From the NCBI GenBank assembly GCA_005888745.1, contig VBBS01000026.1:133424-190326 (forward strand): DNA of 56,903 bases, given 5' to 3'. Numbering within the stretch: the stretch's first letter is position 1; each line of letters begins with the position of its first letter. Under the pieces are notes generated by a model. That model made no database searches and was not told the origin of the DNA. It saw only the letters and a program-made list of their open reading frames with translations. The position numbers and the translations under genes were made by a program. The DNA comes from Candidatus Bathyarchaeota archaeon (GTDB lineage: Archaea > Thermoproteota > Bathyarchaeia > 40CM-2-53-6). Below, piece after piece: positions 1 through 56,903 of the stretch.

Positions 1-427
1 CCCACTTGAGCATGTGAAAGAAGCTTCTCGCTCGTTTCTCATCCCGTTCGGCAATGGGTTCGTAGCCCAGGTTCCTGATCTCATCCAAGTAGGCGGTCTC
101 CACATTACTTTGAGCGTCTCCAGTAATCACCGCGGTCCTGACTCTCGACTTTCCGTATTTCTCGGCTAGATGGGGTCTGGTCTCGTCGAATAGGAAGCTG
201 CTGCATATCTCGATCTCCTCGTTCTCTCCCAGCTTCATCTGGAAGAGAAGATGGAGCGCGAGCTCGGTCGCCTTCTTCTGATACATCTTTCGTCCAAAGC
301 TAGGGCTTTGGAAAAATGTCACAGGAATCATATCGTAATGAAATTCCCCCGTTTCCTTTCGGTGCGCGCCGACTACGACTCCATGGAGGAGGTCGCCGAC
401 GCCAGCATCGTCAATCTGTATTGTCAA
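1..427 (-). CDS. Conserved hypothetical protein, C-terminus cut by window edge
   Basis: This reading frame runs off the left edge and holds 142 residues of good coding character. No ATG or GTG precedes it in frame, so I take the TTG at 427 as start. The protein begins LTIQIDDAGVGDLLHGVVVG and later has FQSPSFGRKMYQKKA and TRPHLAEKYGKSRVRTAVIT. The acidic DDAG near the N-terminus and the alternating strand/helix pattern suggest a soluble alpha/beta fold, but I do not recognise the family. It is divergent from the PadR gene that follows and could share its promoter region. Confidence 0.6.
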   Translation of the reverse strand, partial: MTIQIDDAGVGDLLHGVVVGAHRKETGEFHYDMIPVTFFQSPSFGRKMYQKKATELALHLLFQMKLGENEEIEICSSFLFDETRPHLAEKYGKSRVRTAVITGDAQSNVETAYLDEIRNLGYEPIAERDEKRARSFFHMLKW

Positions 428-523
428 ATCTGTAAGACTTTCATTCTGACTCGGACATAAGCGTGATTTTCCGGAACCGCCCCCACGTGTTAATTCTTGA
501 GGTCGCATTATTGAAGAGCGGAA

Positions 524-573
524 TGTTTATATTTCGATATCGGATAACCAATATCGGAAAAGCGATATCGAAT
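524..573 (+). promoter_or_regulatory. TATA box and repeated ATATCG operator in front of padR-like gene
   Basis: A TATA-like GTTTATATTT at 524-533 is followed at once by three ATATCG cores (TTCGATATCGG, AATATCGGAAAA, GCGATATCGAA) up to the start codon. PadR proteins commonly repress their own promoter. Related cores lie before the second PadR gene and at the V4R gene start, so I infer an autoregulatory operator. Confidence 0.5.
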
Positions 574-991
574 GTTTCGAGGATTTGGAATGTTCAGAAA
601 ACGCGGACTCAGACCATGGGTCCTCAACATCCTGAGAAGATCGCCCAAGAACGGGGCTGAGATAATTGACGAGATTGAGAACATGAGCCAGGGCTGGTGG
701 AGACCCTCCCCGGGATCCGTCTATCCCATGCTGGAAGAAATGGTCCAAGATGGGCTCGTCAAGAAGAGAGAAGACGGCAGATACGAGCTCACGACCAAGG
801 CACAGCAGGAAGAAGAATGGCCATTCAGCCACCACTTCACCGGCCCCCGATCAATAGACGCGATGCTAAACGAGATCACCGGCTACATATCCTACTTCGA
901 AGACTTGACAAAAACTGACCGAGCAAAGCTAGAGTCGCACAAAGACAAGATAAGAACGATAACAGAACGACTAACGGCGCTAGTCAAGTAG
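572..991 (+). CDS. PadR family transcriptional regulator
   Basis: The 139-residue protein has the PadR winged helix in its first half: LRPWVLNILRRSPKNGAEII (helix 1-2), then WWRPSPGSVYPMLEEMVQDG, the hallmark recognition-helix segment, and the wing KKREDGRYELT. The C-terminal half is helical and charged (residues about 95-139), as in the PadR dimerisation domain. The ATG at 590, preceded by GAGG, is an alternative start giving MFRKRGLRPW. PadR proteins are small ligand-responsive repressors; the ligand here is unknown. The repeated ATATCG motif just upstream is the likely autoregulatory site. Confidence 0.9.
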   Translation: MFRGFGMFRKRGLRPWVLNILRRSPKNGAEIIDEIENMSQGWWRPSPGSVYPMLEEMVQDGLVKKREDGRYELTTKAQQEEEWPFSHHFTGPRSIDAMLNEITGYISYFEDLTKTDRAKLESHKDKIRTITERLTALVK

Positions 992-1072
992 CACAAGGAA
1001 CCCTCGTCTTCAGCCTGTCTCGCCTAGACTGCTCTAAAGAGCAGAAGAGTATCCTGGAATCTGTTACCGTTG

Positions 1073-2221
1073 CTAGAACTGCTCCACGGTCTTAAGCCCT
1101 GACCCTGTTGCCATCAGGACGACTTCTGCTGACCTATCGATCATCTTCTCCCCGTAGAGGTGGGGTAGAGCGGCGATTGCTGCCGCGCTGGACGGCTCGA
1201 GGAGAAGACCCTCATCCTTGAGGACTTGACCCATGGACTTGTGAATCTCCTCGTCTGTGACGGTCAAAGCGATGCCGTCCGATTCTCTGAGACACCGAAG
1301 AATCCACTTTCCAGCCAGTGGCTTTGGTATTCTTAGACCGAAAGCGATCGTTTCGGGATTCTTCCATTCTTCCAAGTCATCTCTCTTAGAGTTGTACGCC
1401 TTGACAACCGGCGCACAACCCGCAGGCTGGACTGCAACGAATCTGGGTCTTTTCTTGACCCATCCAATTTTTTCCAGGATAGAGAACATCTTCCACATCC
1501 CTACAAGTCCGACTCCACCCCCAACAGGATATACAACAAAGTCCGGAGCCCTCCACTGCAGCTGTTGGCAAATCTCCAAGGCCATTGTTCCTTTGCCGTC
1601 GTGCCGGTAGGGTGTAACAAAAGTCGAGGCGTTGTAGCTCCCTTCCGTCTTTGACACAGGCTCTACTCGGCGTCCAGCGTCTGCCATAGTACCATCAACT
1701 AGTGTGACTGACGCTCCGAGTTTCCGGGAAAGTTCGACTTTCGCCGGATTTGCTTGCCGAGGTAGAAACACTTGACAACCCATATCCGCAATGTGCGAGT
1801 ATAGAGCGAAAGAGCATCCTGCGTTGCCCTCAGAAGACAAGACGATGTCCTTGACACCCAAAGCGGATAGAGCCGTGACTGCAAGGGAAGCGCCTCGGTC
1901 CTTGAAGGTCCCCGTCGGGTTTTTCGTCTCATCCTTTACCCACACATTTCCCTGGAAGGAGCTGAGCTTTCTCAGGGGAGTGTCACCCTCTCCAGCTGAG
2001 ACAATCTTGTCCTTTTCCCCGACTGGCAAGAAGGCCTGGTACTTCCACATCGACGGAGTACGGTAGAGATCCTCCCTCGAGATCTCGCTGAGAATCTCTG
2101 GATTGATTATTGTATCCAGAGGCCCGTTACACTTTGAGCACTTCTGAAGAATCTGGCCTTTCGGATAGATCGCGTGGCATTCTGTGCACCGTAGACCCTG
2201 GAAGGCGTTCTCTCGGCTCAA
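1073..2221 (-). CDS. thrC: Threonine synthase (PLP-dependent)
   Basis: This enzyme would convert O-phosphohomoserine to threonine in the cytoplasm. The 382-residue protein opens with a four-cysteine zinc-ribbon-like segment (C12, C15, C28, C31), as in many archaeal threonine synthases, then carries the PLP lysine in NPTGTFKDRG (K107) and a phosphate-binding SSEGNAGCS loop. PVGGGVGL further on is the glycine-rich PLP-phosphate loop. Its length fits fold-type II threonine synthase. The gene stands alone, divergent from the second PadR gene, sharing a 93-bp intergenic region. A cysteate synthase-like paralogue is a less likely alternative. Confidence 0.88.
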   Translation of the reverse strand: MSRENAFQGLRCTECHAIYPKGQILQKCSKCNGPLDTIINPEILSEISREDLYRTPSMWKYQAFLPVGEKDKIVSAGEGDTPLRKLSSFQGNVWVKDETKNPTGTFKDRGASLAVTALSALGVKDIVLSSEGNAGCSFALYSHIADMGCQVFLPRQANPAKVELSRKLGASVTLVDGTMADAGRRVEPVSKTEGSYNASTFVTPYRHDGKGTMALEICQQLQWRAPDFVVYPVGGGVGLVGMWKMFSILEKIGWVKKRPRFVAVQPAGCAPVVKAYNSKRDDLEEWKNPETIAFGLRIPKPLAGKWILRCLRESDGIALTVTDEEIHKSMGQVLKDEGLLLEPSSAAAIAALPHLYGEKMIDRSAEVVLMATGSGLKTVEQF

Positions 2222-2278
2222 CTAGACCTGGTAAACGCGAGGGTGCGATACCCTCTTAAGAGGCGGTTGTATTGAAAT

Positions 2279-2301
2279 CCGATAATATCGAATCTCGATA
2301 G
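2279..2301. promoter_or_regulatory. ATATCGA/CTCGATA operator-like repeat between thrC and second padR
   Basis: The stretch CCGATAATATCGAATCTCGA contains repeated (A)TATCGA cores close to the start of the second PadR gene and upstream of thrC on the other strand. It resembles the elements at 531-573 and 3224-3234. I infer a PadR binding site; thrC control is possible but not shown. Confidence 0.45.
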
Positions 2302-2314
2302 TTCCCGTGAAAGT

Positions 2315-2638
2315 ATGACAAGAGCCGTCAACGAGCGAATGGTGAAGAGCTTCCTTGATCTATTCGTCCTCTCTCTCCTCAATAATGGAGGAAAACACGG
2401 ATATGAGATCATGCGTGAACTGAAAGACAAGACTGGCGCGCATATCGGCGCAGGCACGCTTTACCCACTGCTGTACGAGCTGGAAGAGCGCAGGCTAGTC
2501 GCTGGCGAATGGATGTCGCCAACACGGAGAAGCAGACGCGTCTACCGAATTACGGATCAAGGCGAAAGATATCGGGACCAATCATTCCAAGGATTGGATC
2601 GGCTGCTAAGAACCTCGTTCTCGAATTCGAATCACTAG
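2315..2638 (+). CDS. PadR family transcriptional regulator
   Basis: The 107-residue protein is almost only a PadR winged helix. LFVLSLLNNGGKHGYEIMRE gives helices 1-2, AHIGAGTLYPLLYELEERRL the recognition segment, and RRSRRVYRITDQG the wing. The short C-terminal helix RYRDQSFQGLDRLLRTSF would serve in dimerisation. It is divergent from thrC, and its stop overlaps the end of the convergent V4R gene by four bases. ATATCGA repeats just upstream suggest self-control. Confidence 0.9.
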   Translation: MTRAVNERMVKSFLDLFVLSLLNNGGKHGYEIMRELKDKTGAHIGAGTLYPLLYELEERRLVAGEWMSPTRRSRRVYRITDQGERYRDQSFQGLDRLLRTSFSNSNH

Positions 2639-3177
2639 CCGGACATTCTCTTCGACTGTTCTGCATGCCGAGTAATCTCGGCTGGATCGCCTACTATCGC
2701 CTCACAGAACAGGTCACCCTTTCCTTGACAAGAAATCTCGAGCGACTCACATTCTCGGCCGAACGTCTGCTCCATTGCCCCCGTGAGAATCCCACGGCCA
2801 AAATGGCAGACCGGAGTTTTCCCCTTTCTGTTTCTCACTGAAACACCGTTCGTCCATCGTATCCTAGCGATCTTCTTCCCGAGGTCAACATTAACGATTG
2901 TGAGTTTTCCCCATCCGCCGAGGGTGCCTAGTCGCTCTGCGATCTGCTTGAGATCATCGCGATTCTTGATATCTAGGCCGGATTTTCTCGCCATGCTCAT
3001 GTATTGAGCACCACCTTGTTTCCCGATACTGTACTGGAAGCTAGTGGCGGTGATAGGACCGAAACTTTCAGTCAACCTGTCCTCGATGGAGTGAATCAAA
3101 GCGACAGGGATGAAGAGGAACCGTTCATTGTAGGCCGTGATTGTTCCCTTCGCCTCGTCGATTTCTAACGCCTGCAT
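2635..3177 (-). CDS. V4R domain (4-vinyl reductase-like) sensor protein
   Basis: The C-terminal half matches the V4R small-molecule-binding domain: CHFGRGILTGAMEQTFGREC, then the cysteine-bearing ISCQGKGDLFCEAIVG. The N-terminal half (LFIPVALIHSIEDRL...GPITATSFQYSIGKQGG) also fits the family. V4R domains bind hydrocarbon-type ligands or metals in regulators. I start at the ATG at 3177 (180 residues). A TTG start at 3243 would add 22 residues, but it lies beside the palindrome CCCGATATCGG, which looks regulatory. It converges with the PadR gene and may sense the ligand of that regulon, which is inference. Confidence 0.75.
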   Translation of the reverse strand: MQALEIDEAKGTITAYNERFLFIPVALIHSIEDRLTESFGPITATSFQYSIGKQGGAQYMSMARKSGLDIKNRDDLKQIAERLGTLGGWGKLTIVNVDLGKKIARIRWTNGVSVRNRKGKTPVCHFGRGILTGAMEQTFGRECESLEISCQGKGDLFCEAIVGDPAEITRHAEQSKRMSG

Positions 3178-3223
3178 TACGTTGCGGAGGCGGTCAGGCT
3201 TTTTGGCAATGCCCAGAGGCTTC

Positions 3224-3234
3224 CCCGATATCGG
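3224..3234. promoter_or_regulatory. CCCGATATCGG palindrome at V4R gene start
   Basis: A near-perfect palindrome followed by AAAAC, echoing AATATCGGAAAA before the first PadR gene. It lies about 50 bases upstream of the preferred ATG of the V4R gene, a fitting place for a repressor site. Assignment to PadR is inference. Confidence 0.45.
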
Positions 3235-3313
3235 AAAACACAACCCTGCTTAATTGGTCTTGCGAAAAAACGTACGCGCTCAACTTGGATCATCTCGTTA
3301 ACTGTTCAAGGTT

Positions 3314-4008
3314 TTAGGAGCGTTGCAAACACAATTGCATCTTTAGTGCGGTCTGAGACCCTTCCAAGGAAGAGTTTGGTTTCCGCGTGCTCCTCCGTCT
3401 AAACACTAGAAGTACAATCAAAACAACGACCACTCCAGCGACGCCGAGCCCAATCAACATTATCGTTGCGAAGCTGGAGAATAGTGAGTCGATGGTCTTG
3501 GAAACCATGACGGTGACGTTTGCGACAATAGGACTGGCCGTGTATGTCCCCCGAGCTGTTGCCGTACTCCCATGCAGCAGTTGCCCTAACGTTGCGGTTT
3601 CCTATGATAGCGCTTGCCGGAATGAGAACAGTAGAATCGATCGTCTTGTTTGTACCAGCCATGAGGTTGAATGGGACACTCAAAGTAACTTGACGTGTCC
3701 CGTTAGACCAGAAATTCGAAGCGAACGAAACACTGGTGACTCGAACAGTCAACTGACCGGTGTCAGTGAAGTTACTTGCTACTGAGATGTCTCCGCCCGG
3801 AAAAAGGTATGCCCGAGTAACCTAGATCAGGTTTCAAACCGTACGATTGACCATGGACAGTGAGAGTCGTAGGACTGGGTAGCGAAAGAATGACCAGCAC
3901 GAGTATCGTCGTAATCCAAAGAATATGATATCTTTTGGATAATGGAGTAGAGTTCAAGTTCTCCGGACTCCTATGCAGTCGGGTCCTGTTGGGCAGATCT
4001 AGGTGCAT
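3314..4008 (-). pseudogene. Membrane-anchored secreted protein split by two single-base frameshifts
   Basis: Three consecutive minus-strand frames form one protein if one base is removed from an A5 run (3801-3805) and one from a C5 run (3548-3552). Joined, the product has an N-terminal hydrophobic segment (ILWITTILVLVILSLPSP), a beta-rich extracellular part (GIPF|PGGDISVASNFTDTG, then NNSSG-type polar stretches; the second junction reads EYGNSSG|TYTASPIVANV), and a C-terminal membrane helix (IMLIGLGVAGVVVVLIVLLV) followed by RRRSTRK. This is an archaeal surface protein anchored outside-in. Both breaks lie in homopolymers, so either recent decay or consensus error is possible. The N-terminus overlaps the end of the DedA-like gene. 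Confidence 0.65.
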
Positions 4009-4669
4009 TGTTTCTCTGCCCCCTCGAGAAAAGGTTTCGAAGCCTCCCTAGCAATCTGCTTCGAAGGCTGTCCTTGTGTCCCAGCAGCCTCTTCTCCCAG
4101 TCAACCCTGATGATGAGATAGGCGGTGGAGAGGACGAGTGCCGCTGAAACAATTGATGCATAGACGTTCTCTCCAAAGAACTGGTCGACGATTTGCTTCG
4201 ATTGCCTCGCGACATAGAGGACGGACAAAATCCAGATGAATTTTCCAGTATAGAGAGCCAGGTAGCTTTTCAGCGGACTATATCGAATGATTCCCATGGG
4301 AATGAAAGCGGCGTCCACTAAGGGAGAGGCTGCGAAGACAACCCCCACCAAGAAGGTACTTCCGCCCAAGAGTTTTCGGAGAGAGTCAAACCTCTCCTGT
4401 TTACGAATCGCTCGTCGAGCCCCATATCCGAGAGCATAGCTGACAAGCTTTCCGGTGGCCGCTCCAAGCGCCGCGATGGCCGCGATCTGAATTACTCCGA
4501 GATAGCTCTCATCCAGAACAACGCCGATCACAATCACTAAGTAGGGTGTCGGAAAGAACGGAATGAGATTACCGGCAACACTGACGACAAAGACGAACAG
4601 AAGCGTGGCTAGGAGACCTGAAGGGTGGGAGGACAAAAATCCGAAGACCCATCCTATCAGATCGACCAT
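3971..4669 (-). CDS. DedA/VTT-fold membrane protein
   Basis: The 232-residue protein has about five hydrophobic segments and the VTT/DedA signature around GAATGKLVSYALGYGARRA, where a short re-entrant region and a conserved glycine/arginine pattern sit. VFAASPLVDAAFIPMGIIRY matches the second conserved half. Related proteins act as lipid scramblases or transport-linked membrane proteins; the substrate here cannot be told. The last 50 residues form a basic, arginine-rich cytoplasmic tail. It probably shares a transcript with the frameshifted surface protein downstream, which overlaps it by 38 bases. Confidence 0.7.
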   Translation of the reverse strand: MVDLIGWVFGFLSSHPSGLLATLLFVFVVSVAGNLIPFFPTPYLVIVIGVVLDESYLGVIQIAAIAALGAATGKLVSYALGYGARRAIRKQERFDSLRKLLGGSTFLVGVVFAASPLVDAAFIPMGIIRYSPLKSYLALYTGKFIWILSVLYVARQSKQIVDQFFGENVYASIVSAALVLSTAYLIIRVDWEKRLLGHKDSLRSRLLGRLRNLFSRGQRNNAPRSAQQDPTA

Positions 4670-4807
4670 GATGCTAGATCAATCACGCTCTATCTTGATG
4701 GGGTTGAAAAGCTATCTGGCCGGACCTTTCCAGGCAAACTCGCGGAGAGAAAGTTCTTCTGAGCGGAATTATTCTCCGGCCAACAAAGGTTGGAAGGGCC
4801 TGACAGG

Positions 4808-5125
4808 ATGAGGATTAAAGACGTCTACTCGAAGAAGATCACTTCAGAAGAGGAACAGGGCGGTTACGTAATTGTCCTGAAAGACCGGCTCACCTTCTTC
4901 CCAACGCTGGGCCGGAGATTTCAGATGATCCAGAATGGCCGTTCGCGAAGAGCCGTAGTCGAATCCTACCCCTGCACCTGCAGAGGGCCTGGGCTTCCCC
5001 ACTCACACTTTTTCGTCAGGGTCAAAGCTGTGAGGTCAGGCGACAGGGTTACCATTCGGAGAGATTCGAAGAGCGGAACCCGTTTTCTTCTCCAGGTCCA
5101 AAGCCATCCTGGAAGAGAGCCTTAA
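4808..5125 (+). CDS. Hypothetical small basic protein
   Basis: The 105-residue product starts MRIKDVYSKKITSEEEQGGY; an alternative TTG/ATG six codons earlier is possible. It looks like a small beta-barrel (YVIVLKDRLTFF, HFFVRVKAVRSGDRVTIRRD). A CTC pair occurs at SYPCTCRGPG. No family is recognised. It lies 45 bases before the RNase J-like gene on the same strand and is probably co-transcribed with it, so an RNA-related accessory role is conceivable but unsupported. Confidence 0.55.
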   Translation: MRIKDVYSKKITSEEEQGGYVIVLKDRLTFFPTLGRRFQMIQNGRSRRAVVESYPCTCRGPGLPHSHFFVRVKAVRSGDRVTIRRDSKSGTRFLLQVQSHPGREP

Positions 5126-5170
5126 GCTCTATAATGAGAGATTAGGAAACCGCGGTGGGAGGCTCGTTCA

Positions 5171-6490
5171 TTGGTAGAGATCATTTTCTACGGAGGAGCC
5201 GGCGAGATCGGTGGGAACATGATCCTCGTCCATGACGGAGACTCGAAGATCATGCTAGATTTCGGTATGAGCCTTGGAGAAAGGGGAAGATTCTTCTCCG
5301 AACCCTTCCTATCGCCCAGAAACGAAAGCGGGCTAATCAGTCTAGGAATCATACCCGACGTCGCCGGCCTCTACAAAGGAGATGGAGAAGTACCTGCCGA
5401 CGCCGTCTTTCTTAGTCACGCCCACATCGACCATTCAATGTCTATCTCCCTTCTCAACCGCCAGATACCGGTTTACTGTGGCGAGACCACGAAGCTGATT
5501 CTGGAGGCCTTGTCGACAGCTCGTCCAGGAGGCTTCGAGAACGATCTAGAAGGAATCCAGTTCAAGACTTTCCGAACAGGAGATCGGCTGAAGATGGGAG
5601 AAATGGAGGTGGAGCCGATTCACGTAGACCATAGCATGCCCGGATCCTATGGTTTCATAGTTCACACGTCCATTGGGACCCTTGCGTACAGCGGCGACTT
5701 CAGAGCTCACGGACCCAAGTCCGAGATGACGCAGGATTTTGCGGAGAAAGCAGAGAAATCGAATCCTCAGCTGTTTCTCTGCGAAGGTACAAACCTGGTC
5801 CGTGGTGACTTGCAATCTGAAGCAGAAGTAGTTGAGAAAGTTGACCATGTGGTTCGGAAAACAGATGGGCTGGTTCTAGCGAATTTTTCGACCGCGGACG
5901 TGGACAGGTTGAGAACGTTTTACGAGATTTCCAAGAAGAACAACAGAGTCCTGGCGGTCTCGTTGAGGCAGGCCTATCTGCTCCAAGCACTGGTCAATGA
6001 CAAGCACCTAGCGATTCCCGATGTCTCCCACGATCCCAGCATCGTCGTGTACCAGCGAACGAAAAAGACCTACTACAACTGGGAAAGAGAAGTTATGAAG
6101 AATACTACGGTAAAGACATCGAAAGATGTCAAGGAATCACAACGAAAATTCATTCTAGCTGCCAGCTCCTATGACATGAACGAGATCTTGGACATCAAGC
6201 CTGATGCAGGTGGAGCTTTCATCAACAGCAGCTCGGAACCATTCAACGAGGAAATGGAGATCGACCACGAACGATTCGTCAACTGGCTAAACCATTTCGG
6301 ACTGCCAATGTACCAGATTCATAGCTCGGGACACATGATGCCCACAGAGCTACGCGAAACGATCGCGAAGATCAGCCCAAAAACGCTCGTTCCGATTCAC
6401 ACAGAACAACCACATCTCTACGAACTCTTCATCAAAGACCTGTGCAAGGTGCACCAACCGATCAAAGGATCCATGTGGAAGGTGGAATAG
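5171..6490 (+). CDS. RNase J-like metallo-beta-lactamase fold hydrolase
   Basis: The N-terminus has GGAGEIGGNMILV and the metal-binding motif SHAHIDHS (H83, H85, D87, H88), followed by the later ligands H153 region (PIHVDHSMPGSYGF) and YSGDFRAHG. The C-terminal SSGHMMPTELRE and PIHTEQPHLYELF are typical of the beta-CASP/RNase J group, and the insert between them fits a beta-CASP cap. The family degrades or processes RNA in the cytoplasm. At 439 residues it is shorter than bacterial RNase J and lacks a clear C-terminal extension. The start is TTG with GGGAGG eleven bases ahead. Confidence 0.82.
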   Translation: MVEIIFYGGAGEIGGNMILVHDGDSKIMLDFGMSLGERGRFFSEPFLSPRNESGLISLGIIPDVAGLYKGDGEVPADAVFLSHAHIDHSMSISLLNRQIPVYCGETTKLILEALSTARPGGFENDLEGIQFKTFRTGDRLKMGEMEVEPIHVDHSMPGSYGFIVHTSIGTLAYSGDFRAHGPKSEMTQDFAEKAEKSNPQLFLCEGTNLVRGDLQSEAEVVEKVDHVVRKTDGLVLANFSTADVDRLRTFYEISKKNNRVLAVSLRQAYLLQALVNDKHLAIPDVSHDPSIVVYQRTKKTYYNWEREVMKNTTVKTSKDVKESQRKFILAASSYDMNEILDIKPDAGGAFINSSSEPFNEEMEIDHERFVNWLNHFGLPMYQIHSSGHMMPTELRETIAKISPKTLVPIHTEQPHLYELFIKDLCKVHQPIKGSMWKVE

Positions 6491-6508
6491 ACAATCGCCC
6501 GACCCTCG

Positions 6509-7072
6509 ATGAAGACTGGCAGAATCTACAGACGTTTCAAGGCGACAAGCGGGGAAAAAGTGACTCTACGGGCATTAAGGTGGGAAGACCTCGATAGTTG
6601 TGTAGTTTTCGTTAACGAGCTCGTAGGGGAAAAGCGTACTCAGCCGAACCTTGGGGTAATGGTGGATACGAAACAGACGAGGGAGCAAGAGGCAGAGTGG
6701 CTGACACACCAGCTGACTGGGATTGAGAAAGGGAGCGTCATCAGCGTAGTCGCGGATGTGCGAGGACACGTTGTTGGAAACAGTTCGGTGACGAGAGGAT
6801 CCTACAGGGACACAAAGTACCATGGATACCTTGGGATTGCGATCTCGAAAAATTCCAGAGACGTGGGGATAGGGGTGGAGATGATGCGCACCCTGGTCAA
6901 GGAAAGCCGAAAAGCGGGATTGAAAACAATTGAGCTAGAAGTCTTCGCCAACAACCCGCGAGCGATCCACGTATACGAGAAGACTGGGTTCAGACAATCA
7001 GGCCGGATACCCAAGAAGATGCTGAGGAACGACAAATTCATCGACAGCATCATTATGACCAGGGAACTGTGA
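6509..7072 (+). CDS. GNAT family N-acetyltransferase
   Basis: The 187-residue protein carries a full GNAT fold. YLGIAISKNSRDVGIGVEMM holds the acetyl-CoA pyrophosphate loop (R/Q-x-x-G-x-G), followed by TIELEVFANNPRAIHVYEKT and GFRQSGRIPKK, the usual beta5-helix4 end. Substrate is unknown; similarity is to the RimJ/RimL-type and ribosomal-protein acetyltransferases. It begins 18 bases after the RNase J-like gene and is likely in its operon. Confidence 0.88.
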   Translation: MKTGRIYRRFKATSGEKVTLRALRWEDLDSCVVFVNELVGEKRTQPNLGVMVDTKQTREQEAEWLTHQLTGIEKGSVISVVADVRGHVVGNSSVTRGSYRDTKYHGYLGIAISKNSRDVGIGVEMMRTLVKESRKAGLKTIELEVFANNPRAIHVYEKTGFRQSGRIPKKMLRNDKFIDSIIMTREL

Positions 7073-7154
7073 CATTCAAAGTCGTTTTCTTCGATCGCGA
7101 AACCAATCCGGAAAATCTGTGAATGCCTCCTGGTCAAAGAACAGGAGGTAGTCG

Positions 7155-8066
7155 TCAAGCCTGTTTCGACTTGAAGGTGGTAATCACAACTACTGCGATT
7201 ACTATGACTGAAGAAGCGAGCAGCGTCCGTAGCGTCAGCTGTTCGGCAGCAAGGAAGTAGCCGAGAAAGACAGCAACGACCGGGTTGACGTACGCGTAGG
7301 TGGAGACTCTGGCAGTCGTCGTCTTTGTCAGTAGCCAGACGTAGGACGAGAAACCTACCAGGGAACCGAATACAATCAAATAGATGAACGAGACAAGAGA
7401 TAGAAACGATACGTTACCCGGCTGAAAACCAGCCCATTCTTTAGAGACCAATGACGCCACCAAGAGGAAGGCTCCACCGGCTAACATCTCCATTCCACTA
7501 CCTAGCAACGGCGTCGTTGGGAGAGGTGCGTTTCTAGAGTAGACTGAACCGATTGCCCATGAGAGCGCGGCGAATATCAGAACCCCAGCCCAGAGAGGGT
7601 CCAACCCACCACTACCACCGAGATCGCCTGGTCCTACCAGCAGAATAACTCCTCCAAAGCCCAGGACTAGGCCGAATACGACGTGTAGAGTTGGGACGAT
7701 GCGGTCCTTTCGCAACAGCTCCAAAAGAGCCATCCAGATTGGAACAGTCGTGATCAATACCGCAGCCAAGCTCGAGGGAATCACCAGTTCGGCCTTCGTC
7801 ACCCCACCGTTTCCTCCGAGCAACAGTAATCCACCGACGATGGTCGCGGCCTTCCAATTGGCCCGTGTTGGACGCGGGGCGCCTCTCAAACGCATCCAGG
7901 CATAGAGCACTCCCCCTGCAATCAGAAAACGAGCTGCGGCCATCAGAAACGGCGGGAACGTTTCGATAGCGAAACGTATCGCCAAGTAAGTAGATCCCCA
8001 AATCGTGTAAATTGAGAGAAACGCCAAGGCGAGGCGAACTCGCATTGTCAACACGGGCAGAGCCAA
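7155..8066 (-). CDS. EamA/DMT family membrane transporter
   Basis: The 303-residue protein shows ten hydrophobic segments arranged as two EamA repeats. The start RLALAFLSIYTIWGSTYLAI and AIETFPPFLMAAARFLIAGG are the classic first-repeat signature, and a second repeat begins near LWAGVLIFAALSWAIGSVYS. Family members export metabolites or amino acids. It is convergent with the GNAT gene before it and stands alone. Confidence 0.9.
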   Translation of the reverse strand: MALPVLTMRVRLALAFLSIYTIWGSTYLAIRFAIETFPPFLMAAARFLIAGGVLYAWMRLRGAPRPTRANWKAATIVGGLLLLGGNGGVTKAELVIPSSLAAVLITTVPIWMALLELLRKDRIVPTLHVVFGLVLGFGGVILLVGPGDLGGSGGLDPLWAGVLIFAALSWAIGSVYSRNAPLPTTPLLGSGMEMLAGGAFLLVASLVSKEWAGFQPGNVSFLSLVSFIYLIVFGSLVGFSSYVWLLTKTTTARVSTYAYVNPVVAVFLGYFLAAEQLTLRTLLASSVIVIAVVVITTFKSKQA

Positions 8067-8206
8067 CGCCTCGCCTATACCTCCGTTGCGGGGATAGGAT
8101 CGGATAAACTATGCATCACCACAAATATTTCCTTCGACTGCGGCAGAGCCTTTTTGGCCCTAACCAAACCTTCACCAGCCTAGAGAATCTTCAGAGGATC
8201 GATCTC

Positions 8207-8620
8207 TCAGCTTCTGAACACCGGTATCCCAAACAGACTCACTATTACGGCTAGGACCCCAAAGGACAGCCCTAGCAGAAATGGAACGGACCCCATGAAC
8301 ACCAGAAATCCCAAGACCCCCCTGCTCTCCCTCTCCATAGACTGGCCCAATAGATAGAAACCTCCGGATACAAGAAACAATGGATAGAACAGCAACACCC
8401 AAGCGTTAGCAACGAATAAACCACCTGTGGACAGAACGGCAAACCAAATAGGGAATAGCAGGGACGCGATAATCAAAGAGAACCCATCGGAGGCCCCTTC
8501 GAGGAAGAAGTAAGGATTGCCAGAAAGCATCGAGTAAGTCATAGCGGCCAAAGCAAACCCTCCAACAACAATACCCAACAAGGCGGATGTTTTCAACGGA
8601 CGATCTAGATCCCTCCACAT
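8207..8620 (-). CDS. Hypothetical membrane protein
   Basis: From the ATG at 8620 the 137-residue product has four hydrophobic stretches (LLGIVVGGFALAAMTYSML, FSLIIASLLFPIWFAVLST, ANAWVLLFYPLFLVSGGFYL, LGFLVFMGSVPFLLGLSFG). A start 20 codons earlier is possible but would lie in the region facing the divergent acetyltransferase. No family is recognised. The gap between it and the EamA gene (about 140 bases) shows nothing clear. Confidence 0.6.
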   Translation of the reverse strand: MWRDLDRPLKTSALLGIVVGGFALAAMTYSMLSGNPYFFLEGASDGFSLIIASLLFPIWFAVLSTGGLFVANAWVLLFYPLFLVSGGFYLLGQSMERESRGVLGFLVFMGSVPFLLGLSFGVLAVIVSLFGIPVFRS

Positions 8621-8729
8621 CAGCCGTCGGGGCATTCGCTCGATCCCACTTTTACAATTGGATAATCCCAGGTAAGGCAACCGTGCTTAACTTCTTATCG
8701 GGAGGAAGGATAGTACAAGCAGACTTCCT

Positions 8730-9266
8730 GTGGTATACGATAAGGATCGTGCCAAAGAGGATGCCACGCTAAGAGACGGACGCAGGATGATTCTCACATC
8801 ATATAGTCCTGATGATAAGGAAGCACTCGTCTCCATGTACGCTAGTATGTCGCCAGAGGCGGTCAAGTGGGGCTTGCCTCCTTATGACCGCGCTAGGATA
8901 GAGCGCTGGACCTCGGACTTGACAAACAATATCACTCTACTCGCCCGATTAGAGGAGAGAGTTGTTGGACATTTGCAAATGTTCAGAATCCCTTTCGAAA
9001 GGCGCAAGGGTGTCGCGGAACTTTTCATCTATATTCACCAAGACTTTCAGAATCTAGGGCTGGGAACGGTGATGATGAAGAAAGCGATCGCGCTGGCGAA
9101 GGAGCGGGGGTTCCATCGGCTTGGACTGACTGTAGTCGCTGATAATCAGAGGGCGATCAGGGTCTATGAAAAGGTCGGCTTCAAGAAGGAAGGGATTGTG
9201 AGAGAGGCTTTCTATGGGGATGACCATCGCTATCATGATGAAGTCGAGATGGGCCTCCTGCTCTGA
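8730..9266 (+). CDS. GNAT family N-acetyltransferase
   Basis: A second, unrelated-in-detail GNAT protein of 178 residues. The acetyl-CoA site is in FQNLGLGTVMMKKAIALAKE, followed by LGLTVVADNQRAIRVYEKVG and FKKEGIVREAFYGDD, as in RimI/PhnO-like enzymes. The start is GTG. It is divergent from the hypothetical membrane protein and followed by a convergent methyltransferase seven bases away. Confidence 0.88.
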   Translation: MVYDKDRAKEDATLRDGRRMILTSYSPDDKEALVSMYASMSPEAVKWGLPPYDRARIERWTSDLTNNITLLARLEERVVGHLQMFRIPFERRKGVAELFIYIHQDFQNLGLGTVMMKKAIALAKERGFHRLGLTVVADNQRAIRVYEKVGFKKEGIVREAFYGDDHRYHDEVEMGLLL

Positions 9267-9273
9267 TGATCAG

Positions 9274-9972
9274 CTAGAGGGTTCCAATGTACAAACCGCG
9301 CCCCATTAACCCCTCTGAATCATAGCTCGTCTCAAGGCCTGCACGTCGAAAAGCGTCGAGATATTCATCATGAGTGAAAAGCCCTAACTCAAGTCGTTCA
9401 ACAAAATGCTCCACTCGATTGGGAGTGGCGATCAGATGATGCATATCCAAGACTGACAGCCTTCCCCTGGTTTTACTGATGTTCATGCGAGCGACCTTGA
9501 GTTCCGGTTGGTCTACGAAATTGGCGTGAACCGATTTTTTGCGCCACTGTTGAGGGGTAATCCAGGGTTCGACAATTAGGACTCCGCCTGGCTTGAGATG
9601 TCGGGACATGTTTCGAACAGCGAGACCGAGTTTGCGTCTGGTTTTCATGTGGCCGATCGCGCTGAACAAACACGTTATAGCATCGAAGTGCTTCTTTAGC
9701 TTGAATGAGACCATGTCGCTGCGATGAAACACAACATCAGGGTGTTTCCTTTTGGCGAGTCTCAGCATTTTCGGGCTGAGATCTAGTCCTTCGACTGAAT
9801 AGTTGTCTTTCAGATATGTAATGTGGCCCCCCGTGCCGCAGGCAACTTCGAGTAGGTCGTTGCCCATGGAACGTCCGTGTTTCTGGATTAGCTCGTGAAG
9901 TTTTGCTGCTTCTTCCTCGTAGTTCTTGAAAGAGTAAATGGCGTCGTAGAGTTCTGCCGAGCGATCGTACAA
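9274..9972 (-). CDS. Class I SAM-dependent methyltransferase
   Basis: The 232-residue protein has methyltransferase motif I as LLEVACGTGGHITYL, motif II-like VEGLDLSPKML, and motif IV-like FDAITCLFSAIGHM, then RHLKPGGVLIVEPWI. It resembles small-molecule methyltransferases of the ubiE/DUF-type group with the ending HDEYLDAFRRAGLETSYDSEGLMGRGLYIG. The substrate is unknown. It may share a transcript with the upstream MIP18-PqqD gene (51-base gap). Confidence 0.85.
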   Translation of the reverse strand: MYDRSAELYDAIYSFKNYEEEAAKLHELIQKHGRSMGNDLLEVACGTGGHITYLKDNYSVEGLDLSPKMLRLAKRKHPDVVFHRSDMVSFKLKKHFDAITCLFSAIGHMKTRRKLGLAVRNMSRHLKPGGVLIVEPWITPQQWRKKSVHANFVDQPELKVARMNISKTRGRLSVLDMHHLIATPNRVEHFVERLELGLFTHDEYLDAFRRAGLETSYDSEGLMGRGLYIGTL

Positions 9973-10023
9973 TTGTCGATTGTGTGGAGGATAGCTGTTT
10001 TAGATATGGCTTGGGTCGACTAC

Positions 10024-10659
10024 CTAGGGATGCAGAGGTAGAACCATCGCGTCCTCAGGACATATCAATCCGATCGCGACTAACTGAGTAACAACTTCTA
10101 GTATTTGCGTTCGAATCTCAGTCGGGGAGACTTTCTTTTCCACTGCGAGCTCAGATGTCAGTTCGTCGATTGTCTTGGTTCCATCACTCTTCTCCCAGAG
10201 GTTGGCGATGTCGTCGTTCCCGAGGTAGCGTGAATTCGCCTCGTTGATCAAGACGATGGTGCCGTCGGGGTTCTTGGCGATGTGCCCCTTCTTTCTAGGC
10301 TTGAAACTGGCGGGATCGAATTCGATCGTCACCGGCTCCTGGTTTGCCTGGAGACGTTCCCGCGCGGCCGCACTCATCTTGTCAGGGGTCCAAGGTGGGT
10401 CCCAGACGATGTCGACATCAGCATGCCTGACACCCGGTATTTTCTCGATCAGTTCCTTGACCTGATGACTCAGGTAGGCGCTGGCGGGGCAGCCCATGGC
10501 TGTAAGGGTCATTCGAACCTTCACAGTGTCATTCGCTATGGTGACTCCGTAGACTAAACCGAGATCAACAATGTTGACTGGTATTTCGGGATCATAGCAG
10601 TTTCGGAGAACATCCATTACCCTGTTGACGGAGGGTTCTTCGCTCAAGCGCTTGATCAC
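10024..10659 (-). CDS. MIP18/SufT (DUF59) domain fused to PqqD-like domain
   Basis: Residues 10-105 form a MIP18/PaaD domain: CYDPEIPVNIVDLGLVYGV, TLTAMGCPASAYL with the conserved cysteine, and VWDPPWTPDKMSAAARERL. Such domains help iron-sulfur cluster assembly or delivery. Residues about 120-205 look like a PqqD peptide-recognition winged helix (GTIVLINEANSRYLGNDDIA, LWEKSDGTKTIDELTSEL). PqqD domains present peptides to radical SAM enzymes, yet no radical SAM or RiPP gene is near. The fusion may instead link cluster delivery to a client enzyme elsewhere, which is inference. Confidence 0.8.
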   Translation of the reverse strand: MIKRLSEEPSVNRVMDVLRNCYDPEIPVNIVDLGLVYGVTIANDTVKVRMTLTAMGCPASAYLSHQVKELIEKIPGVRHADVDIVWDPPWTPDKMSAAARERLQANQEPVTIEFDPASFKPRKKGHIAKNPDGTIVLINEANSRYLGNDDIANLWEKSDGTKTIDELTSELAVEKKVSPTEIRTQILEVVTQLVAIGLICPEDAMVLPLHP

Positions 10660-10743
10660 ATCTCTAGAGGGTCTATCCCCTAATAGGGATATTTACACTC
10701 GCTCTGTCCAGCCCTTGGTTCTTACGCACTATTGATTGGCGCC

Positions 10744-11550
10744 TCAGAGGATTCTGCTGAGCCTGTCGTATGCAGCTGGGAGAAGACGGTTTTCAGCATC
10801 GATCAACGGTCGCAGTTCTCCTGATCTCAACAGCTTCGCGATTCCAGTTCCGGTTGCCAGTTTTCCGTGACGCCAGCTTCGTAGGATCGGGCCGTATTCT
10901 CCCTTCAGACTCCTTGTGACGCTCTTGACCACGTTCTGGCCTTTCTCGGACTTGCTCTCCACTTCGATCTCGAAGAGGCGTATCTTTTGATCGTCAAAGT
11001 CATAGAGCACTGTGTCAATGTCCAGTTCTGCTAGGACATGGGAGCCTTCAGGGCCGATTGTAACATCACGTACCTGCCGTTGCGTCTCTCGATGCTGGAT
11101 GGGAACCAGGCCTTTGCTCTTCAATAGTTCAATCGGATCTGAAAGATTAGTCTGGCCGGCATTACTAGGAGAGTGATGGGGGATTTTCAGCTCGGAAACC
11201 ACTTTTTCAATAGTCTCATTTGACCAGGGAACCTCCATCTCAGATCGGACCATTCCCCCCCAGAGAGTTCGTCTAGGATGCGTCTTCATAGTGATCCAAC
11301 GATCCTGGTTATCTGTCCGTATTCTCAGATTCAACTTGCGATGCGAAAGAAAGTGGTTAGAGGTGTCGAAGTAGGTGTCCGCGAGAAACTTCGTCTTCTC
11401 ACCAAACAATCGATACTCTCCGACACTTTTCTTCTCAGCAATCTTTCTGACAATTTCCTCAGGATGATCCGACAGTATGAGAAGGATCGATTCGATCTCG
11501 CGGCCGAAACCGAGAGCCTGCGGAAGCTTGACCATCCTAGTCCAACTCAT
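10744..11550 (-). CDS. CYTH-domain triphosphatase-like protein
   Basis: CYTH enzymes hydrolyse inorganic triphosphate or related compounds in a metal-filled tunnel. I start at the ATG at 11550 (268 residues), which leaves 72 bases to the divergent phosphatase gene. Tunnel-lining charged strands are visible: REIES near the start, ADTYFDT, LNLRIRT, WITMKT, RSEMEVPW, LAELDIDTVLYDF and IRLFEIEVESKS. The C-terminal SILRSWRHGKL-type helix fits the family's end. It opens a polyphosphate-linked cluster with SixA, Ppx, CHAD and VTC-like genes. Confidence 0.8.
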   Translation of the reverse strand: MSWTRMVKLPQALGFGREIESILLILSDHPEEIVRKIAEKKSVGEYRLFGEKTKFLADTYFDTSNHFLSHRKLNLRIRTDNQDRWITMKTHPRRTLWGGMVRSEMEVPWSNETIEKVVSELKIPHHSPSNAGQTNLSDPIELLKSKGLVPIQHRETQRQVRDVTIGPEGSHVLAELDIDTVLYDFDDQKIRLFEIEVESKSEKGQNVVKSVTRSLKGEYGPILRSWRHGKLATGTGIAKLLRSGELRPLIDAENRLLPAAYDRLSRIL

Positions 11551-11622
11551 GGTCTTAACGGAGAAAGCGTGGTTACTGAACTTTATCTGACTCACCGAAA
11601 CTCGGCATAGGGACAATTGACA

Positions 11623-12234
11623 ATGGCCAAAAGAGTAAGGAGACAACCCGGCGCTTTCTCGGACCACAAAGAGGTCGAGACTAAGAAGGCGACTTCATCA
11701 ACGTCCGCTCGGACCCCATCAAGGACAGCCACCCCCATAAAGATCGATATTTTCATACTGAGACACGGAGAAGCCGGGAACCGAATGACAGTTATGGAGA
11801 AAGATTCCGAACGCTCCCTAACACCGGAAGGCCGAGCCGAGATGCAGAAGATAGCACAGTCACTGAAGGCAATCGGATTGCAAACCGATCGGATCTATAC
11901 AAGTCCGTTGAGAAGAGCTCGAGAAACCGCTGAGATTGCGGCCAAGGTCCTCAAGATCCCCACATTGGAAGAATGGGACGAATTGAAACCAGACGGAAGC
12001 AAGCCAGAACTCTATCGCAAACTAGCAAGACTTGAACAAAACTCCAGACCAATCCTTGTAGGACACGAACCTTACCTGACTTCCATGATAGGAGAGATCA
12101 TCGGCACCACGAGTGCTAAAATTGTTCTAAAAAAGGGAGGCCTCGGAAAAGTCCGAATAACATCATTTAACCCTCGAATCTCCGGCGAACTACGCTGGCT
12201 TCTCACACCGAAAATCATCGCCAAGATGTCTTGA
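11623..12234 (+). CDS. SixA-like histidine phosphatase
   Basis: The histidine phosphatase motif LRHGEAGN carries the catalytic histidine, and SPLRRARETAEIA and VGHEPYLTSMIGEI hold the second arginine and histidine. SixA removes phosphate from phosphohistidine, and relatives act on small phosphates. I choose the ATG at 11623 (203 residues); a TTG two codons earlier is possible. A basic, low-complexity 40-residue N-terminus (KRVRRQPGAFSDHKEVETKK) precedes the domain, perhaps for polyphosphate or nucleic-acid binding. SixA, CHAD, Ppx and CYTH genes often co-occur. Confidence 0.85.
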   Translation: MAKRVRRQPGAFSDHKEVETKKATSSTSARTPSRTATPIKIDIFILRHGEAGNRMTVMEKDSERSLTPEGRAEMQKIAQSLKAIGLQTDRIYTSPLRRARETAEIAAKVLKIPTLEEWDELKPDGSKPELYRKLARLEQNSRPILVGHEPYLTSMIGEIIGTTSAKIVLKKGGLGKVRITSFNPRISGELRWLLTPKIIAKMS

Positions 12235-12507
12235 GGTTCTGTGGTTCTGTTAACTCTTCGTTGGTTGAGTTAGCTTCGGGGCATCGACTCCAGGGATTAC
12301 CGTAGGCGTCGGGTTCCCCTTCATTGCTTCAACTACCCTGCCTTGCGCGGATTTGACAGCTAACAACGAACGATAAGAGCCAAAACCCTCCCTATACGTC
12401 AGAGAGGCATCCGACGATAAGTCTACAGAACATGTCTTGATAAACCAAAACGAATCACCCTGATCCCGCCGAAGTGAAACGAAACGACGAGTGGGCCCTA
12501 GCCAAGT
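12235..12507. other. Intergenic spacer, no feature recognised
   Basis: This 273-base gap between the SixA-like and Ppx genes contains no ORF of note. No clear hairpin or T-run was seen on the plus strand apart from GTTGGTTGAGTTAG-like low-complexity sequence. Confidence 0.4.
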
Positions 12508-13968
12508 TTGAAAGTCTCGGTGATAGACCTAGGCTACAACTCACTAAAACTTGTCAACTATGAAGTTAGGCGAGAGAAGTCTTTTGTCGCGTACGGACAG
12601 CACTCGGTCCTCGCGAAGGTTGGGGAAGGGCTTGATCAAACCGGCTTCCTAGGAGACAAACCCATACGACGCACTCTCAAAGCTCTGAAACAATTCCGCG
12701 CTATCGTGGACCTTGAGCAGTCAAAACATGTTCTCCCTGTCGCGACGAGCGCTGTAAGGGAAGCGGGGAATAGAGAAGATTTCCTTAGGCAAGCGTATCA
12801 CGAAGCCGGATTCAGGTTCAAGGTTCTATCCGAAAAAGAGGAAGCAGTATACGCGTTCGAAGGAGCCAAGAGCGCTACCAGCGTTCATGCCGGCCTATTC
12901 TTCGACCTTGGTGGAGGAAGCCTGGAGATGGTCATTTACTTGGAGCCTACGATCAGAAAAATCCTTTCTGTTCCTCTCGGAGGACTAAGGCTAACTGACC
13001 TTTACGCTAAGCCAGATGGGTCTTTCACAAAGAAGAACTATGCACGGATGAGAAAACGGATACTCGAACTTCTCCCGGAGAAGAAACATCTTCCAGCTTC
13101 GAAAAACCTTGACTTGGTGGGTGTCGGAGGCTCAGTCCGCGCCATCGCGCGATACGACCAGATGCGAAGGCAGTATCCGCTAAACAAGCTGCACAATTAT
13201 TCGATGAAGAAGAACGCCGTGGAATCAGTCCACCGCGCACTCCGCGGAATGAGTCTTAGGACGATAAGAAAGAATCCGGCAATAGGTCAAGAGAGAAGCC
13301 AATCAATCATAGCCGGGTCTCTAGTAGTTCACCTGTTGATGAAGAAGATTGGCTTTCGCAAACTCATCGTTAGCACACACGGTCTCAGAGACGGAGTACT
13401 CTCGGCTTTCCTCGAAAGCCCGAGCTCATATCGGCAGGGACTTGTAGACAGGGTTCTGATGCGCGAAGCTCCAACACATTCGAAGGCCGCCGCCCGGGAA
13501 AAGTTGGCCAAGTCCCTCTTGTCGCATAGAAACCTGACAAAAAGAGAGTACGCGATCCTCTCAGAAGCTCTCGATCATGTCTTGCCAGACCTTCCGACCT
13601 ACAATCCGGAGACCTTGTTCTACATCGTTTTGGAGTCTGATAGTCCACTGTCACACCAGGACCAGCTGATCATGGCCTTGTCTGTTGCTAGAGCGAATGG
13701 AATGAGGCGGACAGATTGGGCTCAGACGACCTACAAGAGCGTCCTAGAAAAAAAGAGCATGCAGATGGTGAAGAAGATTTCAGTCCTCATCCAACTCGTT
13801 CAACTTCAACAAAAGACGGACATCCATCTATCCATGAGTACTGAGCGCGGAATCCCTCGTCTTCACATAGCCCAAGGCAAGCAACGCATTCCAAAAGTGC
13901 TCATGAAAGATATTCTTAGAGACCTCGAAGACCTTGAAGGCACGTTCAATCTTCAACTCGCCATGTAA
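12508..13968 (+). CDS. ppx: Exopolyphosphatase / Ppx-GppA family phosphatase
   Basis: The 486-residue protein fits the Ppx/GppA family that removes terminal phosphate from polyphosphate. VSVIDLGYNSLKLVNYEV is the first ASKHA ATPase-type phosphate loop; LPVATSAVREAGNREDFL follows; LFFDLGGGSLEMV is the second loop; the third, VGVGGSVRAIARYD, and HGLRDGVLSAFL end the catalytic part. The C-terminal 150 residues are helical, like the HD-type extension of Ppx. The start is TTG. The gene is followed 48 bases later by CHAD, so the two are probably co-transcribed. Confidence 0.9.
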   Translation: MKVSVIDLGYNSLKLVNYEVRREKSFVAYGQHSVLAKVGEGLDQTGFLGDKPIRRTLKALKQFRAIVDLEQSKHVLPVATSAVREAGNREDFLRQAYHEAGFRFKVLSEKEEAVYAFEGAKSATSVHAGLFFDLGGGSLEMVIYLEPTIRKILSVPLGGLRLTDLYAKPDGSFTKKNYARMRKRILELLPEKKHLPASKNLDLVGVGGSVRAIARYDQMRRQYPLNKLHNYSMKKNAVESVHRALRGMSLRTIRKNPAIGQERSQSIIAGSLVVHLLMKKIGFRKLIVSTHGLRDGVLSAFLESPSSYRQGLVDRVLMREAPTHSKAAAREKLAKSLLSHRNLTKREYAILSEALDHVLPDLPTYNPETLFYIVLESDSPLSHQDQLIMALSVARANGMRRTDWAQTTYKSVLEKKSMQMVKKISVLIQLVQLQQKTDIHLSMSTERGIPRLHIAQGKQRIPKVLMKDILRDLEDLEGTFNLQLAM

Positions 13969-14016
13969 ACGCCTTAGAAAACCTAAGTAGTCTCACTTCT
14001 CGAACCCAGCCTTCCC

Positions 14017-14823
14017 TTGATTACTCGCGACTCTTTCGCGAAAGAGTACGACAAATTCGCGAAAGCGCTGACCCGAAGAGTCAAGGCCTATCTTAGAGAC
14101 CCCAATGCCGAGAACGTCCACCGGCTTCGAACCACGACTCGCCGTCTCCAGGCCGCTTTCGCATTGCTTCCTAGGACTACACGGAAGCAGACCAAGGCGC
14201 AGAAAGCCATGGCTCGCATCAAGAAGCTAATGAAAGTAAACGCTAGCGTGAGAGACCGAGATATTATTCTCTCGAAACTGTCAATGTACAAGCAGAACCC
14301 CGCATTCGAGGGACTCATTGGGGACCTTAGGAAATCGCGCAAGGCACATCTGGAGGAAGCGAAAGAGCTAGCATTGTCCATTCAGAAAAGCCCGGGACTT
14401 CGTGTAAAACCGAGAGACTTTTCCGGCTCCGTACTACAGAAGAGATACGACAAGGTTGTGAGAAAGCTGAGCTCGAAGATCACTAGTGAACTCCCGCTAG
14501 TAAGGGAAGATCCCTCTAAGGTGGAGGAATTGCATGTCATCCGAAGAGACTGCAAACAACTCCGTTATGTTTTAGAAATGGGCAAATTTACTAGACCACC
14601 GAAACCTCTGGTAGGTCTCCGTTCTTGGCAAGATCTACTTGGCGTGATACATGACCACGATGTGATGATATCCTATCTTCGGGGACTCAACAAGTCGCCG
14701 GAAATCCAGCTTGCTTTAAACACCGAAACCGAAAGTCGGAGCCACAGCTATCAGAAATTCGTCAAAGCCTCGAGAGAGAATCCAGTTTCTAGATTTGCTG
14801 CCAAGCCTTTGAGATCTATCTAA
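14017..14823 (+). CDS. CHAD domain protein
   Basis: CHAD domains are all-helical, basic domains that bind polyphosphate. The 268-residue protein shows both halves of the repeat: NVHRLRTTTRRLQAAF near residue 35 and ELHVIRRDCKQLRYVLEM near residue 178. The histidine and arginines line the basic groove. VNASVRDRDIILSKL and WQDLLGVIHDHDVMISYL are also typical. The start is TTG. It converges with the VTC/CYTH gene and overlaps its end by four bases. Confidence 0.9.
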   Translation: MITRDSFAKEYDKFAKALTRRVKAYLRDPNAENVHRLRTTTRRLQAAFALLPRTTRKQTKAQKAMARIKKLMKVNASVRDRDIILSKLSMYKQNPAFEGLIGDLRKSRKAHLEEAKELALSIQKSPGLRVKPRDFSGSVLQKRYDKVVRKLSSKITSELPLVREDPSKVEELHVIRRDCKQLRYVLEMGKFTRPPKPLVGLRSWQDLLGVIHDHDVMISYLRGLNKSPEIQLALNTETESRSHSYQKFVKASRENPVSRFAAKPLRSI

Positions 14824-16106
14824 TTCGGCAGGCTCATTAGCCACTGGTTTTTCGTCAAAGTCGTGGGCTCCAGTGAGTACTCTTCGATGAGATAGTTGGC
14901 CATGGATGCCACATCGTTGATGCTCCGCGTCTCGGTTCTCGGAGAAGGCGAGTTCAGAACGTCCTCCACCTCCAACTGGTACAGCTCGTGGCCTCGATGC
15001 GTGCTCCGATCCATCATCACTGCATACTCTCTGTTTCCTCCGTTCCGCTCAACCATGAAGTACTTCCTCCTCCTCGTGAGAATCTTGTAAGGCATCTTCA
15101 ACATGTCGGCCTGAAGAGGTTGCTCAATCTCCCGCCTCTTTATCACGTTACCGAGTCGATAAGGATCTTGCACGACCTGAAAGTTCTCCTTGATCGTCGC
15201 AGACCTTGATTGCCCACTAGTTTCAAACCTAACGTATTCGTGTGTAGGCACCTGAACGTAGTGGTAGAGCTTGCCTGTCTCCATGACATTCGGGTAAGAG
15301 TTAGAGAGTCTGAATCCTTCGATTCTTCCTTCTGATAGATCGCTCCTTATTCTGGGGAAAATGTCCTGGTCTTCGGCGTCAAGCGCAACTTTTGCTTTGA
15401 TCTCTGTGTTGTGGCTCGGTTCCTTGTACGCTTCGCCCGATTTCCTAGATCGGTCCTCGATCAGATTGAAGATTGTTGCCTTCTTGGAAATACCCTGTTC
15501 CGCGTTCTCTTTCCTGAGGAGACCGTGGATTTTTCTGACCAGCGGAGAGCCCGTTCTGCCGGGGGAAATCTTTAGCTCCACAATAGCCCGGTTCGAAGCC
15601 CCAAGCATTGTCCCTGCAAGTCCCTCGAATGTGAAGTACCTGACATCTTCATCCATTGTAACCCGCACGCGTCTGTCACTTTCCAGGAAGTGGTTCCTAG
15701 AATAGCTCGCGGCAGCATAGAGGCCTAATTTATGTGGAATTCTAATCCGGGCGAGCCGGCTCATTCGTTTTACCCTCGACAAGATTTCCCGAAGAGGCAG
15801 CATCTCATTCCGTCGTTTGTGTCTAATGAACCGGCCATGTTCTGACCGGGTGTTCTTGACCTCGAAGATCCATTTGTCGCTCAGCTTGAGCTTGAACCGT
15901 TCCTTGAACGGCTTTTGCTCGTATCTCCGTCCTCTGATCGAGTAGGTGAAGGGGACTTCATGCTCCTCATTGTTGAAGTACAGTGTCTGGTTGACGGGGT
16001 TGGGAAAACTATTCAGGCTCATTAGCTCGAAGAGTTTGAGCTTGAATCTCTCAGCCTTCCGAGCATCTATGTAATACCGAATTTCGGCCCTCACCTGACT
16101 TTTCAC
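14820..16106 (-). CDS. VTC-like polyphosphate polymerase domain with second CYTH-like tunnel domain
   Basis: Residues 1-225 resemble the VTC polyphosphate polymerase domain: RAEIRYYIDARKAERF, NQTLYFNNEEHEVPF, SIRGRRYEQ, RFKLKLSDKWIFEVKNTR, MDEDVRYFTFEG and RAIVELKISPG give the basic and acidic tunnel strands. Residues about 232-410 look like a second tunnel: NTEIKAKVALD, YHYVQVPTHEYVRFETSG, ATIKEN, VIKRREIEQP, KYFMVERNGG and LYQLEVEDVL. VTC proteins make polyphosphate from ATP at membranes; no membrane segment is visible here. The 428-residue double-tunnel layout is unusual. Whether the second domain polymerises, hydrolyses or only binds is unknown. Confidence 0.75.
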   Translation of the reverse strand: MKSQVRAEIRYYIDARKAERFKLKLFELMSLNSFPNPVNQTLYFNNEEHEVPFTYSIRGRRYEQKPFKERFKLKLSDKWIFEVKNTRSEHGRFIRHKRRNEMLPLREILSRVKRMSRLARIRIPHKLGLYAAASYSRNHFLESDRRVRVTMDEDVRYFTFEGLAGTMLGASNRAIVELKISPGRTGSPLVRKIHGLLRKENAEQGISKKATIFNLIEDRSRKSGEAYKEPSHNTEIKAKVALDAEDQDIFPRIRSDLSEGRIEGFRLSNSYPNVMETGKLYHYVQVPTHEYVRFETSGQSRSATIKENFQVVQDPYRLGNVIKRREIEQPLQADMLKMPYKILTRRRKYFMVERNGGNREYAVMMDRSTHRGHELYQLEVEDVLNSPSPRTETRSINDVASMANYLIEEYSLEPTTLTKNQWLMSLPN

Positions 16107-16318
16107 ATATCGCAGCTCCTCTAACCATTGGCTTGCGGGGAAACTTTGGGAAAGAGAATTTTCAAGACTCGGGCCTCATAAACTAACTGAACCCCTGAAG
16201 CCCGTTTTCGCCAGCATCACCCTAACTGACTTCCCTCAGTAAACTCCAGAGCCTCCCAGCGACTCGGAGCCGGCTTCGCTACCCACCAACTACCCAGTTT
16301 CGGATGGGTTCAGTCTAT

Positions 16319-17086
16319 CTATTTGGTATCGTAATCTTGAATTCCCAGAACTCTTTGAACAGCTCTCCTGTCCGGAATGACGCTGAGTTTGGAAATCTCA
16401 GACTCCCAATACACCCGCTCTGCCTCTGTGGACCGGATTCTACCGTTCCACTTCTTCACGTGGAAGTAGTGAATTCTTTGTCTCTCGCCATTGCTCGCTG
16501 TGTACAGACTCTTCTGTACGAGTTTAGCCCTCTCGACGTCGATTCCTAGTTCTTCCTTCATCTCTCTTCTCAAAGCATCCTCCAAGCTCTCATCAGGGCC
16601 CACGTGACCGCCCGGGATCTCTAACAGTCCCGGATCCGCATCGTCGTCATCGCGCCTTTTCTCTACCAAGAACTTCCTCCTCACCACCAAAATTCCATCT
16701 ACACAGTCAGCGATCGTCCTCCTACGGGTTTGGGCTCTGTCCACATTCTCGGTTGTCAATTCTGCGGGTAGAACGTTCATGCCAGCCTTTGTCATCTTAC
16801 CGTCGTGAATTAGGTTCAGCGCACGCGCTTTGTTGTACTTTGACCAATTGGCTCTCGACCTACGTGGAGTAAAGCGTACTCCAAGTTTCGTTAGGCCTAT
16901 TCGCTTGACTCTACTATCAATCCAGCCGTAGCATATCGCCTCTTCGACCACGTCTCTAAGAAAATCTCTGTATGAAATTAATCGTGTTTCTGAGAGTTCC
17001 TTATCGTAGAGAAGCCAGATTTCTCTTGCAGTTTGATGATTCCTTGCTAGCCACGCTCGCCACTTGTCTCGCGAGGAAAAATTCAA
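16319..17086 (-). CDS. YdeI-like domain fused to NUDIX hydrolase
   Basis: Residues 1-120 match the YdeI/OmpD-associated family (DKWRAWLARNHQTAREIWLL, AICYGWIDSRVKRIG, FTPRRSRANWSKYNKARA). Residues about 128-250 are a NUDIX hydrolase: the box reads GGHVGPDESLEDALRREMKE followed by ELGI, with all the glutamates of GX5EX7REUXEEXGU. NUDIX enzymes cleave nucleoside diphosphates linked to other groups, often for house-cleaning. The DDDDAD loop before the box is odd. The domain junction near LTTENVDRAQTRRRTIADC shows no stop or frameshift, so this is one protein. Confidence 0.85.
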   Translation of the reverse strand: MNFSSRDKWRAWLARNHQTAREIWLLYDKELSETRLISYRDFLRDVVEEAICYGWIDSRVKRIGLTKLGVRFTPRRSRANWSKYNKARALNLIHDGKMTKAGMNVLPAELTTENVDRAQTRRRTIADCVDGILVVRRKFLVEKRRDDDDADPGLLEIPGGHVGPDESLEDALRREMKEELGIDVERAKLVQKSLYTASNGERQRIHYFHVKKWNGRIRSTEAERVYWESEISKLSVIPDRRAVQRVLGIQDYDTK

Positions 17087-17170
17087 TCTCCTACTCTCAG
17101 CGGGCGTGTGAATCCAAATCTCCCAGGAAGAGGTCTGGCCTCAGAGGAGAGGGGGTGAAGGAAATAGCGT

Positions 17171-17449
17171 TTAGCTAAGAGGGAGAGTAGAGCCAGAGTT
17201 TTCTCGATTTTCGGATGAGGCGGCGCTCGGCCGCTCTTCAGCGCGAGAGATAGGATCCGAACTCGAATGAGGAGGCACTTCCTTCGGTGACTGGATCAGC
17301 TTGCTAGACTCGTGCCCCTCACACCACTTGGTAAGCGCGTCCACAGCAGCTTCGCTCAGGGAACCTCTACCATACCCATAGACGTCCATAGCCAGCATCC
17401 TGAATCGTCGATCAAGGTCTTCAGATAGATACACTTTCAGTTCGGCCAT
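17171..17449 (-). CDS. Ribbon-helix-helix type DNA-binding protein
   Basis: The 92-residue protein begins with the ribbon-helix-helix pattern: strand ELKVYLSED, helix LDRRFRMLAMDVYG, turn GRGSLSEAAVDALTKWCE. The last 45 residues are disordered and Ser/Pro/Glu rich. CopG-type proteins regulate genes or act as antitoxins. No toxin gene is adjacent, so a free-standing regulator is more likely. Confidence 0.65.
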   Translation of the reverse strand: MAELKVYLSEDLDRRFRMLAMDVYGYGRGSLSEAAVDALTKWCEGHESSKLIQSPKEVPPHSSSDPISRAEERPSAASSENRENSGSTLPLS

Positions 17450-17587
17450 CTTGCGGTCATCTCCTTCTCACTATAGGGACAAAGGGACATGGCTAAGCAC
17501 CCAGTGTAACGGTGAGGGGCGTCAGAGAGTTAGGCCATGGGCTAATCCGCGGCTAGGCTAGTCATCTATTGGAAAAGTGGTTCTGAG

Positions 17588-18079
17588 ATGCCGACCAATA
17601 CACAGGACCCGTTCGGCGACTTTCGGCCCATAATGCCCTCCCTCATACGACTGCTCGCGGGAATCATCGTCCTCATCGTGGTCCAGAGCATCGTCCTGGG
17701 CTTCCCGGGAATATCACAGACAGTGCCAGGAACAACTTTCAGCATCGCAAGCTTCGTCATCTTTACGCTCGGGCTAGTAGTTGCCTCGGTCGTGTTGAAG
17801 TATGGAACGCAGCTCGCCAACGCCGTATCGAACACCTACAAGACGTACAAGGCTTACGCACCAGTTCTCGCTTGGGTCTTCCAGCTGATGGCTTTATACA
17901 TCCTCTACAGCGTCATGCAAACAATGGTCAGCAGCTTCTTTGCAAACGCACCATGGGCATACCCGCTCATCTTCCTCGCAATGGCTCTGATACCGACGGT
18001 CAAAGTAATCGTAACAGTTGTGCACGCCCTTGAGGGCCAAAACGCCCACAAACAAACCATCACAAAAGACCAGTTCTAG
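17588..18079 (+). CDS. Hypothetical four-helix membrane protein
   Basis: The 163-residue protein has four clear hydrophobic segments (LIRLLAGIIVLIVVQSIVLG, SIASFVIFTLGLVVASVVL, VLAWVFQLMALYILYSVM, WAYPLIFLAMALIPTVKVIV) and a short polar C-terminus. I do not recognise the family. It stands alone downstream of a divergent regulator. Confidence 0.65.
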   Translation: MPTNTQDPFGDFRPIMPSLIRLLAGIIVLIVVQSIVLGFPGISQTVPGTTFSIASFVIFTLGLVVASVVLKYGTQLANAVSNTYKTYKAYAPVLAWVFQLMALYILYSVMQTMVSSFFANAPWAYPLIFLAMALIPTVKVIVTVVHALEGQNAHKQTITKDQF

Positions 18080-18282
18080 TTCAACAAAGATAGATCAGGC
18101 CACTACCACGAAATTGGAAGAGCCAACCCCAATATTTCTTTCATAATCATTCCGATCGTTTCGTCGACCCGAGGTTTATCCACCTCAAACCGATGGGTGC
18201 ATGAAGGATCGTTGCGTTCTGAGATATTGCGTGAATTCGGCTTGATATCAACAACGATGATAATCGGGACGGAGGTCACCTA

Positions 18283-18360
18283 ATGCCTCGAAGGCCGAAA
18301 TACTCAGTAGAGCTCCCTAACGCCTCCTTTGAAGTCGGAAAGCTCGAAATAGACCGCTAG
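18283..18360 (+). CDS. Putative 25-residue micropeptide with strong ribosome binding site
   Basis: An ATG at 18283 follows GGAGGTCACC (18271-18280), a near-perfect complement of the 16S 3' end, at proper spacing. It encodes MPRRPKYSVELPNASFEVGK plus five residues and stops 22 bases before the next gene. The short size makes it uncertain. The signal may instead serve a leader ORF that couples translation of the downstream gene. Confidence 0.4.
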   Translation: MPRRPKYSVELPNASFEVGKLEIDR

Positions 18361-18382
18361 ATGCATACCCAAGAGCGCAATC

Positions 18383-18886
18383 ATGTCTCAAGAGAAGCCG
18401 CTTAGGTTCCGTATCAAGACCCGTGACCAGGAAATCGAGCTTGAAGGAGACTTCGAATACGTCCGCGAAAAGTTCGAGAGCCTTGTAGAGAATTTACGAC
18501 TCAAAGATGGAATAGTCCCAGCGAAACCAGAAACGGTCCAGACGCTAGAAACCTCTGAACCCTCGGACTTGCTAAAGGGAATAGTACAGTTCAGCGGAGA
18601 AGGACGACCTTATCTCACGGTCCCAGCAGATTCCCTGTCGGCAAAAGAAGCTCTCGCACTCGTACTCTACGCGACCCACCCCAAGACATTCGGGGACGAC
18701 GAACTGAGCACTCTCCTGGGATCTTCATGGAAAACCACCAGCGGAGCGGTTGTGAGGGCACGGGCGAGCGAACTGAAACGTGAAGGCAAGCTAATCGCTG
18801 AAAAAGGCTCCTACGTGCTATCTGGCGCAGGGGTTCAGTGGGTCACTGGAGAGGTAATCCCCGGCCTCAAGAGAACAGTCCAATGA
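18383..18886 (+). CDS. Hypothetical protein with helical C-terminal domain
   Basis: The 167-residue protein begins LRFRIKTRDQEIELEGDFEY with a beta-hairpin then a helix, and its C-terminal half (SAKEALALVLYATHPKTFGD, GSSWKTTSGAVVRARASELK, REGKLIAEKGSYVLSGAG) looks like a small winged helix. A regulatory or nucleic-acid-binding role is a guess. It is likely in an operon with the micropeptide. Confidence 0.6.
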   Translation: MSQEKPLRFRIKTRDQEIELEGDFEYVREKFESLVENLRLKDGIVPAKPETVQTLETSEPSDLLKGIVQFSGEGRPYLTVPADSLSAKEALALVLYATHPKTFGDDELSTLLGSSWKTTSGAVVRARASELKREGKLIAEKGSYVLSGAGVQWVTGEVIPGLKRTVQ

Positions 18887-18959
18887 AGAGCAACTTTCTA
18901 ACGCTCCTGCGGCTTGATCAAGTTTAATCTAGCACGTGAAATAGACTGGGGATAGTATT

Positions 18960-19901
18960 TTGCAAGTTCAAGAGACGGCGAACCGTGCAAAGCCTATGGG
19001 AATGCGGCTCGTAAACGAAGACGAATACCGTAGGTTTGTCGCTGAGAAGCAACATGTGAAAATAGAAAATGTTGACGTGGAGATCGGTAGACCGTGGCGA
19101 ATAAAGGAGTTCGGGCCCCCGAAGGATTACAAACCGGAAGAATTTACGGTTTGGAGCTTTCCAAGTAGGGGGGACTGGGCGACACACTCAGGAAACTACC
19201 GAGGAAACTGGAGCCCATACATACCAAGAAACTTGATCACCAAATATTCCAAGCTTGGAGAACTTGTTCTAGATCAGATGTGTGGGAGTGGAGCCAGCCT
19301 TGCAGAGAGTAAACTTCTAGGCCGGAACGGAATCGGAGTAGATGTCAACCCAGATGCCATTATGGTAACGCAAGACCGGCTGAGTTTCGACTACAACACC
19401 CTTGATAGACCGCGTCGGGTAGAGACAAGAACGTACGTGGGTGATGCACGAAACTTGGATCTGATCGATGAGGAGACTATTGATCTCATTGCCACACATC
19501 CACCGTATGCCGGAATCATCTCATACAGCGGAAAACGGATATTGGACGACCTCTCACGTCTGAAGCTTCCTGCCTACATTGATGCGATGCGGAAAGTCGC
19601 AGCCGAATCATACAGAGTATTGAAAAACAACCGATATTGTGGAGTGCTTATTGGAGATACGCGAAAGGGAAGACATTACATTCCGATCTCGCTTGGAGTT
19701 TTGCAGGCATTTCTAAGCGTGGGTTTCATTCTCAAAGAAGACATAATCAAGCTTCAACACAAGACGATGACAACTCGCCAGAGATGGCGGGGACATAGTT
19801 ACGATTTCTATAAGATCGCTCACGAACATCTCTACGTATTCAGAAAGCCAGCCCTCAATGAAAAAACAACACCGCTAAAGTACAGCAAGAAATGGTGGTA
19901 A
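18960..19901 (+). CDS. DNA methyltransferase (N4-cytosine/N6-adenine type)
   Basis: This 313-residue protein transfers a methyl group to DNA bases. Motif I appears as LVLDQMCGSGASLAESKLLG (compare DPFxGSG), the target-recognition segment precedes it with DWATHSGNYRGNWSPYIPRN, and the catalytic motif IV is THPPYAGI (compare TSPPY). Motif order (I before IV) is gamma- or zeta-like. The start is TTG. It faces, with a 26-base gap, a candidate restriction enzyme gene on the other strand. Confidence 0.85.
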   Translation: MQVQETANRAKPMGMRLVNEDEYRRFVAEKQHVKIENVDVEIGRPWRIKEFGPPKDYKPEEFTVWSFPSRGDWATHSGNYRGNWSPYIPRNLITKYSKLGELVLDQMCGSGASLAESKLLGRNGIGVDVNPDAIMVTQDRLSFDYNTLDRPRRVETRTYVGDARNLDLIDEETIDLIATHPPYAGIISYSGKRILDDLSRLKLPAYIDAMRKVAAESYRVLKNNRYCGVLIGDTRKGRHYIPISLGVLQAFLSVGFILKEDIIKLQHKTMTTRQRWRGHSYDFYKIAHEHLYVFRKPALNEKTTPLKYSKKWW

Positions 19902-19927
19902 TCGAACGATAAGGATTGTCCTTCTGA

Positions 19928-20701
19928 CTACCGAGAAACCGAACTCGGTTTGACCAAGGAGAAGATAGAGCCATGACTCCTCCCAATTCCGTTTGATATG
20001 AACAGATCCCGCTTAACTCTCTTACTCAGCGTAAGATAACTCGGACTAGGAGCGGGAGCGTATCCATGAAACACTGTCTCCGGGGCGGTATCATACCAGG
20101 CTCTCGCATCTGAAAGCGAAAAACTCACTAGCAAGTCCCTATCTACGCGCAGTTCTCGCAATAGACGATTTTCAACTTCATCGGTTGGTTGATTGCCCTT
20201 TACAAGTTCCACGTATTCCGAGTAGAGTGGGTTTAGCTGGTTTTCTGCGTTGAGCAGGGCGAGGAAGTAGTAATAGACCTCATCGGCAGAACTTGTAAAG
20301 AACCAACCAGGGGCATCTGCTTTTTGTCTAGCAAGCAGAGTACCGTTTGTTGAAACCTTTCTCGATCTATCATACTGGAGCTGGCTGATTGTTTCAAGCA
20401 GAATGAAACCACTGTCTGGATTGCATAGACCTCGTATCTTGCGCGATGGATCAGACCCGATGTATGAGTCGACCTTTAGATCGATTGTCCTCTTCTGGGC
20501 GTTTGGTAGATTGAGAATAAGATCGATGCCCTTGTCGTAGAACTCCGGATTGGAATGCACGTCCCGAAGATCCCTGCTGTCTTTGTTCCTCGTCAAGTAA
20601 CGCTTGACTATCGTCATTCCAAACCATTCGAACTTCTTTGCAACCCGAGTGGCGTGGACGGAATACGCTGTCAAGAAAGTCCTGAATGCAGTTAGAAACA
20701 A
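19928..20701 (-). CDS. Candidate type II restriction endonuclease
   Basis: The 257-residue protein lies convergent to the DNA methyltransferase, a typical restriction-modification arrangement. A PD-(D/E)XK-like core is visible: FYDKGIDLILNLPNA followed by RTIDLKVDSYIG, giving D...DxK. The rest is helical, with FSLSDARAWYD in the second half. The long N-terminus from a TTG start at 20701 is uncertain; the ATG at 20617 (MTIVKRYLTRN) is an alternative. The recognition site cannot be read from sequence, and homology is not recognised. Confidence 0.6.
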   Translation of the reverse strand: MFLTAFRTFLTAYSVHATRVAKKFEWFGMTIVKRYLTRNKDSRDLRDVHSNPEFYDKGIDLILNLPNAQKRTIDLKVDSYIGSDPSRKIRGLCNPDSGFILLETISQLQYDRSRKVSTNGTLLARQKADAPGWFFTSSADEVYYYFLALLNAENQLNPLYSEYVELVKGNQPTDEVENRLLRELRVDRDLLVSFSLSDARAWYDTAPETVFHGYAPAPSPSYLTLSKRVKRDLFISNGIGRSHGSIFSLVKPSSVSR

Positions 20702-20741
20702 GGAGACTTATCTCTTACGAGATTCCTTTCGGGGGAACTCT

Positions 20742-22043
20742 CTAACCTGAACTGTTAGGAGCCTCGCTAACGATACTAGCTGAGTTCTCAAATTGCTTGT
20801 TGCGGTATAAAAGATACCCGCTAGTCAGGCTCAGGCCTGAGAAAATTATGGCGGCAGAGTAGAAGACCGCTTGGACCCCGCCTAGGTCGTCGGCTATTCC
20901 GGCCAGCAAGAGGCCGGCTGCTATTCCTGCGCTTAGCATGAGACTGTACAATCCCATCGCTGAGCCCCGAAATTCCTTGGCTGCCTTGTCGCCGATGAAC
21001 GCGAGGATTGAAGGAACCAATGCTGAGCCGAGAAAGAACAGAGACCCTGCAACAATGATGATTGGTCCGACCGTGTTGTAGGAATCAATCCAAGACGTGC
21101 CGGGAGGAATGCTGATCAGCGGCCCGAAAACCTCCGGAAGAACCAGGAGGAACCCTATTTCGCCTAAAGCTCCCAGGGCCATTGTCTCGGTTCGGCCGAT
21201 TTTGTCAGACAACCGTCCGAACAAAAGAGCCCCCGCGCCGAGAAGTACCAGCCCGAGAAGAATGGGGAGTGCAGCCTGAGAAAGATCTGTCTTTCCCATC
21301 CTCGCGGCAAGCCTAGGCAAGAAGATGTAGAACCCCAGTACCACCGTAAGAGCGAACCATACGGGCAGGATTGCTGCTACATCGCTTGTCAAGCTAGAAT
21401 ACATCTCCTTCAGACTTCTTCGTTCGTGCGCGACGTGTGCCGGTTCCCGAAGAATGAGAAATACAGCGACAGCTGAGACCCCGAGGATAGCAGAGACGAC
21501 TAGGAAACTCGCTCCGAGGTCAGCGGCGAAGATGCTGCTGAACGCGACACCGAGGACTATGCCAACCCCATACCCTCCTAGGTTCGCAAGATCAAATCCA
21601 CCCATGCCAACCCCACGATTGGTCACAACCGTCAGGTCGGTGATCATCGTCAACGAGGCAACCGTTACCATAGCCGCGGCCAAGCCCTCGAATCCGTGGG
21701 CACCGCCCACAAGCACAAGGTTGTTGGATAGACCGATAATCAGGCTCAGGATTGCGATAAGCCCCAGACCCGCCACGAACACCTTTCGTCTTCCTTTGCG
21801 ATCCACGTAAGCGCCAACAGGCAGAGCTGAAACTCCCTCGACAATAGGATAGATCGCCGTTACCACCGCGGCGAGAGCCGATTGAGTTTTCGGAATCGGA
21901 AGGTAGAGAGGAAAGAGGACCAAGATGACACCAAACCCTATCCGAGTCAGAAAGACGGCAAGATACAGAATGGAAAGTGTTCCGAGCTTCGCAAGCCAGC
22001 CAGAACTTGCCCCGGGGCCTTGCGCTTGAGGGTCAACAGTCAA
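20742..22043 (-). CDS. Major facilitator superfamily transporter
   Basis: The 433-residue protein has 12 hydrophobic helices and the MFS loop motif GAYVDRKGRRKVFVAG between helices 2 and 3; a second copy, LFGRLSDKIGRTETMALG, lies between helices 8 and 9. Its substrate is unknown; drug export is common for such proteins. It stands alone, and its start faces the TnpB element upstream region. Confidence 0.9.
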   Translation of the reverse strand: MTVDPQAQGPGASSGWLAKLGTLSILYLAVFLTRIGFGVILVLFPLYLPIPKTQSALAAVVTAIYPIVEGVSALPVGAYVDRKGRRKVFVAGLGLIAILSLIIGLSNNLVLVGGAHGFEGLAAAMVTVASLTMITDLTVVTNRGVGMGGFDLANLGGYGVGIVLGVAFSSIFAADLGASFLVVSAILGVSAVAVFLILREPAHVAHERRSLKEMYSSLTSDVAAILPVWFALTVVLGFYIFLPRLAARMGKTDLSQAALPILLGLVLLGAGALLFGRLSDKIGRTETMALGALGEIGFLLVLPEVFGPLISIPPGTSWIDSYNTVGPIIIVAGSLFFLGSALVPSILAFIGDKAAKEFRGSAMGLYSLMLSAGIAAGLLLAGIADDLGGVQAVFYSAAIIFSGLSLTSGYLLYRNKQFENSASIVSEAPNSSG

Positions 22044-22159
22044 CGGTCAGACACATTTCTATGGCTCGGCAAGCTCGAAGGGCCCGCAGTTAAGACCTTT
22101 CGATACCCGGACCTGCTTTTTCCCCTGGTCCCGAATCTCTCGCTTGCCATCTAGAAAGC

Positions 22160-22435
22160 TTAATTCCGCTCTAGAAAAGCGTCGTGCCTGCCCAATCTGC
22201 CGAGCATCCGCAAACCCAACTCAAGTCGTTCAGAGGGTCTTAGTGCTAGAGCATTGCGTTAGTTTTGCCAGGCTCTACTCAATTTAGTGAACGCCATAGA
22301 GATCTATTTGTATGGTCGAAGTTACTCATCTTCCTCTGGTTTGTTTCACAGCAATTCAGACAAGCATCAGAGACTTGCTTCCCACTAACCAAGCGATGAG
22401 AAGCCGCGAGTCTTCAGCGAGCGTAGGCCAATAGA
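22160..22435. other. Spacer between MFS gene and TnpB, left side of the element
   Basis: No gene is seen. The last 35 bases hold CCGCGAGTCTTCAGCGAGCG (22404-22423), which shares CTTCAGCGAG with the hairpin at 23468-23492 beyond tnpB, so this may be the element's left end. Confidence 0.4.
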
Positions 22436-23401
22436 ATGATTCAGACGTTTAAGTTGAAACACGGGAAAGACTTCAGCACTCAGCTACGAAAAGCTCATCA
22501 AGTTGGCAATGTTGCTCTTAAGACTCATACACTCTCTACTGCTGATGTGAAGCAGTTCGGTCTTCCAAGCTATATTGCCCAGGGCGTTCTACGTAAATAT
22601 TCTCGCAACAAGAAACTGAAGCAAGTCAGAAGTGTCAAGCTAACAATCAACAATCCAGCAGGGTTTCGATTTGAGAGTGGAGTTGTCTCTGTCAAGTGTC
22701 TCAGTCTAGCTCTTCCCTGGTATTATCGAAACTTTGAGACTTTGAATCAGATAGAGCTTGATTCTCAGTATGCTTATGTCTCTGTCTCGTTTCCAGATAA
22801 GCCTCAAATTGTTCCTCAGAGTTGGATTGGAGTAGACCGCAATACTACAGGACATGTTGCCGTCGCGGCAAATCCTTCTAACGGCAAAGCTTGGGTCTTT
22901 GGAGTTAGGATTCCACACGTTCATCAGAAGTATCTTGCGCTACGTCGCGAGTTGCAGAAGAAGGGCCACTACAAAGTTGTCAAGAAGATTAAGAATCGTG
23001 AGTCTCGGATTGTTAGAGATCTGACGCATAAGATTTCTCGCTCGATTGTGGAGCTTGCAAAGTCTCAGAATGCTGGTATCAAGCTTGAATGGTTGAAGGG
23101 TATTCGTCAGAGTAGTAGATGGAGAAGCAGTAAGCTTCATTCTTGGAGTCCGTATCGGTTAGAACAACAGCTTCTCTACAAATCAAAGATGGAAGGAATC
23201 CCAATAACCTACGTTGAGGCAAGAAACACGTCTAAGGACTGTTCTCGCTGTGGATGCGTAGGGATTAGAACCGGAAATCTCTTCGAGTGTCAGAACTGCA
23301 GAAGAGTTGGAAATGCGCACGTCAACGGAGCTTTCAACATAGCTCAACGTCGCTCCATTTCCATTCCGACGTTCAAAACGCAGCGTTGGAGGGCACCATG
23401 A
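22436..23401 (+). CDS. tnpB: TnpB RNA-guided nuclease homologue with altered RuvC-III site
   Basis: TnpB proteins use an omega RNA and a RuvC domain to cut DNA at the element's empty site. The 321-residue protein keeps the first acid (D134 in WIGVDRNTTGHVAVA), the second (E218 in IKLEWLKGIR) and the zinc finger (C269, C272, C285, C288). The third motif normally ends HADVNAAFNIA; here it reads GNAHVNGAFNIA, so the aspartate is H295. Family members with one lost acid are usually inactive, so this may be a nuclease-dead repressor type or a decaying gene. It lies 148 bases before a tRNA gene. Confidence 0.88.
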   Translation: MIQTFKLKHGKDFSTQLRKAHQVGNVALKTHTLSTADVKQFGLPSYIAQGVLRKYSRNKKLKQVRSVKLTINNPAGFRFESGVVSVKCLSLALPWYYRNFETLNQIELDSQYAYVSVSFPDKPQIVPQSWIGVDRNTTGHVAVAANPSNGKAWVFGVRIPHVHQKYLALRRELQKKGHYKVVKKIKNRESRIVRDLTHKISRSIVELAKSQNAGIKLEWLKGIRQSSRWRSSKLHSWSPYRLEQQLLYKSKMEGIPITYVEARNTSKDCSRCGCVGIRTGNLFECQNCRRVGNAHVNGAFNIAQRRSISIPTFKTQRWRAP

Positions 23402-23467
23402 TGAAACTGGCTGTGCCTGTGAAGCAACTCTGTGAGGCTCAGAAAGTAGAGCGGAGAGACTTCAGAA

Positions 23468-23492
23468 CTCCCCGATGCTTCAGCGAGGGGAG
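23468..23492 (+). ncRNA. Stem-loop at TnpB right end, candidate omega RNA 3' end
   Basis: CTCCCC (23468-23473) pairs with GGGGAG (23487-23492) around a loop GATGCTTCAGCGA, itself with a small GC..GC pair. Such hairpins near the right end of IS605 elements form the scaffold end of the omega RNA, with the guide beyond. The boundary of the RNA is not determined. Confidence 0.45.
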
Positions 23493-23557
23493 TAAGTCAG
23501 TAAAGTCTTATGAACGGGTTTCAGTTCCACGGGTGATGGCCGAGGAGCCGCCGAGGT

Positions 23558-23582
23558 TGGCCAATTGAAAAGGACCCTCGAA
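23558..23582 (+). other. tRNA-Phe intron 1 (25 nt, between positions 8 and 9)
   Basis: The central helix CGAG (23552-23555) with CTCG (23577-23580) is perfect. Bulges are GTT and AAA, cut GT^T and AA^A. The inner helix is GGCC with GG(A)CC, closing a nine-base loop. Confidence 0.8.
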
Positions 23583-23593
23583 AGCTCAGCCTG

Positions 23594-23617
23594 TTCCTCC
23601 GAGAAGGGGGAGGCGAG
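23594..23617 (+). other. tRNA-Phe intron 2 (24 nt, in the D-loop)
   Basis: The central helix AGCC (23588-23591) with GGCG (23612-23615) has three pairs and one A-G mismatch. Bulges are TGT and AGG, cut TG^T and AG^G. The inner helix is TCCTCC with GGGGGA. An alternative register with GCCT/AGGC and bulges GTT/GAG is fully paired but would leave an 11-nt D-loop. Confidence 0.7.
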
Positions 23618-23636
23618 GGAGAGCACCCGGCTGAAG

Positions 23637-23651
23637 ATGGTAACATCTGAC
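23637..23651 (+). other. tRNA-Phe intron 3 (15 nt, canonical 37/38)
   Basis: Central helix CTGA with TCTG (one U-U mismatch), bulges AGA and ACA cut AG^A and AC^A, inner TG/CA closed by a GTAA tetraloop. The cut falls exactly between positions 37 and 38, the usual archaeal site. Confidence 0.8.
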
Positions 23652-23660
23652 ACCGGGCTG

Positions 23661-23686
23661 ACGGTCTCTTGACGAGACCGGCCCAG
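23661..23686 (+). other. tRNA-Phe intron 4 (26 nt, between positions 46 and 47)
   Basis: Perfect BHB: central GGGC (23655-23658) with GCCC (23681-23684), bulges TGA and AGT cut TG^A and AG^T, and a seven-pair inner helix CGGTCTC/GAGACCG. Removal leaves the variable loop CTGTC. Confidence 0.85.
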
Positions 23687-23716
23687 TCGCAGGTTCAAAT
23701 CCTGCCCTCGGCACCA

Positions 23717-24138
23717 CCAGAAGAACCTCACGATGCCGTATCCAGAACTGTGATCTGCTACTAACACCAGCTAGCGCATTCGAGTGGCCTACTTGTTAGA
23801 GCAGATTCTGTTTTTTTTTCACGCAGAAGAGACTTCTTTCTGTCGAGTCCTCATCCGTATTTTACCAGACTTGCATCTTTTCGTATGACCCTGTCGCTCG
23901 GAATGACTAGTGATACTGGACTCTTTGCGCAGGCACTTGCTAGTGCCATAGACGCATTAGGCCTCGAAACCTTCTCTGCAATCTCAGAACAGGAGCGGGT
24001 TGTTCCGTAGGAAAATGGACTGAAGCTCCTCCGAACGGTATACTAAATCGAGGTTGCTTGAATATTCAATGAAAGATCTTTGAGAAGGACCACATCATCC
24101 CGCATGCCCACAGGCATTAGTCAACCCAATCTCAAAGG
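23717..24138. other. Gap downstream of tRNA, nothing clear
   Basis: This 422-base stretch has only one T-rich run (TTCTGTTTTTTTTTC, 23806-23820), a likely transcription stop for the tRNA, and no convincing gene. Confidence 0.4.
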
Positions 24139-24471
24139 ATGAGGTTTGCAAACGCACCGCGGTTTATAAACTTCCAGTTGTTAAGGGGAGGTTATATTGC
24201 TCGGTTCGGATCAAGGCGTCTGGCAACATTTCGGGTTCAGGTCAAATCCTCTCGACCCCAGACCGTTGATAAGTTCGTAGACCTGCTCTACGAGGTCTAT
24301 CAGGGCGAGATCCGCTTCATATTCAAACGTCTTACAGACATAGTCTATGAGGTTACGGCTGAGCTTCCTAGCGTCGACCTAATCCCGTCGGACCTCGCCT
24401 TCAAAGTTCTAAGAAGACTGGCAGAACAGAAACTCTCCCAGCTACCGCTTACGGACGGGACAAACGCATAA
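24139..24471 (+). CDS. Hypothetical protein, accessory region
   Basis: The 110-residue product has basic N-terminus (FINFQLLRGGYIARFGSRRL) and a mixed alpha/beta middle (VDKFVDLLYEVYQGEIRFIF). No family is recognised. AAAGG six bases ahead supports the start. It precedes a second small gene by eight bases, so the two are likely co-transcribed. Confidence 0.5.
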   Translation: MRFANAPRFINFQLLRGGYIARFGSRRLATFRVQVKSSRPQTVDKFVDLLYEVYQGEIRFIFKRLTDIVYEVTAELPSVDLIPSDLAFKVLRRLAEQKLSQLPLTDGTNA

Positions 24472-24479
24472 CGCAGAAG

Positions 24480-24665
24480 ATGGCACAGGGACCTTTTCGA
24501 ATCAGAGACTACAAAGAGTTCAAGCTTGCAAGCCAGCGGGCGCTGTTGAGAAAAGTCAGACGTTTACAGAAGATGGAGCTACTGCAATCCGCGCGGAAGG
24601 ACGCAAGGACCGTGATCTACAGAACCATCGCGGATGCCAACATTGTTTTCGGAACTCAGAGGTAG
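24480..24665 (+). CDS. Hypothetical small basic helical protein
   Basis: The 61-residue protein is rich in Lys and Arg (KLASQRALLRKVRRLQKMEL) and predicted helical, perhaps nucleic-acid binding. It follows the preceding gene by eight bases. No relatives are known to me. Confidence 0.45.
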   Translation: MAQGPFRIRDYKEFKLASQRALLRKVRRLQKMELLQSARKDARTVIYRTIADANIVFGTQR

Positions 24666-24912
24666 CGTCCAAAGACGTTATTCTTCTGATGACTTTCTAG
24701 CCGGACATATCGCTTTCAATCCACAGGTCCAGATGGCACGGATTCGCCCCCAACTCACTTGTAGTTAGCTATGTTTGTTCCTCAACAACGTCAAGGTACC
24801 TAGGGTCTCCAAATCTGGAAAGAAGACCCAGGTGTCCGTAGATCTCAAAGTCCTCTATGGCCGTCAACCATATGTAAATAGTCGGACCACCCTGGACAGG
24901 TGTTGAACGATT

Positions 24913-25191
24913 TTGGCCCAGCATAGTCGGCGCTTGAGCGAGAAGATCTCTCCCCAGATTCTAAGGGAAGCTCGGACCAGACAACGAGATGAGAGATGGC
25001 TTAACTCAGCCTCCACTCCGACGTTGCGAAGATATCACGGAAAATACGTGGCTGTGAAAAATAGAAGGATACTGGCCTCCAGTCCTACCATGAAGGGTTT
25101 GTACGAAAAACTTGACAAGCTCAACCCTGGAATGGTTCTAATAACGAGGATCGAGAAGCCCTCGCTTCTGGTATATGTCGAGTTTCACTAA
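24913..25191 (+). CDS. DUF5678-like protein
   Basis: The 92-residue protein ends YHGKYVAVKNRRILASSPTM followed by LYEKLDKLNPGMVLITRIEK, a pattern I recognise from DUF5678 (Y-x-GK-[WY]-[VI]-A). It starts at TTG. A retropepsin-like protease gene overlaps or follows directly. This two-gene order recurs in microbes, but its function is unknown. Confidence 0.6.
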   Translation: MAQHSRRLSEKISPQILREARTRQRDERWLNSASTPTLRRYHGKYVAVKNRRILASSPTMKGLYEKLDKLNPGMVLITRIEKPSLLVYVEFH

Positions 25192-25594
25192 GAGCTGGAT
25201 GAGGCAGAAGACCCACACGGGTACTACTCATCGTCCCATCGTCGATCTAGCCTTCAAAGAGAAGAAAAACTACAACCTTTACTCGTTCATCGTAGATAGC
25301 GGCGCAGACATCTCGCTTGCCCCCCGCCAGCTGGCAGAACGCATCGGCCTAAACTGGGCAAGAGGCTCGAGAATTAGCCTGACGGGAATATCTACCCGAC
25401 CAGAATGCTCCGTTGAAGGTCGCATCCAAGAGGCAGCAGCATTCGTCCCCGATCTCGCGCTAAACCTGTCTCTGCCAATATGCTTCGCCGACGGCGACGC
25501 ACCATACCTGATTGGACGAGAAGGATTCTTCGACTGGTTCAACATCACCCTCGAGAAGAAGAAGCGAAGAACTCTCTTCAGATTGACACACTAG
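25175..25594 (+). CDS. Retropepsin-like aspartic protease
   Basis: The single-domain 139-residue protein has the catalytic VDSGADISLAP (DSGA, the aspartate of retroviral-type proteases) near residue 41, then FADGDAPYLIGREGFFDWF, the ILG-type second motif (LIGREGF). One domain implies a homodimer. The ATG at 25199 (MRQKTHTG) is a possible start that removes the overlap with the DUF5678 gene. The partner gene suggests a paired function. Confidence 0.75.
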   Translation: MSSFTKSWMRQKTHTGTTHRPIVDLAFKEKKNYNLYSFIVDSGADISLAPRQLAERIGLNWARGSRISLTGISTRPECSVEGRIQEAAAFVPDLALNLSLPICFADGDAPYLIGREGFFDWFNITLEKKKRRTLFRLTH

Positions 25595-25711
25595 GAAGTA
25601 ACACTGGGGCGCAAGTCTCTCTGGACTAACTTGAGCACGGAAAGGCCAATCCACCCTAGGTTGGAAGTTCACGAGGTGCTCCGCTAGAATGGTCTAGAGT
25701 TATCGGCTGCG

Positions 25712-25817
25712 AGGAATCCTATGGGTTCTTATCTTTCTAAAGGATGATATTATTCCTGGGTCCAAGGTATGGTTGAGGAATCTTGGAACCATGAGGTTTT
25801 CCTGAAGTCCCGCCCTC
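25712..25817 (+). repeat. 106-bp dispersed repeat, copy 1
   Basis: This copy differs from copy 2 (32511-32616) at eight positions. Hairpins TCTTTCTAAAGGA, AGGATGATATTATTCCT and GTCCAAG...CTTGGAAC can be drawn, and several of the changes keep pairing. It lies in a 320-base gap with no gene. Confidence 0.75.
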
Positions 25818-25913
25818 AGGTAATCATTTGAACCGGAATCTTGAACGAACGGTGTGGGTCTCTCCGTCGTAGAAGATTATTGCAAGATTGTCGACCACGA
25901 TATCTAGTTCGAG

Positions 25914-26378
25914 TTACTTTCTGCAAAGCCTACCTATTACCTTCGACAGGCTTCGCTCGTCGATAACATCTCGGGCAAGTGTTATGTGAGGAACCCAGGA
26001 CTCGGGCTTGTAATGTGGCGATAGTCCAGAGGCCATGGAGGAGATGGTTCTCCAGAGAGACAAGTGAAGCCTAGAAAGCTCAGGCGTCCGAACGACGGGA
26101 ATGTAAAGAGTTGGAATGAACCCGGTGAACAGTCCGAGCCCACCAGCGTGGGCGCGAAATCTGCGGCTCCGCTTTGCAAACATGTGAAGTCTAGCTTCTA
26201 GCTTCGCAAAGTTGTATTCGGTGGCGCTTTGAAAGGAAAAATGTGGATCTGGAGCGTGGATTCCCAAGGTTTTCTCCAGCTCCTTCGATAGCGATCTTAC
26301 CGTCCGGTCGTTCTTACTGTCAAGGAACGATACAATAGCTTGCATCTTTGGCTTTGGTAGATGGTGAAGCAGCTTCAA
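25914..26378 (-). CDS. 2'-5' RNA ligase-like (2H phosphoesterase)
   Basis: The 154-residue protein has the two catalytic H-x-[ST] motifs of the 2H family, HFSF near residue 46 and HITL near residue 130 (SWVPHITLARD). The family hydrolyses or ligates 2',5' or cyclic phosphates, for example in tRNA splicing. It is divergent from the VOC gene and close to the repeats. Confidence 0.75.
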   Translation of the reverse strand: MKLLHHLPKPKMQAIVSFLDSKNDRTVRSLSKELEKTLGIHAPDPHFSFQSATEYNFAKLEARLHMFAKRSRRFRAHAGGLGLFTGFIPTLYIPVVRTPELSRLHLSLWRTISSMASGLSPHYKPESWVPHITLARDVIDERSLSKVIGRLCRK

Positions 26379-26409
26379 GCATAATAGGGGTGGTGGTTCT
26401 TCGCGCGAA

Positions 26410-26814
26410 GTGAGAACTTTGGCGAGAAAGATAGCGGTCTCAAGGATCGATGAAATTCTGATTCAGGTCTCGGATTTGAAGCGGTCTCTAAAGTTCTATA
26501 GGGACGGGCTCGGTATCCTTTTCAAACCCACATTGTACGGCGATGGCTCGTTTGAGGCCGAAGTGGGACAGACGACTATCCTGCTTCACCCCGACTTCGA
26601 TGATTCCATAAAGAAATTAAAGCGAGGTGCTGGCATACTCATCCACTTCTGGGTCTCAGACGCCGATGTTTACTGTGAGGCGATTCACAAGCGCGGTATC
26701 GTCCTCGATGAGGAGCCCGAGGATCGTCCTTGGGGACGCCACTTCGCTGTGGTTGACCCTGACGGATACCGGATCGAATTTCTTGCGCCAGTCAGAAGGA
26801 AGGTGAAAACCTGA
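26410..26814 (+). CDS. VOC (glyoxalase/dioxygenase) superfamily protein
   Basis: The 134-residue protein shows a beta-alpha-beta-beta-beta VOC pattern: ISRIDEILIQVSDLKRSLKF at the start, DADVYCEAIHKRGI in the middle and GRHFAVVDPDGYRIEFL at the end, with E (in RIEFL) as metal ligand. Function is unknown; bleomycin-binding-like and lyase roles occur. GTG start. Confidence 0.8.
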   Translation: MRTLARKIAVSRIDEILIQVSDLKRSLKFYRDGLGILFKPTLYGDGSFEAEVGQTTILLHPDFDDSIKKLKRGAGILIHFWVSDADVYCEAIHKRGIVLDEEPEDRPWGRHFAVVDPDGYRIEFLAPVRRKVKT

Positions 26815-26884
26815 CCTGACTGCAAATCAAACATGTGAGCATCGACATTCGAGACTAACTCCGGCTAATCCTTGGCGTCGAAAC

Positions 26885-27925
26885 TTGGAGCCCATCAAGC
26901 CGCCAAGGCTTGCTGAGAACAGCACTGTTGCAATTGTCTCGCCCACATGGGGCGGACCGCACGCTTTCCCCCACGTCTACGAGCTTGGCATCAGGAACTT
27001 GAAGAAGATGGGTCTTAGGATCAAAGAGTTCCCGACAGCTAAAGCTGACCCCGACTTTCTTTACGAGAATCCGAAAGCCAGGGCCGACGACATCAACCGA
27101 GCCTTCTCAGATCCTGCAGTAGACGCGATCATTTCAACGACTGGCGGAGATGTGGACTCTATCCGGATTCTACCCTACTTGGATAGCAAGGCCATACGTT
27201 CCAACCCGAAGATTCTGCTAGGGTACTCAGACACGACTAGCATACTATCCTATTGCAACCAACTTGGACTCGTAACCTTTCATGGGCCCTCCGTGATGGC
27301 GGGATTTTCCCAGATGGAAAATCTGCCTCCCTCCTTCGCAGCTCATGTCAACATACTGCTGTTTCATCGCACTGATGTTTACGAGTATCACCCGTACGAA
27401 ACCTATTCAGAGGGATACCCAGAGTGGAGTGACGTGGAAAATGTTGGAAAGGTGAAGACTCCACACCCAAGTTCTGGCTGGACCTGGCTACAAGGAAAAT
27501 CAGTTGCGAGAGGACGCCTTTTCGGCGGTAACATTGAAGTCTTGGAATGCCTCAGGGGCACATCATACTGGCCCTCCCTGGAATTCTGGGACGGAAAGAT
27601 CCTCTTCCTCGAAACATCGGAGGAGAAGCCTCACCGATCATACGTCAGGAGGTGGCTGAGAACCTTCGGAATCCTTGGCGGACTGAACCGAATAGCTGGC
27701 CTCCTCGTCGGCCGGGCAATGAAATACACTGACGAAGAGAAGGAGAAGCTGGACCAAAATATCGTGGCAGTTGTGTCAGGAGAGTTCGAAAAGCCCAATC
27801 TGCCAATAGTCACTAACATGGATTTTGGCCACACGGATCCCCAACTTATCATACCCTTGGGGGTAAATGCAGAGATCGATTGTGAGGCCAAACGATTTCG
27901 ACTGATCGAGCCTGCCCTTCGATAG
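26885..27925 (+). CDS. LD-carboxypeptidase / MccF-like S66 peptidase
   Basis: The 346-residue protein matches peptidase family S66. The nucleophile serine is in ILLGYSDTTSIL, with the upstream TTGGDVDSIRILPYLD motif and the later AHGPSVM-like FHGPSVMAGF and GGNIEVLECLRGTSYW loops; ILFLETSEEKPHRSYVRRW supplies the second catalytic part. S66 proteins trim muropeptides or detoxify microcin C-like compounds. Archaea lack murein, so a detoxifying role is more likely. TTG start. Confidence 0.85.
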   Translation: MEPIKPPRLAENSTVAIVSPTWGGPHAFPHVYELGIRNLKKMGLRIKEFPTAKADPDFLYENPKARADDINRAFSDPAVDAIISTTGGDVDSIRILPYLDSKAIRSNPKILLGYSDTTSILSYCNQLGLVTFHGPSVMAGFSQMENLPPSFAAHVNILLFHRTDVYEYHPYETYSEGYPEWSDVENVGKVKTPHPSSGWTWLQGKSVARGRLFGGNIEVLECLRGTSYWPSLEFWDGKILFLETSEEKPHRSYVRRWLRTFGILGGLNRIAGLLVGRAMKYTDEEKEKLDQNIVAVVSGEFEKPNLPIVTNMDFGHTDPQLIIPLGVNAEIDCEAKRFRLIEPALR

Positions 27926-28090
27926 GTCGCGGGCAACACCCAGCTGTCTCATGATCCCGGTCCCACCCCGTTCACTGTTAAGAGTGAGATATAGTTGTGA
28001 TTAGTGGCTTAGAACGCCCCGTGCCCAGTCGAACCTAAACCTAACTGATCGGAACGTTTAACGTTTACGCGAGGGCCAGGAGCGATGATC

Positions 28091-28735
28091 ATGAGCAAAG
28101 TGTTCTTTAGCGTGGGAATGACTCTCGACGGCTTCATCGCCCCCGAAGGGATGGATTTGGCGCACGCCGACGACCCGAGTTACAACGATTGGCTCAGCCA
28201 GTGGATGGATCTCCAGAAGTGGGTGTTCCAGCAACAGTTCTTCCGCAAGAATCTCAAGCTTGGCGAAGGAGGTGAGACGGGCCAAGAGAACAGCCTCTTG
28301 GAGACGACCTTCAAACGCACCGGCGCGAGCATCATGGGCAAGCGGATGTTCGATGGAGGAGAACGTTTCTGGCCTGACGAGGCGCCCTTCCATACCGGGG
28401 TCTTCGTAGTGACAAAGCAAATTCGCAGCCCCTGGGAGCGCCCGGGCGGGACAACGTTCTACTTCGTTAATGATGGCATCGAGAGTGCCCTGAGGCAAGC
28501 GCGCGAGGTCGCCGGTGGAAAAGACATTCGCATTGCTGGCGGTGCTAACGTAATCCTCCAATACCTTAACGCTGGCCTGGTCGATGAATTCTCCATCGCG
28601 CTGGCGCCGGTCATCTTCGGCACCGGTGTTCGCTTGTTCGACGGAATCGATCGACGAAAGGTTGCGCTCGAAGTCGTTGAGGCCATTCACTCGCCACTCG
28701 TCACGAACCTGCGATACATCGTCCACAGAAAGTGA
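28091..28735 (+). CDS. Dihydrofolate reductase / RibD-C family protein
   Basis: The 214-residue protein begins SKVFFSVGMTLDGFIAPEGM, a standard RibD C-terminal/DHFR fold start, and ends FGTGVRLFDGIDRRKVALEV. DIRIAGGANVILQYLNAGL is the NADPH-binding strand and GGxN motif. Such proteins act in reductive steps of folate or riboflavin metabolism. Its GC content and codon use resemble bacterial genes, perhaps horizontal transfer. Confidence 0.85.
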   Translation: MSKVFFSVGMTLDGFIAPEGMDLAHADDPSYNDWLSQWMDLQKWVFQQQFFRKNLKLGEGGETGQENSLLETTFKRTGASIMGKRMFDGGERFWPDEAPFHTGVFVVTKQIRSPWERPGGTTFYFVNDGIESALRQAREVAGGKDIRIAGGANVILQYLNAGLVDEFSIALAPVIFGTGVRLFDGIDRRKVALEVVEAIHSPLVTNLRYIVHRK

Positions 28736-28980
28736 CGGGAAGCATCGTGGCCCGCGTCGATGCTGATTCAGTCTCTTACGCTTCGCGAAAAAGAACGCCT
28801 GATTAACGCGAATTACTATCCCTAAACTGGGAGAATAACTGGCTGAGTGCAGAAGCAATCCCACCCGGTGTTTCAACTCCCGAAAATACTGCCGAATCCA
28901 AAGTTCCTCGATAGTATTATGGTGAACCGGGAAAATAAACCCGGTGGGCTTCTCGTCCAAAATCTTCAAAAGGGAAGCGG

Positions 28981-29286
28981 GTGAAGAGGTTATCTGGTAA
29001 AAGGCTATTTTTTGTCATCGAGCGTAAGCCTTTGACACAGATTTCTTATGAGAACATAACTCAAGCCCTAAACGAACTAAAACACGAAGTTCTGTCTCAT
29101 CAATTGTTTCTGAGCTGTTTTTCCAGTGCGGTTAGGAGAGGAGAAATCAAAGGTTTGACAAAATCTTCTCTCTTCCGGATGACTCTAGCTTACTTTCTCT
29201 TGGTTCCAGATGCAAAAGAGAAGTTCCTGACAGAATTAGAGAAGCAATTGAAGAAGAAGAGGACTTACAGTAGGACACCGGATTAG
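28981..29286 (+). CDS. Hypothetical protein, AT-rich
   Basis: The 101-residue product starts GTG and is basic at both ends (KRLSGKRLFFVIERK, KKRTYSRTPD) with a helical core. AT content is higher than in neighbours, hinting at transfer. No family is recognised. Confidence 0.45.
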   Translation: MKRLSGKRLFFVIERKPLTQISYENITQALNELKHEVLSHQLFLSCFSSAVRRGEIKGLTKSSLFRMTLAYFLLVPDAKEKFLTELEKQLKKKRTYSRTPD

Positions 29287-29424
29287 AAATCCTCAGAACT
29301 GAGATAGTAACGCGAATTAATCATTACGGGTTTCCCAGTGCCGGGTTCTAGGTAGTTGATCCAGCTGCTGGGGTGCGTGGTCGAACTCTGCAAAGTAGAT
29401 GGAAATTCTTGAGAGCGATCTTTC

Positions 29425-29880
29425 CTACATCAGTCCAATCTGCTTCATCAGTCCGACTTGGTCGTAGAAGAGCCGCTCCTCAGTAATCTCCCCTTTATTG
29501 TTCCAAGTGGCAACGGTACAAAACTCCACACGAAAGCTCTTTCCCGTAGGCTGAATCATTTTACCGTCGGGTGTCTTCATCGGCCCTTTCATTGTGCCAT
29601 AGAAATCAGCGACAGAGCAAGTGTGATTCCCCTGCTGGAATATAATCTTGTAAGGTCGATTTATCAGATGGTTGTCTGGAAAGGTTTTGAAGAACTCTAC
29701 GGCTTCCAGGTCATGGTTATGCCGTCCTCTCGTCGGCTCAGGCTGACCTGGCCAGTAAACGGCGACATCCTCAATATGACGCTTTCTGAAGGTCTCCCAC
29801 AGGGGACTTTTGGGGCCAGCGTTCCAAGCGTCATCCAGGGTCTGCATCAAATTAGTTAGACTTTCTACAACTTGTGACAT
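29425..29880 (-). CDS. SnoaL-like polyketide cyclase family protein
   Basis: The 151-residue protein resembles SnoaL-type/NTF2-like ester cyclases: HIEDVAVYWPGQPEPTRGRH, FKTFPDNHLINRPYKIIFQQ and GEITEERLFYDQVGLMKQIG. Such small cone-shaped proteins can be enzymes or binding proteins; the ligand is unknown. It stands alone. Confidence 0.85.
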   Translation of the reverse strand: MSQVVESLTNLMQTLDDAWNAGPKSPLWETFRKRHIEDVAVYWPGQPEPTRGRHNHDLEAVEFFKTFPDNHLINRPYKIIFQQGNHTCSVADFYGTMKGPMKTPDGKMIQPTGKSFRVEFCTVATWNNKGEITEERLFYDQVGLMKQIGLM

Positions 29881-29947
29881 AGACCTATGAATGGAGGCTC
29901 CGAGTCTTTTTAAGACTATTCGAGGTCAGTATTCTCGGTCCGAGTGG

Positions 29948-30110
29948 CTAAACTACTCGTACGACGGCGAGCTTTGGCCTGGTCGGAATCGCGACATCTT
30001 CTCCATTGGAGCGTAACCAGCGGAAATATTCAGCAATGGCAGACTTCAACTTGAACATGCTCTCCTTTGTGCTAGCAAGTGCTTCGCACTTGCTTTTTTT
30101 CAAAAAAGAG
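29948..30110 (-). pseudogene. HicB-like antitoxin remnant
   Basis: Reading down the minus strand gives KCEALASTKESMFKLKSAIA followed by EYFRWLRSNGEDVAIP, similar to the C-terminus of HicB/UPF0150-type proteins. The upstream part of the frame lacks a good start, so this is probably a remnant. From the ATG at 30058, preceded by AAGGAGAG, a 36-residue product could still be made. Confidence 0.4.
30074..30100 (+). terminator. Nine-pair hairpin followed by T-run
   Basis: AGCAAGTGC (30074-30082) pairs with GCACTTGCT (30086-30094) over a three-base loop and is followed by T6. It looks like an intrinsic terminator, but the plus strand has no clear gene before it. A T6 run on the minus strand (30102-30107) may end transcription of the downstream secreted-protein gene. 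Confidence 0.45.
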
Positions 30111-30136
30111 GGTTGGAGGGTAAGGGCATGTCCTGC

Positions 30137-30835
30137 CTACCCTCCCATATGCGATTCGCTGTTTGAATCGTTGTTGTCGAACATCGAGTGGAACTGATGT
30201 ACAATGCCAGCACTGAGCATGTCGGCCATCTGAAGAATCTCCAGATGCACCTGCTCGTACGCGTTGACTGAGCCCTGGTAGTCCGCCTTGAGATAGACTA
30301 CGGCTTCTTTGAGTGTCAGGTCTAAGTGTGTCTTCATCATCTGTTGCATCGTTTCCAGGGGCCAGTTCTTGGGATTGGCAGCGTGGAGGAATCCGGCGAT
30401 CTGGTTCGCGTTAGCGTACCAGCGGCTGAGCGCGTCGTTGAGCGCTGTGTTGTCGCCTGCTTTGGCAGCGGTTAGGATCTCGGCGGCGATGGTGATGTGG
30501 TCATGGAGTAGAGATGTCAGCTGGTTTCCGGCTGTGTCGCCGTAGAAGGGTTTGATGGCGTTTCCAATATCAGCCTGGTTCTGTAATAGCCGGGCGACCG
30601 TTGTGGGCGTGTCTGGTAGTCCGTTTAGTACGCTGACTATGACGAGCCGAGTCCAGGTGATATGATCCTCCCAGAGCTTCCGCATAGCATCATGGAATGC
30701 CAGGGTGTTGATTCGGTCTGTCTTGGCTGAGGCTCCGATGCTACTGGCTACGGCTGTGACTGATAGGAGGCCGATGGTGACGAGGGCGATGGCGAGCAGT
30801 GTTTTTGATAGGTTCGGTCTTTTTGGCGTCTTCAT
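30137..30835 (-). CDS. Secreted His-rich helical-bundle protein
   Basis: A signal peptide (LLAIALVTIGLLSVTAVASS) is followed by four long helices each carrying histidines: HDAMRKLWEDHITWTR, LLHDHITIAAEIL, MMKTHLDLTLKEAV and YEQVHLEILQMADML. The pattern suggests a metal-binding bundle outside the cell. Similar proteins occur in soil bacteria, function unknown to me. The gene is divergent from a SufR-like regulator 79 bases away and may be under its control. Confidence 0.65.
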   Translation of the reverse strand: MKTPKRPNLSKTLLAIALVTIGLLSVTAVASSIGASAKTDRINTLAFHDAMRKLWEDHITWTRLVIVSVLNGLPDTPTTVARLLQNQADIGNAIKPFYGDTAGNQLTSLLHDHITIAAEILTAAKAGDNTALNDALSRWYANANQIAGFLHAANPKNWPLETMQQMMKTHLDLTLKEAVVYLKADYQGSVNAYEQVHLEILQMADMLSAGIVHQFHSMFDNNDSNSESHMGG

Positions 30836-30913
30836 ACTTTAGTCACTTTTTCGTGGCTAAAGTAGGGGGTACTGTATAAATACCTTTCAGTGTCTATAGT
30901 ATAAGCGAGAAAC

Positions 30914-31543
30914 ATGGGAGACCCTTCACTCCTCGGACCAATGAGAGCCCAGATCCTGGCATTGCTACTGGCTCAGCCCAGGACTGCGAAGGACGCAGCC
31001 GAGAGGCTCAAGATCCAGGTGAGCGCTGCGAGGAAACACCTCGAACGACTCGGAGAGCTCGGACTCGTAGACGAACAGTTCCAGAAAGCAGAGATGGGAC
31101 GACCCAAGAAAATCTATACGCTGAGAGAGAAAGGAAAAGAAATTTTCCCCCGACAATACGACATGCTCCTAAACGAAACACTAGCCCAGCTAGCTAAGGA
31201 CAAAGGCGTCGAATATCCAGAATCTGTAATGAACAAGATCGCAGACAACGTGGTGCAGAGAGAGGGTTCAGAACAAGCAACACGTGGAGAGAAAGCGGAG
31301 AAACTCTTGAAATTACTAGATGGACTAGGATTCCAAGCCAGCCTCAAGAAGAGCCAAGACAATTACGTCTTCACGAGCTCTAACTGCCCTCTGCTCAAGA
31401 CAGCAGAGGCGCACCAAGAAATCGTGTGCCGAGGCTTCCACGAACAATTCATCAAAAAATACCTTAACACCGCACACTTGAAACGCGAAACATGGATCAT
31501 CGACGGCGACCCCTACTGCACCCACACCATCCCAAAACCCTAA
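30914..31543 (+). CDS. SufR-like winged-helix regulator with cysteine cluster
   Basis: Residues 1-75 form an ArsR/SufR-type winged helix (AQILALLLAQPRTAKDAAER, AARKHLERLGELGLVDEQ, GRPKKIYTLREKG). The C-terminal domain has NCPLL, IVCRGFHEQF and DGDPYCTHTI, like the four cysteine ligands of SufR-type repressors that sense iron-sulfur clusters. Its neighbour on the other strand, the His-rich secreted protein, may be its target. Confidence 0.75.
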   Translation: MGDPSLLGPMRAQILALLLAQPRTAKDAAERLKIQVSAARKHLERLGELGLVDEQFQKAEMGRPKKIYTLREKGKEIFPRQYDMLLNETLAQLAKDKGVEYPESVMNKIADNVVQREGSEQATRGEKAEKLLKLLDGLGFQASLKKSQDNYVFTSSNCPLLKTAEAHQEIVCRGFHEQFIKKYLNTAHLKRETWIIDGDPYCTHTIPKP

Positions 31544-31578
31544 GCGAGTCCCAGAAAGCGCTTGAGCGATATCTGGAT

Positions 31579-32109
31579 CTAGGGATAAGTAATCTTCATG
31601 CCTTCTATGTGAGCCCACTTCGTCATAACGTGTTTTGTTCGAGTTTTCTCACTCATAATGTGCTCCACCGGTATTCCTCGAACAGATAATGCGTCCGCAA
31701 TGAGCGACCGATGACACCGCCAAGGCAGCGCTTCTGCACACATGATCGCAACGGAACTTTCTTGGGATAAGATGATCAATCTTTCCAACCCAGCCTCGAA
31801 CTCGGCGGTCTGCATGTAATCAGCAAAGCCTCGAAAAGACAAGTTTCTCCAAGCCTTATTCTCTGAATCGACCTTCGGATGACGCAGTCCACCGAGCTCT
31901 TTCAAGTGAACATAATCCATTCCTGACGTTCGCAGATTAGCAGGGAGACTTTCCTGATTAAATTGCGGGTTTCGCTTTGAACGTGGAATCGTCCTCACAT
32001 CGACGACCAACTTTACTCCCTGAGCTTTCAGAAGGCGAGTGAGGTCTTCAAGTGTTCGCGTCGAGTGTCCCACCGTTAGAATGGATGGAGTGGCCTCCGA
32101 TGATCTCAT
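31579..32109 (-). CDS. DUF488 family protein
   Basis: I start at the ATG at 32109 (176 residues); the open frame extends upstream but is not conserved in character. SILTVGHSTRTLEDLTRLLK and LVVDVRTIPRSKRNPQFNQE are the DUF488 N-terminus, and AIMCAEALPWRCHRSLIAD is the Cys/His motif near the end. The function is unknown, with a link to DNA-related or oxidative stress contexts in some genomes. Confidence 0.85.
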   Translation of the reverse strand: MRSSEATPSILTVGHSTRTLEDLTRLLKAQGVKLVVDVRTIPRSKRNPQFNQESLPANLRTSGMDYVHLKELGGLRHPKVDSENKAWRNLSFRGFADYMQTAEFEAGLERLIILSQESSVAIMCAEALPWRCHRSLIADALSVRGIPVEHIMSEKTRTKHVMTKWAHIEGMKITYP

Positions 32110-32211
32110 CGCGCTTCCTCTACCACAGCTTCTGCGGTGCTGTTTCTCCACGTCCTTTCCGGACGGTCTTCCCAACCTTGAGCACACCCGCTGCGATGTC
32201 TCATCACTCAC

Positions 32212-32510
32212 ATCACTAGACTCAGCTTTCTACTGATGGTCTTTACAGAACAGCCGTGGCGAATGTCCGTTGTTCCAATAGTGACAATCTACTGACATTC
32301 CTTGCGGGGCTTCATAAGCAGTCTTCTCTCTAATTGAAGAAATCAGAGATAGATTGTGACCCGAGCCAGGCATCCGAAATAGGTAGGCTTTATTCCCGAC
32401 CTACGCCTAAGCCCTTATTGAGGTTCGATTGGTTGAACTGTCAAAACCATCCGACAGTCTTTGATCAATCACAACCGTCTGTCACATTTTCGTCCAATGT
32501 AGGATGACGT
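32212..32510. other. Spacer upstream of repeat copy 2
   Basis: This 300-base gap shows no gene. It contains AT-rich sequence and ends at the 106-bp repeat. Confidence 0.35.
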
Positions 32511-32616
32511 AGGAATCCGATGGGTTCTTATCCTTCTAAAGGACAATATTGTTCCTGGGTCCAAGATATGGTTCAGGAATCTTGGAACCATGAGCTTTTC
32601 CTGAAGTCCCGCCCTC
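32511..32616 (+). repeat. 106-bp dispersed repeat, copy 2
   Basis: This copy is 98/106 identical to the one at 25712-25817. It ends CCCGCCCTCGGCAC, resembling the tRNA-Phe 3' end. Hairpins TCCTT..AAGGA and AGGACAATATTGTTCCT are drawn as for copy 1. Confidence 0.75.
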
Positions 32617-32652
32617 GGCACTATAACAGAAACTAGAACAAAGATCTCTGCC

Positions 32653-33234
32653 TCAGGGTAGAACATCTTCAACCTTCTCCTCTTTCGCCCTCTTTCTGAG
32701 ATACTGAAGATCAATCTGGCTCCTAAACCCCTTCCACAGAGCCGTAGCCTGTTCTAGGTCAACTTGGCTTTTCCAGAATTTTGCGGCGGCAAGTCTATCC
32801 ACTATCAAATCCTCAACTCCCACGATCCTAACTTTATACGGACCAGCGTGAATGATACGTGCCTTCTCAGGGTTTTTGGCAAACAGTCCGACAATGTGGA
32901 TTGCCAACCCGAGAGCTTTGTTGAGCCAGATCATTCTTTCTCTCTCAAATCCTATCCGTTTCAGAATCTCCTCAGCCGCTTTCGAGTCTGGAGTAACGAT
33001 GTCGATGTCGCCTGTCCTGAATTGGCCAGCAGTGTAGGTTTCTATGGCCTGGCCACTGACGATGTATACGGACTCCGGTTTCTCCCTTTCAAGTCTCTCA
33101 GTTAGGTATCCGATGAGAAGCATTTTTCTCGCTAACTCGTCAGGCTCTTTTCTGAGCCTTGGAACTACTGACTGTGCATTTCGAAATCGGGTGTAGCCGG
33201 AGACAGTTTTCCGAGTAGGCTTCCTAGAAGTCAT
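32653..33234 (-). CDS. Nucleotidyltransferase, candidate toxin of a two-gene module
   Basis: The 193-residue protein has the nucleotidyltransferase pattern SGQAIETYTAGQFRTGDIDI (compare GGxAxxxYTxGxxRTxDID) and VEDLIVDRLAAAKFWKSQVD. AbiEii- and DUF6036-type toxins use this fold. Its start overlaps the stop of the upstream gene by four bases, a common toxin-antitoxin layout. Toxicity is inference. Confidence 0.65.
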   Translation of the reverse strand: MTSRKPTRKTVSGYTRFRNAQSVVPRLRKEPDELARKMLLIGYLTERLEREKPESVYIVSGQAIETYTAGQFRTGDIDIVTPDSKAAEEILKRIGFERERMIWLNKALGLAIHIVGLFAKNPEKARIIHAGPYKVRIVGVEDLIVDRLAAAKFWKSQVDLEQATALWKGFRSQIDLQYLRKRAKEEKVEDVLP

Positions 33235-33623
33235 CGCATACGATACTCTCTATCCCCGATTCTCTCAAATCTTTCCCTGAAACCTATCGCGGCGAGTTCC
33301 GTTAGTGCAGAAAGTTCGCCTTTAACTCTGGAGCGGCGAGGGCCGCTGCGGATTCTGGCTGTAGGAGTAAAGTTCTCGCGTCTTAGCTGGGAGACTTCTT
33401 CGAGAGTTAGCGGAATCTGACGAATCCCGCTCTCGACTTTTTCCCAGTTTACTTGGAATCGTTGCTCCACTTTTCTCCTGATGTCATTAGGGATGCCGAA
33501 GCCGAGTTTTGCGACTGGGCCGAGATAACAGAGAGTCTTCTGTCTTACTCGTCCTTCTTCTCTTACGCCTTTCGCCAAGTAGGCATATCGTCTCGATCCG
33601 ACTTTCTTGACCCTAACATACAT
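33231..33623 (-). CDS. Candidate antitoxin with transposase-type N-terminus
   Basis: The 130-residue protein begins MYVRVKKVGSRRYAYLAKGV and VRQKTLCYLGP, like the N-terminal beta domain seen in IS1634-type transposases. The rest is charged. It is four bases overlapped with the nucleotidyltransferase, supporting a two-gene operon. An antitoxin role is inference. Confidence 0.55.
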   Translation of the reverse strand: MYVRVKKVGSRRYAYLAKGVREEGRVRQKTLCYLGPVAKLGFGIPNDIRRKVEQRFQVNWEKVESGIRQIPLTLEEVSQLRRENFTPTARIRSGPRRSRVKGELSALTELAAIGFRERFERIGDREYRMR

Positions 33624-33755
33624 GAGGCCAAAAGAAAAGTGTGATTAGATAATAATGTTGTGCCTAGGTTTCCAAACCTGTGGGGTGACTGAACTTGCTC
33701 ATAGGAAACCTCGAATCATATAGCTTCACTGTTTTCCGTGGCTCTGCACAGCCGG

Positions 33756-33788
33756 AGATATGAACCGAGAGTTTTAGTTCTGCTTGGA
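33756..33788 (+). repeat. AGATATGAACC repeat, copy A
   Basis: AGATATGAACCGAGAG with TTTTAGTTCTG resembles 35490-35522 and 36634-36666. The flank is a gap between the antitoxin-like gene and a membrane gene. Confidence 0.5.
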
Positions 33789-33875
33789 AACCCATGATTC
33801 AATTGGGAATCCTCAAGTCGTTTATGGGAACCGTTTCTCGAGCTCGGTTCCCTTCTAAGGGTCGTGTTTCCGCCC

Positions 33876-34145
33876 TTAGAGTGCTCGGAGCACTTTGGTA
33901 GGGTATTTGAGTCGGAACCATATTCCAACCCCAAGTCCCGCAAAGAATCCCAAGGAGAAACCGAACAGGAATTCGCCAGCAACATCCACATCCTTGACCA
34001 CGGTTAACACCGTCGCTAAGACCCCACCCTGAACAAGCACCACCACTACTGATTTAGTGGTACCAGGGGTCGGGCTTACTCCAGTCAGAAAACCGGTCAG
34101 TACGCCATAAAGAAGCGCCCCGACAAGCCATAAGATGTCGACCAA
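33876..34145 (-). CDS. Hypothetical membrane protein
   Basis: The 89-residue protein has two or three hydrophobic segments (VDILWLVGALLYGVLTGFLT, SVVVVLVQGGVLATVLTVV, FLFGFSLGFFAGLGVGIWF). No family is recognised. Confidence 0.5.
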   Translation of the reverse strand: MVDILWLVGALLYGVLTGFLTGVSPTPGTTKSVVVVLVQGGVLATVLTVVKDVDVAGEFLFGFSLGFFAGLGVGIWFRLKYPTKVLRAL

Positions 34146-34734
34146 ATAATCCTCTCCACACGGTTGACACGTTCGAATTTAACGTTGGCGGTATTGTCGG
34201 TTGTCGTAGGTTCGAAAGGCTTGAGGATTTGTTTCAGAATCTGTTGTATACAATCCGTGATATATACCCCGGTTTCGATACTTTCGTTGGCCAACCTCCT
34301 AACGTGAAGGTTGAACGGTCAGGATCTTTATGCATATTCGGGTCGAAATTGCAGAATCACCATATGCTCTCTTTATCGTTAGAATTGTTTGAGGACGCTT
34401 GGCTTTTCCATTATTCATACACAATAGTAGGATCGAAGTCGTAACGAGTCCTCTCAAGTGCCTGTTCAAAGAGTGACAAACATTTAGCAGAAGTAAGGAC
34501 TGAACAAATAGTTCAACCCCTGAGACTTAGAAATGTAGTTTTGTAAGCGAATCCGTCGAATCCGCTTGTGAGAGATTCAAGAATCCGGATAAGAACTTGA
34601 AAGGGATGGCTACCTGAAACTATTCTAGGCTAACAGTATCGAATCCAATAATCATTCAGCCCTTGGAATGGCACAAGCTACTCGGAATAGAGATCAACGT
34701 TCTCTTCTTCCGCTGGAAGCGAATCCTAGACTCT
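34146..34734. other. Gap with AT-rich sequence, no gene supported
   Basis: This 589-base region has only short, unconvincing frames. I see AAGCGAATCC..CGCTT symmetry near 34540 but no recognisable element. Confidence 0.4.
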
Positions 34735-34968
34735 TCACTCGCTCAGTACTTCGGCTGTCATCTTTTCGAACTCTTGGAAGCTGATCTTCGTCGTCTTTCT
34801 TCGCGAGTATGCCTCCTTGAGCCCGGGTATCTTGACGACCGTGATCCGCCCGTGTTCGGCTTTGTAGATCACCTGGTCGCCAGGTTTCAGCCCGGCCTCT
34901 TCCCGGACCCCCTTCGGCGGGAACAGCTCTCCCTTTTGCCCGACACGACCCGACCCTTTCGCCGCCAT
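34735..34968 (-). CDS. AbrB/MazE-type antitoxin
   Basis: The 77-residue protein matches a SpoVT-AbrB swapped-hairpin domain: GRVGQKGELFPPKGVREEAG followed by LKPGDQVIYKAEHGRITVVK. The rest is a helical tail that could bind a PIN toxin. It is divergent from the PIN gene, 76 bases apart from its likely ATG. Paired VapB/VapC genes are usually in one operon, so the orientation is odd. Confidence 0.75.
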   Translation of the reverse strand: MAAKGSGRVGQKGELFPPKGVREEAGLKPGDQVIYKAEHGRITVVKIPGLKEAYSRRKTTKISFQEFEKMTAEVLSE

Positions 34969-35044
34969 TCTCCTTACCGGAATAATCCTTATTCACCGGA
35001 AAATATAAGCGTTGTACGGTAATTTGTCATCCACTAGAGCGGTC

Positions 35045-35491
35045 ATGCTTGACACGAGCTACATGCTACCCGTCTTCGGCGTAGATGTTGGCATCGACTC
35101 TGCAGCATCGATCCAGGCGACTCTAAGCCGATTGGTGGCAAAGGGCACGGAGCTTTACATCTCCGACCTTTCCCCGTTCGAAGCCTTCATCAAGTCCTAC
35201 CGGATAGCGGAGAAGATACGAGATGAACGAGGAAAGGAAGAAGCAAAACTTGGTCTACTCTTTGTGGCAAAGGGTGGCTGGGCAACAAGGATCGACCACA
35301 ACGACGATGAGATAATAGAAGAAGCGTTCAAGGTTAGGCTGAAGCATAACGACCCTTTCGACTGCTTCATCTTCGCCACGGCGAAGGTCCGCAATATTCC
35401 CCTGGTCACTGAGGATGATTCTGCCCCGGATTTCATCGGTAACGGGCTCGTCATGACTTGGGCAGTACTCAAGAAGAGCTTGAGAGCTTAG
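35045..35491 (+). CDS. vapC: PIN-domain (VapC-like) ribonuclease
   Basis: The PIN fold's acids are visible: MLDTSYMLPVFG (D), LSPFEAFIKS (E), and HNDPFDCFIFATAKVR then LVTEDDSAPDF (D). PIN toxins cleave RNA. I choose the ATG at 35045; a TTG at 35012 is possible. The neighbour antitoxin is in the opposite direction. Confidence 0.75.
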   Translation: MLDTSYMLPVFGVDVGIDSAASIQATLSRLVAKGTELYISDLSPFEAFIKSYRIAEKIRDERGKEEAKLGLLFVAKGGWATRIDHNDDEIIEEAFKVRLKHNDPFDCFIFATAKVRNIPLVTEDDSAPDFIGNGLVMTWAVLKKSLRA

Positions 35492-35522
35492 ATATTAACC
35501 CAGAGTCATAGTTCTGTCTTCG
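35490..35522 (+). repeat. AGATATTAACCC repeat, copy B
   Basis: AGATATTAACCCAGAG with TCATAGTTCTG aligns with the copy at 36634-36666 with six mismatches. It begins at the stop codon of the PIN gene. Confidence 0.5.
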
Positions 35523-35790
35523 CGCCCCAGCAGGGGTCGGCTTATCGGGGCGACAACATACAAAAAAGTGAACCTTGGTCACGCGAGAGAATCAAAGGAT
35601 TTAACGGTAAATATCTATTTATCAACAGAAACGTCCCGTCAAGATCGGGCCTTTATTCGTTTGGAATAGATACAAGAAGCAACCGACTCTAGAATAGCCG
35701 ATTTGGAAAAACTCATCGGGCAGCACAAGATCGAAAAACAGGCACTAGTTTTTGTCGTCTTGGAAGGAGGAGAGCCGGTAAGAAAAAAGC

Positions 35791-36447
35791 TCAGAAAGTA
35801 AATGCATAAGTCGAAGTCAGAGTCGCCCCAGTAGAGTCATTCCCATTGATCGTAATGGTATAGCTGTGACCGGGCTTGAAGGTGACTGCTCCAAAGTCGA
35901 AGGTCACCCCCCATGTGCTTGGGGAACCGCTAATGTAGCATGGGGTGCTGTTGTTGCAGAACTGGTCAGATGGGTTCAGGATGCTTGCACTGTCTTGAAC
36001 TGTGACTTGGAAGAACTGCGTCCAAACTGCACTGTATGATGCGTTGGGCTCAATCACCAGAACGAGCGTGTCTGAAGTGGAGGCATTGACAAGATCAAGC
36101 TGTATGAACGCGGAAGTAGAAGACTGCAGTAGCAGATTGGTCCCTACTAATGGAAATGGATAGTTCGTACCATTAGCGCCGGATGGGCCAGTAGGACCTG
36201 ATGGGCCGGTAGCACCGTTTTGGCCACCTGGACCAGTGGGACCGGTAGCTCCCGTAGCTCCAACAGGACCAGTAGCGCCCGTGGACCCTGTAGGTCCAAC
36301 AGGGCCGGTTGGACCAGTGGAGCCTGTAGCACCATTAGAACCATGGAAGTAGCCGGGTGAGGCATACATCGCGGTAAGTCCTCCGGCAAAACCTCCCACC
36401 AACATGATTGGGATGAGAAGTGGTGTAATGATCTTGCTCATACTCAT
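35791..36447 (-). CDS. Collagen-like surface protein with signal peptide
   Basis: From the ATG at 36447, an N-terminal hydrophobic segment ([20 protein letters not shown]) precedes about 20 G-x-y triplets (for example [16 protein letters not shown]) and then a beta-rich C-terminal domain (about 115 residues) with a C-x6-C pair. Collagen-like triplets form trimers. The C-terminal domain may be a trimerising or binding head. Collagen-like proteins are unusual in archaea; a transferred origin is possible. Confidence 0.8.
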
Positions 36448-36959
36448 ACTTTTCACTTAATATTGAGATCACTCGATTGCGCTCCTCACACTTTACATAC
36501 TCTTTGTAACCCACGCTCATGATCCATTGAGGTATAGGTCACATGCTGTTCCATAAGACGGCACAACCATTGGACCGTTCATAGGTCCCGACGGGCTAGT
36601 CTGACGATTGACTACGAGTCGACACCGAAGGAGAGATATGAACCCAGATTCATAGTCCTGCCCTCGGAACCATAGCGATTCGGTAACAACCGGAATCAGG
36701 AAGGGTCTCGGGACATCCGAACTGTGAAAAGGATGATTACCACCGTTTGGACTCGAAAGACGACCTAGCATCTCACAAAAAGCTCGGGAGCTAACCCAAG
36801 GCTCGACTTGTAATCAGGGAACTCGGAAGTGAGACCTGGCCTGACTTTGCGCGAATTGTTGAGAATCATAACGGTGTGTGGGGCGGATGCTGATGCATGA
36901 CCTTCCAATTCAAGCGTGACATGAGGTACCCAACGCCTGCGAAGACAAAGGCGGACAGA
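36448..36959. other. Gap with repeats, no gene supported
   Basis: This 512-base gap holds the third AGATATGAACCC repeat and tRNA-3'-end-like bases; only short frames occur. Confidence 0.4.
36634..36673 (+). repeat. AGATATGAACCC repeat, copy C, with tRNA-3'-end-like tail
   Basis: AGATATGAACCCAGATTCATA can form a TATGAA/TTCATA hairpin, followed by GTCCTGCCCTCGGAACCA, similar to the tRNA-Phe 3' end (ATCCTGCCCTCGGCACCA). It is the best-preserved of three copies. Confidence 0.5.
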
Positions 36960-37380
36960 GAGAGTCGTTCGAGCGAATCGGTCACACGCGGCCCTCGTCT
37001 ACAACGGAGCTGACGTAGCGGGTGGTGTCAATTCGGACCTCCTGCCGAGCTGCCGGCCCGAGGGGGAGGGTACGGTAAGTTGAATGTGACTTCGCCCGAC
37101 TGGAGGATTTCCTGCTTCTTCGTCGACCGCGACCACAAGCGGGAGGGAGTCGCGAAGGCAGCTCTGGGAGGCGCGCTTCGCATCATCGCCGCGAATGGGG
37201 CGGGCGGTTTACGGATATCCGATCGACACTCGAGGGGAGTCGTACTCCGGTTCGTTCTTGTGGGGTGGGATTGAAGCTGTGTTCGCCGGGCTCGGATTTC
37301 GTCCGCTCGGTGCTCTCGGTACAAGCAAATGGATGATGCGAAAAGTGTTTTCGCAGTCGGTGATGGCCTACCTCAAGCCC
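36960..37380 (+). pseudogene. Degraded GNAT acetyltransferase gene
   Basis: Three frames together read as a GNAT protein: HAALVYNGADVAG, then GWCQFGPPAELPARGGG and WRISCFFVDRDHKREGVAKA (acetyl-CoA site), then AVYGYPIDTRGESYSGSFLW and GIEAVFAGLGFRPLG. Frame changes at about 37019 (a G run one base short) and near 37195-37205 break it. The start is lost. Its end overlaps the convergent hydrolase gene. Confidence 0.6.
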
Positions 37381-38180
37381 AGGAGAAACAGAACTGATTC
37401 CGCGACTTTGGACCATGCGTCCGATTCTGGATCGATCAGTTCGAAGTGGCCAACGCCCTCTAGTCTGACCAACGTTGTCCGATCACCGAGCTGCTCAGCT
37501 CTTTCGACGAACTTTTCGGACTGGGAGATCGGGACGATGTTGTCATCAGTTCCGTGGATTAGGACTTGTCTCGATCCGCTGGGCAGGAGTTCGATCGGGC
37601 TCCCCACGTCGAACCGGTCTGGATGTTGGTCCGGCGACCCGCCAATGAGCCTCCCAACCGCGCCGTTTCCGAGCCGCTGATTCCAGGCCGTCCGAAGGTC
37701 GCACACTCCCGCGAGCGAAACCACACGAACAATACGGTGCACATGAGCGCTTTGCAGAGGCGATGCTTTGGGAATTCGGTGTCTGCTGGCGAGCCATAGC
37801 GCAAGGTGCCCTCCAGCCGAATGTCCAATGACCCCTACCTTAGCTTGATCGACGCGTGGGTCTAAAGAGAGCTTTTCCATAATGTGATCAGTCGCCAGAC
37901 TTACATCTTGAAAGGTTCCCGGCCAACCGCCGCCATGGTCTCCGACCCGTCGGTATTCGAGGTTGCAGGTGATAATTCCTTTGCCAGTAAGTGCAGCGCA
38001 GAGGTGCCCAATGTGCTGCAAGTCATAAGCGGATTGCCAAAATCCACCGTGAATCACGAACATGAACGGGAAGGGACCTGGGCCACCAGGCAAGCGCATG
38101 TCAGCAAAGTGTTGGGGACCCTTGCCGTATCGGATGCGTTTGTCGAAAATCGGAGGAGGTCTCTCCAAGATGCCACTCAA
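37368..38180 (-). CDS. Alpha/beta hydrolase
   Basis: The 270-residue protein has the nucleophile elbow VGVIGHSAGGHLALWLA, an oxyanion HGGFWQSAY, and later acid and histidine in IHGTDDNIVPISQSEKF and GVGHFELIDPES. It resembles esterase/dipeptidyl-type hydrolases of unknown substrate. Divergent from the LonC-like gene. Confidence 0.85.
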   Translation of the reverse strand: MSGILERPPPIFDKRIRYGKGPQHFADMRLPGGPGPFPFMFVIHGGFWQSAYDLQHIGHLCAALTGKGIITCNLEYRRVGDHGGGWPGTFQDVSLATDHIMEKLSLDPRVDQAKVGVIGHSAGGHLALWLASRHRIPKASPLQSAHVHRIVRVVSLAGVCDLRTAWNQRLGNGAVGRLIGGSPDQHPDRFDVGSPIELLPSGSRQVLIHGTDDNIVPISQSEKFVERAEQLGDRTTLVRLEGVGHFELIDPESDAWSKVAESVLFLLGLR

Positions 38181-38308
38181 GTCCTTATCAAAATGAATTG
38201 CAGGAAGCCGTGGTATAAGATACAGAATGAAAACGGTTTGGAATCTTCCATTCTGTGGACGGGTTTTCTTTAGATACTGCTCTCTCCCAATGAGCCCTGG
38301 AACCAGAA

Positions 38309-40735
38309 TTGGCGACTAGCGAACTTCCCCCGGAAAAATTGCGGTTCGAATGCCCGCCTGGAAAGGTCGAATGCAAGACCAGCCAAGAACTCTCTCCCCT
38401 CGAGGGAATTGTCGGACAAGATCGGGCACTCAAAGCCCTCGTATTCGGAGTGGGGATGAAAGCAAAGGGGTTCAACATCTTCGCGGCAGGGCCCCCGGTC
38501 ACTGGGAAGAGGCCTGCAACTAGAAGTTACTTGGAAAAAATCGCGAAGACCAAACCTACTCCCCCCGACTGGTGCTACGTAAACAATTTCCAAAATCCTT
38601 ACGAGCCGAAGGCACTCAAGCTCCCGGCAGGCAAAGCCAAGACCTTCCAGAAGGATCTCAAGAATCTCATAGACCAAGTCAAGAGAGCCGTTCCTACAGC
38701 TCTTCAAAGCGAAGAGTTTGCGGCCCGGACGAACAGCATAACAAAGAAATCGGTGGAAGAGAGAGATAAGATTCTCAACGAGCTCAACGAGGTAGCCAAA
38801 CAGTCGAGTTATGCCGTCCGGATGAATCAGCTGGGCATTGGTATAGTTCCCATCCGAGCGGGAAAAGCTCTCAGTCAAGAGGAATATGACGCGCTACCCC
38901 CGACCGCGAAGAAAAAGTTCGAACAGAGCCGAGAGACGGTAAGAGCCGCTCTAGACAAAGCGGGGAAGCAAGTAAACGAACTCGAATCCAATACTCTAGA
39001 TGAGCTGAAGAAACTCAGAGACGACACAGTACACTATGCTATGGGCGGGTTGATCAGCACGCTAACCTCTCGTTATCAGGACCAACCAGAAGTGATACAG
39101 TACCTCAATGACATGAGAGATGACATTCTAGAAAACACCGAATTGTTCGCCCTGAGCGGGACGGAACAGCAAAAGAAGGATTCTGACACATCACCGAGTC
39201 TCGCTGAGAGAGACCTGCCTGATCTTCTGTTCAGAAGATATCAAGTCAACGTTATCGTTGACAACTCCGACCTGAAAGGGGCACCGGTGATCGCCGAGGA
39301 CAACCCGACAGTGACGAATCTCCTTGGAAGAATCGAGAGCGAGGCCAAGTTCGGAACTCTCTCAACGGATTTCACCCTGATCAAAGGAGGATCGATCCAC
39401 AAGGCTAACGGTGGATTTCTCATACTCGGCGCCCGGGAGCTCCTGACTAGCCAGTTATCATACGAAGGTCTCAAGAGAGCGCTTCAGAACGGAAACATTG
39501 CCATCGAGGAAACGGGCCAACGGCTCGGAGTTGCAAGCACGAAGAGTCTCACTCCACAACCGATACCATTGGACGTGAAAATTGTGTTGGCAGGCGACAA
39601 TCAGATCTACCAAGCGCTTTACGTCGCAGACCCCGATTTCGGCCTCCTCTTCAAAGTCAAAGCCCAATTCGATGACACAATCGAGAGAAATGACGAGAAC
39701 ATGAAAACCTACGGAAGATTTGTCCACACTCTGTGCGAGAAGGAGAATCTCAGCCACCTTGAAGCAGCCGCTATAGCAAAGGTAGTGGAGTATGGTTCGA
39801 GACTTGCGGAGGACCAGACCAAGCTCTCTACAAAATTCCCTGAAATTGCCGATCTAGTCAGAGAAGCGAACCACTACGCATCTCAAGGCGAGTCCAAATA
39901 CATCAAGGATACCCACATTCTAAAGGCACTGCAGGAGAAGATCTATCGCTCCAATCTTCTGGATGAAAAAACCAAGGAGATGATCGAGAGAGGCATCATA
40001 CTCATCGACACCTCAGGCACGAGAACAGGCCAGGTGAATGGTCTTTCGGTCATCAGCCTAGGCGACTTCGACTTCGGCCAACCCTCCAGGATTACCGTGA
40101 GCGTTGGTCTCGGGAGAGAAGGAGTCATCGACATCGAACGCCAAGCAAAGCTGGGGGGACAATTACACACGAAAGGGGTCTTGATAATTTCAGGCTATTT
40201 GGAAAATAAGTATGCGCGTGACAAGCCATTGAGCGTTGCTTGCAGGCTTGTCTTCGAACAGAGCTATGGTGGAGTGGACGGTGATAGCGCGTCCAGTACT
40301 GAGCTCTACGCGATCCTCTCAGCTCTCTCCGATCTTCCCATAAAACAGAACTTTGCAGTCACCGGTTCTGTAAACCAGAAGGGAGAGGTCCAAGCAATAG
40401 GGGGAGTGAATGAGAAAATTGAAGGGTTCTATCATACATGCAAGGCAAAGGGCCTCAAAGGGGACGAGGGAGTTCTCATTCCCCAGAGCAATGTCCAGCA
40501 TCTCATGCTTAGCGAAGAGGTAGTGGAAGCTGTCAAGCAGGGAAGGTTCCACATATATCCTGTAAGAACCGTAGACGATGGGATTGAGATCCTTACTGGC
40601 GTAAAGGCAGGAGTGTCGGGGAACGATGGAAGCTATGAGGCCGACACGGTCCATTTCAAGGTCAATAAACGACTGGCTGAAATGGCAGAAGAGATTGCGA
40701 AGTTCGGAGAATTCTCTGGAAGAGCAAGAGACTAA
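38309..40735 (+). CDS. Lon-like (LonC-type) protease with degenerate ATPase site
   Basis: The 808-residue protein is a Lon-like protease. The catalytic serine is S660 in GGVDGDSASSTELYAILSAL and the lysine is K703 in GGVNEKIEGF. The N-terminal AAA+ region (AAA_32 type) has a weak Walker A, AGPPVTGKRPAT: the usual glycine before T is V and the Ser/Thr after K67 is R68. A long coiled-coil (about residues 95-210) is inserted. Bacterial LonC proteins with degenerate ATPase domains act without ATP, which I infer here. TTG start. Confidence 0.8.
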   Translation: MATSELPPEKLRFECPPGKVECKTSQELSPLEGIVGQDRALKALVFGVGMKAKGFNIFAAGPPVTGKRPATRSYLEKIAKTKPTPPDWCYVNNFQNPYEPKALKLPAGKAKTFQKDLKNLIDQVKRAVPTALQSEEFAARTNSITKKSVEERDKILNELNEVAKQSSYAVRMNQLGIGIVPIRAGKALSQEEYDALPPTAKKKFEQSRETVRAALDKAGKQVNELESNTLDELKKLRDDTVHYAMGGLISTLTSRYQDQPEVIQYLNDMRDDILENTELFALSGTEQQKKDSDTSPSLAERDLPDLLFRRYQVNVIVDNSDLKGAPVIAEDNPTVTNLLGRIESEAKFGTLSTDFTLIKGGSIHKANGGFLILGARELLTSQLSYEGLKRALQNGNIAIEETGQRLGVASTKSLTPQPIPLDVKIVLAGDNQIYQALYVADPDFGLLFKVKAQFDDTIERNDENMKTYGRFVHTLCEKENLSHLEAAAIAKVVEYGSRLAEDQTKLSTKFPEIADLVREANHYASQGESKYIKDTHILKALQEKIYRSNLLDEKTKEMIERGIILIDTSGTRTGQVNGLSVISLGDFDFGQPSRITVSVGLGREGVIDIERQAKLGGQLHTKGVLIISGYLENKYARDKPLSVACRLVFEQSYGGVDGDSASSTELYAILSALSDLPIKQNFAVTGSVNQKGEVQAIGGVNEKIEGFYHTCKAKGLKGDEGVLIPQSNVQHLMLSEEVVEAVKQGRFHIYPVRTVDDGIEILTGVKAGVSGNDGSYEADTVHFKVNKRLAEMAEEIAKFGEFSGRARD

Positions 40736-40780
40736 TCTGGCAGGAGGTCACGCGCTCTTATCGGGCCAAAGAAGGCTCTC

Positions 40781-41368
40781 TTAGAGGAAAGCGTTTCGTA
40801 GACCTAGAAGTATTCGCTCGTGAACCTCACTAGGCGGCTTTGTGCCATCCACGAGGTGCCATCCAAATCTGTGGGCTAGCGAACGATAGTTTCTTCGGAC
40901 TTTCTCTAGAAAGGCGCGGTCTCGCTCGTTGACGTCCCGGCGCTTGGTTTTTCTTGAGAACGATTTGGGAAGGGGAACGTCTAGGACGAAGACGGCACGA
41001 GTCTCTGGGAGACCGGCGTCGAGGCCTGCGAGCCATTGAACACTCAAGCCCCTTGCCTCGCCGTAAGCCAAGTTGGAAGGAGTGTATCTGTTACAGATGA
41101 CAAAATCATTCTTCTTCAGAGCACTCGTGATCGTTTCCAGGTTTTCCCAACGGTTAAGGGAATAGAGCAGGTGCAATGCGTGCGGTGAAGTGTTTGCTCT
41201 CCCAGCGAGGAAGGATCGGATAAGTCGCCCTGAACTTGTAGAGTAGATTGGAAAGCTCAGAGTCCCGACCTTGAACCCTTCACGACGCAAGCTTGCGGAC
41301 AAGAGTCTGGTCTGGGTCTTCTTCCCTGCTTGGTCGATGCCTTCTAGCGCGATGAGACGGGAGGGCAA
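40781..41368 (-). CDS. tmk: Thymidylate kinase
   Basis: dTMP kinase phosphorylates dTMP to dTDP. RLIALEGIDQAGKKTQTRLL is the P-loop (GIDxAGKxTQ), DFVICNRYTPSNLAYGEARG is the DRY-type substrate motif, and RKTKRRDVNERDRAFLEKVR gives the LID region. At 195 residues it is typical. A K replaces the usual S/T after GK, a variant seen in archaea. Confidence 0.85.
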   Translation of the reverse strand: MPSRLIALEGIDQAGKKTQTRLLSASLRREGFKVGTLSFPIYSTSSGRLIRSFLAGRANTSPHALHLLYSLNRWENLETITSALKKNDFVICNRYTPSNLAYGEARGLSVQWLAGLDAGLPETRAVFVLDVPLPKSFSRKTKRRDVNERDRAFLEKVRRNYRSLAHRFGWHLVDGTKPPSEVHERILLGLRNAFL

Positions 41369-41793
41369 GAGATAATCAAACCCGTTCGAGTTGCTTATTA
41401 CGTTACTCGATCATTTGGCGTTTTCCCAAACGATCAGCAATGTCGGCGGAGGCCGAGCCGGCCCATTGAATCGCGTTATCTCAGATCTTCTTGACATTAA
41501 TTACCAAATGTGCTAACGCTGCTAAGGGAACTATGCAAAAGACAAGCCCACTATTGTTCCGATTGCTACTCCAAGGATGGGGTACAGATATCCCACAAGA
41601 AAGGCTATTTGGAAACGCGGTTAGTCCACCGGAGATCTGCGATTAGCGATCTACTGCAACATGACTCGGCCGGGGCTAGCCCTGGTCGGACGTTTCCTGG
41701 GATAGATAAGCCCGCGTCCTTACAGTGCCACGAAAGATCCCTCAGAATGCTCTATCGAGCGCCATCCTTTAGAACCCGGATCAAGCCTGACCC
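41369..41793. other. Intergenic region, nothing clear
   Basis: This 425-base stretch contains only weak frames (41510-41842 overlaps the membrane gene). I see no promoter hairpin or RNA gene that I can support. Confidence 0.35.
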
Positions 41794-42324
41794 TTGGAGG
41801 AATACGTTTGTCCCTGCGAACATCTCTCCGTCTACGCACTAGCATCTTTGGCCAACGTTCTTCTTTCCATTCCGCAATATCTCGCAGTCAACAAAGCCCT
41901 TGAACTTGGCATAAATTCGAAGGGATCGACGGCAGGTCTGATCAATCTGTACGGTTCTAGCATAGGCCTCACCCTGGACTTTCTCGGATCAGCATTCATC
42001 TTTCAAGGAATCATGGCAATTCTTGTGATGGGCGTGGTTGGGTCTACGCTTTCTCGACGAAGATGGAGGGTGCAATATGTTGCAACAGGGATCTTAGTCT
42101 CAACTTACTTGGCGTACCATCTGGGAGGCAAGTTCCTCAATGCCCTAGGCTGGATTGGACTGCTCGAAACCAGCGGCGTCGATGCTTCAGGTATCTACGC
42201 GGATCTCTTCTGGTTTGGGCTGGGCACTACGATCTGTTATTTGCTCGTAATTCTTGTTCTCAGACGGTCTTATGGAAGACTGATGGCAGTCGCAGCTCGC
42301 GACTTCGCAGAACCCTCTGAGTAG
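41794..42324 (+). CDS. Hypothetical membrane protein
   Basis: The 176-residue protein has four or five hydrophobic segments (VYALASLANVLLSIPQYLAV, LTLDFLGSAFIFQGIMAILV, VQYVATGILVSTYLAYHLGG, ADLFWFGLGTTICYLLVILV). The start TTG at 41794 is uncertain. No family is recognised. Confidence 0.5.
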   Translation: MEEYVCPCEHLSVYALASLANVLLSIPQYLAVNKALELGINSKGSTAGLINLYGSSIGLTLDFLGSAFIFQGIMAILVMGVVGSTLSRRRWRVQYVATGILVSTYLAYHLGGKFLNALGWIGLLETSGVDASGIYADLFWFGLGTTICYLLVILVLRRSYGRLMAVAARDFAEPSE

Positions 42325-42358
42325 GAAGTCGTTTGTTTCTAGGACCGGCTTGGGAGAG

Positions 42359-43822
42359 CTAGTTTGGGTTGGCGTACTGGTGTATGATGGCGCTGATGTA
42401 TCGTATTCCTTGGATGAAGTCGTCCGTCGTGGTATATTCATTGGGCGCGTGGGCGTGGCTGTACGCCGAGGGCGGCCCGCTTCCTGTCCAGATGCTGTCT
42501 AAGCCTAGTCGCTTGGTGAATAGGTAATCGGGGCCTGATGCAGGGTTTCGCGGTAGAACCACTGGGCCAAGCCCGTAAGCTATCTTTGCAGCCTTAGCGG
42601 CCGCCCTGGCGATGGGTGCTGAGGGTTTCGTCCGCGAGGGTTCCAAGAATCCTAGAGGTTTGACTTGGATGTCATCGAATCCATGGTGATCTAGATGATC
42701 TTTCAAGGCGGAGAGTAGTTTTTTCGGGTTCTGGTTGTATACGAGGCGGAAGTCGATCTTCAGCATGGCGCTTCCGGGGAGCACGGTCTTGGATCCTTGT
42801 CCGATGTAGCCTGTTTTGAAGCCGCAGATTGTGCAGGTCGGTTCCATGAGGTATTTCTTTAGAGCCTCTTTGTCTGTTTTTGCATTGAGGAATTTTTCCA
42901 GTCCCCATTCTTTGAGCAGGTTTTCTCCTCGGAATGGAATCTTACCCACTAGTTTCGATTGGGCTGGGGTGAAGGGTTCTACGTCATCGTACCATCCTTT
43001 GATCAGGATCCTTCCCTCTCGGTTCTTCACTGTGTTCATTGCCCAGACTAGTCTCCAGGCCGGATTGTCGACGAGTGGGGCGTATGATGAGTGAAGATCT
43101 TCCCTAGCCTTCTTGCACCTTAGTTCGACATAGAGGAGTCCTTTGACGCCTAGGCTGATTTTTGGGCGGCCTGTCTCGTCGAAATCTCCATCGTAGCAGA
43201 CGACACTGTCTGCTTTCAGTCGCTCTTTGTTCTCATCGATGAATCCTGGAAGGTGTGGGCTGCCTATCTCTTCTTCTCCTTCGAACAGAAATTTCAGATT
43301 AAGCGGTATGTCACCGGTTGTCTTCAGAAAGCTTTCGGTGGCTTTGATGCAGCTGGTGACGTTGTTTTTGCTGTCGGCCGCGCCCCTCGAAATGATTTTC
43401 TTTCCCTGGAGTTTTGCATCGAAGGGTCCGGAGTCCCATTCTTCCAATGGCTCAACAGGTTGCACATCGTAGTGGCCGTAGATTAGAAGGGTTTTGCTAG
43501 AAGATTTCGATCTTACTTCTCCGTAGACGATTGGATTGCCGTTTTTTTCTGGGAGAATCTGGGTCTTTATTCCGGCTGCGTCCATGTTTTTCTTGACGAT
43601 TCGGGCGCAGTCTGTGATGCCTTTTCCTTGGGCGGATACGCTGGGTTGTCGGAGGAGTGTGCGGAAGTCTCTGATGAATGGTTCCTTGTTTTTTTGGATG
43701 TATTCGAAGGCCTGTTTCAGGCTCTGCTCTTTCACAAGCCTACGGCGGGGGATTAACGTGCTAATAGCATCTTCCAGGATGGGGCCTCGTGCAGGTCCTC
43801 CATCTTTATCGGGAACGGTCAT
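42359..43822 (-). CDS. M20 family metallopeptidase
   Basis: The 487-residue protein matches M20 dipeptidases/carboxypeptidases. LLIYGHYDVQPVEPLEEW supplies the first zinc ligands (H, D), SRGAADSKNNVTSC the bridging aspartate, FLFEGEEEIGSPHL the catalytic and metal glutamates, and SIWTGSGPPSAYSHAHAPNE the last histidine. A central dimerisation domain lies between. The N-terminal 30 residues may include an internal start. Confidence 0.88.
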   Translation of the reverse strand: MTVPDKDGGPARGPILEDAISTLIPRRRLVKEQSLKQAFEYIQKNKEPFIRDFRTLLRQPSVSAQGKGITDCARIVKKNMDAAGIKTQILPEKNGNPIVYGEVRSKSSSKTLLIYGHYDVQPVEPLEEWDSGPFDAKLQGKKIISRGAADSKNNVTSCIKATESFLKTTGDIPLNLKFLFEGEEEIGSPHLPGFIDENKERLKADSVVCYDGDFDETGRPKISLGVKGLLYVELRCKKAREDLHSSYAPLVDNPAWRLVWAMNTVKNREGRILIKGWYDDVEPFTPAQSKLVGKIPFRGENLLKEWGLEKFLNAKTDKEALKKYLMEPTCTICGFKTGYIGQGSKTVLPGSAMLKIDFRLVYNQNPKKLLSALKDHLDHHGFDDIQVKPLGFLEPSRTKPSAPIARAAAKAAKIAYGLGPVVLPRNPASGPDYLFTKRLGLDSIWTGSGPPSAYSHAHAPNEYTTTDDFIQGIRYISAIIHQYANPN

Positions 43823-43880
43823 TGGGCCTATCCTGTACGACCTTCACAGCATAGACTCTTCAAGAATGGTGCGTGGATTC

Positions 43881-43910
43881 GCCCATTTTCAGCCCTGTCC
43901 TCGAATCTGG
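43881..43910 (+). repeat. TCAGCCCTG repeat, copy 1
   Basis: GCCCATTTTCAGCCCTGTCC followed by TCGAATCTGG resembles the segment at 44122-44151 and, on the other strand, 49499-49527. It sits in the 568-base gap between the M20 gene and the MoxR operon. Confidence 0.4.
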
Positions 43911-44121
43911 TACCCTGTTCGTACACTTCCTAGGAAATCGTTCTTGACAACGCGCTAAGACAGCTAGATTCAACATGCATCTAAGCCCCTACCAAGCACT
44001 GAATCGCAAGATTCGCCGGGAATCGCCGCCAGACAGCGAAAGACCTCTCAGGAGATGGGATCTTGCACGGAGCATCTCGCGACACAAGAGCGGTTGAGGG
44101 AACATTCTCAGCCCACCAAAT

Positions 44122-44151
44122 CCCCCATTATCAGCCCTGATCTCGATTCTG
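44122..44151 (+). repeat. TCAGCCCTG repeat, copy 2
   Basis: CCCCCATTATCAGCCCTGAT followed by CTCGATTCTGG aligns with copy 1 and with the reverse-complement copy near 49510. Confidence 0.4.
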
Positions 44152-44390
44152 GAATCGCTATCTGAACTCTCCCGAAATTCGTTCTGAATTGTCGTCTTCT
44201 TTGCAATGCCGTCCGAACGAGAATTACGCCCCGATCGCCCAGACTCGCCTGTTATCAGTGCCCCCCGGGAAATCGTTTCTAGAAAATCGGGGGTCTTAGC
44301 GACCGACCCTTGCCGCAAGTGTCCCCTCCTCAGACTCAGACCCTGCGAAAGTAAGAGTCACGGGATCCGTTCTACGAGGATAAAGTCGGC

Positions 44391-44975
44391 CTATAGCCTA
44401 AGCGAATCGGACCGACGCGTCTCTGGTTCTCGTCTTTGCGTTATGAGAAAGAGAAGAGTTCCGACCACGAGCAAGACGAGGACTGCTGAGAAGGATAGCT
44501 GGTTAATCGATACACTCGTGAATCCTCCCAGGACCAGGAGGACCAGTGAGAGTCCTAAAGCTCCGGCGACGAGTCGTGCTTGCCTGCCCAGCTGGCCTGT
44601 GACCCACTTCCCCAGTCTTTCCTTGACGGCTTGCGACATACCATCAGTCCTTCCTACCAGTTCCTTTGCCTCCTTGTCGAAGGTCAAGACAACTCTTGAG
44701 GCTTCCATGAAAAATATAACCGTGACAAACTGGAGAAGCAGAACGGCAGTATCAGGATTCGGGGCCCTAGTAAGATCAATTCCAATCTTCCCCGCCACGA
44801 GCAGGACCAGCAGGGCCCCCGAGGCAAGAGCAGCGAGCATTTGCTTTCCGGCGAGCATCCCTGACAGACCAGCAACAACGACCACGAGAACAATGAGAGT
44901 CCCCAATCCAAGAAACACCCGCGATGGCACCCCGAGAACGATCCACGGTGCCAAGAACAGATAGTGGAATCTCAC
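44391..44975 (-). CDS. Hypothetical membrane protein of MoxR/DUF58 operon
   Basis: The frame is open from 45092 but would then overlap DUF58 by 88 bases; a GTG at 44975 gives a 194-residue product starting RFHYLFLAPWIVLGV. Several hydrophobic segments (FLGLGTLIVLVVVVAGLSGM, MLAALASGALLVLLVAGKIG, LGLSLVLLVLGGF) are seen. No family is recognised. It follows DUF58 in the operon. Confidence 0.55.
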   Translation of the reverse strand: MRFHYLFLAPWIVLGVPSRVFLGLGTLIVLVVVVAGLSGMLAGKQMLAALASGALLVLLVAGKIGIDLTRAPNPDTAVLLLQFVTVIFFMEASRVVLTFDKEAKELVGRTDGMSQAVKERLGKWVTGQLGRQARLVAGALGLSLVLLVLGGFTSVSINQLSFSAVLVLLVVGTLLFLITQRREPETRRSDSLRL

Positions 44976-45004
44976 CGCTAGAATAGCAGCCTTGACGCCT
45001 TGCC

Positions 45005-46276
45005 CTAGACTCGCATCATTGGTCGTTGAAGTTTTACCTCGCTTAGTACTGTTGAGAGGGAAACGCCGGCCGGCCACTCTGTCACCGCGCACACCTGCTC
45101 CAAGGCTAGTCGCGTGTTGGATCGTTCAAGCATCAACATTCGATAAGCAATCTCTTCCTCGTCAGACTCGAATCTGTTTGGCGCCGTTGGTGATGGCGAT
45201 AGAACTAGTATGCTGTATCCGCTCGCTGCGAGCTGTCGAATACCATCCACGATCGTCGCGTCTAGAAGCGGTGAGATAATCACTATCTGAGCCTTAGCAG
45301 GCAACATCAAGTGCGCTAGCAACGTGATGACATAACTTGTCGAGAGTGCTGCTCTCCCGGGCTTGGCTGCCGCTAGAAGAAAGAGGATGGTTCGTTCATG
45401 CCTCTTGCCAAAGGAGGGCGAGACAATACCCCTCTCCTCTCCCTGCAGTATCATTCCAACCCTGTTTCCCTGCCTCAGCAAGACACTCGCCATTGAAGCG
45501 GCCGCTCTAACTCCCCGCTCGAACAATTCCGCCTCAGAGGTTTCGTAAAAGCTGACGTCCGTGTCAAGAACGATCATCACGTCAGTAACTCTCTCCGCCT
45601 CCATCTCGTTAACGATCAGATGAGCATGCTTAGCTGAAGCTTTCCAGTTGATCCGCTTCGGATCATCCCCTGCCACATAGTCACGCATACTGTAGAACTC
45701 GGTTCCCGGCCCCAACGTCCTAGCAGGAATCAATCCAGGCCAAGGACCCAGATGACGAGGGCGAAGCTCAGCTCCCCTTATCCGTTCCGGCCTCGGCATT
45801 ATCGAGAGGACCTCTGCCTCGGACTTGGCCTCGACAAGATAGAACCCGAACGGATCTTGCACCCTCACGACCAAAGGCCCAATCCGGTAGTGTCCGCGAA
45901 TCGGGCTGTGAAATTCCAGAACGAGATCAATATGCTCGCGAGCTCCGAGCTGTGTCAACACACGACTCGCCCCGGACTCAACATTGATCTCGCTTGGCAG
46001 ACGCTCATTGACCTCTACATTTCCTAGCTGATCGCCGGCCTTGTTCGAGACCGTGATCCGCACCGATATGTCCTCGTCTCCAAAGCTGTCACTGGGAACA
46101 ATCTGGTGGTTTGCCACAAGCTCGACCTTTTCCGGAAGGCCCCAAAAGTTGGCTAGAAAGAATAGAGATGCGAGTGGAAGAATCATCGATGCTAGCTGCC
46201 AGTCCTGGAGAAGCAGCCCGAGGATCAACACGAACGCTGATAGCCCAAAATACAAACTTGCCTTTCTAGTAAACAA
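45005..46276 (-). CDS. DUF58 domain protein
   Basis: The 423-residue protein has two N-terminal membrane helices (FGLSAFVLILGLLL and MILPLASLFFLANFWG), then an Ig-like segment (VSNKAGDQLGNVEVNERLPS) and the DUF58 core MRDYVAGDDPKRINWKASA followed by a VWA-like fold with VLDTDVSFYET. DUF58 proteins act with MoxR ATPases. It starts 12 bases after the MoxR gene. Confidence 0.88.
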   Translation of the reverse strand: MFTRKASLYFGLSAFVLILGLLLQDWQLASMILPLASLFFLANFWGLPEKVELVANHQIVPSDSFGDEDISVRITVSNKAGDQLGNVEVNERLPSEINVESGASRVLTQLGAREHIDLVLEFHSPIRGHYRIGPLVVRVQDPFGFYLVEAKSEAEVLSIMPRPERIRGAELRPRHLGPWPGLIPARTLGPGTEFYSMRDYVAGDDPKRINWKASAKHAHLIVNEMEAERVTDVMIVLDTDVSFYETSEAELFERGVRAAASMASVLLRQGNRVGMILQGEERGIVSPSFGKRHERTILFLLAAAKPGRAALSTSYVITLLAHLMLPAKAQIVIISPLLDATIVDGIRQLAASGYSILVLSPSPTAPNRFESDEEEIAYRMLMLERSNTRLALEQVCAVTEWPAGVSLSTVLSEVKLQRPMMRV

Positions 46277-46288
46277 GTCCTACAGGGA

Positions 46289-47248
46289 TCACTTGACCTT
46301 CGGCACAGGAACAATCTTCAAGATCTCATCCACGACAAACCGCGGGTCAACCCCCTTGACCCACGACTCAGCCTTCATAATCATCCGGTGCACTAGAGCC
46401 GGCGCAGCAACCTCCTTCACATCATCAGGTACGACAAAATCTCGGCCATGAAAGACCGCTCTCGCCCTCGCCAGCTTGAAAATTGCAAGTGAGCCTCGTG
46501 GGCTAGCACCGACCTCGATCTGCCGTTGCGCTCTGGTCGCCTGGACAATATCAGTCACATATCCAAGAACGTCATCGTCGACATGGATTCCCTCAACAGT
46601 CTTTTGCAGAGCAAGAATCGTCCCGGCACTTGCCGCAGGCTCAAGCTGAACTTCCTCGCGACCCCGCTGCATTCGTCTCTTCAAGATCTCGACCTCCTCC
46701 ACTCGGTTCGGGTATCCCAGCTGGAGCCTCACCAGGAACCGGTCAAGCTGAGCTTCAGGCAGTGGATAGACTCCTTCGTACTCGATTGGGTTTTGGGTTG
46801 CTATGACGATGAACGGGTCTGTTAGGAGTTGAGTTTTCCCGTCAAGCGTTATCTGGCGTTCCTGCATCGCTTCTAGCAGTGCAGCCTGAGTCTTCGGAGG
46901 GGCCCGGTTTATCTCGTCCGCCAACAAAATGTTTGTGAATACAGGTCCTCGACGGAGATCGAATTCGCCGTCCTTGACATTGTACACGTACGTCCCTGTA
47001 ATATCGGATGGCAGGAGATCTGGGGTGAACTGTATTCTGGAAAAGTCACAGCCCATGCTCATTGCAAAGCTCCTCGCCAACAGAGTCTTCGCCAGACCAG
47101 GATAATCCTCGAACAGAATGTGCGAATTCGCCAGGATTGCAAGCATGACCTTCTCCAATACGGATTCCTTGCCAACGATGACTTTCCTTACCTGGCCTAC
47201 AACCTGCTGGCACTTGTCCGCGGCTTCCTCAACTTTCAAGCCTTCCAC
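46289..47248 (-). CDS. moxR: MoxR family AAA+ ATPase
   Basis: The 319-residue protein is a MoxR ATPase: Walker A-type FEDYPGLAKTLLARSFA, Walker B ILLADEINRAPPKTQAALLE, sensor motif FIVIATQNPIEYEGVYPLPE and arginine-finger region DRFLVRLQLGYPNRVEE. MoxR proteins are chaperone-like ATPases acting on surface or metal-loaded proteins with DUF58/VWA partners. It overlaps the upstream gene by 13 bases. Confidence 0.92.
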   Translation of the reverse strand: MEGLKVEEAADKCQQVVGQVRKVIVGKESVLEKVMLAILANSHILFEDYPGLAKTLLARSFAMSMGCDFSRIQFTPDLLPSDITGTYVYNVKDGEFDLRRGPVFTNILLADEINRAPPKTQAALLEAMQERQITLDGKTQLLTDPFIVIATQNPIEYEGVYPLPEAQLDRFLVRLQLGYPNRVEEVEILKRRMQRGREEVQLEPAASAGTILALQKTVEGIHVDDDVLGYVTDIVQATRAQRQIEVGASPRGSLAIFKLARARAVFHGRDFVVPDDVKEVAAPALVHRMIMKAESWVKGVDPRFVVDEILKIVPVPKVK

Positions 47249-47754
47249 CTCTCTATCCTGTCAATGGCCCGTCGAAGCGTTTCTAGTCGCGCCTCCGCGC
47301 TGCGGGGTGGAGGGTAATATAGTAGAGCGTATGTTTCCTGTTCTCCGAGTAGCCGCGGCCCTAGCTTCTGATCTGCGAGAGCCTCTTTCAATGATTCTTT
47401 TTCCAGACCAGTCTCCAGGCTCACCTTCTCCGCGAGGAGATCACGCAGACGATTGAGGAGAATAGTCTCGAAGTAGGCAGGGCTCGCTTTCGCAGCCACC
47501 TCCACCTGTCGAGTAAGATACGCCACGTCCCGCGCCCTCAGTCTTCTAGGGCTTTCCTTCGCCCTAATCTCTGATGGGTGAGTCGCTCGACCGGAAAGGT
47601 CCATGGCAAGAAGTACGGCGAAAATGACGAGGGGGAAAGCGAGAATGGATACTGGCGGGGAGAGAGCTTCGGGTGTGAGGCCTTGGAACAGAAAAACCAG
47701 GGAGAGATAGATTCCCGAGGCTAAGACTAGAACTCTGAGAGTTTTCCGCTTCAA
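47236..47754 (-). CDS. Membrane protein of MoxR operon
   Basis: The 172-residue protein has two hydrophobic segments at the start (VLVLASGIYLSLVFLFQGLT, VSILAFPLVIFAVLLAMDLS) and a charged helical C-terminal part. Its stop overlaps MoxR and its start overlaps the gene before it by four bases. No family is recognised; it may scaffold the MoxR-DUF58 system. Confidence 0.6.
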   Translation of the reverse strand: MKRKTLRVLVLASGIYLSLVFLFQGLTPEALSPPVSILAFPLVIFAVLLAMDLSGRATHPSEIRAKESPRRLRARDVAYLTRQVEVAAKASPAYFETILLNRLRDLLAEKVSLETGLEKESLKEALADQKLGPRLLGEQETYALLYYPPPRSAEARLETLRRAIDRIERWKA

Positions 47755-48764
47755 TTCTCAGATGTCGAAAGAGTGGGCGGAATATTCATTTGTTCAGCCA
47801 TGCCGACCAGGCACTGTTGGGCTCGGTTGGCGTCATCCTCGGTGATCACGTGTAGACTGTAGCGGGCTTCTTCGAAGAGGTCTGTGAGCTCTCTGACCTC
47901 CGAGCTGTCGATTAAGAGCATTCTTCGTATTGCGGATTCAAGTTCTCGGGCGGTCTGGTCAGAGGTGACCGTGGCACCGAGGCCTTGAGCGGCTTGCACC
48001 ATTCGCTCGTAGCAGTTGATGATTCTTGAACGAGGATCAATTTTCACCTGGGTTTTGAGTATGTTGATCGCGTCCTGTAACGCGGTGATTCCCTCGGCCC
48101 TTGACACGGCGATCTCGCTCATCACGTCCGCTCTGACCTCCTTTCCGTACACGATGATTCCCCTCCCGACTATGACCGAGCTAACCGTGAGAAGCCCCAG
48201 GAAAGCGAGGACCAACCAGTTCGACTGGACGATGCTAGGCAACTGGGCGAAGGATGACAGGAAGGGAAGCGCGGGTCCTGGGCCAGGTCCGTTTACAAAG
48301 TCTTTGAGCTGTCCAGAAAATCCTGAGGGGCCAGACAGGTTCTGGCAGAAAAGTCCGCCGCATTTCTGTGAAAGGACAAAAGCCGCGATTATCCATACGG
48401 CTGCCCATGTTCCAATTTGAATATTTCTCGACTTCTTCCTTCCGGGTTGCTTTTTCCTTGCTAACTGGAAACCTATAGCGTCGGAGAGAGGACGCCAGCT
48501 ATAGGCCAAATAGGCAATGAAGACTAGGGTCAAACCTAGCACGACAATAGGTACCAAGTATACCAGGTAGATTAGCCAGAAGGAGCCGAAGAGGAGAGAA
48601 CCTCCGGGTTGGCCTCTAGGGAGGGATCCGAGAGCGAAAGCTAGTAGTATCAGGGCGACGAGGAAGGGTAGAAGCCGGTTTCCTTTCAGGGTCCCCGCTC
48701 CAAAGCAGATTATGACTGAGGGGACTGGCGATAAATACTTGTCCAAAAAACCGGTTCCACACAT
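47751..48764 (-). CDS. DUF4129-type membrane protein
   Basis: The 337-residue frame has several hydrophobic segments and a C-terminal DUF4129-like helical domain (SRIINCYERMVQAAQGLGAT, SDQTARELESAIRRMLLIDS, VRELTDLFEEARYSLHVITE). A TATA-like TATTTATCGCC lies inside its first codons (about 48728-48738), so the true start is probably further in, near residue 28 or later. It opens the MoxR operon; the common transglutaminase-like partner is absent. Confidence 0.7.
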   Translation of the reverse strand: MCGTGFLDKYLSPVPSVIICFGAGTLKGNRLLPFLVALILLAFALGSLPRGQPGGSLLFGSFWLIYLVYLVPIVVLGLTLVFIAYLAYSWRPLSDAIGFQLARKKQPGRKKSRNIQIGTWAAVWIIAAFVLSQKCGGLFCQNLSGPSGFSGQLKDFVNGPGPGPALPFLSSFAQLPSIVQSNWLVLAFLGLLTVSSVIVGRGIIVYGKEVRADVMSEIAVSRAEGITALQDAINILKTQVKIDPRSRIINCYERMVQAAQGLGATVTSDQTARELESAIRRMLLIDSSEVRELTDLFEEARYSLHVITEDDANRAQQCLVGMAEQMNIPPTLSTSEN

Positions 48765-48826
48765 AACTTAGGCAATGAGAAACTATGCGCTCGTCGTCGC
48801 TTCTGACGACCGATTTCAGAGACCTG

Positions 48827-49105
48827 CTAGTCTTTTACTGCTTCGAGAATGCTGGCGACATTCCACAGTTTCACGCGCGTATACGGTGGCATGTTGGGGT
48901 CTTGGCTGATCTCGTCTAATGTTGAAATGGCGTTTGAGGCACGAACGCCTATGGTATGACCCTGTGCCTGGAGCGCGTCCATGGCTCCTTTAGCTGCTCG
49001 CCGGATGTTGCGAGGGGTCGTATTGTCATTGGAGACTTCGTTGAGAACGGCTAGGGCCTGTTTTATCCGTGTCTCGTATTCTTCTTTCCGTTTTGCTTTT
49101 TGCAT
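48827..49105 (-). CDS. UPF0147 family protein
   Basis: The 92-residue protein matches UPF0147, a small helical archaeal family: QALAVLNEVSNDNTTPRNIR and RAAKGAMDAL, then SNAISTLDEISQDPNMPPYT. Function is unknown; it is conserved across archaea, which supports the archaeal origin of the window. Confidence 0.88.
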   Translation of the reverse strand: MQKAKRKEEYETRIKQALAVLNEVSNDNTTPRNIRRAAKGAMDALQAQGHTIGVRASNAISTLDEISQDPNMPPYTRVKLWNVASILEAVKD

Positions 49106-49732
49106 GCGCTTTCACCAGTCTGTTAGATGGGCGTCTAGACTCTGTACGCATCCTAGCCCAGAACTTGACAGCGGACTGGGTTCTGATTAAAAGATTTCCA
49201 TTTCCCGAACATGACGCAGACTGAGATATGCCTGAAGTGGAAATAGTCGCTATTGGCAGGAAATCTGTACTTTCACTCTCAGACCGGTTAGTTTCACAAT
49301 CGTCCGCGGGGATCCGCTCATGCCACACGAGATGCCCAAGGGATCCGAATTTTTTCCGAAGTCTACTTCTGTCTGGGCTTGATTCTGGGCTTGTCGTCTG
49401 AAACCGGACTTATGGTCAGCTTGTCTCATCCCTTGCTGACCCCCGTGGAATCCCCTACGGATCAGCGTGAAAAATGGGGGTCTAGAAAACGTGGGCTTGG
49501 ATCCGGGACCAGGGCTGATAATGGGCGATTTTTCAGCGCGTCTAGCAAAAATTCGGCTTGGGGGAGATTCAATAGCTTCTCAGCCCGTATCGGGGTAGGC
49601 CGAGGAGTGCCGAATTCGAAACCTGCGCCTCTTCCTGCCTGGAAAAAGGACATCTTCCCGAGAGGAGCATGAAATAGTTTCACCGGTGTCCGCTGTTCTT
49701 AAGAGACAGAATCTCCAACACCCAGAAGAAAC
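49106..49732. other. Gap with TCAGCCCTG-type repeat on minus strand
   Basis: This 627-base gap has no convincing gene. GGATCCGGGACCAGGGCTGA at 49499-49518 reads as the reverse complement of the repeats at 43881 and 44122. Several GGG-rich and CCC-rich stretches look palindromic but no RNA is identified. Confidence 0.4.
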
Positions 49733-50050
49733 TTGTCGAACTACGAGACGGGCAGAAGGCTAGAATACCGGATCAGAGATCTCTTCCGGAGAGAAGGATA
49801 CCTAGTCATCAGAGCAGCACAGTCGAAACCCATCGACCTCGTCTGTATGAAGGATGGGAAATCGTTCTTGATAGAATGTAAGACAGACCGATCGTGGCTT
49901 GGGAAGGATAGGAAGAAAGAGCTTCTAGGATTGGCTGAGCAAGCGGGCATGCCGATTATCCTAGCCAAACGAAGGAGAAGAAAGGTGGAGCTGACAAACC
50001 TCGCGAATGGAAAAATGTTTGACCCGGAGAATCTGGAAGTTATTCCTTGA
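49733..50050 (+). CDS. hjc: Hjc-like Holliday junction resolvase
   Basis: The 105-residue protein has the archaeal resolvase pattern: YETGRRLEYRIRDLFRREGY, VIRAAQSKPIDLVCMKDG (D), LIECKTDR (E-x-K). PD-(D/E)XK core residues fit Hjc. TTG start. It is convergent with the p27-type gene, overlapping by 11 bases. Confidence 0.8.
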   Translation: MSNYETGRRLEYRIRDLFRREGYLVIRAAQSKPIDLVCMKDGKSFLIECKTDRSWLGKDRKKELLGLAEQAGMPIILAKRRRRKVELTNLANGKMFDPENLEVIP

Positions 50051-50393
50051 AGGATTCCTTTAGGCCCCGAAGCTTCTCCAGCATCGACAGCCAACCGAAG
50101 ACGAGGTTGCTGTACAATGATAGCTTCTCAGGATCCTTCTCTACCTTCAATACTTCGTTCGCATCGCTAATCTTCCCAACAATCGTCATCTCAACAGACT
50201 CCAAGAGATAGCCTGGCGAGAGGGTGGCCTGAGGCGACATTGCCTTCTGATAGACTACTGGCTTGTTGCACTTGGCGCAGAAAACCTCACCCTTCACCTT
50301 GAAAAGGGGCGTACCGCAAACTGGACAGACGTCAGAGAGCATGGTGGCGCCTGACTTCAACAGGTCCGCCATACGCTTCACATCCTCAGACAT
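50040..50393 (-). CDS. Autoantigen p27-type zinc protein
   Basis: The 117-residue protein has the zinc ribbon DVCPVCGTPLFKVKGEVFCA and KCNKP of the Sjogren/scleroderma autoantigen family found in archaea. The C-terminal half is helical. Its role is unknown. Confidence 0.8.
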   Translation of the reverse strand: MSEDVKRMADLLKSGATMLSDVCPVCGTPLFKVKGEVFCAKCNKPVVYQKAMSPQATLSPGYLLESVEMTIVGKISDANEVLKVEKDPEKLSLYSNLVFGWLSMLEKLRGLKESFKE

Positions 50394-50465
50394 CGACGAC
50401 TAACAAGTATAATGTGCTTAGCGCTCTATAAATCGCACGGGACCGACCGTCAATCCGTAACTGAC

Positions 50466-50740
50466 TCAGGCTGGGTCCTGATCCCGACTGCTGGTCCGAG
50501 CAGTATCCAAAAGACTAGCAAACCACTGACCAATGCCCTCTGCGTGGAGGGTGTTCACGACCCCGGTTGGCCCGCCTAGAATCCCTCCGACTATCGATCC
50601 GACTGGGACGATGCCGCGAACTATCGTGTGCATGATCGGGTTCATTCTTCTCTGAAGACGACTAGGAGTAATTGCCCTGTCGAAGCCTAACCGGGTTGAT
50701 ATTGTAAGCTCGGACCCATATGCCCCGCAACGCGTCTAGG
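50466..50740 (-). pseudogene. MFS transporter C-terminal remnant
   Basis: Two frames read WVRAYNINPVRLRQ and AITPSRLQRRMNP, joined by removal of one G in a G3 run near 50681. Then MHTIVRGIVPVGSIVGGILG follows, typical of a late MFS helix. The N-terminal helices are missing. It is a decayed gene. Confidence 0.55.
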
Positions 50741-50753
50741 ATGATGTGTTTTG

Positions 50754-51382
50754 CTAGACTGTGTTTCTGCCCAGCGCGTGGTACATGGGACCTGCGAGCG
50801 TAGAGTCGGTAGACGCGTCGGGTTGAGATGTTTCAGTCTTTCTCAGATAAGCCCAGAAGCTTGTTGCGGCTGGCTGAGAGGCGGCCTCCGCTGGCTCGAC
50901 CTGCACACCGGTAAAGAATCTGTCGTAGACTGTTGCGCGCTCGTGTTGGAAGGGTGGGTAGCAGGTTTCGTGCCATTCACCCTGGCCGTTTTTGAGCGTC
51001 GCTCGTCTCATAGAGGCTACGATCTCCACTCCGTCAGGTCACTGGTTCGCTATTGTTCCGTCAGCTAGTAGTTTGAAAAATTCGGGCATTCTTGCCTCGA
51101 TGGGTTTTGCGCGAACCCTGTAGAACACCGGGTTGATCACCGTGTTCGTGTCTGGAGATAGCTACGTTGAATGGCAGTGGCCTTCCATCGCTCTGATTTT
51201 CTTTTGGCGTACGAAACCTCTTCCCTGAATGGTTTCGATCCTGCAATCTGTCCAGTTCCTACTTTCCACGGGGCTTCGAATGGAGTGTGTCTGAATGCGA
51301 GGTGTGGAACAAACGTGTTGGAGGAATATGGCAATGCCTCGTGTGGGCAAGGTAACTGTTGGTTTTGTTTAGACAAACTCAT
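50754..51382 (-). pseudogene. Degraded unknown gene
   Basis: Minus-strand frames read LPCPHEALPYSSNTFVPHLA, then TVINPVFYRVRAKPIEARMP and EFFKLLADGTIANQ, then an in-frame TGA (51039-51041) and VEIVASMRRATLKNGQGEWH. One frame change near 51150-51170 and the stop break it. No family is recognised. Confidence 0.55.
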
Positions 51383-51450
51383 GTTTTAATCACTAAGACA
51401 GTTAATTCATCGTAGTACCTATTAAAGCCATCGTTTGACTAAGCAAAACA

Positions 51451-51460
51451 CTTATATTAA
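51451..51460 (+). promoter_or_regulatory. TATA box of ArsR-type gene
   Basis: CTTATATTAA is a strong archaeal TATA-like element about 42 bases ahead of the TTG start, which has AAGGAG just upstream. It implies the broken regulator was, or is, transcribed. Confidence 0.5.
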
Positions 51461-51492
51461 ATTACGGACAAACACTTTCACAAGGAGAACGA

Positions 51493-52120
51493 TTGCGAGC
51501 CTTCAAGTTCGTCAAAGACCCGAAAGCCTTCGAACTCATAGCCGACGAGACGAGAAGAAGAATGATATACCTTCCTGTCAGTCAGCCAGATAGCGGCAGA
51601 ACTCAACAAGACACCTCAGGCAATATACCACCAGATTAGAAAGCTGTTAGATGCGGGACTCGTCGAGGTCGGAAAGGAAGAACGGGTCGACCACTTCATA
51701 GAGACATACTACCGAGCAACGGCAGAGGTCTTCGAGTTCGTTCATGGTGAAGGTGGCGGTGAATTTCATGAGTCCAAGACCAGAGAGGGCCTGAGCGCTC
51801 TCAGCAAGCTAGGACTCGACGTCCAGATCGACGACGAAACCATCACGCGAATAGTCGATCTGACAAAGAGATTGGAGTCAGTTGGATACAGAGCAAAGAC
51901 GGAACTGCAAGAGAAGATCGCTGATCTCGAAAACGTTGACTTCCTCACCAAACAGGCGATCGTCAAATATGTTCAACTCCTCACAATGAGCGACAAGCAG
52001 TTCGACGACATGCTGGACCTTGAAAGAGAACTCAGAACTCTGCTCAAATCTAAGATCGCGAAAACGATCCAAAAGCCGTTAGTACTAGCAGAACCCCAAC
52101 GAGCGCGCGTCAAGCCCTAG
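51493..52120 (+). pseudogene. ArsR-type winged-helix regulator with internal deletion/frameshift
   Basis: The first frame reads LRAFKFVKDPKAFELIADET and RRRMIYLP; the rest of the helix-turn-helix, VSQIAAELNKTPQAIYHQIR followed by KLLDAGLVEVGKEERVDH, is in another frame. Usual relatives have about six to seven residues between MIYL and TVSQ, so bases were lost near 51576. The second frame runs to 52120 with a coiled helical C-terminus. The TATA box and ribosome binding site remain. PfpI follows 12 bases later. Confidence 0.65.
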
Positions 52121-52132
52121 GCGGGATCAGCG

Positions 52133-52687
52133 TTGCCAAACGAGTTGAAGGGAAAAAGAGCGGCAATCATTGCAGCTGATGAGTTCGAAGATCTAGAGCT
52201 ATTCTATCCCTTGTATCGCCTACAAGAGGAGGGAGTCAAGACAGTAGTCATCGGACTTACAAGAGAACCCATCAAAGGAAAGAAGGGATACTCCATCACG
52301 CCTGACGCATCGGTCGACGAGGTAAGCGCAGAGAACTTCGACTTCCTAATTGTTCCAGGAGGCAAATCGCCAGAGAAACTCCGACTCAACTACAAGATCC
52401 TCAGATTTGTGAAGGATTTTGACGGTCAGGGTAAACCAGTTGCTGCCATCTGCCACGCGGGTCAAGTGTTAGCGTCATCAGGGATTGTCAAGAATAGAAC
52501 GCTCACCTGTGTTACAGGAATTAGAGACGACATGATCAACGCAGGAGCCCATTATGTGGACCAGGCGGTCGTGGTGGATGGAAACCTAGTCAGCTCAAGA
52601 ATCCCAAGTGATCTTCCGGAATTCGCGAGAGCAATGATCGAGGTCTTCCGGAAACCTCAGGTTCTGCAAGTTCCACAAGAAAGGTAG
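52133..52687 (+). CDS. DJ-1/PfpI family protein
   Basis: The 184-residue protein has the nucleophile elbow PVAAICHAGQVLASSG (cysteine) and early acid in IIAADEFEDLELFYP. DJ-1/PfpI members act as proteases, glyoxalases or deglycases; the fold suggests a protein/glycation-repair role. TTG start. It precedes the CDC48 gene by 102 bases. Confidence 0.88.
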   Translation: MPNELKGKRAAIIAADEFEDLELFYPLYRLQEEGVKTVVIGLTREPIKGKKGYSITPDASVDEVSAENFDFLIVPGGKSPEKLRLNYKILRFVKDFDGQGKPVAAICHAGQVLASSGIVKNRTLTCVTGIRDDMINAGAHYVDQAVVVDGNLVSSRIPSDLPEFARAMIEVFRKPQVLQVPQER

Positions 52688-52738
52688 AGAGCCTCAAAGG
52701 AAAGACAACAACTCCCGGTCTTGATAGGAGTCAGTTAG

Positions 52739-56107
<3,369 letters not shown>

Positions 56108-56173
56108 ACTCAAACCTGGCCTATAGGAGGAAGATACGGTCCAGCAGGTGCTGAAAAAAGACGGGAGGTTGGG

Positions 56174-56431
56174 TTAGGTCCGGGACCGCCCAACCGAGGG
56201 GGGCAGGGAACGATGTGATTGGCCGAGGAATCCGGTTGTGTGGCTGAGGAGAGACGATGTCTCGGTGACGCTCGCGTGAGTGTTGGTTGCGGTCGTTTCG
56301 ATGTGGGTCTTGATCCACTCAGGTATGACCACGGTTCGGATCAGCGCTTGGATGGTCACGTCTCTAGTCCTTGCTTCGAGCTGCAGCTTCCGGTAGTTTT
56401 CGTTCCCCATTGAGAAGATAAACTTGGCCAT
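56174..56431 (-). CDS. Small putative ribbon-helix-helix protein
   Basis: The 85-residue product starts MAKFIFSMGNENYRKLQLEA followed by RTRDVTIQALIRTVVIPEW, resembling an RHH strand then helices. The C-terminal half is Ser/Thr rich. It is convergent with CDC48. Function is not known. Confidence 0.5.
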   Translation of the reverse strand: MAKFIFSMGNENYRKLQLEARTRDVTIQALIRTVVIPEWIKTHIETTATNTHASVTETSSLLSHTTGFLGQSHRSLPPSVGRSRT

Positions 56432-56690
56432 GACAGATACATTGTGGTATAGTTCGGTATAAGACCATAATTTTGAACAACAAGATGTTTACGCGAGAAC
56501 TCGCACGAAGCCTCGTTCAGGCAGTTTGAACGGAAGAGAACATATGTTTTTTTCCCGGAAAAAACACGAAAAATCGCTGCTCGGTTGACCCGGAGCCCGC
56601 AAGATGACGTTCGACTAATCTTTCGGCAGGCTCGATCTAAGCGAAAACTTTGCTTTCCAGCGGTAGCCGCACCAGACGTCTTGGGCAGGG
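56432..56690. other. Spacer, nothing clear
   Basis: This 259-base gap is AT-rich near 56540 and shows a small CCGGAAAA-type symmetry, but no gene. Confidence 0.35.
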
Positions 56691-56903
56691 CTACTCTATT
56701 TTGGGAGGAGGCGGCGCCTTGCGGACCCTGATCGCCAATATTACGAGAAGGAAGGCGAGCCCAAATATTGTCAATAAGACCACTGCCGACACCGCGGTAC
56801 TACTGGTCGTCCCGCCGCCACCCGCGGCTCCCGGAACCGTAATGGTGAGAGGCTGGGAGGCAATGTATGCATCTGTCGCCCAGTTTGTGCTCTTCCCCTG
56901 ATA
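56691..56903 (-). CDS. Membrane-anchored surface protein, N-terminus outside window
   Basis: Reading from the right edge, 70 residues end at TAG (56691-56693). SQPLTITVPGAAGGGGTTSS is a linker, AVVLLTIFGLAFLLVILAI a membrane helix, and RVRKAPPPPKIE a short cytoplasmic tail. This is the C-terminal anchor of an extracellular protein. Confidence 0.65.
   Translation of the reverse strand, partial: YQGKSTNWATDAYIASQPLTITVPGAAGGGGTTSSTAVSAVVLLTIFGLAFLLVILAIRVRKAPPPPKIE

Follow-up and report, generated by a model that had tools for sequence, protein, structure and literature searches.

A tRNA-Phe(GAA) gene with four bulge-helix-bulge (BHB) introns was identified in a Bathyarchaeota-type MAG, which is one intron above the published archaeal maximum that we found, three per tRNA gene in the sections of PMC8450103, PMC4033280, and PMC3293823 considered here. 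This agrees with the original prediction, made from the sequence alone, which had cited archaeal tRNAs of Thermoproteales with up to three introns and was aware of no four-intron case. The gene occupies positions 23550 to 23713 on the plus strand of the window (the whole stretch of DNA analyzed, 56,903 nt), is followed by an encoded CCA, and is interrupted at tRNA positions 8/9, 18/19, 37/38, and 46/47. With a probability of roughly three in four, we read it from sequence comparison as a working, and probably the only, tRNA-Phe(GAA) gene of its genome, in which the 8/9 intron would be a polymorphic addition tied to an insert with a LAGLIDADG-like ORF.

Identification of a tRNA-Phe gene with four introns

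Removal of the four introns leaves a complete tRNA of 74 nt plus CCA, with all stems and the anticodon GAA. Two 3-nt bulges and a 4-bp central helix were found at each junction, with one mismatch at two of the four. The parts of the gene are listed with the evidence for each in parentheses:

23550..23557, plus strand: exon 1, acceptor 5′ strand and U8 (finder)
23558..23582, plus strand: intron 1 at 8/9, 25 nt, helix 4/4 (found in 4 of the 12 complete genus genes)
23583..23593, plus strand: exon 2, A9 to G18 (finder)
23594..23617, plus strand: intron 2 at 18/19, 24 nt, helix 3/4 (finder and comparison)
23618..23636, plus strand: exon 3, G19 to G37, with the anticodon GAA at 23633-23635 (finder)
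23637..23651, plus strand: intron 3 at 37/38, 15 nt, helix 3/4 (finder and comparison)
23652..23660, plus strand: exon 4, A38 to G46 (finder)
23661..23686, plus strand: intron 4 at 46/47, 26 nt, helix 4/4 (finder and comparison)
23687..23716, plus strand: exon 5, U47 to A73 (23713), and the encoded CCA (finder)

Default searches missed the gene, as had been foreseen: no tRNA was reported in the window by ARAGORN or by Rfam at the gathering score, and the best subthreshold match of RF00005 (18.7 bits versus a cut-off of 29) was in the wrong register, starting at 23612. The gene was recovered by a custom BHB-aware finder, which chains the acceptor, D, anticodon, and T parts of a tRNA and permits BHB introns. 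Its output started at 23550 and had the anticodon GAA, an encoded CCA, one intron within the D loop, and three others at 8/9, 37/38, and 46/47. The predicted introns of 25, 24, 15, and 26 nt were recovered in this way (the 24-nt intron 2 as part of the second-ranked chain), as was the predicted 77-nt spliced product with its stems paired. The helices also followed the original prediction, being full in introns 1 and 4 and having one mismatch each in introns 2 and 3.

The placement of intron 2 required comparison among genes. In the top chain of the window this intron is 22 nt long with a central helix of 4/4, and the second-ranked chain has the 24-nt form at 18/19. The shifted form ranked first in six of the 12 complete genus genes, including that of the window; in the remaining six (G005, G008, G011, G017, G002, and G009) the top chain had a 4/4 helix exactly at 18/19. 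The 24-nt form at 18/19 is preferred because these six genes combine a perfect helix there with a consensus D loop.

Chance controls were performed with the same finder. The real gene scored 69.5, compared with a maximum of 56 when the upstream 220 nt was dinucleotide-shuffled 200 times (177 of the shuffles gave a chain) and a maximum of 64 when the 5′ acceptor strand was kept (n = 200; 198 gave a chain). As the finder is permissive, the main evidence for the gene is comparative.

Two further features were observed at the locus. Positions 23714 to 23719 of the window hold a second CCA directly after the first, and relatives are without the second. A 95-aa frame on the minus strand (23480-23767) overlaps the tRNA and contains the wording GQDLNLR, which we take to be common in false proteins translated from tRNA genes.

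Copy number, tRNA set, and splicing machinery of the genome

A second, normal tRNA-Phe gene had been named as the observation that would speak against the prediction. None was found in the genome, whose assembly (2.2 Mb in 75 contigs) is 93% complete, so that a missed second copy is possible: both the unspliced gene and the spliced 77-mer matched the anticodon arm at the window locus only, and none of the other T-loop places gave a credible GAA tRNA. A simple motif search based on the anticodon arm of tRNA-Phe was discarded as useless for this purpose, with 162 matches versus 96 in the reversed control.

T loops were located at 51 places in this genome, 35 of them with a full T stem, and 30 of those scored at least 55. 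In these 30 genes 64 introns were counted (about 2 per gene), with four in one gene and three in ten; the sum is nearer 61 if three 9-nt "introns" of leucine-type genes are, as is probable, variable arms. Other parses of long-armed tRNAs are uncertain as well, and the count covers genes whose T loop fits the pattern. The Rfam tRNA model gave 13 matches in the same genome. For reference, Pyrobaculum calidifontis, with 71 introns in 46 genes, has the most among the complete genomes assessed in the tRNAscan-SE 2.0 paper, going by the part of it considered here (PMC8450103). Elsewhere in the genome, tRNA-Ser(TGA) was found to have an 8/9 intron as well. In a Glu-like tRNA recognized by eye (L043, ~1340-1560), the 3′ acceptor strand is seemingly interrupted, and sequence closely resembling the 5′ strand occurs upstream.

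The host is a Bathyarchaeota-type MAG and does not belong to the Thermoproteales. The alpha subunit of its splicing endonuclease had 19 named related loci, mostly of Candidatus Bathyarchaeota archaeon, of which the best was 96% identical over the full length. Scaffold titles give depths in centimeters, which suggests soil. Two paralogues of the endonuclease are present in the genome. The alpha subunit aligns to solved archaeal enzymes (3p1z) and keeps the GPGIDHAPF and VRK segments, with their His and Lys. The beta subunit is without the His segment. The aligned His and Lys are presumably active-site residues, and by its sequence the enzyme fits the two-subunit (alpha-beta)2 type. RtcB is also present, as two pieces of one 1006-aa frame (G000:C2:17455-20262), and we infer that the split is one that an intein would leave.

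Conservation of the gene among relatives

Phe genes were searched for in 61 genomes, including that of the window. Thirteen loci of the genus (again with our own) matched over most of the gene. Twelve are complete and come from different species-level genomes; the other, G004, was left out of that set. Five of the 17 same-genus relatives (G001, G003, G014, G015, and G016) had no Phe match beyond a T-arm stretch, probably because these assemblies are incomplete; G015 has a stated completeness of 95%. Four introns were found in four of the 12 complete genes (the window genome G000, G010, G013, and G011), and three, without the one at 8/9, in the other eight (G005, G006, G007, G008, G012, G017, G002, and G009).

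The exons are nearly identical across the 12 genes, and the introns common to all of them retain their pairing. In the helices of introns 2 to 4, 89.8% of the cells were paired, compared with 30% to 46% when partners were slid by 1 to 3 columns. Twelve cells had changed on both sides, and 0 of 500 shuffles were as high. Counted as pairs, those changed on both sides numbered five, which was reached by 48 of 500 shuffles (one of five measures). The pair count omits intron 1 because, in the alignment, exon 1 of the genes with four introns stands opposite the leaders of those with three.

All four introns can also be recognized by sequence in G004, in which a further insert of ~1.2 kb (L004, ~413-1590) splits the T loop with no BHB at the needed places; this tRNA-Phe may be broken. 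Outside of the genus and within the same family, introns were found at 8/9, 18/19, and 37/38 in G018, whose contig stops within the gene, and four introns were found in G019, at 8/9, 30/31, 46/47, and 59/60 (helices 4/4, 4/4, 3/4, and 4/4); the spliced form of the G019 tRNA has one A53-C61 mismatch in its T stem. The G019 gene (L166, G019:C106 from 5783) lies downstream of an unbroken LAGLIDADG-like frame. The Phe gene was read in five class relatives and has no intron in G040, G052, and G053, one in G042, and three in G059.

An insertion adjoins the 8/9 intron

The original prediction had proposed that related genomes be aligned for intron gain, and this alignment revealed an 8/9 intron that is polymorphic and lies at the edge of an insertion, with both empty and filled sites. 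An insertion was found at all five genus loci with the 8/9 intron, one of them partly readable (G004, in which ~250 bases of the right side were read), and the old promoter survives upstream wherever that region can be read. The three-intron loci have their upstream flank and promoter in common. The insertion point is exact in G013 only: its flank matches that of G006 through the old leader and the acceptor strand to G7, foreign sequence that includes a run of N follows, and homology is back at A9. The acceptor strand forms a direct repeat at both ends of this insert. In G011, from the other subclade, the flank held in common with G017 and G009 ends 12 nt before A9, and homology is likewise back at A9. 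In G010, for which two separate contig pieces were examined, the old 5′ strand is kept to G6; erosion has affected the old 5′ end both there and in the window. In a single-locus tree (15 rows, without G004, G006, and G008), which carries a long-branch warning for G011 above all, filled and empty sites were placed in both subclades. The corresponding features of the window are as follows:

22154..22192, plus strand: orphan left from the old three-intron tRNA-Phe, comprising its promoter and the start of its leader (flank comparison)
22193..22391, plus strand: left part of the older insert, common to G010 and G013
22392..23497, plus strand: TnpB element (approximate limits), replacing most of the LAGLIDADG-like ORF
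23498..23549, plus strand: right edge of the older insert, with the end of the LAGLIDADG-like ORF frame and the new leader (comparison)
23505..23513, plus strand: promoter-like site GTCTTATGA, recognized by eye and common to the four-intron genes
23539..23545, plus strand: leader copy, identical to acceptor nucleotides 1-7 and separated from exon 1 by 4 nt

The end of the insert ORF was detected in five of the 18 genus genomes, and these are exactly the five with an 8/9 intron in the Phe gene. G018 has the 8/9 intron, yet inspection of the 1.5 kb that its contig stretch offers upstream revealed no ORF of this kind; thus, the intron and the ORF are separable, and the intron can persist without the ORF. 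A plasmid search gave no match.

The insert appears to carry a decayed, homing-endonuclease-like ORF of LAGLIDADG-like sequence. Matches of the insert ORF to the LAGLIDADG profile were under the cut-off in G010 (E = 0.043) and G019 (E = 0.0011). The class relatives G131 and G094 exceeded the Pfam LAGLIDADG cut-off, and three other relatives had no LAGLIDADG match. Nothing useful was returned for this ORF from PDB sequences, NCBIfam, or PHROGs. Two motifs of the LAGLIDADG kind were recognized by eye, GIDLGDG and GFQYSDG in G019 and GLDVGDG and GFQYADG in G011. Both G010 and G011 have a disrupted frame, and the first motif of G010 stands in another frame. When the longer G010 piece was compared with 256 class genomes, matches with E < 1e-20 were obtained in G010 (two pieces), G011, G019, and G013, all of them at tRNA-Phe loci; the others, among the matches listed, were weaker than 1e-9 and located elsewhere.

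The TnpB ORF of the window (22436-23401) scored 134.2 bits with the guided_TnpB profile (cut-off 100), and a hairpin was recognized by eye at the right end of the element (23468-23492). These two traits resemble IS200/IS605-type elements with TnpB; the difference is that the element is here a later passenger that replaced most of the LAGLIDADG-like ORF. No TnpB-like frame was present among the frames listed for the inserts of G013 (with its run of N) and G011, and no TnpB was seen in the parts read of the other loci with an 8/9 intron. The element was considered as the bringer of the 8/9 intron and dropped on the basis of the G013 and G011 inserts.

Origin of the fourth intron

The reading that we favor is that the 18/19, 37/38, and 46/47 introns are the standing set of the genus and that the 8/9 intron, found in the genus only beside the segment with the LAGLIDADG-like ORF, was added. 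The segment would have been inserted between positions 7 and 9 of the old gene, as is best seen in G013, and would have severed the old promoter and 5′ strand from the rest. Its right edge would then supply (i) the promoter-like site from which transcription may start; (ii) a new acceptor 5′ strand; and (iii) an intron that, once spliced out, leaves U8 joined to A9. Most of the LAGLIDADG-like ORF of the window would later have been displaced by a TnpB element. We predict that the (alpha-beta)2-type endonuclease excises the four BHB introns from the resulting 164-nt precursor and that RtcB ligates the exons into the 77-nt tRNA with CCA.

It is also possible, though we are inclined to doubt it, that the ancestor of the family already had the 8/9 intron and that the genomes with three introns have lost it, with the LAGLIDADG-like ORF arriving independently. 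Such a history would suit the presence of an 8/9 intron in both G018 and G019, which belong to other genera (the former with no ORF seen upstream), as well as the occurrence of filled and empty sites in both subclades; however, it leaves the coincidence of ORF and intron within the genus unaccounted for (5/5 versus 0/8), and the old promoter and 5′ fragment to the left of the insert indicate that the empty arrangement preceded the filled one. An unlikely carrier is a plasmid or virus acting through its tyrosine recombinase, as proposed for Caldiarchaeum tRNA-Thr, with the LAGLIDADG-like ORF as a passenger. The layout of a tRNA 5′ fragment, an insert, and a tRNA with an extra intron is alike in the two cases (PMC3293823, in the sections considered), and the direct repeat of the acceptor strand in G013 would fit such an event, but no recombinase ORF was found among the long frames listed for the G013 and G011 inserts.

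Two other readings concern what is spliced. At loci of the G013 type, the whole insert might be one large intron that joins the old 5′ strand to A9 and has a near copy of the 5′ strand inside. G013 retains its old acceptor strand in full as far as G7, and this strand would be able to pair with the same intron 3′ end; the arrangement would, however, put an A at position 8 in G013, and it cannot apply to the window, G010, and G011, in which the old strand is broken, so we consider it quite improbable. That the gene is simply broken, its pieces being products of decay or chance pairings rather than spliced introns, is the least credible of these readings. The permissive finder, with acceptor-keeping shuffles reaching 64 versus 69.5, and the split T loop of G004 with no BHB where needed could be taken in its favor, but exons that are near identical and introns 2 to 4 that are conserved with paired changes in 12 genomes argue strongly against it, as does the failure to find another tRNA-Phe in the same genome.

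A more tentative extension of the favored reading, the insertion of a segment beside the 8/9 intron, is that a homing element enters tRNA-Phe at positions 7-9 and mends the damage itself, bringing a promoter, a 5′ strand, and a BHB intron that would hide the cleavage site. The insert, which is patchily distributed among the genomes, may have spread by homing. The same proposal would give the leader copy the part of a stand-in.

A conserved copy of the acceptor strand in the leader

An exact copy of acceptor nucleotides 1-7 was found 3 to 4 nt upstream of exon 1 at all 13 Phe loci of the genus. A similar leader copy precedes exon 1 of tRNA-Cys by 7 to 10 nt in 15 of 16 genus loci, the sixteenth ending at a contig end; this tRNA (L046, L140-L155) has three introns, including one at 8/9, at each of the 15 loci that could be read. 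Because exact matches served to anchor the rows, the copy has an identity of 1.00 by construction, and the informative result is that no readable locus was without a copy. Over the 25 nt upstream, mean identity was 0.36 for Phe genes with three introns, 0.49 for those with four, and 0.45 for Cys. Within the genome of the window, a leader copy within 30 nt was found for 2 of the 30 tRNAs, compared with 5 of 868 cross pairs. The leader copy was also considered as the true exon 1; that assignment places an A at position 8, scored 76.5 versus 81.5, and was dropped.

As a stand-in, the leader copy would pair with the 3′ acceptor strand while the 5′ strand sits in the 8/9 BHB and would yield its place after splicing. 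Such a strand would make sense because the 8/9 BHB occupies the acceptor strand. Counter to this role, the copy is kept in the eight Phe genes without an 8/9 intron, and no exact copy was found for the tRNA-Ser(TGA) of the same genome, which has an 8/9 intron. We know of no description of a conserved leader copy as part of pre-tRNA processing.

Relationship to known systems and significance

Nothing relevant on a four-intron BHB tRNA was found in the open-access literature searched. Like the Thermoproteales (Pyrobaculum and relatives), the present host combines canonical and noncanonical BHB introns per gene with a two-subunit endonuclease; unlike them, with a maximum of three introns, it has a gene with four, within a Bathyarchaeota-type MAG. 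The closest parallel is the tRNA-Thr(GGU) gene of Caldiarchaeum subterraneum, which likewise has an upstream 5′ fragment, an insert, and an extra intron and occurs as alleles with and without them (PMC3293823). The extra intron is at 24/25 in that gene and a plasmid-type recombinase was proposed, whereas the intron described here is at 8/9, a LAGLIDADG-like ORF is involved, and 12 genes were compared. Archaeal rRNA BHB introns with homing endonucleases (PMC4496867 and PMC6125680) share the LAGLIDADG-type ORF, a stable-RNA gene as host, and patchy occupancy; in our case the host is a tRNA, the ORF lies outside of a short intron, and the 5′ end of the gene has been replaced. Among the titles and abstract openings listed for homing endonucleases together with tRNA introns or BHB, no case in an archaeal tRNA was found. 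Three introns per tRNA gene are also described in algae (PMC4090602 and PMC9602550), as in the red alga Cyanidioschyzon merolae (PMC9602550), which differs in being a eukaryote and in having three.

The origin of archaeal tRNA introns is an open question, and its closest model, that of Caldiarchaeum, rests on one population according to the sections considered (PMC3293823). Since a single genus presents one tRNA gene with its site empty, filled, or decayed, the gain of an intron can be dated and a carrier proposed. That the gene was missed by ARAGORN and Rfam bears on tRNA counts across the lineage, and the conserved leader copy offers a testable part of pre-tRNA processing. If the homing proposal is true, the fourth intron of this tRNA-Phe would be the record left by such elements.
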